A stretch of DNA of 58,092 nt from contig JALFOM010000117.1 in assembly GCA_022782265.1 (NCBI GenBank), forward strand, positions 1-58,092, in the 5' to 3' direction. The DNA comes from Clostridiales bacterium (GTDB lineage: Bacteria > Bacillota > Clostridia > Oscillospirales > Oscillospiraceae). Shown one piece after another: positions 1-58,092 of this stretch (positions are counted from its first letter, which is position 1; every line of letters starts with the position of its first letter). Both the position numbers and the translations under genes were made by a program. The notes under the pieces were generated by a model, which saw only the letters and a program-made list of their open reading frames with translations, was not told where the DNA came from and made no database searches.

Positions 1-190
1 CCCACCTCGCAGTCCAATAACCCGCCGCAAAAAAGCTTGATTTTTCAAGCTTTTTGGGCGAAGCAGCGTTTTGAAGAATTCAAAACGCTCGGCGGCTGAA
101 GCGGTCAAAAAAGCCCTAACAGGACTTTTTTGACAAGCTGAGGCTGTCATTCTGAACCGGGGAGTGGTGAAGAATGACAGCTTTTTTGTA
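1..190. repeat. Intergenic cluster of short inverted repeats
   Basis: Four consecutive inverted repeats are visible: around 31-57 (AAAAAGCTTGA arms), 67-89 (GCGTTTTGAA arms), 106-135 (GTCAAAAAAG arms) and 143-182 (GCTGTCATTCT arms). The last, containing GTCATTCTGAACCG, recurs near 57844, so it is probably a dispersed extragenic palindromic element rather than a local terminator. From 191 to 364 I see no gene, only AT-richer leader DNA and the ribosome-binding site of the next gene. Confidence 0.6.
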
Positions 191-364
191 CGCCGAAGGG
201 GACAAATTGCTACAAAATTTGAAATTTTCATGGACAGCTGATGCGGATTTGTTCATTTACTTTTCCTTTTTTGTATGTTAAGATAACAACAGCTTAAACC
301 ATAGACAACGGTCGACGGTCGGATCATCCGTCGCCGTACAATAAAAAAGGAAAGGAAGAAATGC

Positions 365-2440
365 ATGGACCAAAAATACAATGCCCTGTTTACCCCGTGG
401 AAGATCGGCAATGTGGAGATCAAAAACCGCCTTGTCCAGTGCTCCATGGGCGGCACCTCTCTGTTCGGCTGGATGGAACCCAACCACTTCGACAAGGAGG
501 CGGCCTACTTCCTGCTCAACAGAGCACAGGACGGTGTGGGCCTGATCCTGCCCGGCATGCAGTGTGTCCGTGACCCGCTGGGCATCCCTGGCAGAAAGTG
601 GCTGTACCAGAACGACCAGATGTTCAAGGAACTGAAGGAGTACATGGTGGAGTTCCACAAGACCGGAGCAAAGCTGTTCATTCAGCTGGCCGCCGGTATG
701 GGCCGCTCCATGGCCATCAACAGCTGGATGACCACCCTGGCCAAGAGCGACCTGCTCAACAAGATCGCCAGCCCCATTGTGGACGTGCAGTATATCTGCG
801 CCTCCGCTTCCGAGACCCCCAACCGCTGGGCGGAGGACGTGACCTCCCGTCCCCTCACCGTGTCCGAGATTCGGGAGATGGTGGAGGCCTTCGGCAAGAC
901 CGCCAAGAAGCTGCGCGAGGCCGGTGTGGACGGCGTTGAGATCCACGCCGTGCACGAGGGCTATCTGCTGGACCAGTTCACCATGAAAAACTGGAACCAC
1001 CGCACCGACATGTACGGCGGCTCCTTTGAAAACCGCTTCCGCTTCCCCGTGGAGATCGTCCAGGAGATCAAGCGCCAGGCAGGCAAGGACTTCCCCGTCT
1101 CCCTGCGCTACTCCGTGGTCTCCAAGACCAAGGCCTGGGGCAAGGGCGCCATGCCTTACGAGACCGACTTCGAGGAGTTCGGCCGCGACATGGAAGAGTC
1201 CGAGCGGGCCATCAAGTATCTGGGCGACATGGGCTACGACATGTTCAACTGCGACAACGGCACCTACGACGCCTGGTACTGGGCACATCCGCCTCAGTAC
1301 ATGCCCGACAACTGCAACCTTGAATATGTTGAGCATATCAAGAACTTTACCGACAAGCCCGTGGTCTGCGCCGGCCGTATGGATCCGGTCAAGGCCGCCG
1401 AGGAGATCGCCGCCGGTAAGATCGACGCAGTTGCCATCGCCCGTCAGAACCTGGTCGACCATGAGTGGGTACATAAGATCATGGAAGGCCGCCAGGACGA
1501 GATCAAGCCCTGCATCCGCTGTCACAACGGCTGCTTCAACTTTGCCAAGTACAAGGGAACCTCCAACCTGCAGAGACTGGACGACTCCCTGCATCTTGCC
1601 CGCTGCGCCCTGAACCCCACCACCATGCAGCACAACCGCTATAAGATCGTTCCCACCAAAAAGCCCAAGAAAGTGGCTATTATCGGCGGCGGCATCGGCG
1701 GCATGGAGTGCGCTCTGGTGCTGACCCAGCGGGGCCACAAGCCCGTCATCTTCGAAAAAGCCGGCGAGCTGGGTGGCCTGTTCATCACCGCTTCCGCCAT
1801 GAGCTTCAAGGAGAACGACCGCGAGCTGATCCAGTGGTACCGCAGAGAGATCGCAAAGCAGGGCGTTGAAGTCCACCTGAATACCGAGGTCAACGACCTT
1901 GGCACCCTGAGGGGCTTTGACGAGATCATCGTGGCCACAGGCTCCGTGCCCAGAACCATGCCCACTATCCCCGGCTTCGACAAGTGCCTGAACTTCACCG
2001 AGCTTCTGGTGGACAAGGTGGAGACCGGCGACAAGGTGCTGTTCATCGGCGGCGGCCAGTCCTCCTGCGAGGCGGCCTACGACCTGATTCTCCAGGGCAA
2101 GCACCCCATTATTGTGGAGTACGCCTGCGACCTGATCGCGGCCCAGGCCACCTGCCTTGCCAACACCTCCTTCCTCCGCGACGCCATGGAGTACCACAAG
2201 GTGCCCGTGTATCTGGAGTCCACTGTCACCGAGATCCGGGACGGCTCCGTCACGGTGAAGAACGTGAAGACCGGCGAGACCTTCGACGTGGAGTGCGACA
2301 ACGTGGTCAACGGCATTGGCTTTGTTCCCACCCCTGTGGGCGGCAAGAACAGCAAGGCCCACCGCGTGGGCGACTGCGTGGCCATCGGCAACCTGCGCAC
2401 CGTCATCTGGCGCGCATGGGATGTGTGCATGAAGATCTAA
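365..2440 (+). CDS. NADH:flavin oxidoreductase, 2-enoate reductase/BaiCD-like Fe-S flavoprotein
   Basis: A 691-residue protein with the three-module layout of the 2,4-dienoyl-CoA/2-enoate reductase family: an N-terminal old-yellow-enzyme FMN barrel (about 1-370), a 4Fe-4S site with Cys383, Cys386, Cys390 and Cys414 (motif CIRCHNGC then a later Cys), and an FAD/NAD(P) reductase half whose dinucleotide motif GGGIGG lies near residue 440. Family members pass electrons from NAD(P)H through FAD and the cluster to FMN and reduce activated C=C bonds of enoates, dienoyl-CoA or bile-acid intermediates in anaerobes. The ATG at 365 follows AAAGGAAAGGAAGAA; an ATG at 361 is in another frame. It appears to be monocistronic. 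The substrate cannot be told from sequence; a bile-acid role (BaiCD/BaiH) is possible, but no other bai genes are here. Confidence 0.85.
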   Translation: MDQKYNALFTPWKIGNVEIKNRLVQCSMGGTSLFGWMEPNHFDKEAAYFLLNRAQDGVGLILPGMQCVRDPLGIPGRKWLYQNDQMFKELKEYMVEFHKTGAKLFIQLAAGMGRSMAINSWMTTLAKSDLLNKIASPIVDVQYICASASETPNRWAEDVTSRPLTVSEIREMVEAFGKTAKKLREAGVDGVEIHAVHEGYLLDQFTMKNWNHRTDMYGGSFENRFRFPVEIVQEIKRQAGKDFPVSLRYSVVSKTKAWGKGAMPYETDFEEFGRDMEESERAIKYLGDMGYDMFNCDNGTYDAWYWAHPPQYMPDNCNLEYVEHIKNFTDKPVVCAGRMDPVKAAEEIAAGKIDAVAIARQNLVDHEWVHKIMEGRQDEIKPCIRCHNGCFNFAKYKGTSNLQRLDDSLHLARCALNPTTMQHNRYKIVPTKKPKKVAIIGGGIGGMECALVLTQRGHKPVIFEKAGELGGLFITASAMSFKENDRELIQWYRREIAKQGVEVHLNTEVNDLGTLRGFDEIIVATGSVPRTMPTIPGFDKCLNFTELLVDKVETGDKVLFIGGGQSSCEAAYDLILQGKHPIIVEYACDLIAAQATCLANTSFLRDAMEYHKVPVYLESTVTEIRDGSVTVKNVKTGETFDVECDNVVNGIGFVPTPVGGKNSKAHRVGDCVAIGNLRTVIWRAWDVCMKI

Positions 2441-2539
2441 ACCGGATATAAAGAATAAAGGGACGGCCTTTTGGAGGCACTCACTTAACGACAGTTCAAA
2501 TTAACTGGTTTTAGTGGCGTCTTCAAGCGGTGCCAACAG

Positions 2540-2584
2540 AAAGACCACATCTTTGGAGTAAAATCCTTGGATGTGGTCTTTTGC
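2540..2584 (+). terminator. Probable terminator of the enoate-reductase-like gene
   Basis: A 12-bp perfect stem (AAAGACCACATC with GATGTGGTCTTT) around an 18-base loop, running into TTTT. It lies 100 bases past the stop codon. Confidence 0.6.
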
Positions 2585-2622
2585 ACTAATAAGGGTTCTA
2601 TAATAAATGTGAGAAAAATAAA

Positions 2623-2664
2623 CTCCCCCCGCTCTGGCAAAAACCAGGGCGGCGGGAGCTTTTT
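2623..2664. terminator. Bidirectional terminator between convergent genes
   Basis: Arms 2623-2637 and 2644-2658 pair with one mismatch and one wobble around CAAAAA, followed by CTTTTT on the plus strand. On the minus strand it is followed by an AT-rich stretch (TTTATTTTT), so it could also end the spoVAE transcript. Confidence 0.65.
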
Positions 2665-2677
2665 ATCGGGAATAATA

Positions 2678-3049
2678 CTATTTATTTTTGTCCCCGGGCT
2701 TGAAGAGCAGGGCCACGATCAGACCGAAGAACACCGCCGCGCAGATGCCGCCGGCGGCGGCAGTAAAGCCCCCGGTAAAGGCGCCCAGCAGTCCGCTTTC
2801 GGCCACAGCTTTCTTCACACCCTTGGCCAGCAGATTGCCGAAGCCCGTCAGCGGCACTGTGGCCCCCGCCCCGGCCCAGTCCGCCAGGGGCTGGTATACG
2901 CCTACGGCTCCCAGCACCACGCCCAGAACCACATACAGCGTCAGAATCCGCGCCGGGGTCAGCTTGGTGTAGTCGATGAGCAGCTGGCCGAAAACGCACA
3001 GCGCCCCGCCCACGGCAAAGGCTTTTACATATTCAAACAGAAGATTCAT
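2678..3049 (-). CDS. spoVAE: Stage V sporulation protein AE (SpoVAE/SpoVAEB)
   Basis: A hydrophobic protein of about 123 residues with three to four membrane segments, matching SpoVAE in content and size (B. subtilis SpoVAEB is about 116 residues); motifs GGALCVFGQLLIDYTKLTP and GFGNLLAKGVKKAV are typical. SpoVA proteins form the inner-membrane channel that loads Ca-dipicolinate into the forespore and releases it at germination. I chose the ATG at 3049 (MNLLFEY) rather than the upstream ATG at 3067, because it leaves only one base after the spoVAD stop and matches the family N-terminus. It is translationally adjacent to spoVAD. Confidence 0.92.
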   Translation of the reverse strand: MNLLFEYVKAFAVGGALCVFGQLLIDYTKLTPARILTLYVVLGVVLGAVGVYQPLADWAGAGATVPLTGFGNLLAKGVKKAVAESGLLGAFTGGFTAAAGGICAAVFFGLIVALLFKPGDKNK

Positions 3050-3050
3050 C

Positions 3051-4064
3051 TCAAACCCCGCTTTCAATGGCCACCGCGTGGCAGATCCCCGGGATGCTGT
3101 CCCCCTGCTGGGAGCTGGTGGGGGACATCAGCGCGCCGGTGGCTGCCACCAGCACCCGCTGCCATACGCCCTTGTTCATGGCCTCTAAAATATGCCCGCC
3201 CAGCACCGAGGCACAGCAGCCGCAGCCGGAACCGCCGCAGCCCACGTTCTGGGTGTTCAGATCAAACATGAGCACCCCGCAGTCCATATACCGGGCGTCC
3301 AGCTCTACCCCATCGGCCCGGAAAAGGGCCTGCAGAATGTCGTGGCCCTGGGCACCCAGGTCGCCGGTAAAGATAGCGTCATAGTAGTTGGGACTGCGCC
3401 CGGTCTCCGTGAAGTGGGCCTTCAGGGTCTCATAGGCGGCGGGAGCCATGGCGCTGCCCATGGAATTGGCGTCCTTGATCCCCGCGTCAACGATCATCCC
3501 GGTGGTGACATGGGTGATTTTTGGCCCCTGGCCCCCGGCGGCAAGGATTACCGCCCCGGCCCCTGTCACCGTCCACTGGGCGGTGGGCGTGCGCTGGCCG
3601 CCGTATTCCAGCGGGAAGCGGAACTGCCGCTCCGCCGAGCAGAAATGGGAGCCGGTGAGGGCGCAGGCCTTTGCGGCAAAGCCCCCGTCGATCACCATGG
3701 CCGCCAGACCCAGGGACTCCGCCATGGTGGAGCAGGCCCCATATACGCCCATGTAGGGCGCCTTGCAGTCCTTCATGGCAAAGGCGGAGCTGACGCACTG
3801 GTTCAAAAGGTCCCCGGAGAAAATGTAGTCCAGCCCCTCCGGCGCAAGTCCCGCCTTGCCGCAGGCGATCTGAAAGCACTGCCTGATCATGTGGCTCTCC
3901 GCCTTCTCCCAGGACTTCTCGCCGAAATAGGAGTCGTCGGAGATATAGTCAAAGCAGCCCTTCAGGGGCCCTTCGCCCTCCTTCTGCCCCACAACACCGG
4001 CATAGCCGATCACCGCAGGCGGTGTGGACAGCATCACCGTCTGCCTGCCAAGTCTTATTCCCAT
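3051..4064 (-). CDS. spoVAD: Stage V sporulation protein AD
   Basis: A 337-residue thiolase-like protein (B. subtilis SpoVAD is about 338), recognised by runs such as GVYGACSTMAESLGLAAMV and CGVLMFDLNTQNVGCGGSGC. SpoVAD binds dipicolinic acid at the outer face of the forespore inner membrane and works with SpoVAC and SpoVAE. The start at 4064 (MGIRLGRQ) is preferred because AACGAGG sits just upstream; an ATG seven codons earlier at 4085 lacks a good site. The gene usually found just upstream, spoVAC, is absent: the next gene is divergent csoR. Expression by a forespore sigma factor is expected from the family but I could not confirm a promoter. Confidence 0.95.
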   Translation of the reverse strand: MGIRLGRQTVMLSTPPAVIGYAGVVGQKEGEGPLKGCFDYISDDSYFGEKSWEKAESHMIRQCFQIACGKAGLAPEGLDYIFSGDLLNQCVSSAFAMKDCKAPYMGVYGACSTMAESLGLAAMVIDGGFAAKACALTGSHFCSAERQFRFPLEYGGQRTPTAQWTVTGAGAVILAAGGQGPKITHVTTGMIVDAGIKDANSMGSAMAPAAYETLKAHFTETGRSPNYYDAIFTGDLGAQGHDILQALFRADGVELDARYMDCGVLMFDLNTQNVGCGGSGCGCCASVLGGHILEAMNKGVWQRVLVAATGALMSPTSSQQGDSIPGICHAVAIESGV

Positions 4065-4133
4065 GGTTAAAACCTCGTTTCCCAATGATATGGGAATATC
4101 TTTCCCTCAAAACGAAAAAATATAATATACATC

Positions 4134-4182
4134 TTGACAAATACCCCAGGGGGTATAATATATAGATACCCCCAGGGGGTAT
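4134..4182 (+). promoter_or_regulatory. csoR-copA promoter with two CsoR-type operators
   Basis: TTGACA at 4134-4139 is followed by AT-rich -10 candidates (TAATAT at 4156-4161, spacer 16; TATAAT at 4154-4159, spacer 14). Two GC-centred palindromes overlap this promoter: ATACCCCAGGGGGTAT at 4141-4156 and ATACCCCCAGGGGGTAT at 4166-4182. This TACCCC...GGGGTA pattern is the known CsoR operator type, and the next gene is csoR, so copper-relieved autorepression is a strong inference. The first operator fills the -35/-10 spacer and the second covers the likely start point. Confidence 0.85.
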
Positions 4183-4204
4183 ATTACGACAAAAGGAGCC
4201 GCTT

Positions 4205-4513
4205 ATGGAACAAAAGGAATGTTGCTGCTGCAGCGGCAGAACCAAGGAGCGGAGTGCGGAGGAGGCCAAAAAGCTCATCCACCGCCTGAACCGCATTGAG
4301 GGGCAGATCCGGGGCATTCGGGGCATGCTGGAGAAAAACGCCTATTGTGTGGACATTTTAGGCCAGGTCTCCGCCGCCAACGCCGCGCTGAACGCCTTTG
4401 GAAAGGAGCTGCTGGCGGAGCATATCCGCACCTGCGTTGCGCAGGATATCAGAGAGGGCAGGGACGAGACCATCGAGGAGCTGGTGAACACCCTGCAAAA
4501 GATGATGAAATAG
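4205..4513 (+). CDS. csoR: Copper-sensing transcriptional repressor CsoR
   Basis: A 102-residue all-helical repressor of the CsoR/RcnR (DUF156) family. The Cu(I) ligand set Cys48-His73-Cys77 ([15 protein letters not shown]... then HIRTC) is intact, and this pattern distinguishes copper sensors from nickel or formaldehyde relatives. The basic face ([15 protein letters not shown], 26-40) is the DNA-binding part. An extra N-terminal cluster of four cysteines (6-9) is present; short Cys-rich leaders occur in clostridial relatives. AAAGGAG is followed by the ATG at 4205. It lies 19 bases ahead of copA and directly after two CsoR-like palindromes, so it likely represses itself and copA. Confidence 0.93.
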
Positions 4514-4532
4514 CTTCCGGGAGGGAGACAAA

Positions 4533-7043
4533 ATGAGGCAATATAAGGTAACGGGCATGAGCTGCGCGGCCTGCAGCGCCCGGGTGGAGAAAGCGGTGTC
4601 CAAGGTGCCGGGGGTGACTTCCTGCTCTGTCAGCCTGCTGACCAACTCCATGGGCGTGGAGGGCACAGCCGCTCCGGCGGAAATCATTGCCGCCGTGGAG
4701 GAGGCGGGCTACGGGGCCAGTGAGAAGGGCGCCGCCGCCGAAAAAAGCAGCAGCGCGGACAGGGAGGACGCCCTGAAGGACAGGGAGACCCCGCTGTTGA
4801 AGCGCCGCCTGATCTGGTCGGTGGGTTTTCTGCTGATTCTGATGTACTTCTCCATGGGCCATATGATGTGGGGCTGGCCGCTGCCGCCCTTTTATAACGA
4901 TAACCATGTGGCCATGGGGCTGACCCAGCTTCTGCTCACCGCGATCATCATGGTGATCAACCAGAAGTTTTTTATCAGCGGCTTTAAGAGCTTGTGGCAC
5001 AGGGCGCCCAACATGGACGCGCTGGTGGCCTTAGGCTCCACCGCCGCCTTTGTCTACAGCACTTACGCCCTCTTCGCCATGACTGACGCCCAGGTGAAGG
5101 GCGACATGGACGCCGTGATGGACTACATGATGGAGTTTTACTTTGAGTCCGCCGCCATGATTCTGACGCTGATCACCGTGGGCAAGATGCTGGAGGCCCG
5201 CTCCAAGGGCAAGACCACCGACGCATTGAAAAGCCTGATGAAGCTTGCGCCCAAGACCGCCACGGTGGTCCGGGACGGCGTGGAGACGGAGGTCCCTGTG
5301 GAGCAGGTGCAGCAGGGGGATATTTTCGTGGTGCGTCCGGGGGAAAACATCCCGGTGGACGGCGTGGTGGTGGAGGGCAGCAGCGCCGTGAACGAGGCCG
5401 CCCTCACCGGCGAGAGTATCCCGGTGGACAAGGCAGAGGGGGACACGGTCTCCGCCGCCACGGTGAACCAGTCCGGCTTTATCCGCTGCCGGGCCACCCG
5501 GGTGGGGGAGGACACCACCATCTCCCAGATCATCCGCATGGTCAGCGACGCGGCGGCCACCAAGGCCCCCATTGCCAAGGTGGCGGACAAGGTGTCCGGC
5601 GTGTTTGTCCCGGCGGTCATCGCCATCGCTGTGGTGACTACCGCTGTCTGGCTGCTGCTGGGCCGGGGCCTGGGCTTTGCGCTGGCCCGGGGCATCTCGG
5701 TGCTGGTCATCAGCTGCCCCTGCGCTCTGGGGCTTGCCACGCCGGTGGCCATCATGGTGGGCAGCGGCATGGGCGCGAAAAACGGCATTCTGTTTAAAAC
5801 CGCCGTCTCTCTGGAGGAGACGGGCAAGGCGGAAACCGTGGTGCTGGACAAGACCGGCACCATCACCGTGGGCGAGCCCCGGGTGACGGACATTCTCCCT
5901 GCCGGGGATTTGAGCGGGGAAGAACTGCTGAAGCTGGCCGCCGCGCTGGAAAAGAAGAGCGAGCATCCTCTGGCAAAGGCCGTACTGCTGGCGGCGGAGG
6001 AGCGGCAGACGGAGCCGGAGGAGGTCACGGATTTCCAGGCCCTGCCCGGCAACGGGCTTACGGCGTCTCTTCACGGTGAGGAGCTGTGCGGCGGAAACCT
6101 GAAATTCATCAGCTCCCGGGCCCAGGTGTCCGAGCGCCTGAAGAAGCAGGCCGAAGCGCTGGCGGAGCAGGGCAAGACCCCGCTGTTTTTCAGCCGGGGC
6201 GGGCAGCTCTGCGGCATTATCGCCGTGGCGGACCTGATCCGGGAGGACAGCCCCGGCGCGGTGCGCGCGCTGCAGAATATGGGCCTTCGGGTGGTCATGC
6301 TCACCGGCGACAATGAGCGCACTGCCAGGGCCATCGGCCGCCAGGCCGGTGTGGACCAGGTGATCGCCGGGGTCCTGCCCGACGGGAAGGAGAGCGTGGT
6401 CCGCAGCTTCAAGGAGCAGGGCAAGGTCATCATGGTGGGCGACGGCATCAACGACGCCCCGGCCCTGACAAGGGCAGATATCGGCATTGCCATCGGCGCG
6501 GGCGCGGACGTGGCCGTGGACGCGGCGGATCTGGTGCTGGTGAAAAGCCGCCTGTCCGATGTGCCCGCCGCCATCCGGCTCAGCCGTGCCACCCTGCGGA
6601 ACATCCACCAGAACCTGTTCTGGGCCTTCTTCTATAACAGCATCGGCATCCCTCTGGCAGCGGGGGTGTTCATCCCTCTGGGCCTGACATTGAACCCCAT
6701 GTTCGCCGCCGCCGCAATGAGTCTCAGCAGCTTCTGTGTGGTGTCCAACGCCCTCAGACTGAACCTGTTTGATCTGCAAAGCCCCAAAAAGGACAGAAAA
6801 ATCAAAAGAAAAAACAAGGAGGAAAAGAAAACCATGGAAAAGACACTGAAAATTGAAGGTATGATGTGCGGGCACTGTGAGGCACGGGTAAAGAAGGCCC
6901 TTGAGGCCCTGCCCGAGGTGGAGCAGGCCGCCGTCAGCCACCAGGCCGGCACCGCCGTAGTCACCCTGAAAAGCCCGGTTGCCGACGAGGTGCTGAAAAA
7001 AGCCGTGGAGGATCAGGACTATACCGTGCTCTCCGTGGGCTGA
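4533..7043 (+). CDS. copA: Copper-exporting P1B-type ATPase CopA with fused C-terminal CopZ-like domain
   Basis: An 836-residue Cu(I) efflux ATPase. The N-terminal HMA domain carries CAAC (Cys11, Cys14); the membrane domain has the transport motif CPC (Cys395-Pro-Cys397); the phosphorylation loop has Asp439 in DKTGT; the hinge has GDGINDAP. After the last membrane helices a Lys/Glu-rich linker (about 751-767) leads to a second HMA domain from residue 768 with CGHC (Cys779, Cys782), which resembles the free chaperone CopZ. It exports cytosolic Cu(I) and is co-transcribed with csoR. The linker codons contain an AAGGAGG site followed 11 bases later by an in-frame ATG at 6834, so the tail may also be made as a separate protein. 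Most CopA proteins have HMA domains only at the N-terminus. Confidence 0.93.
6834..7043 (+). CDS. Putative free CopZ-like copper chaperone from an internal in-frame start
   Basis: Within the copA frame, AAGGAGG at 6816-6822 precedes ATG at 6834. Translation from here gives a complete 69-residue HMA protein ([19 protein letters not shown]...), the exact size and fold of CopZ, which delivers Cu(I) to CopA. The linker upstream is Lys-rich and low complexity, as expected if a former intergenic region had been opened in frame. An internal product is an inference: it parallels the extra CopA(Z) product of E. coli copA, although that one arises by frameshifting. It could instead be only the C-terminal domain of the long protein. 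Confidence 0.55.
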
Positions 7044-7069
7044 GGAAGCAAACAGATATACCGACCATG

Positions 7070-7096
7070 CGGGCGGCCTTTGCGGCCGCCCGTTTT
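7070..7096 (+). terminator. Terminator after copA
   Basis: A 9-bp GC stem (CGGGCGGCC with GGCCGCCCG), five-base loop, then TTTT. Confidence 0.75.
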
Positions 7097-7158
7097 GCAT
7101 ATCCGCCCCAAAATTTGGCTATACTACCCGGTGAAAAAAGACGGAGGGGCGCTGTGCC

Positions 7159-8772
7159 ATGGAAAAGAAACAACAGGAAGAGCTTTATGACGCCGTGATC
7201 ATCGGCGGCGGTCCGGCAGGGCTTTCCGCCGCCATCTATCTGGCCCGGGCCGGCTGCCGGGTGCTGGTGCTGGAAAAGGAGCGCCTGGGCGGGCAGATCG
7301 CCCTCAGCGCGGAGGTGGCCAATTATCCCGGCGTCCTCACCACCGGCGGAACAGAGCTGACGGAGATCATGCGCCGTCAGGCCGAGAGCTTCGGCGCGGA
7401 ATTTCTTGCCGCGGAAGCCAAGGCGCTGAAACCGGAAGGGGATATAAAAACCGTCCTCACCGATCAGGGCCCCGTCCGCTGCTTCGGCATCCTTGCGGCC
7501 ACAGGGGCACGGCCCCGCAGCGTAGGCTTTCAGGGCGAGGAGGAATTCAAGGGCCGGGGTGTCTCCATCTGCGCCGTCTGCGACGGGGAGCTTTTTACCG
7601 GCAAACCGGTCTTCGTCATCGGCGGCGGCTACGCTGCGGCGGAGGAGAGCGTGTTTCTCACCCGCTTTGCCAGCCATGTGACCGTTTTGATGCGGGGCGA
7701 GGATTTCTCCTGCGCCGAAACCTTGGCCGAAAAGGCCCGGAACCATGAGAAAATCAGCGTGATCACCGGCGTGCAGGTTGAGTCGGTCTCCGGGACAGAC
7801 CGGGGCCTGAACGCCATCCGCTGGCGAAACCGGAAGACCGGGGAAGTGACCGAGTACCGGACGGCGGAAGGGGAGGTGCTTGGCCTTTTCGTCTTCGCCG
7901 GGCTTGAGCCGGAGTCCGGCCTGCTCCGGGGGCTTACGGCGCTGGATGAGCGGGGTTATGTCCTCACCGACCGGCAGCAAAAGACCGGTATCGACGGCCT
8001 GTACGCCGCCGGAGACGTCTGCGCCAAGGAACTGCGCCAGGTGGTGACCGCCGTCAGCGACGGGGCTGTGGCGGCAACTTCGCTGGAAAAATACGCCGCC
8101 GCTATGGAGAAAAAGACCGGACGACAGCCCAAACGGCCCGAAAAGCCGGAGGATAGCCCCTTTTCCGGGGAAACCCTTGTCCGGCTCCGGCAGCTTTTCC
8201 GGCACATGGAAAGGCCCCTTGTTCTGCGCCTTTACCCGGACGGGCGCCCGGCCTCACAGGAGCTTGCGCGCTGTTTGCAGGGCCTTGCCGCCCAGACGGA
8301 CAAGCTCCGGGTGGAGACGGCCAAAGACCCGGCGGAGGAGACTGAGCGCCCCTGCGTCCGCGTTTTCCACCCCGACGGGAGCGACACCGGCCTTGCCTTT
8401 CACGGCGTGCCCGGCGGGCATGAGTTTTCCGCCTTCGTGACGGGGCTGTATAACGCCGCCGGGCCGGGGCAGGCGCTGGACGAGGAGACGGAGCGGCAGA
8501 TCAAAGCCATCACCCGCCCGGTCAACATGCAGATTCTGGTCACCCTCTCCTGCGGCATGTGCCCGGATATGGTGACGGCCGCCCAGCATATTGCCGCCGT
8601 CAATGAGAAGGTCCGGGCGGAGGTCTATGATATCAGCCTGTTCCCGGCGCTGAGAGAGAAGTACAGGGTGATGAGCGTACCCTGTCTGGTCATCGGCGGG
8701 GAGCAGGTCGCCATAGGCAAAAAGAGCCTGCGCCAGCTGCTGGAGCTGATCGCCCACTATATGGAATATTAG
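7159..8772 (+). CDS. AhpF-like flavoprotein disulfide reductase with permuted domain order
   Basis: A 537-residue protein. Residues 1 to about 315 form a thioredoxin-reductase core: FAD motif GGGPAGLSAA near 13-22, redox pair Cys138-Ala-Val-Cys141 and a second nucleotide motif (GGGYAA). Residues about 340-535 are two tandem thioredoxin folds; the first lacks cysteines and the second has Cys465-Gly-Met-Cys468 in LSCGMCPDMV, closely recalling the N-terminal domain of AhpF (SCxxCPDVV). In AhpF this pair precedes the reductase core; here it follows it. The likely role is NAD(P)H-dependent reduction of a peroxiredoxin or thioredoxin partner; no ahpC is adjacent. GGAGG sits about 11 bases before the ATG. 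Its stop codon TAG is part of the target duplication of the following insertion element. Confidence 0.8.
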   Translation: MEKKQQEELYDAVIIGGGPAGLSAAIYLARAGCRVLVLEKERLGGQIALSAEVANYPGVLTTGGTELTEIMRRQAESFGAEFLAAEAKALKPEGDIKTVLTDQGPVRCFGILAATGARPRSVGFQGEEEFKGRGVSICAVCDGELFTGKPVFVIGGGYAAAEESVFLTRFASHVTVLMRGEDFSCAETLAEKARNHEKISVITGVQVESVSGTDRGLNAIRWRNRKTGEVTEYRTAEGEVLGLFVFAGLEPESGLLRGLTALDERGYVLTDRQQKTGIDGLYAAGDVCAKELRQVVTAVSDGAVAATSLEKYAAAMEKKTGRQPKRPEKPEDSPFSGETLVRLRQLFRHMERPLVLRLYPDGRPASQELARCLQGLAAQTDKLRVETAKDPAEETERPCVRVFHPDGSDTGLAFHGVPGGHEFSAFVTGLYNAAGPGQALDEETERQIKAITRPVNMQILVTLSCGMCPDMVTAAQHIAAVNEKVRAEVYDISLFPALREKYRVMSVPCLVIGGEQVAIGKKSLRQLLELIAHYMEY

Positions 8773-9267
8773 GGAACCTCTGATTTAATCCGCACTACCA
8801 TATAGGTTCCGGATATGGTACAATAACACCATCAAAGCAATGGTGGTGCAGGATATGACGCAGGAAACATTTACAGACATCGAATACAGCTGCCGCATGT
8901 ATCTGACAACGCAATTGACTGGGAACGATACATTGAAAACCGCAAGTCCTCTGTGCGATGTAAGGTTGAACACGCATTTCGGATCGTAAAGTGTCAGTTC
9001 GACTACAAGAAAACCGTGTATCGCGGTCTGAAGAAAAACGAGAACCGGCTGTACGCTATGTTCGCCTGTGCCAATTTGTACGCCCTTGCAATCGCCCGGC
9101 GAAAACTCTCCACAACCTGATATAGGGGTAGTCTACCCTTTTTCAGAAAAAGGGGCAGAAAAGAAGAGAAATAATGGCTGTTTTTCGCTGAAATCGCCTT
9201 AACCAAGCGCAAAAAATGGAACTATATCGAATGGGAACAGAATAAAGACTATTTATTCAGAGGTTCC
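8773..9267. mobile_element. Internally deleted IS5-family element with TTAG target duplication
   Basis: A 495-bp element with terminal inverted repeats GGAACCTCTGATTTAAT (left) and GGAACCTCTGAATAAAT (right, reversed). It is flanked on both sides by TTAG (8769-8772 and 9268-9271). A 4-bp YTAR duplication is characteristic of part of the IS5 family. The interior holds only the beginning and end of a transposase gene, so the element is non-autonomous. Confidence 0.85.
8840..9120 (+). pseudogene. IS5-family transposase remnant (N- and C-terminal pieces)
   Basis: From ATG 8840 one frame reads MVVQDMTQETFTDIEYS, like the N-terminus of IS5-type transposases. In a different frame, codons 8917-9117 give DWERYIENRKSSVRCKVEHA and then FRIVKCQFDYKKTVYRGLKK, followed by an ANLYALAIARRKL tail and TGA at 9118-9120, which is the conserved C-terminal end. 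The central catalytic part is missing and the two pieces are out of frame, so no active transposase can be made. Confidence 0.75.
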
Positions 9268-9282
9268 TTAGAATATCCCGCA

Positions 9283-9311
9283 TTGACAGCCCGGTTTTTC
9301 GACAATATAAT
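9283..9311 (+). promoter_or_regulatory. Consensus sigma-A promoter of the GH31 gene
   Basis: TTGACA (9283-9288), a 17-base spacer and TATAAT (9306-9311): a perfect vegetative promoter. It starts only 15 bases beyond the right end of the insertion element and ends about 20 bases before the glycosidase start codon. Confidence 0.85.
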
Positions 9312-9332
9312 ATCCCCGAAGGAGTGAGGGCA

Positions 9333-11675
9333 ATGGAATGTCAGATAAGTGCCGGAAAAACCAGGATAACGGTCATCACGGACAGGCTGCTCCGCGTGGA
9401 GACGGAATACTTTACGGAGCTTCCCAGCCAGACTGTTCTGCACCGGGATTTTGCCGCGGGCGAGGCGGATTTTGACCTGAAAGCTGAGCTGTGCACCGTC
9501 CAGACGGCCCGGATCAAAGCGGTGATCGACTGCCGCCGGGGCCGGATAAAGGAAGTCCTTTTATGCGACGGGCGGCGGGTGACGGACTTTAAAAAAGACA
9601 ACCTGAAAGGTACGGCCCGCACCCTTGACCGCTGCAACGGCGAGACGAAGCTGGAAGACGGCATCATGTCCCGCGGCGGCGCGGCCCTCATGGACGACAG
9701 CCGCAGCCTGCTGCTGGATGGGGACCGTCTGATCCGGCGCGCCGGGGGAAAGGATATCTACCTTTTCGCCTACGGCGATGATTACCGGGGCGCATTGAAA
9801 GACTTCTTCGCCCTGACCGGCCGGGTGCCGCTGGTGCCCAGATATTGCCTGGGAAACTGGTGGAGCCGCTACAAGGCCTACACCCAGGAGGAATACCGGG
9901 CGCTGATGCAGCGCTTTCTGGATAAGCACATCCCCATCAGCGTGGCCACCATCGACATGGACTGGCACTGGGTGGATGTAATCGGGCGCTTCGGGCCGGA
10001 GGCCCGGCCCCGGATCAACAACGGCAGCTTCCGGGAGCGCTTTGATATCAAACACAATCCGGGCTGGACCGGGTACAGCTGGAACCGTGAGCTGTTTCCC
10101 GACCACCGGGAGCTGCTCTCGTGGCTCCACGACCGGAACATGAAAGTGACCCTGAACGTCCACCCGGCCCAGGGCGTACGCTTTTTTGAGGACTGCTATG
10201 AAGATGCCTGCCGGGCGCTGGGGCTTGACCCGGCGGAGCGCAGGCCCATTCCCTTTGACCTGACGGATGAGAAATTCCGCAGGGTCTATTTTGAGCAGGT
10301 ACACCGCCCCCTGGAAAAGGAGGGCGTGGACTTCTGGTGGATCGACTGGCAGCAGGGGACAAAGGCCGGAGCCGAGGGACTGGATCCTCTGTGGCTTTTG
10401 AACCACTACCACACGCTGGACATGGAGGAGAAGGGGGAAAAGCGGCCTCTGATTTTGTCCCGGTACGGCGGCCTGGGCAGCCACCGCTATCCTCTGGGCT
10501 TCAGCGGGGACACGGTGATGTCCTGGAAAAGTCTGGCGTACCAGCCCTACTTCACGGTAAACGCCGCCAACGCCGGCTACACCTGGTGGAGCCACGACAT
10601 CGGCGGGCACATGCTGGGCGTGCAGGACGAGCAGCTCTACCTGCGCTGGCTGCAATTTGGCGTGTTCAGCCCCATCAACCGGCTCCACTCCACCAGCTGC
10701 GAGTACATGGGCAAGGAGCCCTGGAAGCAGTCTCCCGCCATCGAGGCGGCGGCCAGCGAATTTCTCCGCCTGCGCCACCGGCTGATCCCCTATCTCTACG
10801 CCTGCAGCTATTTTACCCACAAGGAGGGCGTCCCCCTCTGCGAGCCCATGTATTATGAATGGAAAGACCGGGCGGCCTACCAGGTGCCGAACCAGTACCG
10901 CTTCGGCCCGGCCCTGATCGCCGCGCCCGTTACAAAGCCCCTGGATAAAGTGACGCTGCTGGCAGACGTAAAGGTCTGGCTGCCGGAGGGCCGCTGGACG
11001 GACATTTTCAGCGGCAGAATCTACGAGGGGAACAGGACCCTGACCATGTACCGGGACATGAGTTCCATCCCTGTTCTGGCAAAAGCCGGGGCCATATTGC
11101 CGCTGTACGCCCAGGGGCGGGAAAACAGCCTTGACCCGGCCCAGCCCCACGAGATCTGGATCTACCGGGGAGACGGACGCTTTGACTGGTACGAGGACGA
11201 CGGGGAGAGCAAGGCCTATAAGGACGGGCAATGGAGCCTGACCCACATGGAAGTCAAGGAGGAGGGGAGCACGCTCCGCTTTACCATGGAAACGGAGCGG
11301 GGCGCGGCGGACTATCCGCTGCCCCGGCGCAAACTGACTCTGCGTTTTAGGGACGTGGAGCGGGCGGAGGCCTTTGTCAACGGCCAGGCGGCGGAGCTGA
11401 AAAACCTGTTGACAGACAACGGGCAGCAGGAATGTGCCCTGGAGCTGTGGTCAGAAGGCCAGGCGCTGACCGTGGAGCTGCGGGAGGTGAAGGCCCGGGA
11501 GAATCTGCCCCTGGAGGAAGAGGCGGTGCGGCTCATCACCAAATACCAGATGTCCAACACCCGCAAAAACTCCGGTTCGCTGAAGAAAGCTCTGGGCCAT
11601 TTCCACCAGCCGGGCATCCTGCCCAAACGGCTGGACGGACCAATAGAAGAATTGCGCGCCCTGAAAAGGCCGTAA
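9333..11675 (+). CDS. Glycoside hydrolase family 31 protein (alpha-glucosidase/xylosidase type)
   Basis: A 780-residue cytoplasmic enzyme (no signal peptide) with an N-terminal beta domain, a central TIM barrel and C-terminal beta domains. The probable nucleophile is Asp338 in WWIDWQQG and the probable acid/base Asp393 in SGDTVMSW; both motif positions are those of GH31. The barrel also carries SVATIDMDWHW and WWSHDIGGHM. GH31 enzymes release alpha-linked glucose, xylose, galactose or N-acetylgalactosamine; the WIDW variant of the usual WxDMNE motif means the substrate should not be assumed. ATG 9333 is preferred over GTG 9324 because AAGGAG (9319-9324) is then eight bases away. It has its own strong promoter and a strong hairpin after it. 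Confidence 0.88.
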   Translation: MECQISAGKTRITVITDRLLRVETEYFTELPSQTVLHRDFAAGEADFDLKAELCTVQTARIKAVIDCRRGRIKEVLLCDGRRVTDFKKDNLKGTARTLDRCNGETKLEDGIMSRGGAALMDDSRSLLLDGDRLIRRAGGKDIYLFAYGDDYRGALKDFFALTGRVPLVPRYCLGNWWSRYKAYTQEEYRALMQRFLDKHIPISVATIDMDWHWVDVIGRFGPEARPRINNGSFRERFDIKHNPGWTGYSWNRELFPDHRELLSWLHDRNMKVTLNVHPAQGVRFFEDCYEDACRALGLDPAERRPIPFDLTDEKFRRVYFEQVHRPLEKEGVDFWWIDWQQGTKAGAEGLDPLWLLNHYHTLDMEEKGEKRPLILSRYGGLGSHRYPLGFSGDTVMSWKSLAYQPYFTVNAANAGYTWWSHDIGGHMLGVQDEQLYLRWLQFGVFSPINRLHSTSCEYMGKEPWKQSPAIEAAASEFLRLRHRLIPYLYACSYFTHKEGVPLCEPMYYEWKDRAAYQVPNQYRFGPALIAAPVTKPLDKVTLLADVKVWLPEGRWTDIFSGRIYEGNRTLTMYRDMSSIPVLAKAGAILPLYAQGRENSLDPAQPHEIWIYRGDGRFDWYEDDGESKAYKDGQWSLTHMEVKEEGSTLRFTMETERGAADYPLPRRKLTLRFRDVERAEAFVNGQAAELKNLLTDNGQQECALELWSEGQALTVELREVKARENLPLEEEAVRLITKYQMSNTRKNSGSLKKALGHFHQPGILPKRLDGPIEELRALKRP

Positions 11676-11676
11676 A

Positions 11677-11720
11677 ATAAACTGATCCCTGCGATTAAAT
11701 AATCGCAGGGATCAGTTTAT
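11677..11720. terminator. Perfect 20-bp hairpin between convergent genes
   Basis: Arms 11677-11696 and 11701-11720 pair perfectly around AAAT. It starts two bases after the GH31 stop and contains the stop codon of the minus-strand gene (11712-11714), so it can serve both transcripts although T-runs are weak. Confidence 0.7.
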
Positions 11721-11954
11721 CCGGGAACCACAGTAGGGACAATATTCTTCATGTTGTATGGGCGCGATCCGCAATGCCCTTTTGCAGAAGGGACAGCGGT
11801 TTTTCCACGCGATAAGGATCAGGTCAGCCGCCAGAACGGCGACGCTGATGAGGACCAGAACGGCGGAATGAAGGTTCAGCCCGATCAATGCCGCAACGCA
11901 GGACAAAATGCCGGCAATCCGGCAGACTGTCCGGAACAGAGTGAATTTGCTCAT
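11712..11954 (-). CDS. Small membrane protein with C-terminal zinc ribbon
   Basis: 80 residues. Two hydrophobic segments (about 12-29 and 31-49) are followed by a four-cysteine ribbon, Cys54-x2-Cys57 and Cys72-x2-Cys75 (CPFC ... CPYC), facing the cytoplasm or the membrane surface. No family is recognised with confidence; similar two-helix zinc-ribbon proteins are common in Clostridia and uncharacterised. Its TGA lies inside the hairpin shared with the GH31 gene. Confidence 0.7.
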   Translation of the reverse strand: MSKFTLFRTVCRIAGILSCVAALIGLNLHSAVLVLISVAVLAADLILIAWKNRCPFCKRALRIAPIQHEEYCPYCGSRIN

Positions 11955-12226
11955 CTGCTTTACCTCTTTTCCTTTATGAAAAGAAGCATAGCGCCGCTGT
12001 GTAAAGTTTTCTGCCGGAAAAGTGAAAAATTTTATCCCGGCAGAGACGGATAACAGATTTTTCTCCTGCCTTATGAATGAAAATGAGCACTCAGGCTGTA
12101 ATGAACACTGTTCGCTTTAGAGGCGCCCCCTTGAAACCCGTTAGAGGAGGAAGTGATCTTCAGAACAGTCAGCCTTCTTCATGCTTAATACTCAAGAAAA
12201 TTTACTACATACCACTATTGGATATG
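11955..12226. other. Intergenic region, start of AT-rich island
   Basis: No coding sequence convinces me here. Base composition falls sharply from the GC-rich flank. A plus-strand open frame at 12077-12313 has no ribosome-binding site and overlaps a better minus-strand gene, so I leave it out. Confidence 0.5.
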
Positions 12227-12432
12227 TCAGGGGTCAAACATTGCTTCCAAAGGAATGTAATAAAAAACATTTGCCAAGGCAACAGCTACGACCAAAGCAA
12301 AAACAAGAATTAATATTATTATAACAGTGACGCGAAAAGGGGGGGCAAAGCGTCAATTTTGTTCCAGATTTTCTTGGGAATAAGAAATCCGACGATAATC
12401 AGCGCAATTATCCAAAATATTTTAAATTTCAT
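12227..12432 (-). pseudogene. Small two-helix membrane protein gene interrupted at a C7 tract
   Basis: ATG at 12432 follows GAGGGAT. The frame gives MKFKIFWIIALIIVGFLIPK and stops at 12319 after 37 residues. A run of seven G (12339-12345; C7 in the gene) lies before that stop. Adding one base (C8) or removing two opens a frame continuing FRVTVIIILILVFALVVAVA and on to TGA at 12227-12229: a complete second membrane helix. The intact product would be about 68 residues with two helices. It may be a frameshifted pseudogene, a slippage-switched gene or, less likely, a sequencing error. No family recognised. Confidence 0.6.
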
Positions 12433-12558
12433 CGAAATTATCCCTCGTTTCAATCAGAAAAATATACCAATTATTTTTTCTGGAAGAAATTCTTTCGCAA
12501 TTTCTATTACGTGGTTGTCTGATGGCTTTAAGTAATCGACGACAACTGGTTCAAAGTT

Positions 12559-13095
12559 TTACTTGATATATCTCTCATAGTCGGCCTTCAACATCATTGC
12601 CTGCTTTTTGGGGAGTACAGTCATCAAATAAAAATAGAGCTTCTTGCTGAATCGAACTTTGATTTGCCGTTGAGACGGTTTCCACAGATTGATCTGCGTT
12701 CTGTATTTTTCGGGGAAGTAATCTAAAGACATAAAAATGAAAAACACATTCGAGCCAAGTATGGAATTTTGTGAATTCATAAATGCATGCCTATACATAC
12801 CGATTCCGCAGCTTCTGCACTTTTCATAGTCCAGTGAAAATTTCTTTTGGAACAACGTATGAACATACACAGCTTTATCCTGAAAATCTCCCCACGACAA
12901 TAACTGGGACCTGCAAATCCACAAATAAAGTATACCGCATATACAGCTAAAAAGACACATTGCGAGCAAAAAGAAGGTCGCAATACTTCTTTCGCAAGAC
13001 ACTGCAAAGATTCCGAAACCAATTGAAAATGTAGAAAGAATCAATAGCATTACCGCACAATATGCACTTATACTTGATCCTAAGTATTTTTTCAT
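12559..13095 (-). CDS. Uncharacterised two-helix membrane protein, possibly truncated by a stop codon
   Basis: 178 residues, with two N-terminal hydrophobic helices (about 11-32 and 38-62) and a basic, aromatic-rich cytoplasmic part, including CRSCG and LYFYLMTVLPKKQAMMLKA. Codon use is AT-rich, unlike the flanks. The TAA at 12559-12561 is followed in the same frame by 34 further sense codons (NFEPVVVDYLKPSDNHVIEI...) up to TGA at 12454-12456. That extension reads like protein rather than noise, so the gene may have a recent nonsense mutation. It is the last but one gene of a minus-strand run of small membrane proteins; function unknown. Confidence 0.6.
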   Translation of the reverse strand: MKKYLGSSISAYCAVMLLILSTFSIGFGIFAVSCERSIATFFLLAMCLFSCICGILYLWICRSQLLSWGDFQDKAVYVHTLFQKKFSLDYEKCRSCGIGMYRHAFMNSQNSILGSNVFFIFMSLDYFPEKYRTQINLWKPSQRQIKVRFSKKLYFYLMTVLPKKQAMMLKADYERYIK

Positions 13096-13107
13096 AACAT
13101 ACTCCCA

Positions 13108-13581
13108 TTACCGCATAGTATGGCTAACTGCTCTGAAAATTCCGCCATAGGAATCTAGAGGTGTATTTCTCATTTGCAAAGCTACTGTTAAAGTTGTTGA
13201 CGCACCTGTATACCTTTGCATGGTTATCCCGATAATAATACAGTAGCCATCCTCCACCGCTAAGCCCGCTTCTAGAATAAAAGGACAAGAAAATTTCATG
13301 TTGTAACTTGGGACATACCAAAATCTTTATAGCGATAGCAAATTGTTTCTTCATACGGAGCCCAAGGATCAGATAGTTTTGCTTTGCCAAGAATTACAGT
13401 TAACACCATTGGATTAACTTCTACCTGATTAATTGGATGCCCAGCTTTCGGATATGAGCCAATTTTAATAAATTCATATTTCTTCTCATCTGCTTTGCTT
13501 TTTATAATAATTTGTGCCAAGTATCATTATTCCAATACCTGCTATCAGAAACAATACTTGATCTATAAGGTATTTTCTCAT
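13108..13581 (-). pseudogene. Frameshifted small membrane-anchored protein gene
   Basis: ATG 13581 has a good site (AGGAGAG) and gives an N-terminal helix, MRKYLIDQVLFLIAGIGIMI, but the frame stops at 13486. The coding signal moves to another frame from about 13510 (KADEKKYEFIKIGSYPKAGH...), ending at TGA 13296. It returns to the first frame from 13299 (MKFSCPFILEAGLAVEDGYC...) to TAA at 13108. The first shift coincides with an A5 tract; losing one A would join the first two parts. Neither internal segment has its own ribosome-binding site. I read this as one damaged gene of about 155 codons; two or three tiny separate genes is the alternative. Confidence 0.45.
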
Positions 13582-13590
13582 TTCTCTCTC

Positions 13591-13815
13591 CTAAAACAAT
13601 GTTGCCAACGTAGAAGTTACTGTCGAATAGATACCTGATCGGAAAATTGCTAGTGCAAAACATAATATAGTAACTACTGCATTAACCCATGCGCTTAAAA
13701 AGTGAAAAATTCGGTTCTGTGCGATACTAAATAGTATGACCAACAGACATATTGTTATCTTTACCGCAGGATAAGTAAATGAAGTCAAGTCAGTTTTTAC
13801 TTCAAACAGTTTCAT
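13591..13815 (-). CDS. Small hydrophobic membrane protein
   Basis: 74 residues (MKLFEVKTDLTSFTYPAVKI...) with two predicted membrane helices and no cysteine motif. AAAGGT precedes the ATG. It ends nine bases before the next gene in the run. The first 12 codons and leader are duplicated at 14321-14385. Function unknown; small size and clustering with other hydrophobic peptides would fit accessory or immunity-type membrane proteins, but nothing proves it. Confidence 0.55.
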   Translation of the reverse strand: MKLFEVKTDLTSFTYPAVKITICLLVILFSIAQNRIFHFLSAWVNAVVTILCFALAIFRSGIYSTVTSTLATLF

Positions 13816-13837
13816 TTAATTTACCTTTCTTTTCCCC
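13773..13837. repeat. 65-bp direct repeat, copy 1
   Basis: Identical at 61 of 65 positions to 14321-14385. It spans the leader, ribosome-binding site and first 12 codons of the 74-residue membrane-protein gene. Confidence 0.9.
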
Positions 13838-13875
13838 TATGCCAACAAACTTTTAACTCTATGATGTGAGTATCG

Positions 13876-14283
13876 TTATTTTCCATTCCTGTATCTTGAT
13901 CTCATTAGAGAATCAACTTGAAAACGGATAATTAGACAAAGAAGACCTTTTATTGCAATTAGGGAAAAAATGAGGACGTTGTTTTGCATGCCATACAGCA
14001 TATAAACTGCAAGCAAAATAGCATATTGTGGGACAAGTAATACTGACTCCACCAAATAAATCCAATGATATACATCAAACGCTAATCTATGGCTTTTTAG
14101 AAAAGATTTAATAAAGCCCAAGAAAACACGATCTTTTAAAGATTGTTGACTATATATATCCCTCGCAGTTTTCCGATTTCCTGCGCCAATTAAAAAATCA
14201 TATAAAAACCTTCGCAAAGAACGAATTGCAATAGTATCTAAAAGAGCTAAAAGAACAACATACAAAACAACAACTTTGGTCAT
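13876..14283 (-). CDS. Uncharacterised AT-rich membrane protein
   Basis: 135 residues, with an N-terminal helix (about 2-20), an amphipathic basic middle (SLRRFLYDFLIGAGNRKTAR) and two C-terminal helices (about 83-102 and 104-120). GGTGATGCTCA precedes the ATG, a weak site. Composition is AT-rich. It lies between the two copies of the 65-bp repeat, so it may have been inserted into or duplicated within a tandem array of small genes. No family recognised. Confidence 0.55.
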   Translation of the reverse strand: MTKVVVLYVVLLALLDTIAIRSLRRFLYDFLIGAGNRKTARDIYSQQSLKDRVFLGFIKSFLKSHRLAFDVYHWIYLVESVLLVPQYAILLAVYMLYGMQNNVLIFSLIAIKGLLCLIIRFQVDSLMRSRYRNGK

Positions 14284-14318
14284 TGAGCATCACCCTTTTT
14301 ACTTGAGATTTGATCTGA

Positions 14319-14363
14319 CTAAGTAGATGAAGTCAAGTCAGTTTTTACTTCAAACAGTTTCAT
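14319..14363 (-). pseudogene. Truncated duplicate of the 74-residue membrane-protein gene
   Basis: The ATG at 14363 starts MKLFEVKTDLTSST and stops at 14319: the same first 12 residues as the gene at 13815, then unrelated sequence. The ribosome-binding region is also duplicated. This is the scar of a tandem duplication followed by deletion. Confidence 0.7.
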
Positions 14364-14385
14364 TTAATTGACCTTCATTTTCCCC
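14321..14385. repeat. 65-bp direct repeat, copy 2
   Basis: Copy of 13773-13837, offset exactly 548 bases, with four substitutions and no indel. Confidence 0.9.
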
Positions 14386-14778
14386 TTCTTCCTATTTGAT
14401 AATACAGTATTTCCAGTGTGCTGGCAAGATTTTTCAGGTTTATATTTTCCGTACTGTGCTGCTGCAGAGCTCATAGCTTAAATCCACGCCCGGAAGCTGT
14501 TGGCGGTATTGGTATACACGCTTTTATTGACCGTAACGACCGCATTTTCCGGCTGAGATACAGCGGCTGTTTCATCGCCGATGCACCGTAACTATTGCTT
14601 TATTCAAAACAAATATCTTGTCGCGCTTAATGCCATTCCTCCTGCCGTTTATGATAGAATAAAATGAAAAAACACCGGGATTTCAAAAAGGGCGCTGGGT
14701 CTGGTTTCTGGCAGAAGCCGGGAAAACAGGAGTTCAAATCCAGATACTTACCGAAAATTTGAGAGCAAAAAACGCCGG
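14386..14778. other. Gene-poor segment with a degraded open reading frame
   Basis: No intact gene is seen. On the minus strand, from AGGAGG-ATG at 14636, a frame with two stops continues DETAAVSQPENAVVTVNKSV and reaches TAA at 14478; this may be a gene fragment, but confidence is low. A 32-codon plus-strand frame from 14664 has no ribosome-binding site. Confidence 0.3.
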
Positions 14779-14827
14779 AAACAGTATAGATGCCACTGGA
14801 TTATTTCCAGTGGCATCTATACTGTTT
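14779..14827. terminator. Perfect 22-bp hairpin at the island edge
   Basis: Arms 14779-14800 and 14806-14827 are perfectly complementary around TTATT, followed by TT and, on the other strand, preceded by AA. It could be a bidirectional terminator or a mobile palindrome. Confidence 0.6.
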
Positions 14828-14956
14828 TGATTTTATGTAATATCATATCACTATGGAGGCCGCCATTTTCGAGCTGCACTGAAAACCAAATCGAAGCCCA
14901 GCGCAGCGGGTTCGATTTGGAAAGGAGAAGCGACGGAATGAATGAGCGATGACTTT

Positions 14957-15000
14957 TTAAAATAGAAAGTCGTCGCGAACGATATGAAGTCCGCGACGAC
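14957..15000 (-). terminator. Terminator of tRNA-Ala
   Basis: On the minus strand GTCGTCGCG (15000-14992) pairs with CGCGACGAC (14977-14969), followed by TTTCTATTTT. It lies directly after the tRNA 3' end. Confidence 0.75.
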
Positions 15001-15001
15001 G

Positions 15002-15078
15002 TGGTGGACTTGAAGGGGATCGAACCCTCGAACCTCACGGATGCGAACCGTGCGCTCTCCCAGCTGAGCTACAAGCCC
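15002..15078 (-). tRNA. tRNA-Ala (anticodon CGC)
   Basis: A 77-nt cloverleaf with encoded CCA. The acceptor stem GGGCTTG pairs with CAAGTCC, giving the G3:U70 wobble that identifies alanine tRNAs. D-arm GCTCAGCTGGGAGAGC, anticodon loop TTCGCAT and T-arm GAGGGTTCGATCCCCTT are all intact. It reads GCG codons. Confidence 0.95.
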
Positions 15079-15119
15079 ATATTCAATTAATTAAAAAATA
15101 CCCTATTTCTGCGCTCTTG

Positions 15120-15222
15120 TCAAGACGGGGATGTGAACCGGGCGGCAGACGGCTGAGTCACAGGACAAAAATCAGCGGGCATATAACGGCACGGATGCGC
15201 TCCCGGCTGAGCTACGCCCCCG
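15120..15222 (-). pseudogene. Chimeric tRNA-like remnant
   Basis: On the minus strand it begins GGGGGCGTAGCTCAGCCGGG, a perfect tRNA 5' end and D-arm. The anticodon arm is replaced by unrelated sequence and the end, GGTTCACATCCCCGTC, resembles a T-arm whose stem no longer pairs. No acceptor complement or CCA is present. It is probably a decayed tRNA, or two fused tRNA halves, between tRNA-Ala and the SRP RNA gene. Confidence 0.55.
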
Positions 15223-15282
15223 TTTGTTCTGTTGTCAGCTTTAAGCATTATATCACAAATTTTCCGTTTGTAAAGAAAAATA

Positions 15283-15311
15283 TTGATTCTATTGAAAACT
15301 TGTAGTACAAT
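15283..15311 (+). promoter_or_regulatory. Promoter of the SRP RNA gene
   Basis: TTGATT (15283-15288), a 17-base spacer and TACAAT (15306-15311), about 10 bases before the start of the folded RNA. Confidence 0.7.
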
Positions 15312-15321
15312 AGGCGCGTGG

Positions 15322-15610
15322 CTTTTGACAAGGCTGCACTAGTCGGGGAGCCAGCGGTGCCCTGTAACCTGCAATCCGCTACAGCAGGGACGAATTCCCA
15401 TCCGAGGATATGTTCTGTGTCGTCTGACCCCGGTAAGCAGCGTTGACGACCCGGTCTTGCGCAACGGAAACCCGTGAACCATGTCAGGCGGGGAACCGAG
15501 CAGCATTAAGCGGTGCTTTCCGTGTGCCGCGAGGTCGCCGGGTCTGAGCCGGCTGCCGGCGTAACGGACATATCGCCTGTTCGGAGATGGGTGTGCAGTC
15601 TTGTCAAGAG
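15322..15610 (+). ncRNA. ffs: Signal recognition particle RNA, large Firmicutes type
   Basis: About 280 nt. The 5' segment CTTTTGACAAGGCTGCAC pairs with the 3' segment GTGCAGTCTTGTCAAGAG, closing the Alu-type end. Near 15484-15510 it has GTCAGGCGGGG, AACCGAGCAGCA, matching the apical helix-8 region bound by Ffh (GGAA-type loop and AGCAGC). The location directly upstream of dnaX is the conserved Firmicutes position of the gene (scr in Bacillus). It scaffolds Ffh for cotranslational membrane targeting. The exact ends are estimated from the terminal helix. Confidence 0.88.
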
Positions 15611-15641
15611 TCATAATATCTATTGCGGGGAGGCGCGTTCT

Positions 15642-17300
15642 TTGTATCAGGCCCTGTATCGGAAATGGAGGCCCCAGACCTTTGACCAGGTTGTGGGGCA
15701 AAAGCACATTACCGAGACCCTGAAAAACCAGGTCCGGACCGGGCGGCTGTCTCACGCCTATCTTTTCATCGGCACACGGGGCACCGGAAAGACCACCTGC
15801 GCCCGTATCCTGGCCAAGGCTGTGAACTGCGAACACCCGGTGGACGGAAATCCCTGCGGCGTATGCCCCGCCTGCCGGGGGATCACTGAGGGCTCCGTAA
15901 TGGACGTGGTGGAGCTGGACGCCGCTTCCAATAACGGCGTGGATAATGTGCGCGCCCTGCGGGAGGAAGCGATTTTCTCTCCCGCCACGGTGAAAAAAAG
16001 AGTGTACATCATCGACGAGGTACACATGCTCTCCATGCAGGCATTCAACGCCCTGCTGAAAATTCTGGAGGAGCCGCCGGAGCACCTGATGTTCATTCTG
16101 GCCACCACGGAGCTTCAGAAGGTCCCCGCAACCATCCTGTCCCGCTGCCAGCGGCACAGCTTCAAGCGCATCGACACGCCGGTGATTACCGAGTATCTGG
16201 AATATATCGCAGGGCAGGAGAGCTTTACCCTTGAGCACGACGCGGCGGAGCTGATCGCGCGGCTTGCCGAGGGCGGTGTCCGCGATGCGCTGAGCCTGCT
16301 GGACCAGTGCTCTGCCAGCGAGAAGATCGACCTGGAGGCGGTATATTCCGCCATGGGCCTGGCGGGCAACCGCCGGGTGGCGGAACTGCTGGACCATATC
16401 CTGCGCCATAACACGGAGGCGGCGCTGAAAGCCTTTTCCGGTATGTGGATGGACGGGAAGGACCCTGTGTCCCTGCTGACAGAGCTCAGCAACCTGCTGC
16501 GGGACGTGCTGATGCTGCATGTGGCCCCCAAAGGGGCGCTGGAGCTGATCTCCGGCGCTTTTGACACCGGGACCCTGCGGGAATTTGCGGGGCGCATGAC
16601 CACGGAAGAGCTGCTCTGCGCGATGAACACCCTGCAAAGGACCCTGTCCACGGTGAAGGACGCCAAAAACACCAGGAACGCGGCAGAGCTGTGCCTGGTC
16701 TCCCTGTGCGACAGCACCCTGGGGGAGAGTGTCGCGGAGCTTCGCGCCCGCATCTCCCGTCTGGAAAGGCAGATGGAGGAGGGCGTGCCGGTCCGCCAGG
16801 AGGAACGGGGCTATATCCCCGAGGAGTATTACGACGAGCTGCCTGAGCCGCCCCGGCGCGACGAGGAGCCGGAGTTTGAGGAGCCGGGCCCGGAGGTGTT
16901 TATCGACGAGCCCAGGGAGAACGTTCCGGCAAAAAATCAGGGCAGACAGGCAGAGAAAAGGCCCGAAGAGCCGGCAGCCCCGGCAGAAAAAGCGCCCACC
17001 TGGGCGGAGATTTGCAGCCGGGTGTCAGACAGGCTTCCTGCAGGGCTGAAAACATTTCTCACCAGGGAATCAGATATCCGCGGCAGGATAGAGGGCGACC
17101 TGCTCAAGCTTGAAGCCAACCCCATTTTCGTATACGGCCGGGTCAACAAACCGGAAGTGCTGCAGCTCTTTGCCCAGGCGGCAGGGGAGCTGGCCGGACG
17201 GGAAATACGGGTAATGCTCTCGGAACTGAAACCCAATGAAAGACCACAGCGCGATATCGACGAGCTTCGCGCTTATCCTGAGGTAAAATTTATAAACTAA
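15642..17300 (+). CDS. dnaX: DNA polymerase III subunit gamma/tau
   Basis: A 552-residue clamp-loader ATPase. Walker A GTRGTGKT is at 44-51; a zinc site is formed by Cys63, Cys72, Cys75 and Cys78; Walker B and DExH-like IIDEVHML follow, then SRC (arginine finger) near 164-166. The tail (about 385-450) is acidic and proline-rich, with a C-terminal tau-like domain after it. It loads the beta clamp at the replication fork. The start is TTG at 15642 (protein MYQALYRKWRP), eight bases after GGGGAGG. Earlier in-frame codons lie inside the SRP RNA and are not translated. ebfC follows 24 bases later. Confidence 0.95.
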   Translation: MYQALYRKWRPQTFDQVVGQKHITETLKNQVRTGRLSHAYLFIGTRGTGKTTCARILAKAVNCEHPVDGNPCGVCPACRGITEGSVMDVVELDAASNNGVDNVRALREEAIFSPATVKKRVYIIDEVHMLSMQAFNALLKILEEPPEHLMFILATTELQKVPATILSRCQRHSFKRIDTPVITEYLEYIAGQESFTLEHDAAELIARLAEGGVRDALSLLDQCSASEKIDLEAVYSAMGLAGNRRVAELLDHILRHNTEAALKAFSGMWMDGKDPVSLLTELSNLLRDVLMLHVAPKGALELISGAFDTGTLREFAGRMTTEELLCAMNTLQRTLSTVKDAKNTRNAAELCLVSLCDSTLGESVAELRARISRLERQMEEGVPVRQEERGYIPEEYYDELPEPPRRDEEPEFEEPGPEVFIDEPRENVPAKNQGRQAEKRPEEPAAPAEKAPTWAEICSRVSDRLPAGLKTFLTRESDIRGRIEGDLLKLEANPIFVYGRVNKPEVLQLFAQAAGELAGREIRVMLSELKPNERPQRDIDELRAYPEVKFIN

Positions 17301-17324
17301 GAGATAGAACTGGAGGAAAAAACG

Positions 17325-17666
17325 ATGGCAAAAGGTGGATTTCGCGGGGGATTTCCCGGCGGCGGCAACCAGATGAACATGGTGAGACAGGCCCAGAAGA
17401 TGCAGCAGGAGCTGCTGAAGATGCAGCAGGAGATCGAGACCTCCAAATTTGAGTTCACGGCCGGCGGCGGCGCGGTGAAGGCTGTTGTCCTGGGCACCAA
17501 GGAGCTGGAGAGCATTGAGATCAAGCCCGAAGTGGTTGATCCCGACGATGTAGAAATGCTTCAGGACCTGGTGATCGCGGCGGTAAACGGCGCGATGAAG
17601 CTCTGCGACGACAGCACGGCAAAATCCATGAGCAAGATCCAGGGCGGAATGAACCTGCCTTTCTGA
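17325..17666 (+). CDS. ebfC: YbaB/EbfC family nucleoid-associated protein
   Basis: 113 residues: a Gly-rich leader (GGFRGGFPGGGNQ), a helix rich in Met/Gln (MVRQAQKMQQELLKMQQEI) and the conserved beta hairpin with VVDPDDVEMLQDLVIAAVN. The dimeric tweezer-shaped family binds DNA without strict specificity. dnaX-ebfC order is typical of bacteria; recR, which usually follows, is not here, as the next gene is convergent. GGAGG precedes the ATG. Confidence 0.93.
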   Translation: MAKGGFRGGFPGGGNQMNMVRQAQKMQQELLKMQQEIETSKFEFTAGGGAVKAVVLGTKELESIEIKPEVVDPDDVEMLQDLVIAAVNGAMKLCDDSTAKSMSKIQGGMNLPF

Positions 17667-17677
17667 ACGAATAAAGT

Positions 17678-17698
17678 GGGCAGGTCATTGACCTGCCC
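17678..17698. terminator. Hairpin between ebfC and the convergent lipoprotein gene
   Basis: GGGCAGGTCA/TGACCTGCCC stem with a minimal loop. There is no clear T-run, so termination is only likely. Confidence 0.45.
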
Positions 17699-17723
17699 AT
17701 AATCATGTGCAATATGCTTTTGC

Positions 17724-18470
17724 TTATCTGACGGCAATTTCCTGATAATAGAAGGATGCACCGGCCAGGGAGAATATGGGCGCCACCATGGACAGCGTGC
17801 CGTCTTCGCCGTAATAGAGCATCAGATCGTCTCCATAGGTGGATGGGTCGAGGGTTCTGGCGTACTGTTCCTCATAAAAGCTGTCATGGGGGAAATTACC
17901 GAAGGCTTCTGTGAACGTCTTCTCGCAGGTTGCGCAGGCCAGGGAGACCAGCTCCTCTTCTGTAAGCCCTTCCCGGGCAAGAAAGTCGGCGCGGGTGAAC
18001 TCCCGGCCATTTCCGGCGTCATAATTGCAGACCAGGTAGTTGTTAAAGTCGTTGGGACTGTCTGAAGTGCAGAGAATGGAGACAATGCCGTCATTGACAT
18101 AATAGCGGTAATCCACATTGACGCTGACCAGGCTGAGGCCATCGTCCATGCTTTTCAGCTCTTCATCCACCACGGACATGAGCTGCGTATAGATAAGCTC
18201 ATTCAAACGCCGGGCCTCCTCGGGTTCAGCGTTGATGGCCGGTATGCGGTAGGAGTAATGGTATTCGTTGCCCAGACTGTCGGTATAATCGCCGCTTTTT
18301 TCAAAAGCCGTGACCACAATGTCCTCCGGGAGCTGCGGCGCTTCCGAATCCGCGTGGTCAGGGGGGTCAAGGGGCTGGCTGCTTTCCGCGGGAGCGGGGG
18401 AGACTTCTCCGCAGGCGCAGAGAGACAGGGCCAGAGCCAAAAGCAAAAGTAAGGAAACTGTTTTTTTCAT
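17724..18470 (-). CDS. Secreted lipoprotein of the DUF3298/RsiV-like type
   Basis: 248 residues. A lipoprotein signal (MKKTVSLLLLLALALSLCAC, lipobox Cys at about 20) is followed by a Pro/Glu/Ser spacer and a domain resembling DUF4163/DUF3298, with YHYSYRIPAINAE, ARRLNELIY and a C-terminal EDGTLSMVAPIFSLAGA. The domain occurs in extracytoplasmic parts of anti-sigma factors such as RsiV and in stand-alone lipoproteins; ligands are unknown. There is no membrane-spanning anti-sigma part here. The gene is monocistronic and divergent from the GH2 gene. Confidence 0.7.
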   Translation of the reverse strand: MKKTVSLLLLLALALSLCACGEVSPAPAESSQPLDPPDHADSEAPQLPEDIVVTAFEKSGDYTDSLGNEYHYSYRIPAINAEPEEARRLNELIYTQLMSVVDEELKSMDDGLSLVSVNVDYRYYVNDGIVSILCTSDSPNDFNNYLVCNYDAGNGREFTRADFLAREGLTEEELVSLACATCEKTFTEAFGNFPHDSFYEEQYARTLDPSTYGDDLMLYYGEDGTLSMVAPIFSLAGASFYYQEIAVR

Positions 18471-18565
18471 CGTATTTCATCCCTTTCGTGCCGATTTTAT
18501 CATAAAGGCACCAGCGTTTCAAATAAAGAAGTCTTAAGAATATATCCTTTTCTCAGGAGGAGCAA

Positions 18566-20257
18566 ATGAAAACCAACTGGACTGACAGCGTAGATATCAA
18601 CAACCCTCTGCCGGAATATCCCCGGCCTCAGCTGGCAAGGCGGGGCTGGCGGAGCCTGAACGGCCCCTGGGATTATGCCATCAACAGCTCAAGCCGCCAT
18701 CCCACCGCCTTTGACGGCCAGATCATCGTCCCCTTTTCTCCGGAGACGGAGCTGTCCGGCGTGCAGCGCAGCCTGAAAAGCGGGGAGTACCTCTGGTACC
18801 GCCGCCAGGTGGAGCTGCCGGAGGAATACGCGGGCAGGCGGGTGCTGCTGCATTTCGGCGCTGTGGACCAGGAGGCCACCGTGTGGGTGAACAACGCCAT
18901 GGTGGCAAGCCATGTGGGCGGCTATCTGCCCTTTGAGGCCGACGTTACCGAGGCCATCGAGGATAACCGGATGACCATCACCGTCCGGGTCACTGACGAC
19001 ACGGACAAGGGCGTACATACCCGGGGCAAACAGAAAACCAAACGTGGCGGCATCTGGTATACGCCTCAGAGCGGCATCTGGCAGACCGTGTGGATGGAGG
19101 CTGTGCCCGAGGATTACGTCAAATCTCTCCGCATTACCCCGGATTTTGACAAGGGGACTGTGGAAATTGCGGCGGAGACTGTGGGAGAAGCGCCTGCCTA
19201 TGCCCAGTTCGGCGGCTTTTCCTATGAGCTGCCGGCGGAGATCCCCGTGCCGGATTTCGAGGCCTGGACCCCCGACCACCCCAAGCTCTACGGCTTTACG
19301 GTCAGTTGCGGGGAGGATCTTGTACAGAGCTATTTTGCCATGCGCAAATTCTCCGTGGAGGAGGACGAAAAGGGCGTAAAACGGCTGTTTCTCAACAACG
19401 AGCCCCTTTTCCATAACGGCCTTCTGGACCAGGGCTACTGGCCCGATGGGCTGTACACCGCCCCCACCGACGAAGCCCTGGCCTATGACATCCGCATGGC
19501 CAAGGCCATGGGCTACAATATGCTGAGAAAGCACATCAAGGTGGAGCCTCTGCGCTGGTACTACCACTGCGACAGGCTGGGTATGCTGGTGTGGCAGGAC
19601 ATGCCCTGCGGCGGCGGAAGCTATAACCCCGTTGTGGTGTCCGCTCCGCTGCTGACCGGCTCCCATATGAAAGACAGTGCCTACGGTATGTTCGGCCGGG
19701 GCGATACCGCCGGCCGGTCGGAGTTCAAGGCGGAGCTGGCGGAGATGGTAAAGCATCTGTACAACTGCCCCTGCATTGCCATGTGGGTCATCTTCAACGA
19801 GGGCTGGGGCCAGTTCGACGCGGAGAAGATGCATGATTTTGTCTGCTCCATGGACCGCACCCGCACCATCGACCACGCCTCCGGCTGGCACGACCAGCAC
19901 ATCGGCCAGGTGAGAAGCGACCATGTGTATTTCAAGAAATATTCCTTCAAGCCCGACAAGTACGGCAGAGCCGTGCTCCTCAGCGAGTTTGGCGGCTACG
20001 CCCACAAGGTGATCGGCCACTGCTTCAGCAAAAAGGACTTCGGCTATAAAAAGTTTGAAATGCCGGCCCAGCTGGAGATCGGCCTGGAGGAGCTGTACCA
20101 GCAGCAGATCAGGCCCGCTGTGGCCCAGGGTCTGGCCGCTGCAGTGTATACGCAGATCAGCGATGTGGAGGAAGAAGTAAACGGATTGCTGACATATGAC
20201 CGAAAAGTGGCGAAGATCGCGCCGGAAATCATGCAGAAAATCACAAAAGTAGTGTGA
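18566..20257 (+). CDS. Glycoside hydrolase family 2 protein
   Basis: A 563-residue cytoplasmic enzyme. The N-terminal jelly roll has RRGWRSLNGPWDYAI and LLHFGAVDQEATVWVN; the Ig-like domain is short; the TIM barrel carries the probable acid/base Glu412 (MWVIFNEGWGQFD) and the probable nucleophile Glu474 (LLSEFGGYAH). These are the GH2 positions. The group includes beta-galactosidases, glucuronidases and mannosidases; the substrate is not evident. The short length agrees with minimal GH2 proteins of gut Clostridia that lack C-terminal domains. CAGGAGGAG precedes the ATG. A hairpin follows the gene. Confidence 0.85.
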   Translation: MKTNWTDSVDINNPLPEYPRPQLARRGWRSLNGPWDYAINSSSRHPTAFDGQIIVPFSPETELSGVQRSLKSGEYLWYRRQVELPEEYAGRRVLLHFGAVDQEATVWVNNAMVASHVGGYLPFEADVTEAIEDNRMTITVRVTDDTDKGVHTRGKQKTKRGGIWYTPQSGIWQTVWMEAVPEDYVKSLRITPDFDKGTVEIAAETVGEAPAYAQFGGFSYELPAEIPVPDFEAWTPDHPKLYGFTVSCGEDLVQSYFAMRKFSVEEDEKGVKRLFLNNEPLFHNGLLDQGYWPDGLYTAPTDEALAYDIRMAKAMGYNMLRKHIKVEPLRWYYHCDRLGMLVWQDMPCGGGSYNPVVVSAPLLTGSHMKDSAYGMFGRGDTAGRSEFKAELAEMVKHLYNCPCIAMWVIFNEGWGQFDAEKMHDFVCSMDRTRTIDHASGWHDQHIGQVRSDHVYFKKYSFKPDKYGRAVLLSEFGGYAHKVIGHCFSKKDFGYKKFEMPAQLEIGLEELYQQQIRPAVAQGLAAAVYTQISDVEEEVNGLLTYDRKVAKIAPEIMQKITKVV

Positions 20258-20266
20258 AATAGGAAA

Positions 20267-20298
20267 CGAGGCGGGGGAGACTCCGCCTTGCCTTTTTG
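20267..20298 (+). terminator. Terminator of the GH2 gene
   Basis: GGCGG...CCGCC hairpin followed by TTGCCTTTTT. Confidence 0.6.
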
Positions 20299-20413
20299 CC
20301 TGGAAAGTTGACATAATAAGATATACATAATATTATTTACATAAATATGCGCCGCTCGGCCGTCCTGAAAGTCGCCCATGGGGGACGCCACCCTACAGCC
20401 ACAGCTCCACAAA

Positions 20414-20449
20414 AAAACCTCCGTATGACCAGGTCATACGGAGGTTTTT
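20414..20449. terminator. Bidirectional terminator downstream of nagB
   Basis: AAAAACCTCCGTATGACC pairs with GGTCATACGGAGGTTTTT around one base; the A-tract and T-tract let it work in both directions. It lies 11 bases from the nagB stop. Confidence 0.85.
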
Positions 20450-20459
20450 GGCATTTTCA

Positions 20460-21191
20460 TCAGCCCTTGTAGCCGATCTTGTCGGCCAGGGCCCGGTCGA
20501 TAAGGACGGTGGCGTCGGGGTGAATCTTCATCAGGGTGACAGGGCAGCGGGGGGTGATGCGGTCGCCCAGGAGGAGCTGGGAGGCGGCGTCCTCTTTATT
20601 GCCGTTGATGATGAGCAGCAGCCGCTTTGCCCGCATGATATCGCCCACGCCCATGGTCACAGCGTAACGGGGCACGTCATCCCGGCTGGCAAAGAAACGG
20701 GCGTTGGCGTCGATGGTGCTCTCGTCCAGCACTTCCAGGTGGGCGTGGTCATAAAGAGAGTCGCCCGGCTCGTTAAAGCCGATGTGGCCGTCTCCGCCCA
20801 CACCCAGAAGCTGGATGTCGATTTCGCTGCTGGCCAGAACGTCGTTGAACTCTCTCAGGTTGGCCTCCACATCGCCGGTGCCCTTGGCCACATAGGTGTT
20901 GCACTTGTCGATGTTGATATGGTCAAAGAGATTGGTATCCATGAAATAGCGGTAGCTCTGGTCGTGGGTGGGCTCCAGACCCACATATTCGTCCAGATTC
21001 ACGCTGTGTACCCGGGAAAAATCCAGTCCCTCTTCCCGGCAGCGGCGGGCCAGCTCCTGATACATGCCCACAGGGCTGGAGCCCGTGGCCAGACCGAGAC
21101 AGCAATCGGGCTTGGCGCGGATGATCTCTTCAAAGATGTCTGCTGCGATGGAACACTGCTTGGTATAATCTTCGGCAATGATAACTTTCAC
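20460..21191 (-). CDS. nagB: Glucosamine-6-phosphate deaminase
   Basis: 243 residues, the normal size of the family. It has GLATGSSPVGMY, the catalytic region VNLDEYVGL and the signature LLGVGGDGHIGFNEPG. The enzyme converts glucosamine-6-phosphate to fructose-6-phosphate and ammonia, feeding amino sugars from mucin or cell walls into glycolysis. The start is GTG at 21191, with AGGAGGG six bases upstream; the frame is open further upstream only because it shadows the neighbouring transporter gene. No nagA is adjacent. It lies downstream of the AGCS symporter but is separated by 74 bases. Confidence 0.95.
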   Translation of the reverse strand: MKVIIAEDYTKQCSIAADIFEEIIRAKPDCCLGLATGSSPVGMYQELARRCREEGLDFSRVHSVNLDEYVGLEPTHDQSYRYFMDTNLFDHINIDKCNTYVAKGTGDVEANLREFNDVLASSEIDIQLLGVGGDGHIGFNEPGDSLYDHAHLEVLDESTIDANARFFASRDDVPRYAVTMGVGDIMRAKRLLLIINGNKEDAASQLLLGDRITPRCPVTLMKIHPDATVLIDRALADKIGYKG

Positions 21192-21265
21192 AGTTAACCC
21201 TCCTAACTTTTCTGGGTCAAGTATATGCGCAAAGTTGACAGGTGTCAAGAATGATAAGCTTTCGT

Positions 21266-22642
21266 TTATGCTGAAAAACGTTCGCGGGTGACCTTTTCCA
21301 CCTGCCCGGAGAGGGCAAAGAGGGCAATCAAGTTGGGCACCGACATCAGGGCGTTGAAGCAGTCGGCCAGGGCCCAGATCAGTTCGGTTGACATGACACA
21401 GCTGACATATACCGCCCCGGCAAACAGCAGACGGTAGGGGGCCACGGCAGGGCTGCCCAAGAGATATTTGATGCAGCAGCTGCCGTACAGCGCCCAGCCC
21501 AGCACTGAGGACATGGCGAAAAGCAGCAGGGACAGGGCCATGAACAGCAGGGAGCAGCCTTTTCCGAAAACCGTTGCCAGCGCGGAAGTAAAAAGCTCGC
21601 CGCCCACGCTCTGCCCCCAGGGCACATGGATGCCGCTGCAAAGAATGGCGAAGGCGGTGAGAGAGCAGATCACCACCGTGTCGGCAAAGACCTCGAAAAT
21701 GCCCCACAGGCCCTGCTCCGGCGCGGACCGGACGTCGGCGGAGGCGTGGGCGATGGCGGCGGAGCCCAGCCCTGCCTCGTTGGAAAAGGCGCTGCGGCGC
21801 AGGCCCCACTGCAGGGCCTGCCTCATGGCCGCCCCGCTGATCCCGCCGCCCAGGGCCTTCAGGGAAAAGGCGCCGCGAAATATTTCCAGAAGCACGCCCG
21901 GCAGCCTTTGGGCGTTGCAGAGAATAACGCCCCCGGCGGCGATAAAAAACACCCCGCTCATCAGCGGGACCAGCACAGCAGTGGCCTTTCCCGTGCCCAC
22001 TGTGCCCCGGAAAACGGCAGCGCAGGTGATGAGGGCCAGCGTAAGCCCCAGAACATGCCGGAAAAGAGGCTCACTGCCAGCGCTGAGGCCGAAAAACGCC
22101 GCCGCCCGGGTCACGGCTCCGGCGGCGCTGCTGATCTGGGACATGTTGCCTATCCCAAAGGCCGCCAGAGCTGCCAGCAGGGCATAGGCCAGAGCCAGGG
22201 GGCGGAAGCGCTGTCCCAGCCCTGACTCAATGTAGACCATGGGCCCGCCGGAATAGCCGCCCCCAGCCTCCCGCTTCCGGTACAGGATGGAAAGGCAGAT
22301 TTCCGCGTATTTGATCGCCATGCTCAGCAGGGAGACGGCCCACATCCAGAACACCGCCCCCGGCCCGCCCAGTGCGATGGCCTGGGCCGTGCCGATGATG
22401 TTGCCGGTGCCCACGGTGGAGGCCAGGGCCGTGGCCGCCGCCTGAAAGGGCGTCACCGTGCCTTTTGCCGCCCTGCTTTTTTGGAACATGCTGCCCACGG
22501 TCAGCTTCATGGCCAGAGGGAAGCGGCGGAGCTGAAGGGCCGAACAGCGCAAAGTCAGCAGTCCCCCGCAGGCCAATGCGCAGGGGAGAAAAACAGCGGA
22601 CCAGAGGATATCGTTCAGGGAACAGAGAAAGGAATAAATCAT
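21266..22642 (-). CDS. Sodium:alanine/glycine symporter (AGCS family)
   Basis: 458 residues with about 10-11 membrane helices. The AGCS signature is clear: FPLAMKLTVGSMF, TALASTVGTGNIIGTAQAIA, GGYSGGPMVYIESGLG and SNEAGLGSAAIAHASADV. Members import alanine, glycine or related amino acids with Na+. The start codon is uncertain: the ATG at 22642 lacks a good ribosome-binding site, but the first residues match the expected N-terminus. It is followed by nagB in the same direction. Confidence 0.9.
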   Translation of the reverse strand: MIYSFLCSLNDILWSAVFLPCALACGGLLTLRCSALQLRRFPLAMKLTVGSMFQKSRAAKGTVTPFQAAATALASTVGTGNIIGTAQAIALGGPGAVFWMWAVSLLSMAIKYAEICLSILYRKREAGGGYSGGPMVYIESGLGQRFRPLALAYALLAALAAFGIGNMSQISSAAGAVTRAAAFFGLSAGSEPLFRHVLGLTLALITCAAVFRGTVGTGKATAVLVPLMSGVFFIAAGGVILCNAQRLPGVLLEIFRGAFSLKALGGGISGAAMRQALQWGLRRSAFSNEAGLGSAAIAHASADVRSAPEQGLWGIFEVFADTVVICSLTAFAILCSGIHVPWGQSVGGELFTSALATVFGKGCSLLFMALSLLLFAMSSVLGWALYGSCCIKYLLGSPAVAPYRLLFAGAVYVSCVMSTELIWALADCFNALMSVPNLIALFALSGQVEKVTRERFSA

Positions 22643-22779
22643 AAGAAATGTTAAATTTACAGAAAAGCCTTTATTTTTCGGTTACAATATGGTAACATGT
22701 ACCCTGCCTTACAAGAAAACTATATGGAACAAAGCCCGGTGAAATGCGTCTAAGGGCATATGAAAGGATGGATGAACCC

Positions 22780-23664
22780 ATGAAAACGATGAAAAGATTG
22801 CTTTGTATTATACTTGCCGTGCTGATGTTTGCCTCTCTGGGCGCTGCCGCCTACGCGGACGGCGATGCGCAGGCCCGGGCCGTCATCGGCGCGAACCTGG
22901 ACGAAAACCAGATCGCCTCTGTCTACCAGCTCTTCAACGTGAAGCGGGGCGACGTGAAGGAAATGACCGTCACCAACGCCGAGGAGCGGGAGTATCTGGA
23001 GGGCTATGTGGACGAGTCCCTGATCGGCACCCGGTCCATCTCCTGCGTGTATGTGGAGCTGCTGGCCGAGGGCGCGGGTATGGACGTGACCACCAGCAAC
23101 ATCACCTGGTGTACACCGGAGATGTACATCAGCGCCCTGGCCACCGCCGGCATCACCGACGCGAAGATTGTTGTGGCCGCCCCCTTTGAAGTCAGCGGCA
23201 CCGCGGCCCTCACCGGCGTGTACAAGGCCTATGAGGACCTGACCGGCAAGAAGCTGGACGATCTGGCCAAGGCCGTCAGCACCCAGGAGCTGACCATCAC
23301 CGGTGAGCTTGCCAACGAGATCGGCGAGATGGACTCCACCTCCATTGTCAACGACCTGAAAATGATGCTGGACGAGACGGCCCAGATGACCGATGAGGAG
23401 ATCCGCGAGCAGATCATCCAGATCGCCGCCACCTATAACGTCACCCTCACCGAAAACCAGATCAACCAGCTCATTTCCCTCTGCCGCTCCCTGGAGGGGC
23501 TGGACGCGGACGCCCTGAAGTCCCGAGTGGAAGAGGTGCAGAACACCCTGAAAAAGGTGTCCGACGCCAAGACCCAGGTGATCGGCTTTGTGGAGCAGGT
23601 GAAAAAGGTTGTCACCTCCATCAAGAGCTTCTTTGAAAAGATCGGCGACATCATCGGCCTGTAA
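22780..23664 (+). CDS. Secreted DUF1002 domain protein
   Basis: 294 residues. A cleavable signal peptide (MKTMKRLLCIILAVLMFASL, cleavage after AYA near 25-27) is followed by a DUF1002 domain with the typical VIGANLDENQIASVY, GTRSISCVYVELL and ITDAKIVVAAPFEVSGTAAL. The C-terminal third is helical. The family (YpuA in Bacillus) is secreted and uncharacterised. The ATG at 22780 is chosen over upstream in-frame starts because it begins the signal peptide directly; GGATGG lies before it. It is monocistronic with its own terminator. Confidence 0.85.
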   Translation: MKTMKRLLCIILAVLMFASLGAAAYADGDAQARAVIGANLDENQIASVYQLFNVKRGDVKEMTVTNAEEREYLEGYVDESLIGTRSISCVYVELLAEGAGMDVTTSNITWCTPEMYISALATAGITDAKIVVAAPFEVSGTAALTGVYKAYEDLTGKKLDDLAKAVSTQELTITGELANEIGEMDSTSIVNDLKMMLDETAQMTDEEIREQIIQIAATYNVTLTENQINQLISLCRSLEGLDADALKSRVEEVQNTLKKVSDAKTQVIGFVEQVKKVVTSIKSFFEKIGDIIGL

Positions 23665-23679
23665 CAGAAGAAAACAAAC

Positions 23680-23713
23680 CCGCTGCGGAATTGCTCCGCA
23701 GCGGGCTTTTTCA
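23680..23713 (+). terminator. Terminator of the DUF1002 gene
   Basis: CCCGCTGCGGA/TCCGCAGCGGG stem followed by CTTTTT. Confidence 0.85.
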
Positions 23714-23724
23714 TCTCTGTTCTG

Positions 23725-25176
23725 TTATATTCTCTTCCACCTGGCGCCGTGGGGGATGTCGGTGACTTCGATGCCGGCAGCCTTCAGCTCGTCGCGGATG
23801 CGGTCGGCCTCGGCGAAATTCCTGGCCTTCTTGGCGTCCTGACGGGCCATGATCTTGGCCTCCACCGCGGGATCGCTCTCGCCGCTCTCGGACACGATGG
23901 TGAACTGTCCGGCGGTGACGGCCTGCTTTTTCAGCTCCTCCCGCTTCTTGTCGGCCTTTTCCAGAAGGCTCAGGCTCAAGACGCTGTCAAAGTCCCCAAG
24001 GACAAAGAGCTTGGTGGCGTCGTTGGTCTTGTATTTGAGCACGTCGTAAAGGCAGGTGACGGCCAGAGAGGTGTTCAGATCGTTATCCAGGGCGGCCTTG
24101 AACCTGGCGCGCAGGGCGTCCACGGCCTCCTGCTCGATCTCGCCCTCGCCGGGCTTCAGAGCCGCGATCTTGGCGATGAGCTTGTTGTAGGTGGTCTGGG
24201 CGTTGTCCAGATTCTCCCAGGAGAAAACAAGGCTCTTGCGGTAGTGGCTCTGCAGGCAGAAGAGGCGGTAGGCCAGGGGGTCGTAACCCTTCTCCTCCAG
24301 CAGGGAGACGGTGAGAAATTCGCCCTTGGACTTGGACATCTTGCCGTCGTTGGTGTTCAGGTGGAGCACATGCATCCAGTAATTGCACCATTTGTGGCCC
24401 AGGTAGGACTCAGACTGGGCGATTTCGTTGGTGTGGTGGGGGAAGGCGTTGTCGATGCCGCCGCAGTGGATATCCAGATCCTCGCCCAGGTGCTTCATGG
24501 AGATGCCGGAGCACTCGATATGCCAGCCGGGATAGCCCACGCCCCAGGGGGAGTCCCATTTCAGGGCCTGATCCTCAAACTTGGATTTGGTGAACCAGAG
24601 CACAAAGTCGTTCTTGCTGCGCTTGTTGGGGTCCTCTTCCACGCCCTCGCGGACGCCTACGGCCAGATCCTCCTCGTTGAAGTCGTTGAACACATAGTAT
24701 TTCTCCAGCTTGGAGGTGTCAAAGTACACGTTGCCGCCGGCAAAATAGGCGTAGCCGGTGTCCATCAGCCTGGAGATGATCTTAATGTAATCGTCAATGC
24801 AGTTGGTGGCGGGCTCCACCACATCCGGGGTGCGGATGTTCAGCTTTTTGCAGTCGTCGAAAAAGGCCTCGGTGTAGAACTTGGCGATCTCCATCACGGT
24901 CTTGTGCTCCCGCTTTGCGCCCTTGAGCATCTTGTCCTCGCCCTCGTCCGCGTCGGAGGTCAGGTGGCCCACGTCGGTGATGTTCATCACGCGCTTGAGA
25001 TTATAGCCGGAATAGCGCAGATAGCGGTCCAGAATGTCCTCCATAATGTAGGAGCGCAGGTTGCCGATATGGGCAAAGTGGTACACCGTGGGGCCGCAGG
25101 TGTACATCTTCACGATGTCGGGGTGGTTGGGGACGAACTCCTCCCGTTTTCTGGTGGCGGAATTGTAAAGTATCAT
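23725..25176 (-). CDS. cysS: Cysteinyl-tRNA synthetase
   Basis: 483 residues, class I. The HIGH-type motif is in GPTVYHFAHIGNLRSY, the zinc-site region is CSGISMKHLGEDLDIHCGG with HHTNEIAQSE, and KMSKS is in DGKMSKSKGEF. It charges tRNA-Cys. The start at 25176 (MILYNSATRKR) has AAGGAGAG just upstream; the frame continues upstream only into pgsA. It lies 16 bases after pgsA at the end of the minus-strand operon, leaving no room for a T-box leader. Confidence 0.97.
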   Translation of the reverse strand: MILYNSATRKREEFVPNHPDIVKMYTCGPTVYHFAHIGNLRSYIMEDILDRYLRYSGYNLKRVMNITDVGHLTSDADEGEDKMLKGAKREHKTVMEIAKFYTEAFFDDCKKLNIRTPDVVEPATNCIDDYIKIISRLMDTGYAYFAGGNVYFDTSKLEKYYVFNDFNEEDLAVGVREGVEEDPNKRSKNDFVLWFTKSKFEDQALKWDSPWGVGYPGWHIECSGISMKHLGEDLDIHCGGIDNAFPHHTNEIAQSESYLGHKWCNYWMHVLHLNTNDGKMSKSKGEFLTVSLLEEKGYDPLAYRLFCLQSHYRKSLVFSWENLDNAQTTYNKLIAKIAALKPGEGEIEQEAVDALRARFKAALDNDLNTSLAVTCLYDVLKYKTNDATKLFVLGDFDSVLSLSLLEKADKKREELKKQAVTAGQFTIVSESGESDPAVEAKIMARQDAKKARNFAEADRIRDELKAAGIEVTDIPHGARWKRI

Positions 25177-25192
25177 GTCTCTTCTCTCCTTC

Positions 25193-25717
25193 TTAATCGG
25201 CATCCTTAAATACATCCCGGTTCACCCAGAAGTATTCCACACCGGAATACACCGTGGTGAGCAGGATTACTGCCGAACAAATTATGTTAACCAAATGGAC
25301 CGTGGGGAACAGCATCATCACGCACAGGCCCACCATGGTAGAGGCGGTTTTGATCTTGCCGGACCAGGCGGCGGCGATGACCCGGCTCTGCTCCACGGCG
25401 ATGAGCCGCAGGCCGGACACGGCAAATTCCCGGAAAAGCACAACGGCCACCACCCAGCCGGGCATCTGCCCGTTCTCGATGAAGAAGCACATGGCTGCCA
25501 GCACCAGCATTTTATCCGCCAGAGGATCCATAAATTTGCCGAAATTGGAGATCTGGTTGTAATGCCGGGCGATGTAGCCGTCGGCAAAGTCGGACAGGCA
25601 GGCAATGATGTAAACGGCAAGGGCCCAAATCATGTGGCCGGTGTAGGCCAGAACCAGAAATACGGGGATCAGAACCATACGGGCCATGGTTATTTTATTT
25701 GCGGTTGTTTTAAACAT
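25193..25717 (-). CDS. pgsA: CDP-diacylglycerol-glycerol-3-phosphate 3-phosphatidyltransferase
   Basis: 174 residues with several membrane helices and the CDP-alcohol phosphotransferase motif DGYIARHYNQISNFGKFMD followed by PLAD (D-G-x2-A-R-x8-G-x3-D-x3-D). It makes phosphatidylglycerophosphate, the first step to phosphatidylglycerol and cardiolipin. ATG 25717 (MFKTTANKITMAR) follows GAGGTGG and overlaps the end of rimO by a few bases. The rimO-pgsA neighbourhood is widely conserved in Firmicutes. Confidence 0.95.
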   Translation of the reverse strand: MFKTTANKITMARMVLIPVFLVLAYTGHMIWALAVYIIACLSDFADGYIARHYNQISNFGKFMDPLADKMLVLAAMCFFIENGQMPGWVVAVVLFREFAVSGLRLIAVEQSRVIAAAWSGKIKTASTMVGLCVMMLFPTVHLVNIICSAVILLTTVYSGVEYFWVNRDVFKDAD

Positions 25718-25724
25718 ATCCACC

Positions 25725-27041
25725 TCACACCTGTTCTCCGATGAGCAGTCCCTCATCGGTATCCGTGATCAATACGTCCACCATGTCGCCCTCTGCACAG
25801 TCACCGGAGAAGAGGACCAGGCCGTCGATGTCCGGGGAGTCGGCGTAGCTGCGGCCCACATGGTAGCCGGATTCTTCGTCGTAATATTCGTACAGGACCC
25901 TGATGGTCTTTCCCAAAAAGCTGTTGCAGTAGTCGTCCATGATGGGGGCCTGAAGCTCCATGATCAGATCGGCCCGGCGCTGGGCTTCACCTTCGTCCAC
26001 ATGGGGCATGGAGGCCGCCGGTGTGCCCTCCTCAGGGGAGAAGGGGAACACGCCCACCCGCTCGATACGGGCCTCCTTCAAAAATTCGCACAGCTCCTCA
26101 AATTCCGCCTCCCCCTCGCCGGGCAGACCGGAGATCAGACTGGTGCGCAGCACCAGACCGGGGATGCGCTCTCTCAGGGTCTTGAAAAGGCTTCGGATCT
26201 CCCCGCCGGTGCCCCGGCGGTTCATGGCCTTCAGGATGCCGTCGTTGATATGCTGGATGGGGATATCCAGATATTTGACGATCTTGTCATTGGCGGCGAT
26301 CTCATCAATCAGCTCGTCGTCGAACTGGTCGGGGTACAGGTAGTGGAGACGGATCCACTCTATCCCCTCGATTTTGGCCAGCTCACGGCACAGGGCGGCA
26401 AGGCTCCGCTTACCGTACAGGTCGGTGCCGTAGCGGGTAATGTCCTGGGCGATGACGATCAGTTCCTTCACCCCGTGGGCGGCCAGATCGTTTGCCTCCT
26501 CCAATATATTCTCCATGCTCCGGGAGCGGTAACGGCCCCGGATATAGGGGATGGCACAGAAAGCGCAGAAATTGTTGCAGCCCTCCGCGATTCTGAGATA
26601 GGCCCAGGCGGGGCCGGTGGAGACCACTCTGGGGATCTCGTCCACCGGGGCGCTGTTGCTGCCGAACAGGCTCAGATTCCGGCCCTCCATCACGGTGTTG
26701 GCCGCCGCCACGATGTCCTTGAAATTGCCCACGCCCAGAACGGCGTCGATCTCCGGCAGTTCGCTTAAAATGCTGTCCTTATAGCGCTCGGCCAGACAGC
26801 CGGTGACGATCAGTCCGCCCAGCTTGCCCTGCTTTTTCAGCTCTGCCAGCTCCAATATGTTGTCGATGGCCTCGGTCTTGGCCGCGTCGATAAAGCCGCA
26901 GGTGTTCACGATGGCAAGGTCCGCGCCCTCGGCCTCCGGCACCAGGCTAAAGCCCGCTTCGCTCATCAGATACAGCATCTGTTCGCTGTTGACAAGGTTC
27001 TTGGCACAGCCAAGGGAGATCATTGCAAAGGTTTTTTCCAT
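25725..27041 (-). CDS. rimO: Ribosomal protein uS12 (S12) methylthiotransferase RimO
   Basis: About 438 residues. The N-terminal UPF0004 domain supplies Cys12, Cys48 and Cys82 for one 4Fe-4S cluster; the radical SAM triad is Cys155-x3-Cys159-x2-Cys162 (CNNFCAFC); a TRAM domain ends the protein. It adds a methylthio group to an aspartate of S12; the SLGCAKNLVNSE start separates it from MiaB. ATG 27041 with GAGGA six bases away is preferred to ATG 27047. It overlaps the recX stop. Confidence 0.94.
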   Translation of the reverse strand: MEKTFAMISLGCAKNLVNSEQMLYLMSEAGFSLVPEAEGADLAIVNTCGFIDAAKTEAIDNILELAELKKQGKLGGLIVTGCLAERYKDSILSELPEIDAVLGVGNFKDIVAAANTVMEGRNLSLFGSNSAPVDEIPRVVSTGPAWAYLRIAEGCNNFCAFCAIPYIRGRYRSRSMENILEEANDLAAHGVKELIVIAQDITRYGTDLYGKRSLAALCRELAKIEGIEWIRLHYLYPDQFDDELIDEIAANDKIVKYLDIPIQHINDGILKAMNRRGTGGEIRSLFKTLRERIPGLVLRTSLISGLPGEGEAEFEELCEFLKEARIERVGVFPFSPEEGTPAASMPHVDEGEAQRRADLIMELQAPIMDDYCNSFLGKTIRVLYEYYDEESGYHVGRSYADSPDIDGLVLFSGDCAEGDMVDVLITDTDEGLLIGEQV

Positions 27042-27043
27042 AT

Positions 27044-27664
27044 TCATTCCTCGGTTTCCGCGTTAAAGCGCCGCAGTGCGGAGCGGATCTCCTCCCAGGA
27101 GTAGCCCCGGCGGCAAAGGGCCGCGCTGACTTTGCGTATCTGGTCCCGGTCCTCCGGGTCCGTGAGCCGGGCAGCGATGAAGCGGTCCAGCTTGTCCGTA
27201 TTTTCAGGCATGGCCTGAATCGTATCGTCCCACAGCTCCCGGTCTACACCCCGGCGGGACAGCTCCGCCCGCACCCTGCCCGGGCCGTAGCCCTTGGCGG
27301 CGTAGTGGCGGGCCACCGCGGCGGCGTAGCTTTCGTCGTCCAGAAAGCCCTTTTCCCGGAGCCAGCGGGCACAGTCTGCCGCCGTCTCCTGGTCCTCACC
27401 CTTGCGGATAAGCTTGTCCACAAGCTCCTTTTCCGACATGGGCCGGCGGGAGAGCAGCTCCATGGCCCGGTTTCGGGCCAGAGCGGAAGCGGAGGCGGCG
27501 CGAAGCGCTTTCAGCTCATCCCCGTCCAGCTCCCGGCCGGAGTAAAGCCGCAGGTCGGTGATCACGTTCAGCGTGGTTTTGATCTCCTCCCCGCCGCAGA
27601 GCGTGACCGTCACCCGTCCGGGAGAGGTCTGCCGCAGGGCGGAGACGATAAATGTGTTTTCCAT
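27044..27664 (-). CDS. recX: Regulatory protein RecX
   Basis: 206 residues made of three-helix repeats: ALARNRAMELLSRRPMSEKE, LREKGFLDDESYAAAVARHY, KGYGPGRVRAELSRRGV. RecX caps or disassembles RecA filaments. The N-terminal extension of about 60 residues is predicted beta-rich, as in other Firmicutes RecX. It follows recA by 19 bases, so the two are probably co-transcribed. Confidence 0.93.
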   Translation of the reverse strand: MENTFIVSALRQTSPGRVTVTLCGGEEIKTTLNVITDLRLYSGRELDGDELKALRAASASALARNRAMELLSRRPMSEKELVDKLIRKGEDQETAADCARWLREKGFLDDESYAAAVARHYAAKGYGPGRVRAELSRRGVDRELWDDTIQAMPENTDKLDRFIAARLTDPEDRDQIRKVSAALCRRGYSWEEIRSALRRFNAETEE

Positions 27665-27683
27665 GAATTAAAGGGAGCGCTTC

Positions 27684-28787
27684 TCAGCCCTCGTCAAAGT
27701 CCGCCGCGGTCACGTCCACGGCCCGGCCGGAGACCTGGGCGGCCTTCTTGGCCTGGGGGCTCAAAAGCTCGGTGGAGCGGGCGCGGATCTGCTTTTCGAT
27801 GTCGTCGCTGACCTGGGGATTGGCCAGAAGGTACTCCTTCACGGCCTCCTTGCCCTGGAGACGCTGGCCGTTGACGGTGAACCAGGCGCCGCCCTTGTCG
27901 ATGATCTCCAGCTTGACGGCCAGGTCGATGATCTCGCTGACCTTGGAGATGCCCTCGCCGTACATGATGTCAAACTCCGCCTCCCGGAAGGGGGGAGCCA
28001 CCTTGTTCTTCACGACCTTGGCCCGGGTGCGGTTGCCCACCATCTCGCCGCCCACCTTCAGGGTCTCTATGCGGCGCACGTCAATGCGGACGGAGGCATA
28101 GTACTTCAATGCCAGACCGCCGGGGGTGGTCTCCGGGTTGCCGTACATGACGCCGATCTTCTGGCGCAGCTGGTTGATGAAGATGACGGTGCAGTTATTC
28201 TTGGAGATGGCGCCGGCCAGACGGCGCATGGCCTGGGACATGAGACGGGCCAGCATACCCACCACCGTGTCGCCTACCTCGCCTTCCAGCTCGGCTCTGG
28301 GGATCAGGGCGGCCACGGAGTCCACCACCAGCACGTCGATGGCGCCGGAGCGGACCAGAGACTCGGCAATGTCCAGAGCCTGCTCGCCGGTGTCCGGCTG
28401 GGAGATCAGCAGACTGTCGATATCCACGCCCAGCGCCCGGGCATAGGCCGGCTCAAGAGCGTGCTCCACGTCGATGTACGCGGCCTCGCCGCCGTTTTTC
28501 TGGGCGGAGGCCACAATGTGCAGGGCCAGGGTGGTTTTACCGGAAGCCTCAGGCCCGTAAATCTCCACAATACGTCCTCTGGGGACGCCGCCGATGCCCA
28601 GGGCCAGGTCAAGGGACAGGGAACCGGTGGAGAGAGACTCCACATTCACGGGGATGTCGTCTCCCAGACGCATGATGGTGCCCTTGCCGTAGTCCTTCTC
28701 AATCTTGGCAATGGCGGTCTCCAGCGCCTTTTTCTTGTCGCTGTTTGCCGGGGCGACGGTCGCAGGAACCTTTTTCTTCTCTGCCAT
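27684..28787 (-). CDS. recA: Recombinase RecA
   Basis: 367 residues. Walker [10 protein letters not shown], the core signature [19 protein letters not shown], the L1/L2 regions and the C-terminal acidic tail are all present. It forms filaments on ssDNA for homologous recombination and SOS co-protease activity. GGAG lies upstream of the ATG. No Firmicutes LexA box (GAAC-N4-GTTC) is visible in the leader; four 14-bp tandem repeats occupy it instead. Confidence 0.98.
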
Positions 28788-28808
28788 ATTGTTTACTCCT
28801 TCACTGAT

Positions 28809-28864
28809 AAGGTTGACATAAGTTTATTAACATAATTTGATTAACGTAACTTTGTTTACATAAT
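28809..28864. promoter_or_regulatory. Four tandem 14-bp repeats upstream of recA
   Basis: Plus-strand units at 28809, 28823, 28837 and 28851 read AAGGTTGACATAAG, TTTATTAACATAAT, TTGATTAACGTAAC and TTTGTTTACATAAT: a strict 14-base period with core TTAACATAA. They fill the prmC-recA gap and overlap the prmC stop codon. They could be operator sites or simply a repeated promoter region. Confidence 0.6.
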
Positions 28865-29710
28865 TCCAATAACCACCCGTTCAACACCCAGGGTGTCCAG
28901 CCTGGTGCTGACGGAGCGGAAGCCGCCGGCAAGGAGCATCTCCTTCACCGGCTCGGCCTGGCCTTCGCCCACCTCGAACAGCAGCGCGCCGCCGCTGCGG
29001 AGCAGGGCCTTCCAGTATTTGATGATGGCCTTGTAGAATTTCAGGCCGTCCGGTCCGCCGTCCAGGGCCCAGATGGGCTCAAAATCCCGGACGGAGGGGT
29101 CCAGGGTCATGATCTCGTCGCTGGCGATATAGGGCGGGTTGGAGATAATCATGTCAAACTGGCCCATGCTCAGCGGGGGAGAGGCGGTGGCGTCCGCCTG
29201 GACGCAGATGGCCCGGGAGCTGAGCCGGTTGGTGGCGATATTTTTGCGGCAGATCTCCAGGGCGCTGGCGCTGATGTCCACAGCCACCAGCCGGGTGGCG
29301 GGCAGCTCATGGCCGATGGCGCAGGTGATGCAGCCGCTGCCGCAGCAGAGATCCAGTATCCGTGCGTCCATCTGGCGGCCGGTCAGCAGCTCCTTGGCGG
29401 TGTCCACCAGCAGCTCCGTGTCCATCCGGGGGATGAGCACGTCGGGGGTCACGGTCATGGGCAGGCCGTAAAACTCCCATGCGCCGGTGATATAGGCCAC
29501 CGGCTCCCCGGAGAGACGGCGGCGGGTCAGCTCCTCCGCCTTCTGCTCCACCCCGGCGGTGGTGTACAGGGAGATATCCCGCAGCAGCTCCTGCACGCTT
29601 TTGCCCGCGGCAGTGGCCACCAGCAGCCGGGCTTCCAGATTGTAGCCCTCCACGCCGTGAGCGCGCAGGGCGTTTCGGGTGGAAAGATAGATGTCGTTAT
29701 AAGTTCTCAA
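28856..29710 (-). CDS. prmC: Peptide chain release factor N5-glutamine methyltransferase PrmC
   Basis: 284 residues: an N-terminal helical release-factor-binding domain, SAM motif DLCCGSGCITCAIG and the catalytic NPPY (MIISNPPYIA). It methylates the GGQ glutamine of RF1/RF2. In many Firmicutes it follows prfA; here it follows a DUF1385 gene, an arrangement also seen in Clostridia. It leads into recA. Confidence 0.94.
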   Translation of the reverse strand: MRTYNDIYLSTRNALRAHGVEGYNLEARLLVATAAGKSVQELLRDISLYTTAGVEQKAEELTRRRLSGEPVAYITGAWEFYGLPMTVTPDVLIPRMDTELLVDTAKELLTGRQMDARILDLCCGSGCITCAIGHELPATRLVAVDISASALEICRKNIATNRLSSRAICVQADATASPPLSMGQFDMIISNPPYIASDEIMTLDPSVRDFEPIWALDGGPDGLKFYKAIIKYWKALLRSGGALLFEVGEGQAEPVKEMLLAGGFRSVSTRLDTLGVERVVIGIM

Positions 29711-29726
29711 AGCTCCTTGTCCTCAC

Positions 29727-30674
29727 TTACCAGGCGTCGCTGCCCTTTTCTTCCGGGATTACCAGCTCCATGGCGCGGATGGCGCACTCGATCATGGAGT
29801 CGTCAGGTTCGTTGGTGGTCATGTGCTGGAGCCACTTGCCCGGGGCGGACAAAATAGCGGACAGCCAGTTGTCGTGCCGGCCGCACCAGCGGTTGATCTC
29901 ATAGCTGATGCCCACCACCACAGGCAGCAGCAGCAGATGGCAGCCCATGCGGGCGAAGGTGTTGTCCAGGCGGACAACGGCGTTGACCAGAATGCTCACC
30001 ACGACCACCACCAGCAGGAAGCTGGTGCCGCAGCGGGGGTGGAAACGGGATTCCTCCCGCACGTTCTCCACCGTCAGGGGCTTGCCGTGCTCGTAGCAGA
30101 AGATGGTCTTGTGCTCCGCTCCGTGGTAGGAGAACAGGCGCTTGATGTCGCTCATACAGCAGCAGAGACGCATATATAAAAGGAGGATGACCACGCGCAG
30201 CAGACCCTCGGACAGGTTGCGCACCAGATAGCTCTGGGTCAGGGGCTTGATCAGCCCCACGATGAAGGCAGGCAGAAACACAAACAGCAGCACCGCCAGG
30301 GCGATGCCCATGGCCACCGCCACGCCGATAATGAGCTTCTGGGCCTTATCCTCCGGGAAATGCTTTTCGATCCACTGATCCAGCTTGTCCGGCTCGCCCT
30401 GCTCCTCCATGGGCACCAGCTCCGCCGAGTAGGTCAGAGCCTGCATACCCTTGACCATGGAGTCCAGGAAGGTGGCGCAGCCCCGGATAAAGGGCCAGCC
30501 CAGAATGGGGTATTTGTCTTTGATGAATTTCAGTTCCTCCGTCTTTTCCACAAGCCCGTCCTGGGTGCGGCAGACGATGGCCTGCTTTTTGGGGCCGCGC
30601 ATCAATATGCCCTCGATCAGGGCCTGACCGCCTATGGAAGTGCGGAAACAACAGGATTTTGCTTTATCTGCCAT
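29727..30674 (-). CDS. DUF1385 (YqhQ-like) membrane protein
   Basis: 315 residues. The conserved N-terminus SIGGQALIEGILMRGPKKQA, the RGCATFLDSMVKGMQAL region and the central SYHGAEHKTIFCYEHG followed by RFHPRCGTSF are hallmarks of DUF1385. Four or five membrane helices lie between and after them. The family is conserved, frequently beside prmC/prfA, and of unknown biochemical function; His/Glu/Cys conservation suggests metal binding. ATG 30674 follows CGGAGAA and overlaps the kinase gene by 11 bases, so translation may be coupled. Confidence 0.88.
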   Translation of the reverse strand: MADKAKSCCFRTSIGGQALIEGILMRGPKKQAIVCRTQDGLVEKTEELKFIKDKYPILGWPFIRGCATFLDSMVKGMQALTYSAELVPMEEQGEPDKLDQWIEKHFPEDKAQKLIIGVAVAMGIALAVLLFVFLPAFIVGLIKPLTQSYLVRNLSEGLLRVVILLLYMRLCCCMSDIKRLFSYHGAEHKTIFCYEHGKPLTVENVREESRFHPRCGTSFLLVVVVVSILVNAVVRLDNTFARMGCHLLLLPVVVGISYEINRWCGRHDNWLSAILSAPGKWLQHMTTNEPDDSMIECAIRAMELVIPEEKGSDAW

Positions 30675-31671
30675 GATTTTCTCCGTTCTGCTGAGGTAAA
30701 AGAATGGTGACCAGACAGCCGCCGCCGTCAGCGCTTTCAATATTCAGCTCTCCGCCGTGGCGGGTGACGATCTCATCACATACGGAAAGACCGATGCCGG
30801 TGCCCCGGTTTTTGGAGCTGCCCTTGTAGAATTTCTCCTTCACATGGGGAAGCTCGCCCTTGGGAATGCCGTGGCCGTAGTCGCGGATGGCGATGTGAAC
30901 GCCCTGGGCGTCGCTGCTGATGGACACGTCCACCTTGCCGCCGTCGCCGCCGTGCTTGGCGGCGTTGTCCAGCAGGTTCAGAAATACCTGCTTCAGCCGC
31001 TCCGGGTCGCCGGGGATCAATGGGATCTCGGCGGGAGGGGCGGTATAGTTGAGCTCGATACCGGCCTGCTTCATCAGCTCCCCATAGGTAAAGAGGGCGT
31101 CCTCCAGCTCGGCGGCAATGTCGATAAGCTCAATGCGCAGGTTGAAGCGCCCGTCCTGAATCCGGGCAAACTCCAGCATCTCCGACACCATGCCCGTGAG
31201 CCTTTCCGCCTCCTTTGAAATAATGTGTATGCCCCGGAGGGAATCGCCCTGAACGGCAGAGTCAAAGGCGATGGTTTCTGCCCAGCCCTCGATGGCGGTC
31301 AGGGGCGTCCGCAGCTCGTGGGACACCTGGGAGATAAATTCCGTGCGGGATTTTTCCGCCATGGCCACCTTTTCGGACATGATGTTCATCTCGCCGGCCA
31401 GACGGCCGATCTCGTTTTCCGACTTGCTCTCGATCTTTACGCCGTAGCTGCCCTGGGCAATGCGCCGGGCCACATTGGTCAGCTCCTCAATAGGCTCCGC
31501 CACACAGCGGTGAAACCACAGGTTCAGCAGGATGATGTATACGCAGACCGCCGCCATCATCACCACGGCCCAGACTGTCCAGCCCCGGACGGCGAAAAAC
31601 ACGCCCAGAAGCAGCAGCACAAGAGCAAGCGCGCCTGAGAGAAGAAGCTGTGTCTTTAAATTTTTGAACAT
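30664..31671 (-). CDS. Two-component sensor histidine kinase
   Basis: 335 residues. Two N-terminal membrane helices (about 9-28 and 32-52) with almost no extracellular loop are followed by HAMP (about 55-107), HisKA with His118 (SQVSHELRTPLTAIEGW) and HATPase_c (N-box LLDNAAKHGG, G-box GTGIGLSVC). The tiny external region suggests it senses membrane state or a partner. It is encoded 27 bases after its response regulator. Confidence 0.94.
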   Translation of the reverse strand: MFKNLKTQLLLSGALALVLLLLGVFFAVRGWTVWAVVMMAAVCVYIILLNLWFHRCVAEPIEELTNVARRIAQGSYGVKIESKSENEIGRLAGEMNIMSEKVAMAEKSRTEFISQVSHELRTPLTAIEGWAETIAFDSAVQGDSLRGIHIISKEAERLTGMVSEMLEFARIQDGRFNLRIELIDIAAELEDALFTYGELMKQAGIELNYTAPPAEIPLIPGDPERLKQVFLNLLDNAAKHGGDGGKVDVSISSDAQGVHIAIRDYGHGIPKGELPHVKEKFYKGSSKNRGTGIGLSVCDEIVTRHGGELNIESADGGGCLVTILLPQQNGENHGR

Positions 31672-31698
31672 GAAATGCTACTTCCTAAAATTACAATA

Positions 31699-32388
31699 TT
31701 AATATCCCCATTTATAACCGTAGCCCCAGACGGTGGTGATATACTCCGGCTCGGTGGGGTCGCTCTCGATCTTGATGCGAAGCCTGCGGATATTCACGTC
31801 CACGGTTTTCAGCTCGCCCTTGAAATCGTTGCCCCAGACGGCGGTGAGAATGTCCTCCCTGGACATGGCCTTGCCCGGGTTTTCCATAAAGAGCTTGACC
31901 AGCAGATATTCGATCTGGGTCAGCTTCAGCCGCTGGCCGTCCTTTTCCAGGGTGCGGTTGCGGGTGTTCAGCAGGAAGGGGCCGCTGACAATCTCACTGG
32001 CGGCTTTCTCCTCCTCGTCCACGCCCAGACGCCGGATCAGGGCGTCCACACGGGCCGTCAGCTCGGCGGGGGAGAAGGGCTTGGTCACATAGTCGTCCGC
32101 GCCGGTCATCAGTCCGGTGACTTTGTCGATCTCCTGGGTCTTGGCGGTGAGCATGATGATCCCCATCTTGGAGCCGGTGGCGCGGATGCGGCGGCAGACC
32201 TCAAAGCCGTCGATATCCGGCAGCATCACGTCCAGCAGAGCAAGGCAGATGTCGGGATTGACCTTCAGCTTTTCCAGCGCCATCATCCCGTTTTCCGCCT
32301 CGATGGGTTCATATCCGCTGCGCTTCAGGTTGATGACCACAAAGCTGCGGATGTTGGACTCGTCTTCCAGAACAAGAATTTTTTTCAT
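31699..32388 (-). CDS. OmpR/PhoB-family response regulator
   Basis: 229 residues. Receiver domain with phosphoacceptor Asp53 (LALLDVMLPDIDGFEV) and Lys in VTKPFSPAEL, then a winged-helix DNA-binding domain ending TVDVNIRRLRIKIESDPTEP and YITTVWGYGYKW. It pairs with the kinase that follows. A 9-bp inverted repeat (GCTATGATA/TATCATAGC at 32438-32463) surrounds the TATAAT-like element of its promoter region and may be an autoregulatory site. Confidence 0.95.
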   Translation of the reverse strand: MKKILVLEDESNIRSFVVINLKRSGYEPIEAENGMMALEKLKVNPDICLALLDVMLPDIDGFEVCRRIRATGSKMGIIMLTAKTQEIDKVTGLMTGADDYVTKPFSPAELTARVDALIRRLGVDEEEKAASEIVSGPFLLNTRNRTLEKDGQRLKLTQIEYLLVKLFMENPGKAMSREDILTAVWGNDFKGELKTVDVNIRRLRIKIESDPTEPEYITTVWGYGYKWGY

Positions 32389-32593
32389 CTATATGAATCC
32401 CCTTTCTTCAAAGAGTCATTTTTTTCCGCATAGCAAGGCTATGATACTAAATTATATCATAGCTTTTACAAAATTGGTAGCTAAAGTTGCAAAAAAGAAT
32501 GAAATAAAAATGAAAAATGACAGAGCGCCTACAATCTACAAAAAATCCATGCCGCCCGGGGCAAAATAATTTTGAAAAACCGAAAAAGAAGGC
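32389..32593. other. AT-rich divergent intergenic region
   Basis: The region before the response-regulator gene and before feoA contains the inverted repeat at 32438-32463 and a minus-strand TATAAT inside it. No gene is seen. Confidence 0.5.
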
Positions 32594-32679
32594 TTGACAA
32601 AGCGCCATCAATGCGTTATGATGTGGATGGTTAGCGGGAGCTAACTTTTTGCAGAGCTATCGGTTAGCTTGGGCTAACC
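32594..32679 (+). promoter_or_regulatory. feo promoter with two iron-box-like operators
   Basis: TTGACA (32594-32599), a 17-base spacer and TATGAT (32617-32622). GTTAGCGGGAGCTAAC (32630-32645) lies on the expected start point, and GGTTAGCTTGGGCTAACC (32662-32679) follows. The half-site GGTTAGC/GCTAACC matches the DtxR/IdeR iron-box pattern (TTAGGTTAGGCTAACCTAA). Iron-dependent repression is therefore a strong inference; the regulator itself is not in the window. Confidence 0.75.
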
Positions 32680-32705
32680 ATAAAATCCGTAAAGAGGGTG
32701 TGGTA

Positions 32706-32918
32706 ATGATGCCGCTTACATTTGCTGACGCCGGAGAAGAACTGGTGATCAAAAAGATCGGTGGAAAGCCGGAGGTCAAAAAGCATCTGGAAAACCTGGG
32801 CTTTGTTGTGGGCTCGGGCGTGTCTGTGATCAATACCATGGGGGGCAATGTCATCGTCAAGGTGAAGGAGGCCCGCGTGGCGATCAGTAAGGAAATGGCA
32901 CAAAAGATCATGGTTTAA
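32706..32918 (+). CDS. feoA: Ferrous iron transport protein A
   Basis: 70 residues, an SH3-like FeoA domain (MPLTFADAGEELVIKKIGGK ... GSGVSVINTMGGNVIVKVKE). FeoA is a cytosolic partner that supports FeoB. The ATG at 32706 has AAAGAGGG seven bases upstream; upstream in-frame codons lie over the operator. A second feoA follows. Confidence 0.9.
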   Translation: MMPLTFADAGEELVIKKIGGKPEVKKHLENLGFVVGSGVSVINTMGGNVIVKVKEARVAISKEMAQKIMV

Positions 32919-32951
32919 ATTTACTCACTATTATATAAGGAGGAAAGAGGC

Positions 32952-33173
32952 ATGAAAACGCTCCGTCAGGCAAAGATCGGCGAGACCGTGAAAGTGGTAA
33001 AGCTCCATGGGGAGGGCGCGGTAAAGCGCCGCATCATGGATATGGGCATCACCAAAGGCGTGGAGGTCTTTATCCGCAAGGCAGCTCCCCTGGGCGATCC
33101 TGTGGAGGTCAATGTCCGCGGCTATGAGCTGTCCCTGCGCAAGGCCGACGCCGACATGATCGAGGTCGAGTAA
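32952..33173 (+). CDS. feoA: Second FeoA domain protein
   Basis: 73 residues, also a stand-alone SH3-like FeoA domain, with the more canonical KRRIMDMGITKGVEVFIRKA and PLGDPVEVNVRGYELSLRK. It differs clearly from the first copy. Two feoA genes before feoB are common in Clostridia. AAGGAGG precedes the ATG. Confidence 0.92.
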   Translation: MKTLRQAKIGETVKVVKLHGEGAVKRRIMDMGITKGVEVFIRKAAPLGDPVEVNVRGYELSLRKADADMIEVE

Positions 33174-33221
33174 GAAGCAAATCAACCCCGGGGCCGCCGC
33201 CCCATATTTATTTCGTTTTGA

Positions 33222-33237
33222 GTTAGCATAAGCTAAC
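33222..33237 (+). promoter_or_regulatory. Third iron-box-like palindrome, before feoB
   Basis: GTTAGCATAAGCTAAC has the same half-sites as the two operators before feoA, placed between feoA2 and the feoB ribosome-binding site. It suggests a second iron-controlled entry point. Confidence 0.65.
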
Positions 33238-33255
33238 GAAAGGAGAGGAACCCAA

Positions 33256-35664
33256 ATGGAATTGAGAATTGCCCTTGCGGGCAACCCGAACTGCGGCAAA
33301 ACCACCCTGTTCAATGCCCTGACCGGCTCCAACCAGTTTGTGGGCAACTGGCCCGGCGTCACTGTGGAGAAAAAGGAAGGCAAGCTGAAAAAGCACAGTG
33401 ATGTGACCATCACCGACCTGCCCGGCATTTACTCCCTGTCCCCCTACACGCTGGAAGAGGTGGTGGCCCGCAATTACCTGATCGGCGAGCGCCCCGACGC
33501 CATTTTGAACATCATCGACGGCACCAACCTGGAGCGCAACCTTTATCTGACCACCCAGCTGACCGAGCTGGGCATTCCCGTTGTGGCCGCCATCAACATG
33601 ATGGATATCGTGCGCAGGAACGGCGACAGGATCGACACCCAGGAGCTCTCCCGGGCGCTGGGCTGCAAGGTGGTGGAGATCTCCGCCCTGAAGGGCGACG
33701 GCATCATGGACGCCGCTGAGGCCGCCATCGACGCGGCCAAAAACGGGAAAACCGTCCCCATGCACACCTTCTCCGGCCCGGTGGAACACACCATCGCCCA
33801 TATCGAGGAGGCGGCCGTACATGATCTGCCGGAGGAGCAGCAGCGCTGGTACGCCATCAAGATCTTTGAGCGGGACGACAAGGTCCTGGAGCAGCTGAAC
33901 CTGAAGGAAGAGCTGCTCAAGCACATCGAGGCGGATATCGCCGCCGCCGAGGAGGAGCTGGACGACGACGCGGAGTCCATCATCACGGGCGAGCGCTATA
34001 TTTACATCGGCGAGCTCATCAAGCGCTGCTACAAGAAAAAATCCACCGGAAAGCTCTCCAACTCCGACAAGATCGACAAGATCGTCACCAACCGCTGGCT
34101 GGGCCTGCCCATCTTCGCGGTGATCATGTTCCTGGTGTACTACATATCCATGGTGACCATCGGCACGGCGGCCACCGACTGGGCCAATGACGGCCTGTTT
34201 GGCGACGGCTGGCACCTGCTCGGCATCGGCTCCGCCGCTTATAGTGAAGCGGCCGAGGAATACGGCGATGCGGCGCTGATCGTAGACGCCTACGACGCCT
34301 ATGTGGAAGAAAACGGCTCCGAACCCACCGGCGATTTTACCGTGGAGATCGAGGATGAGGAGACCCTGGCGATCAGCGAGGAGACAGCCTCCCTGGAGGA
34401 TTATCAGGCGGCTCTGGCAACAGTAGAGCGCTACGGCGAGGAACCTGACCCGGCGGACTACGGCGTCTGGGTGCCCGGTATTCCTGTCCTGATCGGAAAT
34501 CTTCTGGAGAAAGCCAACGGGGCCGAATGGCTCAACGGCCTGATCCTTGACGGCATCGTGGCCGGCGTAGGCGCGGTTCTGGGCTTTGTGCCTCAGATGC
34601 TGGTGCTGTTCCTGCTCCTGGCCTTCCTGGAGGCCTGCGGCTACATGGCCCGTATCGCCTTCGTTCTGGACCGGGTGTTCCGCAAGTTCGGTCTCAGCGG
34701 CAAGAGCTTTATCCCCATGCTCATCGGCACCGGCTGCGGCGTGCCCGGCGTTATGGCCTCCCGTACCATTGAAAATGAGCGCGACCGCCGCATGACCATT
34801 ATGACCACCACCTTTATTCCCTGCGGCGCAAAGGTGCCCTTCATCGCCATGATCGCCGGCGCCATCTTCGGCGGCAGCGCCTGGGTGGCCACCTCCGCTT
34901 ACTTCATCGGCATGGCAGCCATCATCCTCTCCGGTATCATGCTGAAAAAGACCCGGATGTTTTCCGGCGAGCCTGCTCCTTTTGTCATGGAGCTGCCCGC
35001 TTACCACCTGCCCACCGTGGGCAACGTCCTGCGCAGCATGTGGGAGCGGGGCTGGAGCTTTATCAAGAAGGCCGGCACCATCATCCTGCTCTCCACCATT
35101 CTGGTCTGGTTCACCACCTATTTCGGCTGGGTGGACGGCGCCTTCCGTATGCTCAGTGAGGAGGAGATCGACTGCTCCATCCTGGCCTCCATCGGCGGCG
35201 TGATCGCCTGGATCTTCAAGCCTCTGGGCTGGGGCAACTGGCAGGCCGCCGTGGCCTCCATCACCGGCCTTGTGGCCAAGGAGAACATCGTCGGCACCAT
35301 GGGCATCCTCTATGCCAGCGGCGACGGTACCGTCTATCAGAATCTGGCCGCCGCGTTCACCGGCGTCACCGCTTATTCCTTCCTGGTGTTTAACCTGCTG
35401 TGCGCCCCCTGCTTTGCGGCAATCGGCGCCATCAAGCGGGAGATGAACAACGCCAAGTGGACCTGGTTTGCCATCGGCTATCAGTGCGGCTTTGCCTACG
35501 TCATTGCCCTGATGATCAACCAGTTCGGCAATGCTTTTACCGGCAAGCTGAACATTCCGGGCCTGATCGTGGCTCTGGTGCTGCTGGCGGGCATGATCTA
35601 CATGCTCTTCAAGCCCTATAAGGAAGCCACCAAACGTTCATCCAGGACCGCTGTCAAGGTCTGA
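33256..35664 (+). CDS. feoB: Ferrous iron transport protein B
   Basis: 802 residues. The N-terminal G domain has G1 GNPNCGKTT (9-17), the switch region GNWPGVTVEKKEG and G3 DLPGIY, followed by the GDI helical domain. The polytopic membrane domain has two Gate motifs (IPMLIGTGCGVPGVMASR and the later region with APCFAAIGAIKREM). It imports Fe(II) under anaerobic conditions. After the first membrane helix there is an acidic insertion of roughly 90-100 residues (about 315-415) absent from the minimal family. AAGGAGAGGA precedes the ATG. Confidence 0.96.
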   Translation: MELRIALAGNPNCGKTTLFNALTGSNQFVGNWPGVTVEKKEGKLKKHSDVTITDLPGIYSLSPYTLEEVVARNYLIGERPDAILNIIDGTNLERNLYLTTQLTELGIPVVAAINMMDIVRRNGDRIDTQELSRALGCKVVEISALKGDGIMDAAEAAIDAAKNGKTVPMHTFSGPVEHTIAHIEEAAVHDLPEEQQRWYAIKIFERDDKVLEQLNLKEELLKHIEADIAAAEEELDDDAESIITGERYIYIGELIKRCYKKKSTGKLSNSDKIDKIVTNRWLGLPIFAVIMFLVYYISMVTIGTAATDWANDGLFGDGWHLLGIGSAAYSEAAEEYGDAALIVDAYDAYVEENGSEPTGDFTVEIEDEETLAISEETASLEDYQAALATVERYGEEPDPADYGVWVPGIPVLIGNLLEKANGAEWLNGLILDGIVAGVGAVLGFVPQMLVLFLLLAFLEACGYMARIAFVLDRVFRKFGLSGKSFIPMLIGTGCGVPGVMASRTIENERDRRMTIMTTTFIPCGAKVPFIAMIAGAIFGGSAWVATSAYFIGMAAIILSGIMLKKTRMFSGEPAPFVMELPAYHLPTVGNVLRSMWERGWSFIKKAGTIILLSTILVWFTTYFGWVDGAFRMLSEEEIDCSILASIGGVIAWIFKPLGWGNWQAAVASITGLVAKENIVGTMGILYASGDGTVYQNLAAAFTGVTAYSFLVFNLLCAPCFAAIGAIKREMNNAKWTWFAIGYQCGFAYVIALMINQFGNAFTGKLNIPGLIVALVLLAGMIYMLFKPYKEATKRSSRTAVKV

Positions 35665-35702
35665 TAGAACCATCATCTTTTCAACCAAAGGAGTGACTTG
35701 CC

Positions 35703-35876
35703 ATGCTGCAATGGATCGGCGCAAATCTTGGGACCATTCTCATCTGCCTTGTCTTAATAGCCATAATTACCTTCATCGTACATTACCTCTTTCAGCAGAA
35801 AAAGCAGAGCAAGTCCTCCTGCGGCTGCAACTGTGCCCACTGCGCCATGCACGGTTCATGCCATAAGGGTAAATGA
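35703..35876 (+). CDS. FeoB-associated Cys-rich membrane protein
   Basis: 57 residues: one membrane helix (LGTILICLVLIAIITFIVHYL) and a short Cys-rich tail, CGCNCAHCAMHGSCHKGK, with five cysteines and two histidines. Small proteins of this design directly follow feoB in many Firmicutes and are thought to aid FeoB or to handle metal at the membrane. AAAGGAG lies upstream. The gene is very short but convincing from position and pattern. Confidence 0.85.
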   Translation: MLQWIGANLGTILICLVLIAIITFIVHYLFQQKKQSKSSCGCNCAHCAMHGSCHKGK

Positions 35877-35888
35877 GGAAACGAAATC

Positions 35889-36146
35889 GTGATAAAAATC
35901 ATTCTGGATGTTGAGGGTATGGCCTGCGGGATGTGCGAGGCCCATGTAAACGACGCGGTGCGGAGGGCCTTTCCGGTGAAAAAGGTCAGTTCCTCCCACA
36001 CCAAGGGCAAAACGGAGATCATTTCTGAGGCGCCTCTGGACGAAGAAAAGCTGAAAGCCGCCGTCTCCGCCACGGGCTATACCGTCACCGCGGTGAAAAC
36101 CGAGCCTTATGAGAAAAAGAGCTTTACCCTGTTCAAAAGAGTATAG
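35889..36146 (+). CDS. Heavy-metal-associated (HMA) domain protein
   Basis: 85 residues, starting GTG at 35889 after GAGGAAACG. An HMA fold with CxxC in LDVEGMACGMCEAHVNDAVR and the usual alternating pattern. HMA proteins normally carry Cu(I) or other soft metals; here one ends a ferrous-iron operon, 12 bases after the Cys-rich peptide. The C-terminus (about 72-85) is a short basic extension. A strong terminator follows. Confidence 0.85.
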   Translation: MIKIILDVEGMACGMCEAHVNDAVRRAFPVKKVSSSHTKGKTEIISEAPLDEEKLKAAVSATGYTVTAVKTEPYEKKSFTLFKRV

Positions 36147-36157
36147 AGCGGAAAAAT

Positions 36158-36200
36158 GTCGGGACTGTCAAAACTTTGGTTTTGGCAGTCTCGACTATTT
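36158..36200 (+). terminator. Terminator of the feo operon
   Basis: GTCGGGACTGTCAAAAC pairs with GTTTTGGCAGTCTCGAC around TTTG, followed by TATTTT. Confidence 0.8.
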
Positions 36201-36249
36201 TACCGGGACGTGATATAATAACCTGACCACTGCGAAAGGAGGGAGCGGA

Positions 36250-38850
36250 ATGGACGGCGCGGCGGAAAGCCGGGGGAAAAAGCAGATCTGCCTGGGCCTG
36301 ATCGCCCATGTGGACGCGGGGAAGACCACCCTGTCCGAGGCCATGCTGTACCTCTCGGGCAAGATCAAAAAGCTGGGCCGGGTGGACCACCGGGACAGCT
36401 ACCTGGACACCCACCAGCTGGAGCGGGAGCGGGGGATCACCATTTTCTCCAAACAGGCCGTTATGCCCCTGATGAACAGCAGGGTGTATCTGCTGGACAC
36501 CCCGGGCCACGCGGATTTTTCCGCCGAGGCGGAGCGTACAGTGCAGATTCTGGACTACGCGGTGCTGGTCATCAGCGGGACCGACGGCGTGCAGGCCCAC
36601 ACGGAGACCCTGTGGCGGCTGCTGGAGCGCTACCATGTGCCCTGCTTTCTTTTTGTGACAAAAATGGACCTGCCCGGCGCGGACGAGGAGAGCCTGATGG
36701 AGGGGCTTCGCCGGGAGCTGAGTGAGGGCTGTGTGGACTTCACCAACCGGGGCGGGGACTTCTTTGAAAAGCTGGCCCTCTGCGACGAGGCGGCCATGGA
36801 GAAATATCTGGACGCAGGCCTCAGTGAGGAGGATATCCCGGCCCTGATCCGTAGACGTTCTCTGTTTCCCTGCTTTTTCGGCTCCGGGCTGAAAACGGAG
36901 GGCGTGGAGGAGCTTCTTAGCGCCATTGACCGCTTTTGCCTCCCCGTGGAGGACAGCGGCGAATTTTCCGCCCGGGTATTTAAAATTGCCCGGGATGCCC
37001 AGGGCAGCCGCATGACCTGGCTGAAAATTGGCAGCGGAGAATTGAAAGTCAGAACACCCCTGCGCTATACCGCCCAGAGCGGCGAGGAGCTGGAGGAAAA
37101 AATCAACCAGATCCGCCTGTATTCCGGCAGCAAATACGAGACCGCCGACGCTGTGCAGGCGGGGCAGGTCTGCGCCGTGCTGGGGCTCAGCGCCACCTGG
37201 CCGGGCCAGGGTCTGGGCGCGGCGGACAGGGCGGCGGAGCCGGTTTTGGAGCCGGTGCTCAGCTACCGGATGATTCTCCCCGCCGGCACCGACCCGGCGG
37301 CCCTGCTGCCCAAATTGATGCAGCTTCAGGAGGAGGACCCACAGCTGCACATCTCCTGGAATGAGCGGACGCGGGATATCTCCGTGCAGCTCATGGGCCG
37401 GGTGCAGACGGAGATTTTGAAAAGGCTCATTCAGGAGCGCTTCGACCTGGATGTGAGCTTTGACGCGGGGCGCATCATGTACCGGGAGACCATCGGGAAC
37501 ACCGTGGAGGGCGTGGGCCATTTTGAACCCCTGCGCCATTACGCCGAGGTGCATCTGCTGCTGGAGCCCCTGCCCCGGGGCAGCGGGATCGTGCTGGAGA
37601 GCAGCTGCAGCGAGGACCAGCTGGACCGGAACTGGCAGCGGCTGATCCTGACCCATCTGGCGGAAAAGAAGCACCTGGGGGTGCTCACCGGCTCCCCCCT
37701 GACCGATGTAAAGATCACTCTGGCCGCGGGAAAAGCCCACCTGAAGCACACCGAGGGGGGCGACTTCCGGCAGGCCACCTACCGGGCGGTGCGCCAGGGG
37801 CTGATGCAGGCCCAGAGCGTTCTGCTGGAGCCATATTACGCCTTTTTGCTGACGGTGCCGCCGGAGCAGATCGGCAGGGCCATCAACGATCTGCGGGCCA
37901 TGGGCGGGGAGTTTTCCTCCCCGGAGGATTCAAACGGCATGAGCCGGATCGAGGGCAGCGCCCCGGTCTGCGGCCTTGGCGGCTATATGAACGAGCTTGC
38001 GGCCTATTCCCACGGCCGGGGCCGGCTTTTCCTCCGCCCGGACGGGTACAGGCCCTGCAAAAACAGCGACAGCGTCATCAAAGAATTGGCCTACGATGCC
38101 GAGAGCGACACGGAAAACCCGGCAGACTCGGTGTTCTGCGCCCACGGCGCGGGCTTCAACGTGAAGTGGGATAAGGTGCCCGACTACATGCACCTGGAAA
38201 GCTGCCTGAAAAAGGAGACTTCCCCGGAGCCTGCCGCCCCGGTTTTCCGCCGCAGTCTGGATATTGACGAGCGGGAGCTGGAGGCCATTATGGAGCGGGA
38301 GTTCGGCCCTATCCGCCGGCGGGAATACCGCGCGGCGGAGAGAAACGAGGCCCCGGCCCCGACTCCCGTGGAGAACAAAAAGGAATATATCATCGTAGAC
38401 GGATACAATGTGATCTTTGCCTGGAACGCGCTCAAGGCCCTTGCAAAGGAGCATCTGGACCTGGCCCGGGGGCGGCTGATGGACATGCTCTCCAACTACT
38501 GCGGCTTTACCCGCGCGGAGCTGGTGCTGGTGTTCGACGGCTACCGCAGTCCGGGAAACCCCGGCGCCAAAACCCAGTACCACAATATCCATGTGGCCTA
38601 TACCAGGGACGGGGAGACCGCCGACGCCTATATCGAGCGCCTGGCCAACGACATCGGCAAAAACTATTCTGTGCGGGTCATCACCAGCGACAACCTGATC
38701 CGCCTGTCCGCCCTGCGCTCCGGCGTGCTGCGCACCTCCTCAAAGGAGTTTGAGGGCGAGGTGGACTGGGTGCTGGGCCAGATCGAAGAGGTACTGCGCC
38801 GGAGCAATCCGGACCCGCACAAGACGAGGCTGAAGGATGGAAAACAATGA
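36250..38850 (+). CDS. TetM/EF-G-like translation GTPase fused to a C-terminal NYN (Rae1/YacP-like) nuclease domain
   Basis: 866 residues. The first about 650 form a ribosomal-protection-type GTPase: G1 AHVDAGKTT (19-27), G2 in ERERGITIF, G3 DTPGH (83-87), G4 TKMD (137-140), then EF-G-like domains II-V. After a spacer (about 670-710) comes an NYN/PIN-like nuclease domain starting IIVDGYNVIFAW, with acidic residues Asp717, Asp763, Asp792, Glu796 and Asp814. This is the domain of B. subtilis Rae1 (YacP), which cleaves mRNA in the ribosomal A site. Fusion to a factor that enters the same site suggests a GTPase-delivered ribosome nuclease (inference). A tetracycline-resistance role is unlikely given divergence and context. 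It overlaps ylmH by 14 bases. Confidence 0.85.
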   Translation: MDGAAESRGKKQICLGLIAHVDAGKTTLSEAMLYLSGKIKKLGRVDHRDSYLDTHQLERERGITIFSKQAVMPLMNSRVYLLDTPGHADFSAEAERTVQILDYAVLVISGTDGVQAHTETLWRLLERYHVPCFLFVTKMDLPGADEESLMEGLRRELSEGCVDFTNRGGDFFEKLALCDEAAMEKYLDAGLSEEDIPALIRRRSLFPCFFGSGLKTEGVEELLSAIDRFCLPVEDSGEFSARVFKIARDAQGSRMTWLKIGSGELKVRTPLRYTAQSGEELEEKINQIRLYSGSKYETADAVQAGQVCAVLGLSATWPGQGLGAADRAAEPVLEPVLSYRMILPAGTDPAALLPKLMQLQEEDPQLHISWNERTRDISVQLMGRVQTEILKRLIQERFDLDVSFDAGRIMYRETIGNTVEGVGHFEPLRHYAEVHLLLEPLPRGSGIVLESSCSEDQLDRNWQRLILTHLAEKKHLGVLTGSPLTDVKITLAAGKAHLKHTEGGDFRQATYRAVRQGLMQAQSVLLEPYYAFLLTVPPEQIGRAINDLRAMGGEFSSPEDSNGMSRIEGSAPVCGLGGYMNELAAYSHGRGRLFLRPDGYRPCKNSDSVIKELAYDAESDTENPADSVFCAHGAGFNVKWDKVPDYMHLESCLKKETSPEPAAPVFRRSLDIDERELEAIMEREFGPIRRREYRAAERNEAPAPTPVENKKEYIIVDGYNVIFAWNALKALAKEHLDLARGRLMDMLSNYCGFTRAELVLVFDGYRSPGNPGAKTQYHNIHVAYTRDGETADAYIERLANDIGKNYSVRVITSDNLIRLSALRSGVLRTSSKEFEGEVDWVLGQIEEVLRRSNPDPHKTRLKDGKQ

Positions 38851-39583
38851 ACTTCTGAAACGGGCGGAGGACCTCTGCGCCCGCTGTGAGCGGACGGCCA
38901 GCCTGACCTCCACCGGCTTTCTCACTCCGGCGGAGCGCTACGCCCTGGAAAACTGGGCAAAGCGCCGGGCCGACTGCAACCTTGTGTTCAGCGGCGGCAG
39001 GCCGGAGTGCGAGCGCACTGTGGCCTTCTTCCTGCCCTATTATATGGAGAAGGAGGACTTCTCCCCGGCGGAGTATATCCGGGCCATCGAGCTGAAAGCC
39101 TTTTTCGGCGTCCCGGGCCACCGGGACTATATGGGCGCCCTGCTGGGCATGGGCATAGGCCGGGAGTGGCTGGGGGATATCTGGGTCATGGAGGATAAGG
39201 CAACGATCTTTTGCCTGCCCAGCGTCCTGCGGCACCTGCTCAGTATTGAGAAGGTGGGGCGCTACGGCGTGAAGGCCCGGGAACTGGCCCTGGACGAGAT
39301 ACCCGCCCCGGAGCGGAAGGTGAAGCAAGTGAGCTTTTCCGTGATGAGTATGCGGCTGGACGCGGTGGCGGCGGGGATGTTCAATCTGTCCCGGACCGAG
39401 GCGGCAAAGCAGATCAGCGCCGGGAATCTGAGCCTGAATTACAGCGTCACGGACAAGACCGACACCCCGGTCCACGAGGGGGACGTCCTCTCCCTGAGGG
39501 GCGCGGGCAAGGGCACCGTCACCGGCACCGGCGGCACCTCCCGCAAGGGAAGGCTTTTTGTGTATGGGGAGATATTGAAATAA
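38837..39583 (+). CDS. ylmH: YlmH-type RNA-binding protein with S4 domain
   Basis: 248 residues. An N-terminal YlmH domain (FLTPAERYALENWAKRR, ELKAFFGVPGHRDYMGALLG) and a C-terminal S4 domain (about 175-235: MSMRLDAVAAGMFNLSRTEA, then AKQISAGNLSLNYSV). YlmH proteins bind the 50S-peptidyl-tRNA and act in ribosome-associated quality control in Bacillus, as relatives of RqcP; elsewhere they sit in the division cluster. Here the gene is instead translationally overlapped with the GTPase-nuclease fusion. AAGGATGG before the ATG is inside the upstream gene. Confidence 0.88.
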   Translation: MENNELLKRAEDLCARCERTASLTSTGFLTPAERYALENWAKRRADCNLVFSGGRPECERTVAFFLPYYMEKEDFSPAEYIRAIELKAFFGVPGHRDYMGALLGMGIGREWLGDIWVMEDKATIFCLPSVLRHLLSIEKVGRYGVKARELALDEIPAPERKVKQVSFSVMSMRLDAVAAGMFNLSRTEAAKQISAGNLSLNYSVTDKTDTPVHEGDVLSLRGAGKGTVTGTGGTSRKGRLFVYGEILK

Positions 39584-39828
39584 ATTATCATGCTGTCTGT
39601 CCGGAAAGGGAGCCCTTTCACGGGCGACCGCAAGGGTCGCCCCTACAGTGCCACCGGAAGTCGGGCAGAAGCCGTAGGGGCGGGGCTTGCCCCCGCCCGC
39701 CGTCCCCCGCTCAGACAGCCGTTCTGGCTGACCACCAAAGGCGTAAGTTCGGCTTTGCGGAATTAAAGATTTCGAGCCTCACTTAAGCTCCCCTTACAGG
39801 GGAGCCTATATGGAAAGGAGATTTGAAA
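39584..39828. repeat. Dispersed palindromic repeats between ylmH and pepT
   Basis: Contains GGGCGACCGCAAGGGTCGCC (39624-39643) and GGGGCGGGGCTTGCCCCCGC (39677-39696), both strong palindromes flanked by CCCTAC or GTAGGGG, plus AGCTCCCCTTACAGGGGAGC (39786-39805). They look like the REP-type elements found throughout genomes of this group. No gene is seen. Confidence 0.65.
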
Positions 39829-41046
39829 ATGAAAGCATACGAAAGATTTTTAACCTATGTCAAGGTACACACCGCCAGCGCGGAGGACACGGAGCAGACG
39901 CCCACCACCGCCTGCCAGCTGGATCTGACCCATCTGCTGGCAAAGGAGATGAGCGAGCTGGGCATGGAGGGCGTTTACGAGGACGAGCACGCCTATGTCT
40001 ACGGCTTCATCCCCGCCACCCCCGGCTTTGAGGACAAGCCCTGCGTGGGCTTTATCGCCCATCTGGACACCATCCCCGATTTCAGCGGCGAGAACGTGCA
40101 GCCCCGGCTCATCGAAAACTATGACGGCGGCGACGTGGTGCTGGGCGATAGCGGCCGGGTTCTGTCCGCGGAGAAATTCCCCCATCTGGCCACCCTCAAA
40201 GGCCAGACCCTGATCGTCACCGACGGTACCACTGTTCTGGGCGCGGACGACAAGTCGGGCATCGCCGCCGCCATGACCGCCTGTGAACGCATTCTTAAAG
40301 AGAACATCCCCCACGGCAAGGTTGCCGTCTGTTTCACCCCCGACGAGGAGGTGGGCCACGGCGCGGCCCTGCTGGACCTCCAGCGTCTGGGGGCGGATTT
40401 TGCCTACACCATAGACGGCGGGGAACTGAACGTCATCAACTACGAGACCTTCAACGCCGCCGCCGCAAAATGGGATATTGAAGGCTTCAACATCCACCCC
40501 GGCGACGCCAAGGGCAAGATGATCAACGCCTGTCTGGTGGCCATGGAGATCAACGCCATGCTCCCCTCCGGCGAGATCCCCGGAAAGACCGAGGACCACG
40601 AGGGCTTCTTCCACCTGACGGACATGAGCGGCAGCGTGGAAAAGGCCAGTCTGAGCTACATCATCCGGGATCACGACGCGGGCTGTTTTGAGGCAAGAAA
40701 AAAGACCATGGGCCTCATTGAAAAGCTCATCAACGAAAAGTACGGCGAAGGAACGGCCAGGCTCAGTATCCGTGAGCAGTACCGCAACATGGCCGAACCC
40801 CTGAGCCATCGCATGGAAGTGGTGGATATCGTCAAGCGGGCCATTCTCCGGGAGGGGATGGAGCCTGCCACCGCGCCCATCCGGGGCGGCACTGACGGGG
40901 CCCAGCTCTCCTTCCGGGGGCTGCTCTGCCCCAACATCGGCACCGGCGGCTACTGCTTCCATGGCCCCTATGAGCACATCACCGCCGAGCATCTGGAGAC
41001 GGCGGCCAACATCGTTCTGAACATCATCGGCGAGATCATAAAGTAA
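39829..41046 (+). CDS. pepT: Peptidase T (tripeptide aminopeptidase)
   Basis: 405 residues, M20B family. Zinc-site motifs: GFIAHLDTIPDFSG, VLGADDKSGIAAAM, FTPDEEVGHGA and the C-terminal PYEHIT region. PepT removes the N-terminal residue from tripeptides in the cytosol. The start ATG 39829 has AAAGGAG eight bases upstream; the TTG two codons earlier is too close to that site. It is followed after 12 bases by an MFS transporter. Confidence 0.95.
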   Translation: MKAYERFLTYVKVHTASAEDTEQTPTTACQLDLTHLLAKEMSELGMEGVYEDEHAYVYGFIPATPGFEDKPCVGFIAHLDTIPDFSGENVQPRLIENYDGGDVVLGDSGRVLSAEKFPHLATLKGQTLIVTDGTTVLGADDKSGIAAAMTACERILKENIPHGKVAVCFTPDEEVGHGAALLDLQRLGADFAYTIDGGELNVINYETFNAAAAKWDIEGFNIHPGDAKGKMINACLVAMEINAMLPSGEIPGKTEDHEGFFHLTDMSGSVEKASLSYIIRDHDAGCFEARKKTMGLIEKLINEKYGEGTARLSIREQYRNMAEPLSHRMEVVDIVKRAILREGMEPATAPIRGGTDGAQLSFRGLLCPNIGTGGYCFHGPYEHITAEHLETAANIVLNIIGEIIK

Positions 41047-41058
41047 GGGGGCTTTCCC

Positions 41059-42342
41059 GTGGAAGACAAGCTTGGCGCGAGAAAATGGCTGTCTCTTGTC
41101 CTGGTGGGCCTGTTCGGCCAGTTTGCCTGGACCATAGAGAACATGTATTTCAACGTCTTTCTCTATAACACCATCACCACCGACCCGGGCTACATCGCCT
41201 CCATGGTGGGCTGGTCGGCGGCAGCGGCCACCGTCACCACATTGCTGATGGGCGCACTGTCCGACCGTCTGGGTAAGCGCAAGGCCCTGATCTCCCTGGG
41301 CTATATCCTCTGGGGCCTTTCCACCGCGGCCTTCGGCTTCATCACCCCGGAAAACGCCGCCCGGCTTTTCCCCGGGGCCAACGCCGCCGCGGCGGCTGCC
41401 ACCATGGTGGTCATTCTGGACTGCGTGATGACCTTCTTCGGCAGCACCGCCAACGACGGAGCCTTCAACGCCTATGTCACCGACGTCACCAACGAGAAAA
41501 ACCGGGGCCGGGTGGAGAGCGTGCTGGCTATCCTGCCCCTGATCTCCATGCTGGTCATCTTCGGCCTGTTCGACGGCCTGACCCAGCAGGGGAGATGGAA
41601 GGAATTTTTCGGCATTTTCGGCGCGGCGGTGTCCCTTGTGGGCCTTGTTTCCGTCTTTCTGGTGAAGGATGAGCCGGGGCTTCAGCCCCGCCGGGACAGC
41701 TATTTCAAAAACCTGCTCTACGGCCTGCGGCCCTCCGTGGTCAGAGCAAACCCCGATCTGTACCTGTCCTTCGCCGCCTTCTGCCTGTTCTCCGTGGCGG
41801 TGCAGGTGTTCTTCCCCTATCTGATCATCTACATCCAAAACTATCTGGGCATCAGCGACTATGCCATTATTTTGGGCGTGGTGCTCATTGCCGCCTCCGT
41901 GGTCAGCGTGGTGTCCGGCCGCTTTATCGACAAAATGGGCAAGCTCCGCTTTACCCTGCCGGCGGCCCTTATCATGCTGGCGGGGCTTGTGGGCATGTAT
42001 TTTGTGCGCAGCGGCCCCGGCGTGATGATCGCGGGCACGGTGATGATGAGCGGCTACATGATGATGACCGCCGCCCTCAGCGCCAATATCCGTGACTGGA
42101 CCCCGGAGGGCAAGATCGGCCATTTTCAGGGCATCCGCATGATCTTCGCCGTGCTTCTGCCCATGATCATCGGCCCCGCCATCGGCGCCGCCGTCATCCG
42201 CGGCAGCGACAGCACCTATATTGAGCTGGGCCAGGTCAAATCCGTGCCCACGCCCAGCATCTATCTGGCGGCGGCGATGGTGCTGCTGCTGACGGCGCTG
42301 CCTGTCATTCTTCTGCGCCGCAGGGAGGAGAAACAAAAATGA
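41059..42342 (+). CDS. Major facilitator superfamily transporter
   Basis: 427 residues with about 12 membrane helices. The A-type motif GALSDRLGKRKALISLG lies after helix 2, and SGRFIDKMGKLRF is its counterpart in the second half, as in GPH/MFS sugar carriers. DCVMTFFGSTANDGAFNAYV in helix 4 is typical of a clostridial sub-family with unknown substrate. The start is GTG at 41059 after AAGGGGG. It is followed by a CBM9-like gene and a sugar-kinase-like gene with overlapping codons, so the substrate is probably a sugar. Confidence 0.85.
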   Translation: MEDKLGARKWLSLVLVGLFGQFAWTIENMYFNVFLYNTITTDPGYIASMVGWSAAAATVTTLLMGALSDRLGKRKALISLGYILWGLSTAAFGFITPENAARLFPGANAAAAAATMVVILDCVMTFFGSTANDGAFNAYVTDVTNEKNRGRVESVLAILPLISMLVIFGLFDGLTQQGRWKEFFGIFGAAVSLVGLVSVFLVKDEPGLQPRRDSYFKNLLYGLRPSVVRANPDLYLSFAAFCLFSVAVQVFFPYLIIYIQNYLGISDYAIILGVVLIAASVVSVVSGRFIDKMGKLRFTLPAALIMLAGLVGMYFVRSGPGVMIAGTVMMSGYMMMTAALSANIRDWTPEGKIGHFQGIRMIFAVLLPMIIGPAIGAAVIRGSDSTYIELGQVKSVPTPSIYLAAAMVLLLTALPVILLRRREEKQK

Positions 42343-42941
42343 GAGCGGAAATGCCCATCGTCAAAAGACCGGAGGAGCTGGACAAGGCCCCTGTGCTCCG
42401 TATTGAAAACTATCTTTGGCTGGAGGGCTATACCCCGGAGGTCACGGCCCGGGGCGTGTATGTGGAAAATAAAGGTTTCCTGATTGCAATGAAATGTCTT
42501 GAAAAGTTTCCCAAAGCGGTGTATACTGACCGGGATTCGCCTGTGTGCCGGGACAGCTGTATGGAGTTTTTTGTGAACTTCTCGCCGGAGACGGATGGGC
42601 GCTACATCAATTTTGAGGCCAACGCCAGGGGCGCGCTCCACTGCAAGATCGGCCCGGGCCGGGGAAACCGTGTTCCCCTGGCCTCTTTGGACATCCCCCA
42701 GCCGGAGCTGACCGCGTGGGTGGAGGAGGACAGCTGGAGCATCCGGCTTTTCGTGCCTCTGGGCTGCATCGCGGCGCTCTACGGGCGGACGGAATTTCAC
42801 CGCGGCGACCGGTTCCGCGCCAACTTCTACAAGTGCGGCGACGAGACGGAGACGCCCCATTACGGCGCGTGGAATTTTATCGACCTTCCCAGCCCCGATT
42901 TCCACAGGCCGGAATTTTTCGGAGAGATAGAATTGACATGA
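42339..42941 (+). CDS. CBM9-like carbohydrate-binding protein
   Basis: 200 residues, no signal peptide. The fold resembles family-9 carbohydrate-binding modules: DRDSPVCRDSCMEFFVNFSP, GRYINFEANARGALHC and the end FRANFYKCGDETETPHYGAW. Such stand-alone cytoplasmic proteins are common in gut Clostridia beside glycan genes; a ligand-binding or sugar-modifying role is unknown. It overlaps the MFS gene by four bases and the kinase gene by four (ATGA), so the three are translationally coupled. Confidence 0.8.
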   Translation: MRAEMPIVKRPEELDKAPVLRIENYLWLEGYTPEVTARGVYVENKGFLIAMKCLEKFPKAVYTDRDSPVCRDSCMEFFVNFSPETDGRYINFEANARGALHCKIGPGRGNRVPLASLDIPQPELTAWVEEDSWSIRLFVPLGCIAALYGRTEFHRGDRFRANFYKCGDETETPHYGAWNFIDLPSPDFHRPEFFGEIELT

Positions 42942-43756
42942 AAGAAGCGATCTACCATTTCCCCGTTGAGGGAAAGCCCCGGCACTGCGAGCAGATCAAG
43001 AGCGGGCACATCAACGAGACCTACCTGATCACCACCGACACAGGGGCGCGGTATATCCTCCAGTGGATCAACCGCTATGTTTTCCCCAACGTGGAAGCCA
43101 TCATGAGCAACATGTCCGCCATCAGCCATTTCCACGACACCGTTGACCGCTACTGCCAGTTCCGTCAGGCCATCGCCGCCGACGCCTGCGGCCGTCTGAA
43201 TGAGGTGCGGCCCGAGGTGGAATTTCTGATGGAGCGGGAGGAAAAGGGCTGCCGGCTCCACCACATGCGGGAGAGCGGGGAGCTTCCCACAAGGGTGACC
43301 CATAACGACACCAAGATCAATAACGTCCTTCTGGACGCGGACAGCCGCAAGGCCCTTTGCGTTATTGATCTTGACACCGTTATGCCCGGCCTGTCGGTGT
43401 TCGATTTCGGCGACGCCATCCGCTTCGGCGCTTCCACTGCGGCGGAGGATGAGACGGACTTGAGCAAGGTTTCCCTGGACCTGGAGCTGTTCCGGGCCTT
43501 TACCCGTGGCTTTGCGGAGGCCTGCCCGGCCCTGACGGCGGAGGAGATCGACGCTTTGCAGCTGGGAGCCTATACCATGACCCTGGAATGCGGCATGCGC
43601 TTTCTCACGGACTACTTGAACGGGGACAAGTATTTCTCCATCGACCGGGAAAAGCACAATCTGGACCGGGCCCGCACCCAGCTCAGGCTGGTCCGGGATA
43701 TGGAGCACAAGTGGGACGATATGGCCCGCATTGTGGCGGAAGAAGCAAAAAAGTAA
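42938..43756 (+). CDS. N-acetylhexosamine kinase-like phosphotransferase, apparently with an internal deletion
   Basis: 272 residues of the choline/aminoglycoside kinase fold, most like NahK-type N-acetylhexosamine 1-kinases. The catalytic VTHNDTKINNVLLDAD and metal-site VIDLDTVMPGLSVFDFGD are intact. The N-lobe starts normally (IKSGHINETYLITTDTGARY, ILQWINRYVFPNVEAIMSNM) but jumps to HFHDTVDRYCQFR, whereas relatives of about 355-365 residues carry some 85 more between these (the end of the N-lobe and hinge). The deletion is in frame at about 43115-43130. Activity is doubtful; it may be a pseudogene kept in frame. Confidence 0.75.
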   Translation: MKEAIYHFPVEGKPRHCEQIKSGHINETYLITTDTGARYILQWINRYVFPNVEAIMSNMSAISHFHDTVDRYCQFRQAIAADACGRLNEVRPEVEFLMEREEKGCRLHHMRESGELPTRVTHNDTKINNVLLDADSRKALCVIDLDTVMPGLSVFDFGDAIRFGASTAAEDETDLSKVSLDLELFRAFTRGFAEACPALTAEEIDALQLGAYTMTLECGMRFLTDYLNGDKYFSIDREKHNLDRARTQLRLVRDMEHKWDDMARIVAEEAKK

Positions 43757-43765
43757 AGAAAAAGA

Positions 43766-43800
43766 AATCGCCCGCGGCAAATTTTTTGCCGCGGGCGAAT
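43766..43800. terminator. Terminator between convergent genes
   Basis: TCGCCCGCGGCAAA/TTTGCCGCGGGCGA stem followed by ATGTTTTC on the plus strand; on the minus strand it is followed by TTTCTTTTTC. Confidence 0.8.
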
Positions 43801-43812
43801 GTTTTCGAGTGT

Positions 43813-44835
43813 TTACTTTCCGAGCCAGATCTTGTCTCTGCTGATGTCCTTCAGGGTAGCCGCGCCGCACATGGTCATGGTGGACTTCAGCTCGCCCACG
43901 ATCTTGTCCATGTACACCTTGAAGCCCTCTTCTCCGCCGCCGTAGATCATGTTCAGGATGGGGCGGCCGATGAGCACCGCGTCCGCGCCCAGGGCCAGGG
44001 CCCGGAACACGTCCACGCCGGAGCGGATGCCGCCGTCCACCAGAATGACGGTCTTGCCCTTGACGGCCTCCACGATGGAGGGAAGGACTTCCGCGGTGGA
44101 GGGGGTGCTGCCCTGAACACGGCCGCCGTGGTTGGAGACCACAATGGCGTCCGCGCCGGCCTCAACGGCCTTCAGGGCGCCTGCCGGGGTCATAATGCCT
44201 TTGACGATGAAGGGCATTTTGGCGTAGTTGATGATCTCCCGCATCTCCTCCACGGACTTGCTGCCTGCGTTGGGGTTCATGGCCTTCAGGAAGGGCAGGC
44301 CCGCGCCGTCCACGTCCATGGCCGCGGCGAAAATGTTGTTCTCGTTCAGGATATCCAGCTTCTCAAACACAAACTCCTTGTTCCAGGGCTTGATGGTGGG
44401 GCAGCCGATACCATTGTATTTTACCATGTCCACCACGGAGCTTTTCATAATGTCCGGGTCTACACCGTCGCCGGTGAGGGCCATGACGCCGTACTCATAG
44501 GCGGCCTTGATGAGGATGGCGTTGTACTGCTGATCCTTGTACTTGGGGCCGTAGTGCATGTCCAGAGCGCCCAGAGGAGCGGCGAAGATGGGCGCGGTGA
44601 ACTTCCTGCCGAACAGCTCAAAGGAAACGTCGGGCTCGGCGTTGGGGCAGAGGGTGTCCATATTGACGCAGATCTCCTGCCACTTGTCAAAGTTCCTTGC
44701 CGCCACATTGCCGGGGTACTTGCAGCCGGGGCCGGGCATGGCGTTTCCGCAGGCGCGGCCGTTGCAGACGGGACAGGCTTTGCAGTAGGGGCCGATGCAC
44801 TCTCTGGCCGCGGCCAGTATCTCATTGTAGTTCAT
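43813..44835 (-). CDS. FMN-dependent alpha-hydroxy-acid oxidizing protein
   Basis: 340 residues. An FMN TIM barrel with IVVSNHGGRVQGSTPSTAE, ILVDGGIRSGVDVFRALALG and ADAVLIGRP, the signatures of the lactate oxidase/glycolate oxidase family. An N-terminal Cys cluster (YCKACPVCNGRACGNAMPGP, then Cys) is not found in classical members and could bind a metal or Fe-S cluster. Anaerobes probably use it as a dehydrogenase or reductase rather than an oxidase. The start ATG 44835 follows AAAGGAG. It is monocistronic. Confidence 0.83.
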   Translation of the reverse strand: MNYNEILAAARECIGPYCKACPVCNGRACGNAMPGPGCKYPGNVAARNFDKWQEICVNMDTLCPNAEPDVSFELFGRKFTAPIFAAPLGALDMHYGPKYKDQQYNAILIKAAYEYGVMALTGDGVDPDIMKSSVVDMVKYNGIGCPTIKPWNKEFVFEKLDILNENNIFAAAMDVDGAGLPFLKAMNPNAGSKSVEEMREIINYAKMPFIVKGIMTPAGALKAVEAGADAIVVSNHGGRVQGSTPSTAEVLPSIVEAVKGKTVILVDGGIRSGVDVFRALALGADAVLIGRPILNMIYGGGEEGFKVYMDKIVGELKSTMTMCGAATLKDISRDKIWLGK

Positions 44836-44900
44836 GGTAGTTTCTCCTTTATGTATTATAGGATAATTATCTTCCAAAAGCCGGCGCTTGTCAAGCCAAA

Positions 44901-45788
44901 TCAGAGCCCGGTCAGGTCAAAGTCCGGGATCATCTCGTCGGTGGCGGCCTCCACCTCCTGCCAGTAGCCGTATTCCAGACCCACCTTCTGCATGTAGGCG
45001 CAGAGGCGCTCGTTTGTCTCCGGGTCGACCCGCTGCGTAAGCTCCGGGAAGCGTTCCAGCCCGGGCATGGGGGTGTACTGGCACATCAGGGAAAAGAGCA
45101 CGCTGCCTTTGGGAAATTCCTCCGCCGCGAAATCAATGGCGTCCATGGCGTTTAAGTCCTGCCCGGGCAGGATCAGATGGCGGATCAGTACGCCGGAGCG
45201 CAAAAGCCCCTCCCCGTCCATCCGGAAAGGCCCGGTCTGTCGGAACATCTCCCTGATGGCGGCGCGGGCCACCTCCGGGTAGTCCTCCGCAGCGGAGTAG
45301 CGTTTGGCCAGATCACGCTTGGCATATTTGAAGTCCGGCATGTAGATCTGCACCAGACCCTCCAGCATTTTCAGACTCTCCACACTCTCATAGCCGGAGC
45401 TGTTCCACACCACCGGGACGCCCAGCTTAAGCCCCGAAAGGGCCTCCGCAATGGGCCGGATGAAGTGGCTGGGGGTCACCAGGTTAATGTTGTGTACGCC
45501 CTGATCCCGCAGGCGGAGCAGGATGTCCCGCAGCTGCGGCACGGTGACGGCTTTGCCGCCCTGGCCCCGGCTGATCTCCCGGTTCTGGCAGAACACGCAT
45601 TTCAGGCTGCAGCCGGTGAAAAACACCGTGCCCGAGCCCCGGCTGCCGCTGATGCAGGGCTCCTCGCCGTAGTGGGGCGCGGCCCTGGCCACCACCGGCA
45701 GGGCAGGGCTGAAGCACACCCCGCCCCGCTTTTTTTCGCCCCTTTCCGCGCCGCAGCGCCGGGGACAATCTGTGCAAATATATTCCAT
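44901..45788 (-). CDS. Radical SAM protein, PflA-like (COG1313 type)
   Basis: 295 residues. The SAM triad is Cys60-x3-Cys64-x2-Cys67 (GCSLKCVFCQN). The N-terminus has four further cysteines (5, 8, 12, 25), as in the COG1313 group of uncharacterised pyruvate-formate-lyase-activase-like proteins. INLVTPSHFIRPIAEAL and PVVWNSSGYE are typical of this group. No glycyl radical enzyme is adjacent; the target is unknown. The start ATG 45788 (MEYICTDCPRRCG) matches the family. Confidence 0.85.
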   Translation of the reverse strand: MEYICTDCPRRCGAERGEKKRGGVCFSPALPVVARAAPHYGEEPCISGSRGSGTVFFTGCSLKCVFCQNREISRGQGGKAVTVPQLRDILLRLRDQGVHNINLVTPSHFIRPIAEALSGLKLGVPVVWNSSGYESVESLKMLEGLVQIYMPDFKYAKRDLAKRYSAAEDYPEVARAAIREMFRQTGPFRMDGEGLLRSGVLIRHLILPGQDLNAMDAIDFAAEEFPKGSVLFSLMCQYTPMPGLERFPELTQRVDPETNERLCAYMQKVGLEYGYWQEVEAATDEMIPDFDLTGL

Positions 45789-46007
45789 GGCTCATTCCTC
45801 GAACTGATAAAATATTGACATATGCAAAATGACAAGAAAAGCCGTTCCTGTAAGTGCAATTATAGCCCTTATTTGTTAAATATGCAAGAAAACGCAAAAA
45901 TCGAAAAAAAGTACATGATTTTTCTGATTTTTGTGCTAAAATGTTTTCGAACCTGAGAAAGTAATTACAAAACGCAGCCTTTGAACAAAGGCCGGGAGAG
46001 GTTGGAA

Positions 46008-46493
46008 ATGCTGGATATTGTTCTTGTGGAGCCTGAGATACCTCACAACACCGGAGCCATTGCCCGCACCTGCGCGGTGACGGGAGCAAGGCTGCATCTG
46101 ATAAAGCCCCTGGGTTTTGACATCTCCGATAAAGCTGTCAAACGCTGCGGGCTTGATTACTGGTATCTGGTGGATATCACCGTTTATGAAAACCTGGATG
46201 AGTACTTTGCAAAAAATGGTGATAATAACTTATATCTCGCCACCACCAAGGCGCCCCGGGCCTATCACCAGGCGGACATGAGCGGCGATGTGACGCTGAT
46301 GTTCGGCAAGGAGACGGCAGGTCTGCCCCAGTGGCTGCGGGAGAAATACAGGGACCGGTGCATCCGCATCCCCATGATCAGTGAGGCCCGGAGCTTGAAT
46401 CTTTCAAACTCCGTTGCTGTGTTGGCATATGAGGCACTGCGCCAGCAGGGCTTTCCGGGACTTCTGGAAACCGGAAGTATGTCAATGGAATAG
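46008..46493 (+). CDS. trmL: tRNA (cytidine/uridine-2'-O-)-methyltransferase TrmL
   Basis: 161 residues, SPOUT fold. Motifs VLVEPEIPHNTGAIARTCAV, MFGKETAGLPQWLRE and MISEARSLNLSNSVAVLAYE (the trefoil knot) are clear. It methylates the ribose at wobble position 34 of tRNA-Leu. The start ATG 46008 has GGGAGAGG seven bases upstream. It lies 27 bases before pgk and may be co-transcribed with it. Confidence 0.94.
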   Translation: MLDIVLVEPEIPHNTGAIARTCAVTGARLHLIKPLGFDISDKAVKRCGLDYWYLVDITVYENLDEYFAKNGDNNLYLATTKAPRAYHQADMSGDVTLMFGKETAGLPQWLREKYRDRCIRIPMISEARSLNLSNSVAVLAYEALRQQGFPGLLETGSMSME

Positions 46494-46520
46494 ATAACAA
46501 ATTTAGTAGGAGGATAAACC

Positions 46521-47711
46521 ATGAACTACAACAAGAAGACCGTTTACGATGTGGACGTAAAGGGCAAGAAGGTTCTGCTCCGCTGCGACTTTAACGTTCC
46601 CCAGAACAAAGAGACCGGCGAGATCACCAGCGACAAGCGCATTGTCGCCGCCATCCCCACCATCAAATATCTGCTGGATAACGGTGCTGCCGTTATCGCC
46701 TGCTCCCACCTGGGCAAGCCCAAGGGCGAGTGGAAGACCAAGCTGACGCTGGCCCCCGTGGCAGAGAGACTGGCCCAGCTGCTGGGTCAGGAAGTCATCT
46801 TCGCCAAGGACATCATCGGCGAGGACGCTCAGGCCAAGGCCGCCGCGCTGCAGCCCGGCCAGATCCTGCTGCTGGAGAACCTGCGCTTCGACATCCGCGA
46901 GGAGAAGAACGGCGCTGACTTTGCCAAGGCCCTGGCCGACATGGCAGAGATTTTCGTGTCCGACGCTTTCGGCACCGTGCACAGAGCCCACGCCTCCACC
47001 GCCGGCGTGGCCGCCTACCTGCCCGCTTACTCCGGACTGCTGGTGGACAAGGAGCTGTCCATCATGGGCAAGGCCCTTGACGACCCCAAGCGCCCCTTCG
47101 TGGCCGTTCTGGGCGGCGCAAAGGTCTCCGACAAGATCAACGTCATCAATAACCTGCTGGAGAAGGCCGACACCATCATCATCGGCGGCGGCATGGCCTA
47201 CACCTTCAAGAAGGCCCAGGGCTTTGAGATCGGCACCTCCCTGCTGGAGAGTGACCGCATCGACTACGCAAACGACATGATCGCCAAGGCTGCGGCCAAG
47301 GGCGTGAAGTTCCTCCTGCCGGTTGACAACTACTGCGCAGCAGAGTTTTCCGCCGACGCGGAGCCCGTTCTGGTTGAGGGCAACATCCCCGAGAACCTGA
47401 TGGGCATGGACATCGGCCCCAAGACCGTGGAGCTCTTTACTGAGGCGGTCAAGGGCGCCGGCACCATCGTCTGGAACGGACCTATGGGCGTTTTCGAGTT
47501 TGACAAGTTTGCCGGCGGCACCAAGGCCATGGCCAAGGCTCTGGCCGAGTCCGGCGCTGTGACCATCGTGGGCGGCGGCGACTCCGCGGCAGCTGTCGAG
47601 AAGCTGGGCTTTGCCGACAAGATCACCCACATTTCCACCGGCGGCGGCGCATCCCTGGAGTTCCTTGAGGGCAAGGAGCTGCCCGGCGTGGCCTGCCTGC
47701 AGGATAAGTAA
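46521..47711 (+). CDS. pgk: Phosphoglycerate kinase
   Basis: 396 residues. Conserved N-terminal [30 protein letters not shown] and [15 protein letters not shown], and C-terminal [10 protein letters not shown] with [13 protein letters not shown]. It makes ATP from 1,3-bisphosphoglycerate. AGGAGG precedes the ATG. Codon use is strongly biased, as for a highly expressed gene. A GCAA-tetraloop hairpin separates it from tpiA. Confidence 0.98.
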
Positions 47712-47725
47712 TGATAGAGAAAGCG

Positions 47726-47745
47726 GCCCCGCCGCAAGGCGGGGC
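47726..47745 (+). other. Intercistronic hairpin pgk-tpiA
   Basis: GCCCCGCC-GCAA-GGCGGGGC, 8 bp with a GNRA loop and no T-run. It is likely an mRNA processing or stabilising element rather than a terminator. Confidence 0.6.
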
Positions 47746-47770
47746 GGAAGCAAAAAGGAGATAAACTGCA

Positions 47771-48544
47771 ATGAACAGAAAATACCGCAAGACCGTTATC
47801 GCCGGCAACTGGAAAATGAACATGCTGGCCTCCGAGGTAAAGCCCTTTATCGAGCAGCTGAAGGAAAACATGCCCAAGACCCGCGCCTGCGATGTGGTTT
47901 TGTGCACCCCCGCCGTGATGATCCCCACCATGATCAAGGCCGGCAAGGAATGCAAGGTCGCCGCCGGCGGCCAGGACGTGTCCAAGTATGAAAAGGGCGC
48001 GTACACCGGCGAGGTCTCTGCCAGCCAGCTGGCCGACATCGGCGCAAAGTACTGCATCGTCGGCCACTCCGAGCGCCGCCAGTACCACGGCGAGGACGAT
48101 ATGCTGGTCAATGCCAAGGCCAAGGCTCTGCTGGCCAAGGGCATCAGCCCCATCATCTGCGTGGGCGAGAGCCTGGAGCAGCGTGAGATGGACCTGACCA
48201 TGGAGTATGTGGACTATCAGGTCAAGGCCGCCCTCAACGGCATCGACGCCACCCAGCTGCGCCGCTGCATCATCGCCTATGAGCCCATCTGGGCCATTGG
48301 CACCGGCAAGACCGCCACTGCCGAGCAGGCCCAGGAGGTCTGCGAGGGCATCCGTGCCGTTATCCGCAAGATCTACGGCGCCCGTCCCGCCCGTGCCGTC
48401 AGCATCCTCTACGGCGGCAGCATGAACGCCAAGAACGCCTATGAGCTTCTTGCCCAGCCCGACATCGACGGCGGCCTGATCGGCGGCGCTTCCCTGAAGC
48501 CCGTTGACTTTGCCACCATCATCGCGGCAACCAATCAGGAGTAA
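47771..48544 (+). CDS. tpiA: Triosephosphate isomerase
   Basis: 257 residues. GNWKMNM near the N-terminus, catalytic His in VGHSERRQY and Glu in AYEPIWAIGTG, and phosphate loop ILYGGSMNAKN. It interconverts dihydroxyacetone phosphate and glyceraldehyde-3-phosphate. AAAGGAG precedes the ATG. It is in a glycolytic operon with pgk and gpmI. Confidence 0.98.
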   Translation: MNRKYRKTVIAGNWKMNMLASEVKPFIEQLKENMPKTRACDVVLCTPAVMIPTMIKAGKECKVAAGGQDVSKYEKGAYTGEVSASQLADIGAKYCIVGHSERRQYHGEDDMLVNAKAKALLAKGISPIICVGESLEQREMDLTMEYVDYQVKAALNGIDATQLRRCIIAYEPIWAIGTGKTATAEQAQEVCEGIRAVIRKIYGARPARAVSILYGGSMNAKNAYELLAQPDIDGGLIGGASLKPVDFATIIAATNQE

Positions 48545-48571
48545 TCCAAAAAGAACGGAGATCATTATTCA

Positions 48572-50089
48572 ATGAGCAAAAAAGCTGTTCTTATCATTCT
48601 GGACGGCTACGGTCTGGCGGCTCCCACGGCCGGCAACGCCATAGCCCAGGCCAAAAAGCCCAATCTTGACCGGCTCTTTTCCCAGAACCCTTGCACCACC
48701 CTGTCCGCCTCCGGGCTGGACGTGGGTCTGCCCGAGGGGCAGATGGGCAACTCCGAGGTGGGCCACACCAATATCGGCGCAGGCCGTGTGGTGTTCCAGA
48801 TCCTGCCCAAGATGAGCCAGGAGATCGCAAACGGCAAATTCTTTGAAAACCCCGTCTATATCAAGGCCATGGAGGATGCCAAAGCAGGCGGCAAGGCCCT
48901 GCACATCATGGGTCTGCTGTCCACCGGCGGCGTCCACAGCCACCTGAGCCATATCTTTGCCATTCTGGACATGGCAAAGCAGCGCGGCGTGGAAAAGGTG
49001 TATGTCCACTGCTTCCTGGACGGCCGCGACGTGGCCCCCAAGAGCGGCGCGGGCTTTGTCCGCCAGCTGCAGGACAAGTGCGATGAGCTGGGCAACGCCC
49101 GGATCGCCACCGTTCAGGGCCGTTTCTACGGCATGGACCGTGACAAGCGCTGGGACCGCGTGGAGGCGGGCTACAACGCCATCGTCTGCGGCGAGGGACA
49201 TCTTGACCCGGACGCCGTACACGCTGTTGAAGCAAGCTACGCTGAAGATGTGACCGACGAGTTTGTAAAGCCCACGGTCATCTGCCCCGAGGGCGTGATC
49301 AACCAGGGCGACAGCGTGATCTTTATGAACTTCCGCCCCGACCGGGCCAGAGAGATGACCTGGGCGCTGAACCTGCCCGATTTTGATGGCTTTGCCCGGA
49401 AAAAGACCGTGTATCCGCTGTCCTACGTCTGCACCGCCCAGTACGACGAGTCCCTGCCTCTGCCCATCGCCTACCCGCCTGAGGAGATCGACAACACTCT
49501 GGGCGACTACATCAGCGCAAAGGGCCTGAAGCAATTCCGCGTGGCGGAGACCGAGAAGTACGCCCACGTCACCTTCTTCTTCAACGGCGGCGTGGAAAAG
49601 CAGACCGAGGGCGAGGAGCGCTGCCTGGTGCCCTCTCCCAAGGAGTATCCCACCTACGACCTGATCCCCCAGATGAGCGCGGAGAAGGTGGCGGACAAGT
49701 GCGTGGAGGCCATCGCCTCCGACGAGTACGCTCTGGTGGTCTGCAACTTTGCCAACTGCGACATGGTGGGCCACACCGGCGTCATGGACGCGGCGGTCAC
49801 CGCCGTGGAGACCGTGGACGCCTGCATGGGCCGCATCATGGACGAGGTGGCAAAGCACCCTGACACCGTGCTGCTGGTCACCGCCGACCACGGCAACGCC
49901 GACTGTATGTTCGACGACAGCGGCAAGGTCAACACCGCCCACACCACCAATCCTGTGCCCTTCACCGTGTGTGAAGAGGGCATCACCCTGGCCGAGGGCG
50001 GCAGACTTGCGGATATCGCGCCCACCATCCTTGCGGTCATGGGTCTGGAGCAGCCCAAGGAGATGACCGGCCGGTCTCTCATTCAATAA
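48572..50089 (+). CDS. gpmI: 2,3-bisphosphoglycerate-independent phosphoglycerate mutase
   Basis: 505 residues of the alkaline phosphatase superfamily. N-terminal ILDGYGLA, the serine nucleophile region GQMGNSEVGHTNIGAGR, HCFLDGRDVAPKSG and the metal-site VTADHGNADCM. It converts 3-phosphoglycerate to 2-phosphoglycerate using Mn. Spacing of 27 bases from tpiA. Dispersed repeats follow and the operon seems to end here. Confidence 0.98.
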   Translation: MSKKAVLIILDGYGLAAPTAGNAIAQAKKPNLDRLFSQNPCTTLSASGLDVGLPEGQMGNSEVGHTNIGAGRVVFQILPKMSQEIANGKFFENPVYIKAMEDAKAGGKALHIMGLLSTGGVHSHLSHIFAILDMAKQRGVEKVYVHCFLDGRDVAPKSGAGFVRQLQDKCDELGNARIATVQGRFYGMDRDKRWDRVEAGYNAIVCGEGHLDPDAVHAVEASYAEDVTDEFVKPTVICPEGVINQGDSVIFMNFRPDRAREMTWALNLPDFDGFARKKTVYPLSYVCTAQYDESLPLPIAYPPEEIDNTLGDYISAKGLKQFRVAETEKYAHVTFFFNGGVEKQTEGEERCLVPSPKEYPTYDLIPQMSAEKVADKCVEAIASDEYALVVCNFANCDMVGHTGVMDAAVTAVETVDACMGRIMDEVAKHPDTVLLVTADHGNADCMFDDSGKVNTAHTTNPVPFTVCEEGITLAEGGRLADIAPTILAVMGLEQPKEMTGRSLIQ

Positions 50090-50092
50090 CAA

Positions 50093-50260
50093 GCGGCCCA
50101 AAGCCTCCCCTGAAAGGGGAGGTGGCCCGGAGGGCCGGAAGGGGTTAAACGCCGCAGTGAAAACCGGCATAGGCTCTACGGTATCGCGGTGGTAACTTCT
50201 CCAGCCCCTTCAGTCTGCCCTTCGGGCAGCCAGCTCCCCCGGAGGGGGAGCCAATAAAGC
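50093..50260. repeat. Dispersed palindromic repeats after gpmI
   Basis: AGCCTCCCCTGAAAGGGGAG followed by GTGGCCCGGAGGGCC near 50102-50136, and CTGCCCTTCGGGCAG then AGCTCCCCCGGAGGGGGAGC near 50215-50252. The two halves are related inverted units, ending in GGGAGCC. No gene is seen. Confidence 0.65.
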
Positions 50261-50295
50261 AGTTATTTCAAAATAAAAATAGAAGGGAAATTGCT

Positions 50296-50988
50296 ATGAT
50301 TTACACCACAGAAGTTCAGCATATGTGCCCTGTCGCCAAGGGCGCATACCATGGCCCCGCACCCATCCCCGAAGAGGGCAAATGGGTCCAGGCCAAGGAG
50401 ATCTCCGACATTTCCGGTTTCACCCACGGCATCGGCTGGTGCGCACCCCAGCAGGGCGCATGCAAGCTGACCCTGAATATCAAAAACGGCGTCATTGAGG
50501 AAGCGCTGGTGGAGACCATCGGCTGCTCCGGCATGACCCACTCCGCCGCAATGGCTTCCGAGATCCTCATCGGCAAGACCATTCTTGAGGCCCTCAACAC
50601 CGACCTGGTCTGCGACGCCATCAACACCGCCATGCGCGAGCTGTTCCTCCAGATCGTTTACGGACGCTCCCAGTCCGCTTTCTCCGAGGACGGCCTGGCT
50701 GTGGGCGCCTCTCTGGAGGACCTGGGCAAGGGCCTGCGCTCTCAGGTGGGCACCATGTTCGCCACCAGGGAAAAAGGCCCCCGCTACCTGGAACTGACCG
50801 AAGGCTATGTCACCCGCATCGCCCTCAACGCCGACAGCGAGATCGTCGGCTATGAGTTTGTCAGCCTGGGCAAGATGATGGACTTCATCAAGAAGGGCGA
50901 CGACGCCAACGAGGCGATGAAGAAGGCCACCGGCCACTACGGCCAGTGGGACACCGCCGCAAAGTACATAGACCCCCGTCAGGAATAA
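50296..50988 (+). CDS. Iron-sulfur-cluster-scaffold-like protein paired with GGGtGRT protein
   Basis: 230 residues with a NifU/IscU-like annotation in related genomes (from memory). Conserved cysteines lie in HMCPVAKG, GIGWCAPQQGACKLTLNIK and VETIGCSGMTHSAAMASEIL; the latter resembles the redox/ligand region of scaffold proteins. The C-terminal half is unfamiliar. Codon use is highly biased, suggesting high expression. AAGGGAA lies before the ATG. It is followed 18 bases later by the GGGtGRT gene, and the two are a conserved pair in anaerobes. Biochemical role undescribed as far as I know. Confidence 0.72.
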   Translation: MIYTTEVQHMCPVAKGAYHGPAPIPEEGKWVQAKEISDISGFTHGIGWCAPQQGACKLTLNIKNGVIEEALVETIGCSGMTHSAAMASEILIGKTILEALNTDLVCDAINTAMRELFLQIVYGRSQSAFSEDGLAVGASLEDLGKGLRSQVGTMFATREKGPRYLELTEGYVTRIALNADSEIVGYEFVSLGKMMDFIKKGDDANEAMKKATGHYGQWDTAAKYIDPRQE

Positions 50989-51006
50989 GAAAAGGAGGAC
51001 GAGAAA

Positions 51007-52008
51007 ATGGCTCTGTTTGAAAACTACGACAGAAGAATCGCAAAGATCAACGCCGTCCTCTCCCAGTACGGCATCGGCTCCGTGGAGGAGTGCAGAGAGA
51101 TCTGCAAGGAAAAGGGCTTCGACCCCTATGAGATCGCCAAGAGCATCCAGCCCATCTGCTTTGAGAACGTCTGCTGGGCCTACTGCGTGGGCGCCGCCAT
51201 CGCCATCAAGTCCGGCGCAAAGAATGCTGCCGAGGCCGCAAAGCTCATCGGCGTGGGCCTGCAGAGCTTCTGCCTGGACGGCTCCGTGGCAGAGGACCGC
51301 AAGGTCGGTCTGGGCCACGGCAACCTGGGCGCAATGCTTCTCAGCGACGAGACCAAGTGCTTCGCCTTCCTGGCCGGCCACGAGTCCTTCGCCGCGGCAG
51401 AGGGCGCTATCGGCATCGTGAAGAACGCCAACAAGGCCCGCAAGGAGCCCCTGCGCGTTATCCTCAACGGTCTGGGCAAGGACGCCGCTCAGATCATCTC
51501 CCGTATCAACGGCTTCACCTATGTGCAGACCCAGTTTGACTACTTCACCGGCGAGCTGAAGGTCGTCCGTGAGATCCGCTACTCTGAGACCGAGCGTGCC
51601 GACGTCCGCTGCTACGGCTGCGACGATGTGCGCGAGGGCGTTGCCATCATGCACGCTGAGGGCGTTGACGTGTCCATCACCGGCAACTCCACCAACCCCA
51701 CCCGCTTCCAGCACCCCGTGGCAGGCACCTACAAGAAGGAGTGCATCGAGCAGGGCAAGAAGTACTTCTCCGTTGCCTCCGGCGGCGGCACCGGCCGCAC
51801 CCTGCACCCGGACAACATGGCAGCCGGCCCTGCTTCCTACGGCATGACCGATACCATGGGCCGTATGCACTCTGACGCGCAGTTTGCCGGTTCCTCCTCC
51901 GTCCCCGCTCACGTGGAGATGATGGGCTTCCTGGGCATGGGCAACAACCCCATGGTCGGCGCTACCGTCGCTGTGGCAGTCGCAGTGAACGAGGCACTGA
52001 ACAAGTAA
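51007..52008 (+). CDS. GGGtGRT family protein
   Basis: 333 residues, cytoplasmic. It contains the family-defining SVASGGGTGRTLHPDN near residues 257-272 and Cys residues in EECREICKEKG, PICFENVCWAYCVG and DVRCYGCDDVREG, enough for a metal or Fe-S site. RVILNGLGKDAAQIISRING and GMTDTMGRMHSDAQFAGSSS are other conserved runs. Very strong codon bias. Coupled to the scaffold-like gene upstream (AAAGGAGG before the ATG). Function unknown. Confidence 0.8.
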   Translation: MALFENYDRRIAKINAVLSQYGIGSVEECREICKEKGFDPYEIAKSIQPICFENVCWAYCVGAAIAIKSGAKNAAEAAKLIGVGLQSFCLDGSVAEDRKVGLGHGNLGAMLLSDETKCFAFLAGHESFAAAEGAIGIVKNANKARKEPLRVILNGLGKDAAQIISRINGFTYVQTQFDYFTGELKVVREIRYSETERADVRCYGCDDVREGVAIMHAEGVDVSITGNSTNPTRFQHPVAGTYKKECIEQGKKYFSVASGGGTGRTLHPDNMAAGPASYGMTDTMGRMHSDAQFAGSSSVPAHVEMMGFLGMGNNPMVGATVAVAVAVNEALNK

Positions 52009-52027
52009 TTTTTCCTTAAATCGCCTA

Positions 52028-52051
52028 ACGCCGCCACTTTCGTGGCGGCGT
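52028..52051 (+). terminator. Hairpin after the GGGtGRT gene
   Basis: ACGCCGCCA/TGGCGGCGT stem, loop CTTTCG. No T-run; it abuts the next, larger hairpin. Confidence 0.5.
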
Positions 52052-52110
52052 CAGACTGTAGACAAACCCGCTTTTGGCTTGGTCCAAAAGCGGGTTTGTC
52101 TACAGTCTGA
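52051..52110 (+). promoter_or_regulatory. 27-bp perfect hairpin abutting the hypB start
   Basis: Arms 52051-52077 and 52084-52110 pair perfectly around CTTGGT. The right arm ends five bases before the hypB ATG and replaces the usual ribosome-binding site. It may be a dispersed palindrome, a terminator-like element or a leader that controls translation. Confidence 0.7.
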
Positions 52111-52115
52111 AACAT

Positions 52116-52778
52116 ATGGAAGCCTATAAAGTATACGAAATCAAACAGAGCGTTTTTCAGGTAAACGACAATGAGGCGGATTTGCTTCGTCAGGAGCTCA
52201 GACAGCAGCATACTTTTCTGCTGAACCTGATGTCTTCTCCGGGAAGCGGCAAGACCACCACACTGACCCGGACGATTGAGAAGCTCAGAGAGGAAATGCG
52301 CATCGGCATTATGGAGGCGGACATAGACTCCGACGTTGATGCCAACAAGATCGCCCGGACGGGGACAAGAGTCATTCAGCTTCATACCGGCGGCATGTGC
52401 CACCTGGATGCGGGCATGACCAGACAGGGTCTGCGGGAATTCGGCACAGAGGGGCTTGACCTTGTAGTGCTTGAAAATGTGGGTAATCTGGTATGTCCGG
52501 CGGAGTTTGACACCGGCGCCGCCAAAAACGCCATGATCCTTTCTGTCCCGGAAGGACATGACAAGCCCCTGAAAAAATATCCGCTGATCTTTCAGGTGTG
52601 TGACGCGCTGATCATCAACAAGATCGATGTTCTGCCCTATTTTGATTTTGATCTGGAAAAGGTCACGGAATTTGCGCATATGCGCAACCCGAACCTGGAG
52701 ATATTCCCGATCAGCGCAAAAACAGGCGAAGGTGTTGACGCGTGGTGCGACTGGCTTCGCCGGCAGGTCAGAAATTGA
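52116..52778 (+). CDS. hypB: Hydrogenase/urease nickel incorporation GTPase HypB
   Basis: 220 residues of the SIMIBI GTPases. Walker A NLMSSPGSGKTTTLTRTI, IMEADIDSDVDANKI, the metal-site GGMCHLDAGM and LVVLENVGNLVCPAEFDTGA, then NKIDVLPYFDFDLEK. HypB delivers Ni to [NiFe]-hydrogenase and related enzymes. There is no N-terminal nickel-binding CxxCGC or His-rich tract. No hypA, hydrogenase or urease gene is in the window, so the client is unknown. The ATG 52116 (MEAYKVYEIKQSVFQ) fits family N-termini but lacks a ribosome-binding site. Confidence 0.92.
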   Translation: MEAYKVYEIKQSVFQVNDNEADLLRQELRQQHTFLLNLMSSPGSGKTTTLTRTIEKLREEMRIGIMEADIDSDVDANKIARTGTRVIQLHTGGMCHLDAGMTRQGLREFGTEGLDLVVLENVGNLVCPAEFDTGAAKNAMILSVPEGHDKPLKKYPLIFQVCDALIINKIDVLPYFDFDLEKVTEFAHMRNPNLEIFPISAKTGEGVDAWCDWLRRQVRN

Positions 52779-53120
52779 AACAATTTTTAAAGTCAGCATC
52801 TGATGCCGCAGACTGCACTCCACTCTGGGCGTGCTTCCCCTTGTGTCCGTTGCCGGCTCCTTTCTCTATCTGTTTTGCAGGCTGCGCTCAGACCGGAAGG
52901 GGAACTGAACAGGGCCATAATCCGGCCTGACCGCGGGAAAAAAGGAAATAATATTGAGATAAAGATTATCTTATCCTGAATAGCTTTATGTAAAAACTTT
53001 GTAAAGCAAAATTGTAGGAAAAGTAAAATTTTTCGATTTGTTTTGTGAGAAACGGAAAAAATGGAATTCATAAACGTGCAAAATGCACAATTCTTCGCAT
53101 ATTCGGCCTTTGGAGACTGG
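52779..53120. other. AT-rich intergenic region with a Fur-like box
   Basis: No gene is seen. GATAAAGATTATCTTATC at 52958-52975 is an imperfect palindrome resembling a Fur box (GATAATGATAATCATTATC), upstream of an iron-type ABC importer. Confidence 0.45.
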
Positions 53121-53149
53121 TTGACAATCTGACAAGCGGGCGATAAAAT
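53121..53149 (+). promoter_or_regulatory. Promoter of the iron-type ABC operon
   Basis: TTGACA (53121-53126), a 17-base spacer and TAAAAT (53144-53149), 50 bases before the start codon. Confidence 0.75.
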
Positions 53150-53199
53150 TTACTAAAGGGCTTGTCCCAAAACAAAAATCTGAAAAACGGAGGATGAAA

Positions 53200-54273
53200 A
53201 TGAAAAAATATCTTGCATTGCTGCTTGCTCTGGCAATGGTATTCGCCCTGTGCGCCTGCGGAGGAAGCGCTGCTCCCGCTGAGACTCCCGCACCCGAATC
53301 CGCTGCCCCTGCAGAGGAAACGCCCGCCGAGCCCACCGAAAAGGCCCCCGAGGACTATACCGGCAACCTGGTTGTCTACTCTCCCCATGACGCAGACCCC
53401 CTGAACGCCGGCGTTGAGATGTTCCGTCAGGCCTACCCCAACATCAACGTTGAGGTCATCGCAGCCGGCACCGGCGAGCTGTGCCAGCGCGTTGTGGCTG
53501 AGTCCGCCAATCCCCAGGGCGACGTGCTGTGGGGCGGCGGCGCCGACACTCTGGCCGCCTACACCGACTATTTTGCCCCCTACGTCTGCGCCAATGACGA
53601 CGTGATCGACGAGGCCTACAAGGACGCAAACGACCTGTGGATCGGCGAGTCCCCCCTGCCCATGGTGTTCATCTACAACAAGACCCTCATCGACGAGGCT
53701 GATGTTCCCACCACCTGGGAAGGCCTGTGCGACGAGTCCCTGAAGGGCAAGATCGCCTACGCCTCTCCCGCCAAGTCCGGCTCCGCTTACACCCAGCTGT
53801 GCACCATGCTCTTCAGCCAGCCCACGCTGGACGAAGGCTGGGCCCTGGTGGAGAAATTCATCGCCAACCTGGACGGAAAGATCCAGGACTCCTCCGGCAA
53901 CTGCCACAAGCTGGTGGCCTCCGGCGAGTATACTCTGGGCGTGACTATTGAGAAGTCCGCTGTCCTGTACAACGATAACCCGGATATTGGCTATGTGTAC
54001 CCGGAGAAGAACTCTGCTGTTCCCGACGGCGTGGCTCTCATTAAGAACTGCCCCAACGAAGAGAATGCCAAGCTGTTCATCGACTTTGTCACCGGCCTTG
54101 AGTGCCAGACCGCGCAGAACGCCGACTGGGCCCGCCGCCCTGTCCGCAGTGACCTGACTCCCGTTGGCCTGTGCGAGCTCAGCGAGCTTGACCTGGGCGA
54201 TTACGACTTCGCCTATGCCGCCACCGAGAAGGAATCCATCGTAGAAAAGTGGAACGACCTGACCGTGGGCTGA
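53200..54273 (+). CDS. ABC transporter substrate-binding lipoprotein, iron(III) type
   Basis: 357 residues. A lipoprotein signal (MKKYLALLLALAMVFALCAC) and an Ala/Pro/Glu spacer are followed by an FbpA/AfuA-like family 1 binding protein: NLVVYSPHDADPLNAGVEMF, GTGELCQRVVAESANPQGDV, SPAKSGSAYTQLCTMLF. Close relatives bind Fe(III); phosphonate, thiamine and polyamine binders share the fold. CGGAGG lies six bases before ATG 53200; the ATG at 53194 touches it and is unlikely. It begins an operon with its ATPase and permease. Confidence 0.85.
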   Translation: MKKYLALLLALAMVFALCACGGSAAPAETPAPESAAPAEETPAEPTEKAPEDYTGNLVVYSPHDADPLNAGVEMFRQAYPNINVEVIAAGTGELCQRVVAESANPQGDVLWGGGADTLAAYTDYFAPYVCANDDVIDEAYKDANDLWIGESPLPMVFIYNKTLIDEADVPTTWEGLCDESLKGKIAYASPAKSGSAYTQLCTMLFSQPTLDEGWALVEKFIANLDGKIQDSSGNCHKLVASGEYTLGVTIEKSAVLYNDNPDIGYVYPEKNSAVPDGVALIKNCPNEENAKLFIDFVTGLECQTAQNADWARRPVRSDLTPVGLCELSELDLGDYDFAYAATEKESIVEKWNDLTVG

Positions 54274-54291
54274 TTGTTAAAGCATGAAACA

Positions 54292-54321
54292 ACAGGGGAG
54301 GCGTGTAAATGCGTCTCCCCT
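54292..54321 (+). other. Hairpin between binding-protein and ATPase genes
   Basis: CAGGGGAGGCG pairs with CGTCTCCCCTG around an eight-base loop. It is well placed to protect the binding-protein mRNA and to reduce downstream expression, as is usual in ABC operons. Confidence 0.55.
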
Positions 54322-54403
54322 GAAGTTGATTTATGCAGCTGAAAAGAACGCCGCCCGGCTGGGGCTGTGCTGTTTTGAACTGTATGAAACGGGAGGACAA
54401 ACT

Positions 54404-55477
54404 ATGAGCAATGCTGTAATCATCAAGGACGCCGTAAAGCGCTACGGCGATTTTACCGCTCTGTGCGGCGTGTCACTGGACATCCGGGAGGGAGAGTTTT
54501 TCACGCTGCTTGGCCCCTCCGGCTGCGGCAAGACCACGCTTCTGCGCATGATCGCCGGCTTCAACTCCATCGAGGGCGGCGACTTCTACTTCGGCGAAAA
54601 GCGGATAAATGACGTTCCCGCCCACAAGAGGGATATCGGCATGGTGTTTCAGAACTACGCCATCTTTCCCCACCTGACGGTGAGGGAGAACGTGGCCTAC
54701 GGCCTGAAGGCCCGCAAGGTCCCCAAGGCCCAGATCGGCCCCAGGGTGGATGAGGCCCTGGAGCTGGTGCAGATCTCCCATCTGGCGGACCGCAAGCCCA
54801 ACGAGCTGTCCGGCGGCCAGCAGCAGCGCGTGGCGCTGGCCCGCGCCTTCGTCATCGAGCCCAGCGTACTGCTGATGGACGAGCCTCTGTCCAACCTGGA
54901 CGCCAAGCTCAGGGTGCAGATGCGCTCCGTCATCAAAAAGCTTCAGCGCCGCCTGGGCATTACTACCATCTACGTTACCCACGACCAGGAGGAGGCTCTG
55001 GCCATTTCCGACCGGATCGCCGTCATGAAGGACGGCCATATCATGCAGATCGGCACGCCCAACGAGATATACGCCAAGCCCCAGAATCCCTTTGTGGCGG
55101 GCTTTATCGGCGTCAGCAACTTCCTGGACTGCGATGTGATGGCAGCCGGGGGTAAGGCGAAGGTCACCATACAAAACGAACTGAGCATTGAGGTCCCCGC
55201 CTGCCGGGATTACGAGGGCAAGGGCAGTCTGTCCGCCCGCCCGGAGCAGCTTTTCTTCGCGGAGGAGGGTATGCCCGGAACAGTGCTGTTCTCCACCTTC
55301 CTGGGGGACTTTATCGAGTATGAGATACAGCTGGACAACGGGCAGAGCCTGATCGTCAACGAGTACACCAAGGATACCTCCGACGTCCACCCGGATGGGG
55401 AGAAGGTGCACCTGCGCTTTGATCCGCTGCGCGTCAGCCTCTATGAGGCGGAATCCGGGGAGGTGCTGAGCCTGTGA
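54404..55477 (+). CDS. ABC transporter ATP-binding protein (FbpC/PotA type)
   Basis: 357 residues. Walker A GPSGCGKTTLLRMIAGF, Q-loop VFQNYAIFPHLTV, signature LSGGQQQRVALARAF, Walker B LLMDEPLSNLDAKLR and a C-terminal TOBE domain from about 240. It energises import with the adjacent binding protein and permease. The start is ATG 54404 after GGGAGG; an upstream in-frame ATG at 54284 would run through the intercistronic hairpin. It overlaps the permease gene by four bases (GTGA). Confidence 0.93.
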   Translation: MSNAVIIKDAVKRYGDFTALCGVSLDIREGEFFTLLGPSGCGKTTLLRMIAGFNSIEGGDFYFGEKRINDVPAHKRDIGMVFQNYAIFPHLTVRENVAYGLKARKVPKAQIGPRVDEALELVQISHLADRKPNELSGGQQQRVALARAFVIEPSVLLMDEPLSNLDAKLRVQMRSVIKKLQRRLGITTIYVTHDQEEALAISDRIAVMKDGHIMQIGTPNEIYAKPQNPFVAGFIGVSNFLDCDVMAAGGKAKVTIQNELSIEVPACRDYEGKGSLSARPEQLFFAEEGMPGTVLFSTFLGDFIEYEIQLDNGQSLIVNEYTKDTSDVHPDGEKVHLRFDPLRVSLYEAESGEVLSL

Positions 55478-57135
55478 AAACAAAGCTTGGCTCCCGCTGG
55501 CGGCCGGATTTCTGGTTCTTTGCCAAGATCATCGTGATTGCGGCCATGTGCCTGTTCATCGTCTATCCCTTTTACACCATTCTGACCAAGAGCGTCTTTT
55601 CCAATAAGGTCGAGGGCCTGACGCTGTATAACTTCATCCGCTTCTTCACCAAGCCCTATTACTACCAGACACTGATCCGCTCCATGGTGGTCTGTTTTGC
55701 CACGGTGTTCACCACCACCCTGATCGGCGTGCCCATCGCCTACCTGATGACCCGCTACAATATCCCGGGCAAGAAGATCCTGCACATCTTCATCATCATG
55801 AGTCTGATGAGCCCCCCTTTCATTGGGGCCTACTCCTGGATCATTCTGCTGGGCCGAAACGGCCTGCTGGCAAAGCTCTTTGCCACCTTCGGCGCCACCG
55901 CGCCCACCATCTACGGGCGGGGCGGCATCATCTTCGTGTTTACCCTGCATCTTTTCCCCTATATCTACCTGTACACCTCCGGCGCCATGAACAGCATCGA
56001 CAGCTCTCTGGAGGAGGCTGCGGAGAATCTGGGCATGAGCAAGCTGCGCCGCATCTGGACCATCACTCTGCCGGTCATCCTGCCTTCCATTCTGGCAGGC
56101 TGCATCATGGTCTTTATGACCTGTCTGGCAGACTTCGGCACCCCCATGCTGCTGGGCGAGGGCTATACGGTACTGCCGGTGCTGGTGTATAACGAGTATA
56201 TGTCGGAAAGCGCGGTAAACCCCTATATGGCCTCCACGTTGTCGGTAATCATCGTCAGCTGCTCGCTGCTGATGCTCACCTTCCAGAAGCTGGTGGTGGA
56301 TAAGCGCAACTACACCATGAGCTCCATGCGTCCCCCGCAGGAGACCCAGCTCCACGGCTGGCGGCGTTTCGCAGTCTCCGCGCCCATCTTCCTGGTGGTG
56401 TTTGTGGCCTTCCTGCCCCAGATCGTGGTGGTCTGCCAGTCCTTTGTGGAGCGCAGCTTCTCTGGCATGGTCAAGGGCATCAACCTGAATAACTACCGGG
56501 CCATCCTGTCCCGCCTGGGCACCAACATCCGAAACACCTATGTGTTCTCCCTGATCGCCATCGTGTTCATCATCATCCTGGGCATCATCGTGTCCTACAT
56601 TCTGGTACGCAAAAAGGGAAAAGTGGCCAATATTATCGACACGCTGATCATGTTCCCCTTTGTCATTCCCGGTTCTGTACTGGGTATCGGCCTGATCGTG
56701 GCCTTCAACCGCAAGCCCGTGATCCTGGTGGGCACCGCGGCCATTATGATCATCTCCTATGTGATCCGAAAGCTGCCCTATACTGTCCGCTCCGGCTCGG
56801 CCTTCCTGTACCAGATGGACCCGTCCATTGAGGAGGCCTCCATCAACCTGGGCGTATCGCCCATGAAGACCTTCTTCACGGTTACGGCCCGCATGATGCT
56901 GCCGGGCATCATGTCCGGCGCGGTGCTCAGCTGGATCACCTGCATCAACGAGCTGTCCAGCTCCATCATGCTGTACAGCGGCAAGACCTCCACCATCGCC
57001 GTGGCCATCTATCAGGAGGTGGTGCGTATGAGCGACGGTACTGCCGCCGCCCTGGCCACCATACTGACCCTTACCACCATCATCTCCCTGCTGATTGTGT
57101 TCCGGGCGACAAAAGGAAAGGTAAAGATCGTCTGA
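55474..57135 (+). CDS. ABC transporter permease, two-domain FbpB type
   Basis: 553 residues: two homologous halves of about six helices each. EAA loops are SLEEAAENLGMSKLRRIWTI and SIEEASINLGVSPMKTFFTV. Such tandem permeases serve iron(III), 2-aminoethylphosphonate and similar importers. The start is GTG 55474 overlapping the ATPase stop. The HAD gene overlaps its stop by one base. Confidence 0.92.
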   Translation: MKTKLGSRWRPDFWFFAKIIVIAAMCLFIVYPFYTILTKSVFSNKVEGLTLYNFIRFFTKPYYYQTLIRSMVVCFATVFTTTLIGVPIAYLMTRYNIPGKKILHIFIIMSLMSPPFIGAYSWIILLGRNGLLAKLFATFGATAPTIYGRGGIIFVFTLHLFPYIYLYTSGAMNSIDSSLEEAAENLGMSKLRRIWTITLPVILPSILAGCIMVFMTCLADFGTPMLLGEGYTVLPVLVYNEYMSESAVNPYMASTLSVIIVSCSLLMLTFQKLVVDKRNYTMSSMRPPQETQLHGWRRFAVSAPIFLVVFVAFLPQIVVVCQSFVERSFSGMVKGINLNNYRAILSRLGTNIRNTYVFSLIAIVFIIILGIIVSYILVRKKGKVANIIDTLIMFPFVIPGSVLGIGLIVAFNRKPVILVGTAAIMIISYVIRKLPYTVRSGSAFLYQMDPSIEEASINLGVSPMKTFFTVTARMMLPGIMSGAVLSWITCINELSSSIMLYSGKTSTIAVAIYQEVVRMSDGTAAALATILTLTTIISLLIVFRATKGKVKIV

Positions 57136-57749
57136 TGATAAAAAACATTGTTTTTGATATGGGCAACGTTCTTCTGCGCTTTGAGCCGGAGCTTTTCATC
57201 CAACGGCTGGGCGTGACGCCGGAGGACCGGCGGACGCTGCTCATTGAGGTGTTCCGCTCTCTGGAGTGGGCCAAAATGGACCGGGGCAGCCTGACGGAGC
57301 GTCAGGCGGCGGAGCTGATCTGCCGGAGAGTACCGGAGCGCCTGCACAGTGCGGTTCACAGCCTGACTGACCAGTGGGAGAGGCCCATCCTGCCTGTGGA
57401 GGGCAGCTACGAGCTGGTGGAGGAGCTGAAGGAAAAGGGCTACGGCCTGTATCTCCTCTCCAATGCCAGCTACCGGCAGCACGATTACTGGCCCCTGATC
57501 CCCTGCAGCAGGTTCTTTGACGGCACCCTCATCTCTGCCGACGTGAAGCTGGTCAAGCCCCAGCCGGAGATCTACCGGCTGCTGTTCGAAAAATTTTCCC
57601 TGGTTCCGGAGGAGTGCTTCTTTGTAGACGATTCTCCGGCAAACGTGGAGGGGGCGGGCTTCTGCGGAATGGCCGGCGCGGTATTCAACAATGGTGTCCC
57701 CGCCCTGCGAAAGGCCCTGCGAAATGCGGGCGTGCCTGTGGCGGAATAG
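57135..57749 (+). CDS. HAD-superfamily (subclass IA) phosphatase
   Basis: 204 residues. Motif I IVFDMGNVLLRF has the nucleophile Asp8; the second usual Asp is Gly, as in YihX-type sugar phosphatases and epoxide-hydrolase N-domains. Motif II LLSNAS, motif III lysine in LVKPQPEIY and motif IV FVDDSPANVEGA are intact. The helical cap lies between motifs I and II. The substrate is probably a sugar or nucleotide phosphate. It is translationally coupled to the permease gene, which is an odd partner. Confidence 0.88.
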   Translation: MIKNIVFDMGNVLLRFEPELFIQRLGVTPEDRRTLLIEVFRSLEWAKMDRGSLTERQAAELICRRVPERLHSAVHSLTDQWERPILPVEGSYELVEELKEKGYGLYLLSNASYRQHDYWPLIPCSRFFDGTLISADVKLVKPQPEIYRLLFEKFSLVPEECFFVDDSPANVEGAGFCGMAGAVFNNGVPALRKALRNAGVPVAE

Positions 57750-57774
57750 AGCCGAACAAACCCAGCGCTGATTA

Positions 57775-57815
57775 TAAAAAAGCTCCTCCGTATGAGCCAA
57801 ACGGAGGAGCTTTTT
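57775..57815 (+). terminator. Terminator of the ABC-HAD operon
   Basis: AAAAAAGCTCCTCCGT pairs with ACGGAGGAGCTTTTT; strong stem and T-run. Confidence 0.85.
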
Positions 57816-57837
57816 ACAGGAGGGTTCCCGGCAGCTA

Positions 57838-58092
57838 AAAAGGGTCATTCTGAACCGCGAATGCGGTGAAGAATCCCGTGGTTAGAACATAATGCGTTAC
57901 CATACGGGATCCTTCGCTGCGCTCAGGATGACAGAAGGCTTTTGTATGAACAATAAGCATCCACCGGCGAAGCCGGTGGTTTTGCTTATGCGGGCAAAGC
58001 CCTCTGTTCCTCGCGCACGCGTAGAACGCGTAATACGGTCTGCCAATTGCGTAGGGCCTGTTACTTGCTGCCCGTAAACGGGCCTACTTCAC
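57838..58092. repeat. Dispersed repeat cluster at the window end
   Basis: GTCATTCTGAACCG at 57844 repeats the motif at 148; TGAAGAATC and AGGATGACAG flanks form the usual head and tail of this element type. CCACCGGCGAAGCCGGTGG at 57961-57979 is a second palindrome. No gene is convincing in the last 340 bases. Confidence 0.6.

Follow-up and report, generated by a model that had tools for sequence, protein, structure and literature searches.

The window, that is, the whole stretch of 58,092 nucleotides that was analyzed, encodes an EF-G/TetM-type translational GTPase with a C-terminal NYN nuclease domain of the Rae1 type, followed by a YlmH-type S4-domain protein (Table 1). The fusion, which had been proposed in a preliminary description made from the sequence alone, is borne out by the open reading frame and by Pfam matches to GTP_EFTU (residues 13-229), EFG_III (334-404), EFG_IV (407-522), EFG_C (524-606) and NYN_YacP, with domain II (EF-G_D2, 238-315) detected marginally, at 26.2 bits against a cut-off of 27. 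All four GTPase motifs are present (G1, AHVDAGKTT, residues 19-27; G2, GIT, 62-64; G3, DTPGH, 83-87; G4, KxD, 138-140), and at residue 137 the window protein has Thr where 40 of 41 aligned proteins have Asn. The combination of G1 to G4 with domains I-V, domain II being marginal, places the protein in the EF2 group of translational GTPases.

Table 1. Features of the fusion gene and the adjoining ylmH gene in the window
Feature	Position	Residues	Strand	Basis or remark
Fusion gene (translational GTPase of the EF-G/TetM type, with a Rae1-type NYN domain at the C-terminus)	36250-38850		+	Open reading frame with ATG start, 866 aa; Pfam
GTPase module, domains I-V	36286..38067	13-606	+	Pfam, motif alignment
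Domain IV tip KHTEGGDFR	37744..37770	499-507	+	Alignment
C-terminal extension (with SVFCAHGAGFNVKW..YMH)	38068..38193	607-648	+	Common to NYN-less relatives
Tether	38194..38385	649-712	+	Predicted mostly disordered, helix at 674-685
NYN_YacP (Rae1-type) nuclease domain	38389..38823	714-858	+	Pfam, E 8.5e-40
ylmH (S4-domain protein)	38837-39583		+	PF17774 and S4; 14-base overlap with the fusion gene

The GTPase module has relatives that lack the nuclease, and the tip of domain IV is nearly identical in the fused and NYN-less proteins (positions 499 and 502 vary) and differs from that of TetM/TetO. The TetM chain can be aligned up to residue 642 of the model of the window protein, into the C-terminal extension, and the listed EF-G chains only to about residues 600-619. 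The NYN-less proteins end at the start of the tether or soon past it. In the predicted model of the window protein, pLDDT of the tether falls below 50 at residues 659-673 and 689-707, so that delivery of the nuclease to the A-site codon is no more than putative. The tether helix carries the motif EL..IF, the strict pattern of which was found in 84 of 120 fused and in none of 17 NYN-less proteins, so we do not claim it to be invariant. The matches listed by Foldseek and VIA-align all belong to the GTPase part and are uninformative as to the NYN fold.

The nuclease domain scores 136.9 bits with PF05991 (gathering score 24.6), and the NYN part alone matches the crystal chains of Bacillus subtilis YacP (Rae1; 5mq8 and 5mq9) with an E-value of about 1e-17. 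Asp717, Asp763, Asp792 and Asp814 occupy the positions given in the preliminary description, with Glu796 as a fifth acidic residue, and all five are invariant in the 120 fusions (a set that excludes the truncated protein of L154) and retained in 24 of 24 free NYN domains, so that the domain is not degenerate. Two differences set the fused domains apart from the free ones (both counts exclude L104, which has Phe in DGYN). Position 13, beside the NYN signature, is Asn in 22 of 24 free domains and Phe or Tyr in 113 of 120 fused ones, a change that could mean a different substrate. Arg165 of the C-terminal arm, present in all 24 free domains, is found in 11 of 120 fused ones and is missing in the window, where the Pfam match stops at profile position 146 of 166; nevertheless, 36 of the 85 fused domains among the best 150 matches listed still match the profile over the arm. 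The arm may be a docking element of free Rae1, and the frequent loss of its Arg165 would be expected if the GTPase had taken over docking. In a tree of the NYN domains, which is based on 128 columns only, the split between fused and free forms takes two changes rather than one, and a single free domain falls among the fused ones; judging from its Phe13 and high score to the window, this is likely to be L043 (genome G247).

Among the 192 genomes of the class that carry an NYN gene, 188 have exactly one, fused or free, and the fusion therefore appears to replace free Rae1; it is widespread in Clostridia and stands in for a separate Rae1 in nearly all genomes that carry it, although the either-or pattern could partly reflect a rule of single copies in this family. 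Fused and free genes were counted among the best 150 matches listed, which cover 149 of the 192 genomes, with open frames of at least 600 aa taken as fused (40 of these 85 were inspected, and all are the fusion); five frames of 295-451 aa fall below this length, two of which, in G210 and G194, begin at a contig end (the others are in G223, G273 and G083). In the GTPase tree, the 66 fused proteins sampled (the window protein, all 40 fusions of the class and 25 named fusions picked at random) form one clade with SH-aLRT support of 99; this was a quick search without bootstrap, in which 34 of 84 inner branches are open and the outgroup L196 raises a long-branch warning. Of 46 genomes with free Rae1, 12 encode the NYN-less GTPase, as do 4 of 30 that have no NYN gene at all, and its co-occurrence with free Rae1 is unsupported as a functional link. 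Given that the NYN-less forms are not clearly tied to free Rae1, the GTPase has some function that does not involve the nuclease. One scan of viral contigs with the window protein, of a kind that detects close relatives only, confirmed no relative.

NYN_YacP is lacking in 4 of 25 genomes of the window's genus and in 12 of 15 other genomes of the order, several of them incomplete, which indicates that the function is dispensable. An alternative explanation is a ribosome-associated nuclease that is delivered to assembling or recycling subunits and matures rRNA or tRNA, but the absence from 12 of the 15 other genomes of the order would be unusual for rRNA maturation. Maturation of rRNA and tRNA was the original proposal for NYN domains, as cited in Atkinson 2015 (PMC4342817), and GTPases of the same fold act on mitochondrial large subunits (7nsh, 7l20); however, Rae1, the closest characterized NYN relative, cleaves mRNA in the ribosomal A site (PMC6613710), and we consider a maturation role unlikely.

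A different interpretation, namely that the fusion is a tetracycline ribosomal protection protein with an acquired RNase domain providing nuclease-assisted resistance, goes back to the same study, which reports Tet proteins with a YacP-like NYN domain in ten Clostridiales species, places them in the Tet subfamily and guesses at a variant of tetracycline resistance. The shared overall domain structure and the alignment of the C-terminal extension with TetM are compatible with this view. The NCBIfam profile for such proteins (NF012153, tet_protect) speaks against it: its cut-off is 775 bits, the window protein reaches 399, and two other fused and three NYN-less proteins score 393-439 bits. Of the paralogues, L196 passes with 892 bits, but the Tet-like L192 (606) and L193 (557) also fail, and a score below the threshold does not settle the matter by itself. 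Another indicator is the column of TetM Pro509, where we take Pro to be a mark of ribosomal protection proteins: with the register set via L192 and the printed TetM alignment, 119 of 120 fused proteins have Lys (Glu in L137), as do 17 of 17 NYN-less proteins; among the paralogues, Pro is found in L196, though L192, L193 and L195 have Met or Val. Furthermore, the fusion is a single-copy gene across many families, and clustering of neighboring open reading frames at the 120 loci, with a crude choice of frames, yielded scattered clusters only, the largest of which (18 of 120 loci; an ABC-type ATPase by eye) is variable in position. The clustering test is weak because the choice of frames is poor in GC-rich genomes and known ylmH pairs were missed. 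Taken together, these observations render the resistance interpretation quite improbable.

The preliminary description had combined the fusion and YlmH into a module for ribosome rescue or quality control, with cleavage of mRNA by the fusion and subsequent processing of the 50S-peptidyl-tRNA by YlmH. The identity of the second gene and its overlap hold, and Arg173 and Arg186 in the S4 motif RLD..NLSR of the window YlmH show the spacing of R182 and R195, which are essential in B. subtilis YlmH according to the respective study (PMC11317155). In the window's genus, where 19 loci were testable, the window's own among them, the pairing is found at 16; at 13 of these, the fusion gene extends exactly 14 bases past the first ATG of ylmH (11, 20 and 23 bases at the other three), a constancy that favors the module. 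Nevertheless, pairing was detected at 7 of the 80 named loci, of which L096, L099, L104 and L111 belong to the window's own five-member clade in the GTPase tree, L097 and L098 show 65-67% identity to the window and the seventh is L129. Within the class, it was found at none of 40 loci and in none of the 38 genomes that have both genes; ylmH is located elsewhere in 38 of the 40 genomes, at a nearest distance on the same contig of about 14.6 kb (G196). The preliminary description had itself named a lack of conservation of the pairing as a ground for refutation, and with the pairing specific to one lineage, a coupled pathway does not hold for the family at large. YlmH is probably not a required partner of the fusion, coupling inside the window's lineage may exist, and the module is a doubtful explanation for the family.

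What stands of the proposed GTP-driven delivery of a nuclease is its core: with the NYN domain and the GTPase motifs intact and free Rae1 replaced, a ribosome-directed, Rae1-like role is the best reading. We consider it moderately probable that the fusion is a chromosomal housekeeping-type translation factor with Rae1 nuclease activity that replaces free Rae1 and does not confer tetracycline resistance. Under this scenario, the EF-G/TetM-type GTPase would occupy the ribosomal factor site at a pause with an empty A site, the C-terminal extension would place the tethered NYN domain at the A-site codon, the nuclease would cut the mRNA there, and the factor would be released on GTP hydrolysis, after cleavage. 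Of this scheme, binding to the ribosome, cleavage in the A site and the sequence of events are inferred; what was observed are the intact domains, the conserved active sites, the single fused clade, the either-or relationship with free Rae1, the mostly lost arm and the tip that is unlike that of TetM.

A broader and more tentative possibility is that the family represents a new type of translation factor, a GTPase carrying its own A-site endonuclease, which would have had a single origin, repeatedly displaced free Rae1 and brought GTP-driven mRNA decay at paused ribosomes to much of Clostridia; the docking arm would then have been mostly lost because the GTPase took over recruitment, and the NYN-less sister with the same unusual tip would itself be an uncharacterized factor. 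If so, a GTP-powered factor would serve many Clostridia of gut and rumen to cleave the mRNA within paused ribosomes, which in Bacillus is the task of a small free nuclease. A group of GTPases filed under tetracycline resistance would be explained, with a caution for resistance surveys, and the fusion would be a natural construct for asking how an A-site nuclease selects ribosomes.

Compared with known systems, the fusion shares with B. subtilis Rae1 the nuclease core, the acidic active-site residues and the usual single copy per genome, but adds a complete translational GTPase, mostly lacks the C-terminal arm with its invariant Arg and has Phe or Tyr in place of Asn13; moreover, rae1 is co-transcribed with rlmB/yacO (PMC6613710), whereas the window gene does not adjoin this gene. 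It resembles EF-G in domains I-V, in the GTPase motifs and in His497, which falls in the alignment column of the EF-G tip His, but the identity is about 25%, the tip sequence differs, and the extension and the nuclease are additional. With TetM/TetO, it has in common the five-domain GTPase and the C-terminal extension, the TetM chain being alignable along the entire GTPase module, and it differs in the KHTEGGDFR tip, the Lys at the Pro509 column, the profile score below the cut-off and the extra nuclease. The preliminary description knew of no characterized member, and none was found in the literature searched, but the architecture itself had been reported in 2015: the NYN-Tet proteins of Atkinson 2015 (PMC4342817) have the identical domain architecture, come from the same bacterial group and very probably belong to the same family. 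There they were read as resistance proteins; here they appear as a single lineage, old and widespread, which takes the place of free Rae1 and does not pass the tests for a protection protein that were applied, and the assignment to antibiotic resistance may have been a misreading of its function.

The 866-residue product of the fusion gene contains, according to Pfam, the GTP_EFTU domain, EF-G domains II (a marginal match), III and IV, and EFG_C, followed by a NYN_YacP domain at residues 714-858 (E 8.5e-40), and its NYN portion has the Bacillus subtilis YacP/Rae1 crystal structures (5mq8 and 5mq9) as matches. The union of a translational GTPase with a Rae1-type nuclease, which the preliminary description read from the sequence, is thus borne out. 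An AlphaFold model built with 75 sequences (mean pLDDT 88.5, pTM 0.71) is confident over the GTPase module and over most of the NYN domain, in which the stretch 815-818 falls below 50 pLDDT; the tether between them (about residues 649-712) is mostly disordered, with a single helix at 674-685. The genome (2.28 Mb in 157 contigs, 82% complete) yielded the fused copy as its only NYN_YacP domain and the adjacent ylmH as its only YlmH_RBD match. No link to translation was seen for the genes directly upstream.

Coordinates of the fusion gene and its immediate neighbors
Feature	Coordinates	Strand	Remark
feoB, then small heavy-metal-associated domain protein	33256-36146		directly upstream of fusion
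GTPase-NYN fusion ORF	36250-38850	+	866 aa
ylmH	38837-39583		overlaps fusion by 14 bases

The five acidic residues of the NYN domain are invariant in the 41 class-wide fusions and in all 120 fusions overall. On the GTPase side, Lys25, Thr27, Asp83, Gly86, Lys138 and Asp140 are unchanged wherever a fusion covers the position; His87 is replaced by Tyr in the fusion at L099, and Thr26 by Met in that at L126. With the acidic residues kept, the concern that the nuclease might be degenerate in most homologs fails. Asn13, which lies beside the active-site signature, is Phe or Tyr in 113 of the 120 fused domains, and Glu107/Gln108 are mostly replaced by Ile (18) and Arg (17) in the 23 nearer loci (20 from the genus, 3 from the order); because of these replacements, the substrate choice of the fused domain may differ from that of Rae1.

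The gene pairing with ylmH holds in the window's lineage but not as a general feature. Within the genus, ylmH lies directly downstream of the fusion in 16 of the 19 testable loci, the window included (L007, L008 and L019 lack it there; L024 and L025, cut by contig ends, fall outside the 19), and the 14-base overlap to the first ylmH ATG is identical in 13 of these 16. The two genes are probably co-translated in this lineage. Among the best 80 of at least 590 relatives in named genomes, a set that includes contigs ending soon after the gene and some records within or near the window's genus, the pair occurs in 7 (L096-L099, L104, L111 and L129), and it was found in none of 40 class loci, although 38 of these 40 genomes encode ylmH elsewhere, at the nearest about 14.6 kb away (G196). 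The pair, accordingly, does not define the system.

NYN_YacP was detected in 21 of 25 genomes of the genus and, elsewhere in the order, in 3 of 15; each of the 24 matches sits in a frame of at least 619 aa that also matches the GTPase. The remaining 4 genus members (G002, G005, G012 and G015) and 12 order members, some of them incomplete, gave no match, and G012 (99% complete) and G015 (93%) also lack a GTPase of the fusion's family at E 1e-75; given these relatives without the domain, the NYN_YacP function is dispensable. Across the class (293 genomes at least 90% complete), the domain is present in 192 genomes; the 150 matches listed comprise 85 in frames of at least 600 aa, 60 free domains (168-216 aa) and 5 in between. 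Long frames with NYN_YacP also occur outside the class in the same phylum (e.g., G540, G333, G423 and G581). The named genome collection encodes at least 590 relatives of the query (590 of 599 pattern matches listed); the NYN domain was matched in all of the best 80, which include Ruminococcus flavefaciens, Intestinimonas butyriciproducens, Anaerovorax odorimutans and Fusibacter sp., the nearest among the matches listed being L096-L098 from Ruminococcaceae/Oscillospiraceae assemblies (65-69% identity).

In a quick tree of the GTPase part, with four Tet-like paralogs as the outgroup, the 66 sampled fused proteins form one clade (SH-aLRT 99), and 17 relatives without the NYN domain are its sister group (support 80). 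Because the fused proteins form a single clade, the fusion looks like a single old event. The sister GTPases (L176-L191 and L194; about 620-725 aa as read) share the fusion's domain IV tip and its C-terminal extension and are present in 16 of 76 tested genomes lacking it (two copies in G144), namely 12 of 46 with free Rae1 and 4 of 30 without any NYN domain. Therefore this GTPase, apparently an uncharacterized translation factor, has some function independent of the nuclease. About 1 kb from free rae1, eight loci (L026, L029, L031, L033, L036, L038, L039 and L047) show the start of an ORF weakly matching the GTPase query (45-54 bits), probably EF-Tu.

The case for the fusion doing the job of Rae1 rests most strongly on the either-or inheritance of the two forms. 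Exactly one NYN_YacP gene was found in 188 of the 192 class genomes that have the domain and two in G158, G212, G246 and G322; among the matches listed, G322 shows one fused and one free copy. Families f36, f37, f41 and f61 each include fused-form and free-form genomes, in two cases inside one genus (G056 and G086 versus G244 in f36; G061 and G291 versus G090 in f41). All 41 fused-form genomes tested encode exactly one GTPase of the fusion's family, and seven tested free-Rae1 genomes of f36, f37 and f41 encode none at E 1e-75. Such a distribution, with few two-copy genomes, is the pattern that redundancy followed by reciprocal loss would be expected to leave.

The resemblance to TetM raises the alternative that the fusion confers tetracycline resistance. 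Against the tetracycline ribosomal protection profile NF012153 (cut-off 775), the window protein scores 399 bits; five further proteins, two of them fused and three NYN-less, score 393-439, and the Tet-like paralog L196 from G252 scores 892. The paralogs L192 (606) and L193 (557) also fall below the cut-off. At the tip of domain IV, residues H500, T501, G503, G504, D505, F506 and R507 are identical across the 120 fused and the 17 NYN-less proteins. In the column of TetM Pro509, which by counting through the L192-TetM alignment corresponds to window Lys499, Lys is present in each of the 17 NYN-less proteins and in all but one of the fused ones (119 of 120); L196 has Pro there, and the three remaining Tet-like paralogs have Met or Val. 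Window His497, aligned to the tip His of EF-G, is conserved in 118 of the 120 fused proteins and in all 17 without the NYN domain. Judged by these sequence features, the fusion is not a typical resistance protein, and we somewhat favor the view that it is a translation factor carrying Rae1 activity that replaces free Rae1. Our confidence is not higher, either here or in the fuller mechanism considered below, because the second NYN copy was seen in only one of the four two-copy genomes and because some Tet-like paralogs also fail the Pro509 and cut-off tests.

The Rae1 paper reportedly dates from 2017, later than the work of Atkinson. The architecture of the fusion was already in print in that work (Atkinson 2015, PMC4342817), where it was guessed to be a variant of tetracycline resistance, and no other paper recognizable as treating it was listed in searches of CC-licensed PMC papers.

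The two forms can be compared at the C-terminal arm. In all 24 free domains compared, this arm is present and carries an Arg that never varies (165 in L041); at this position, 11 of 120 fused domains have Arg and 78 a gap. Among the 150 matches listed, all 60 free domains and 36 of the 85 fused ones have a Pfam match that runs at least to position 160 of the profile, and therefore part of the fused group retains the arm in altered form. A free-standing NYN domain in G247 (L043:1483-2055) combines the fused-type Phe13 with a retained arm, a single case that is possibly a progenitor or a fission product; the GTPase of this genome is of the NYN-less type and lies on a different contig. In B. subtilis Rae1, R166P is described as a loss-of-function allele (PMC6613710), R166 being the residue after Arg165 when the register is counted along the PDB chain sequence and L041. 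We infer that the arm docks free Rae1 and was no longer needed in the fusion after the GTPase had taken over docking. More tentatively, the fusion could be a GTPase with its own A-site endonuclease, of single origin and with the arm mostly lost, that serves GTP-driven mRNA decay at paused ribosomes in a large share of the Clostridia.
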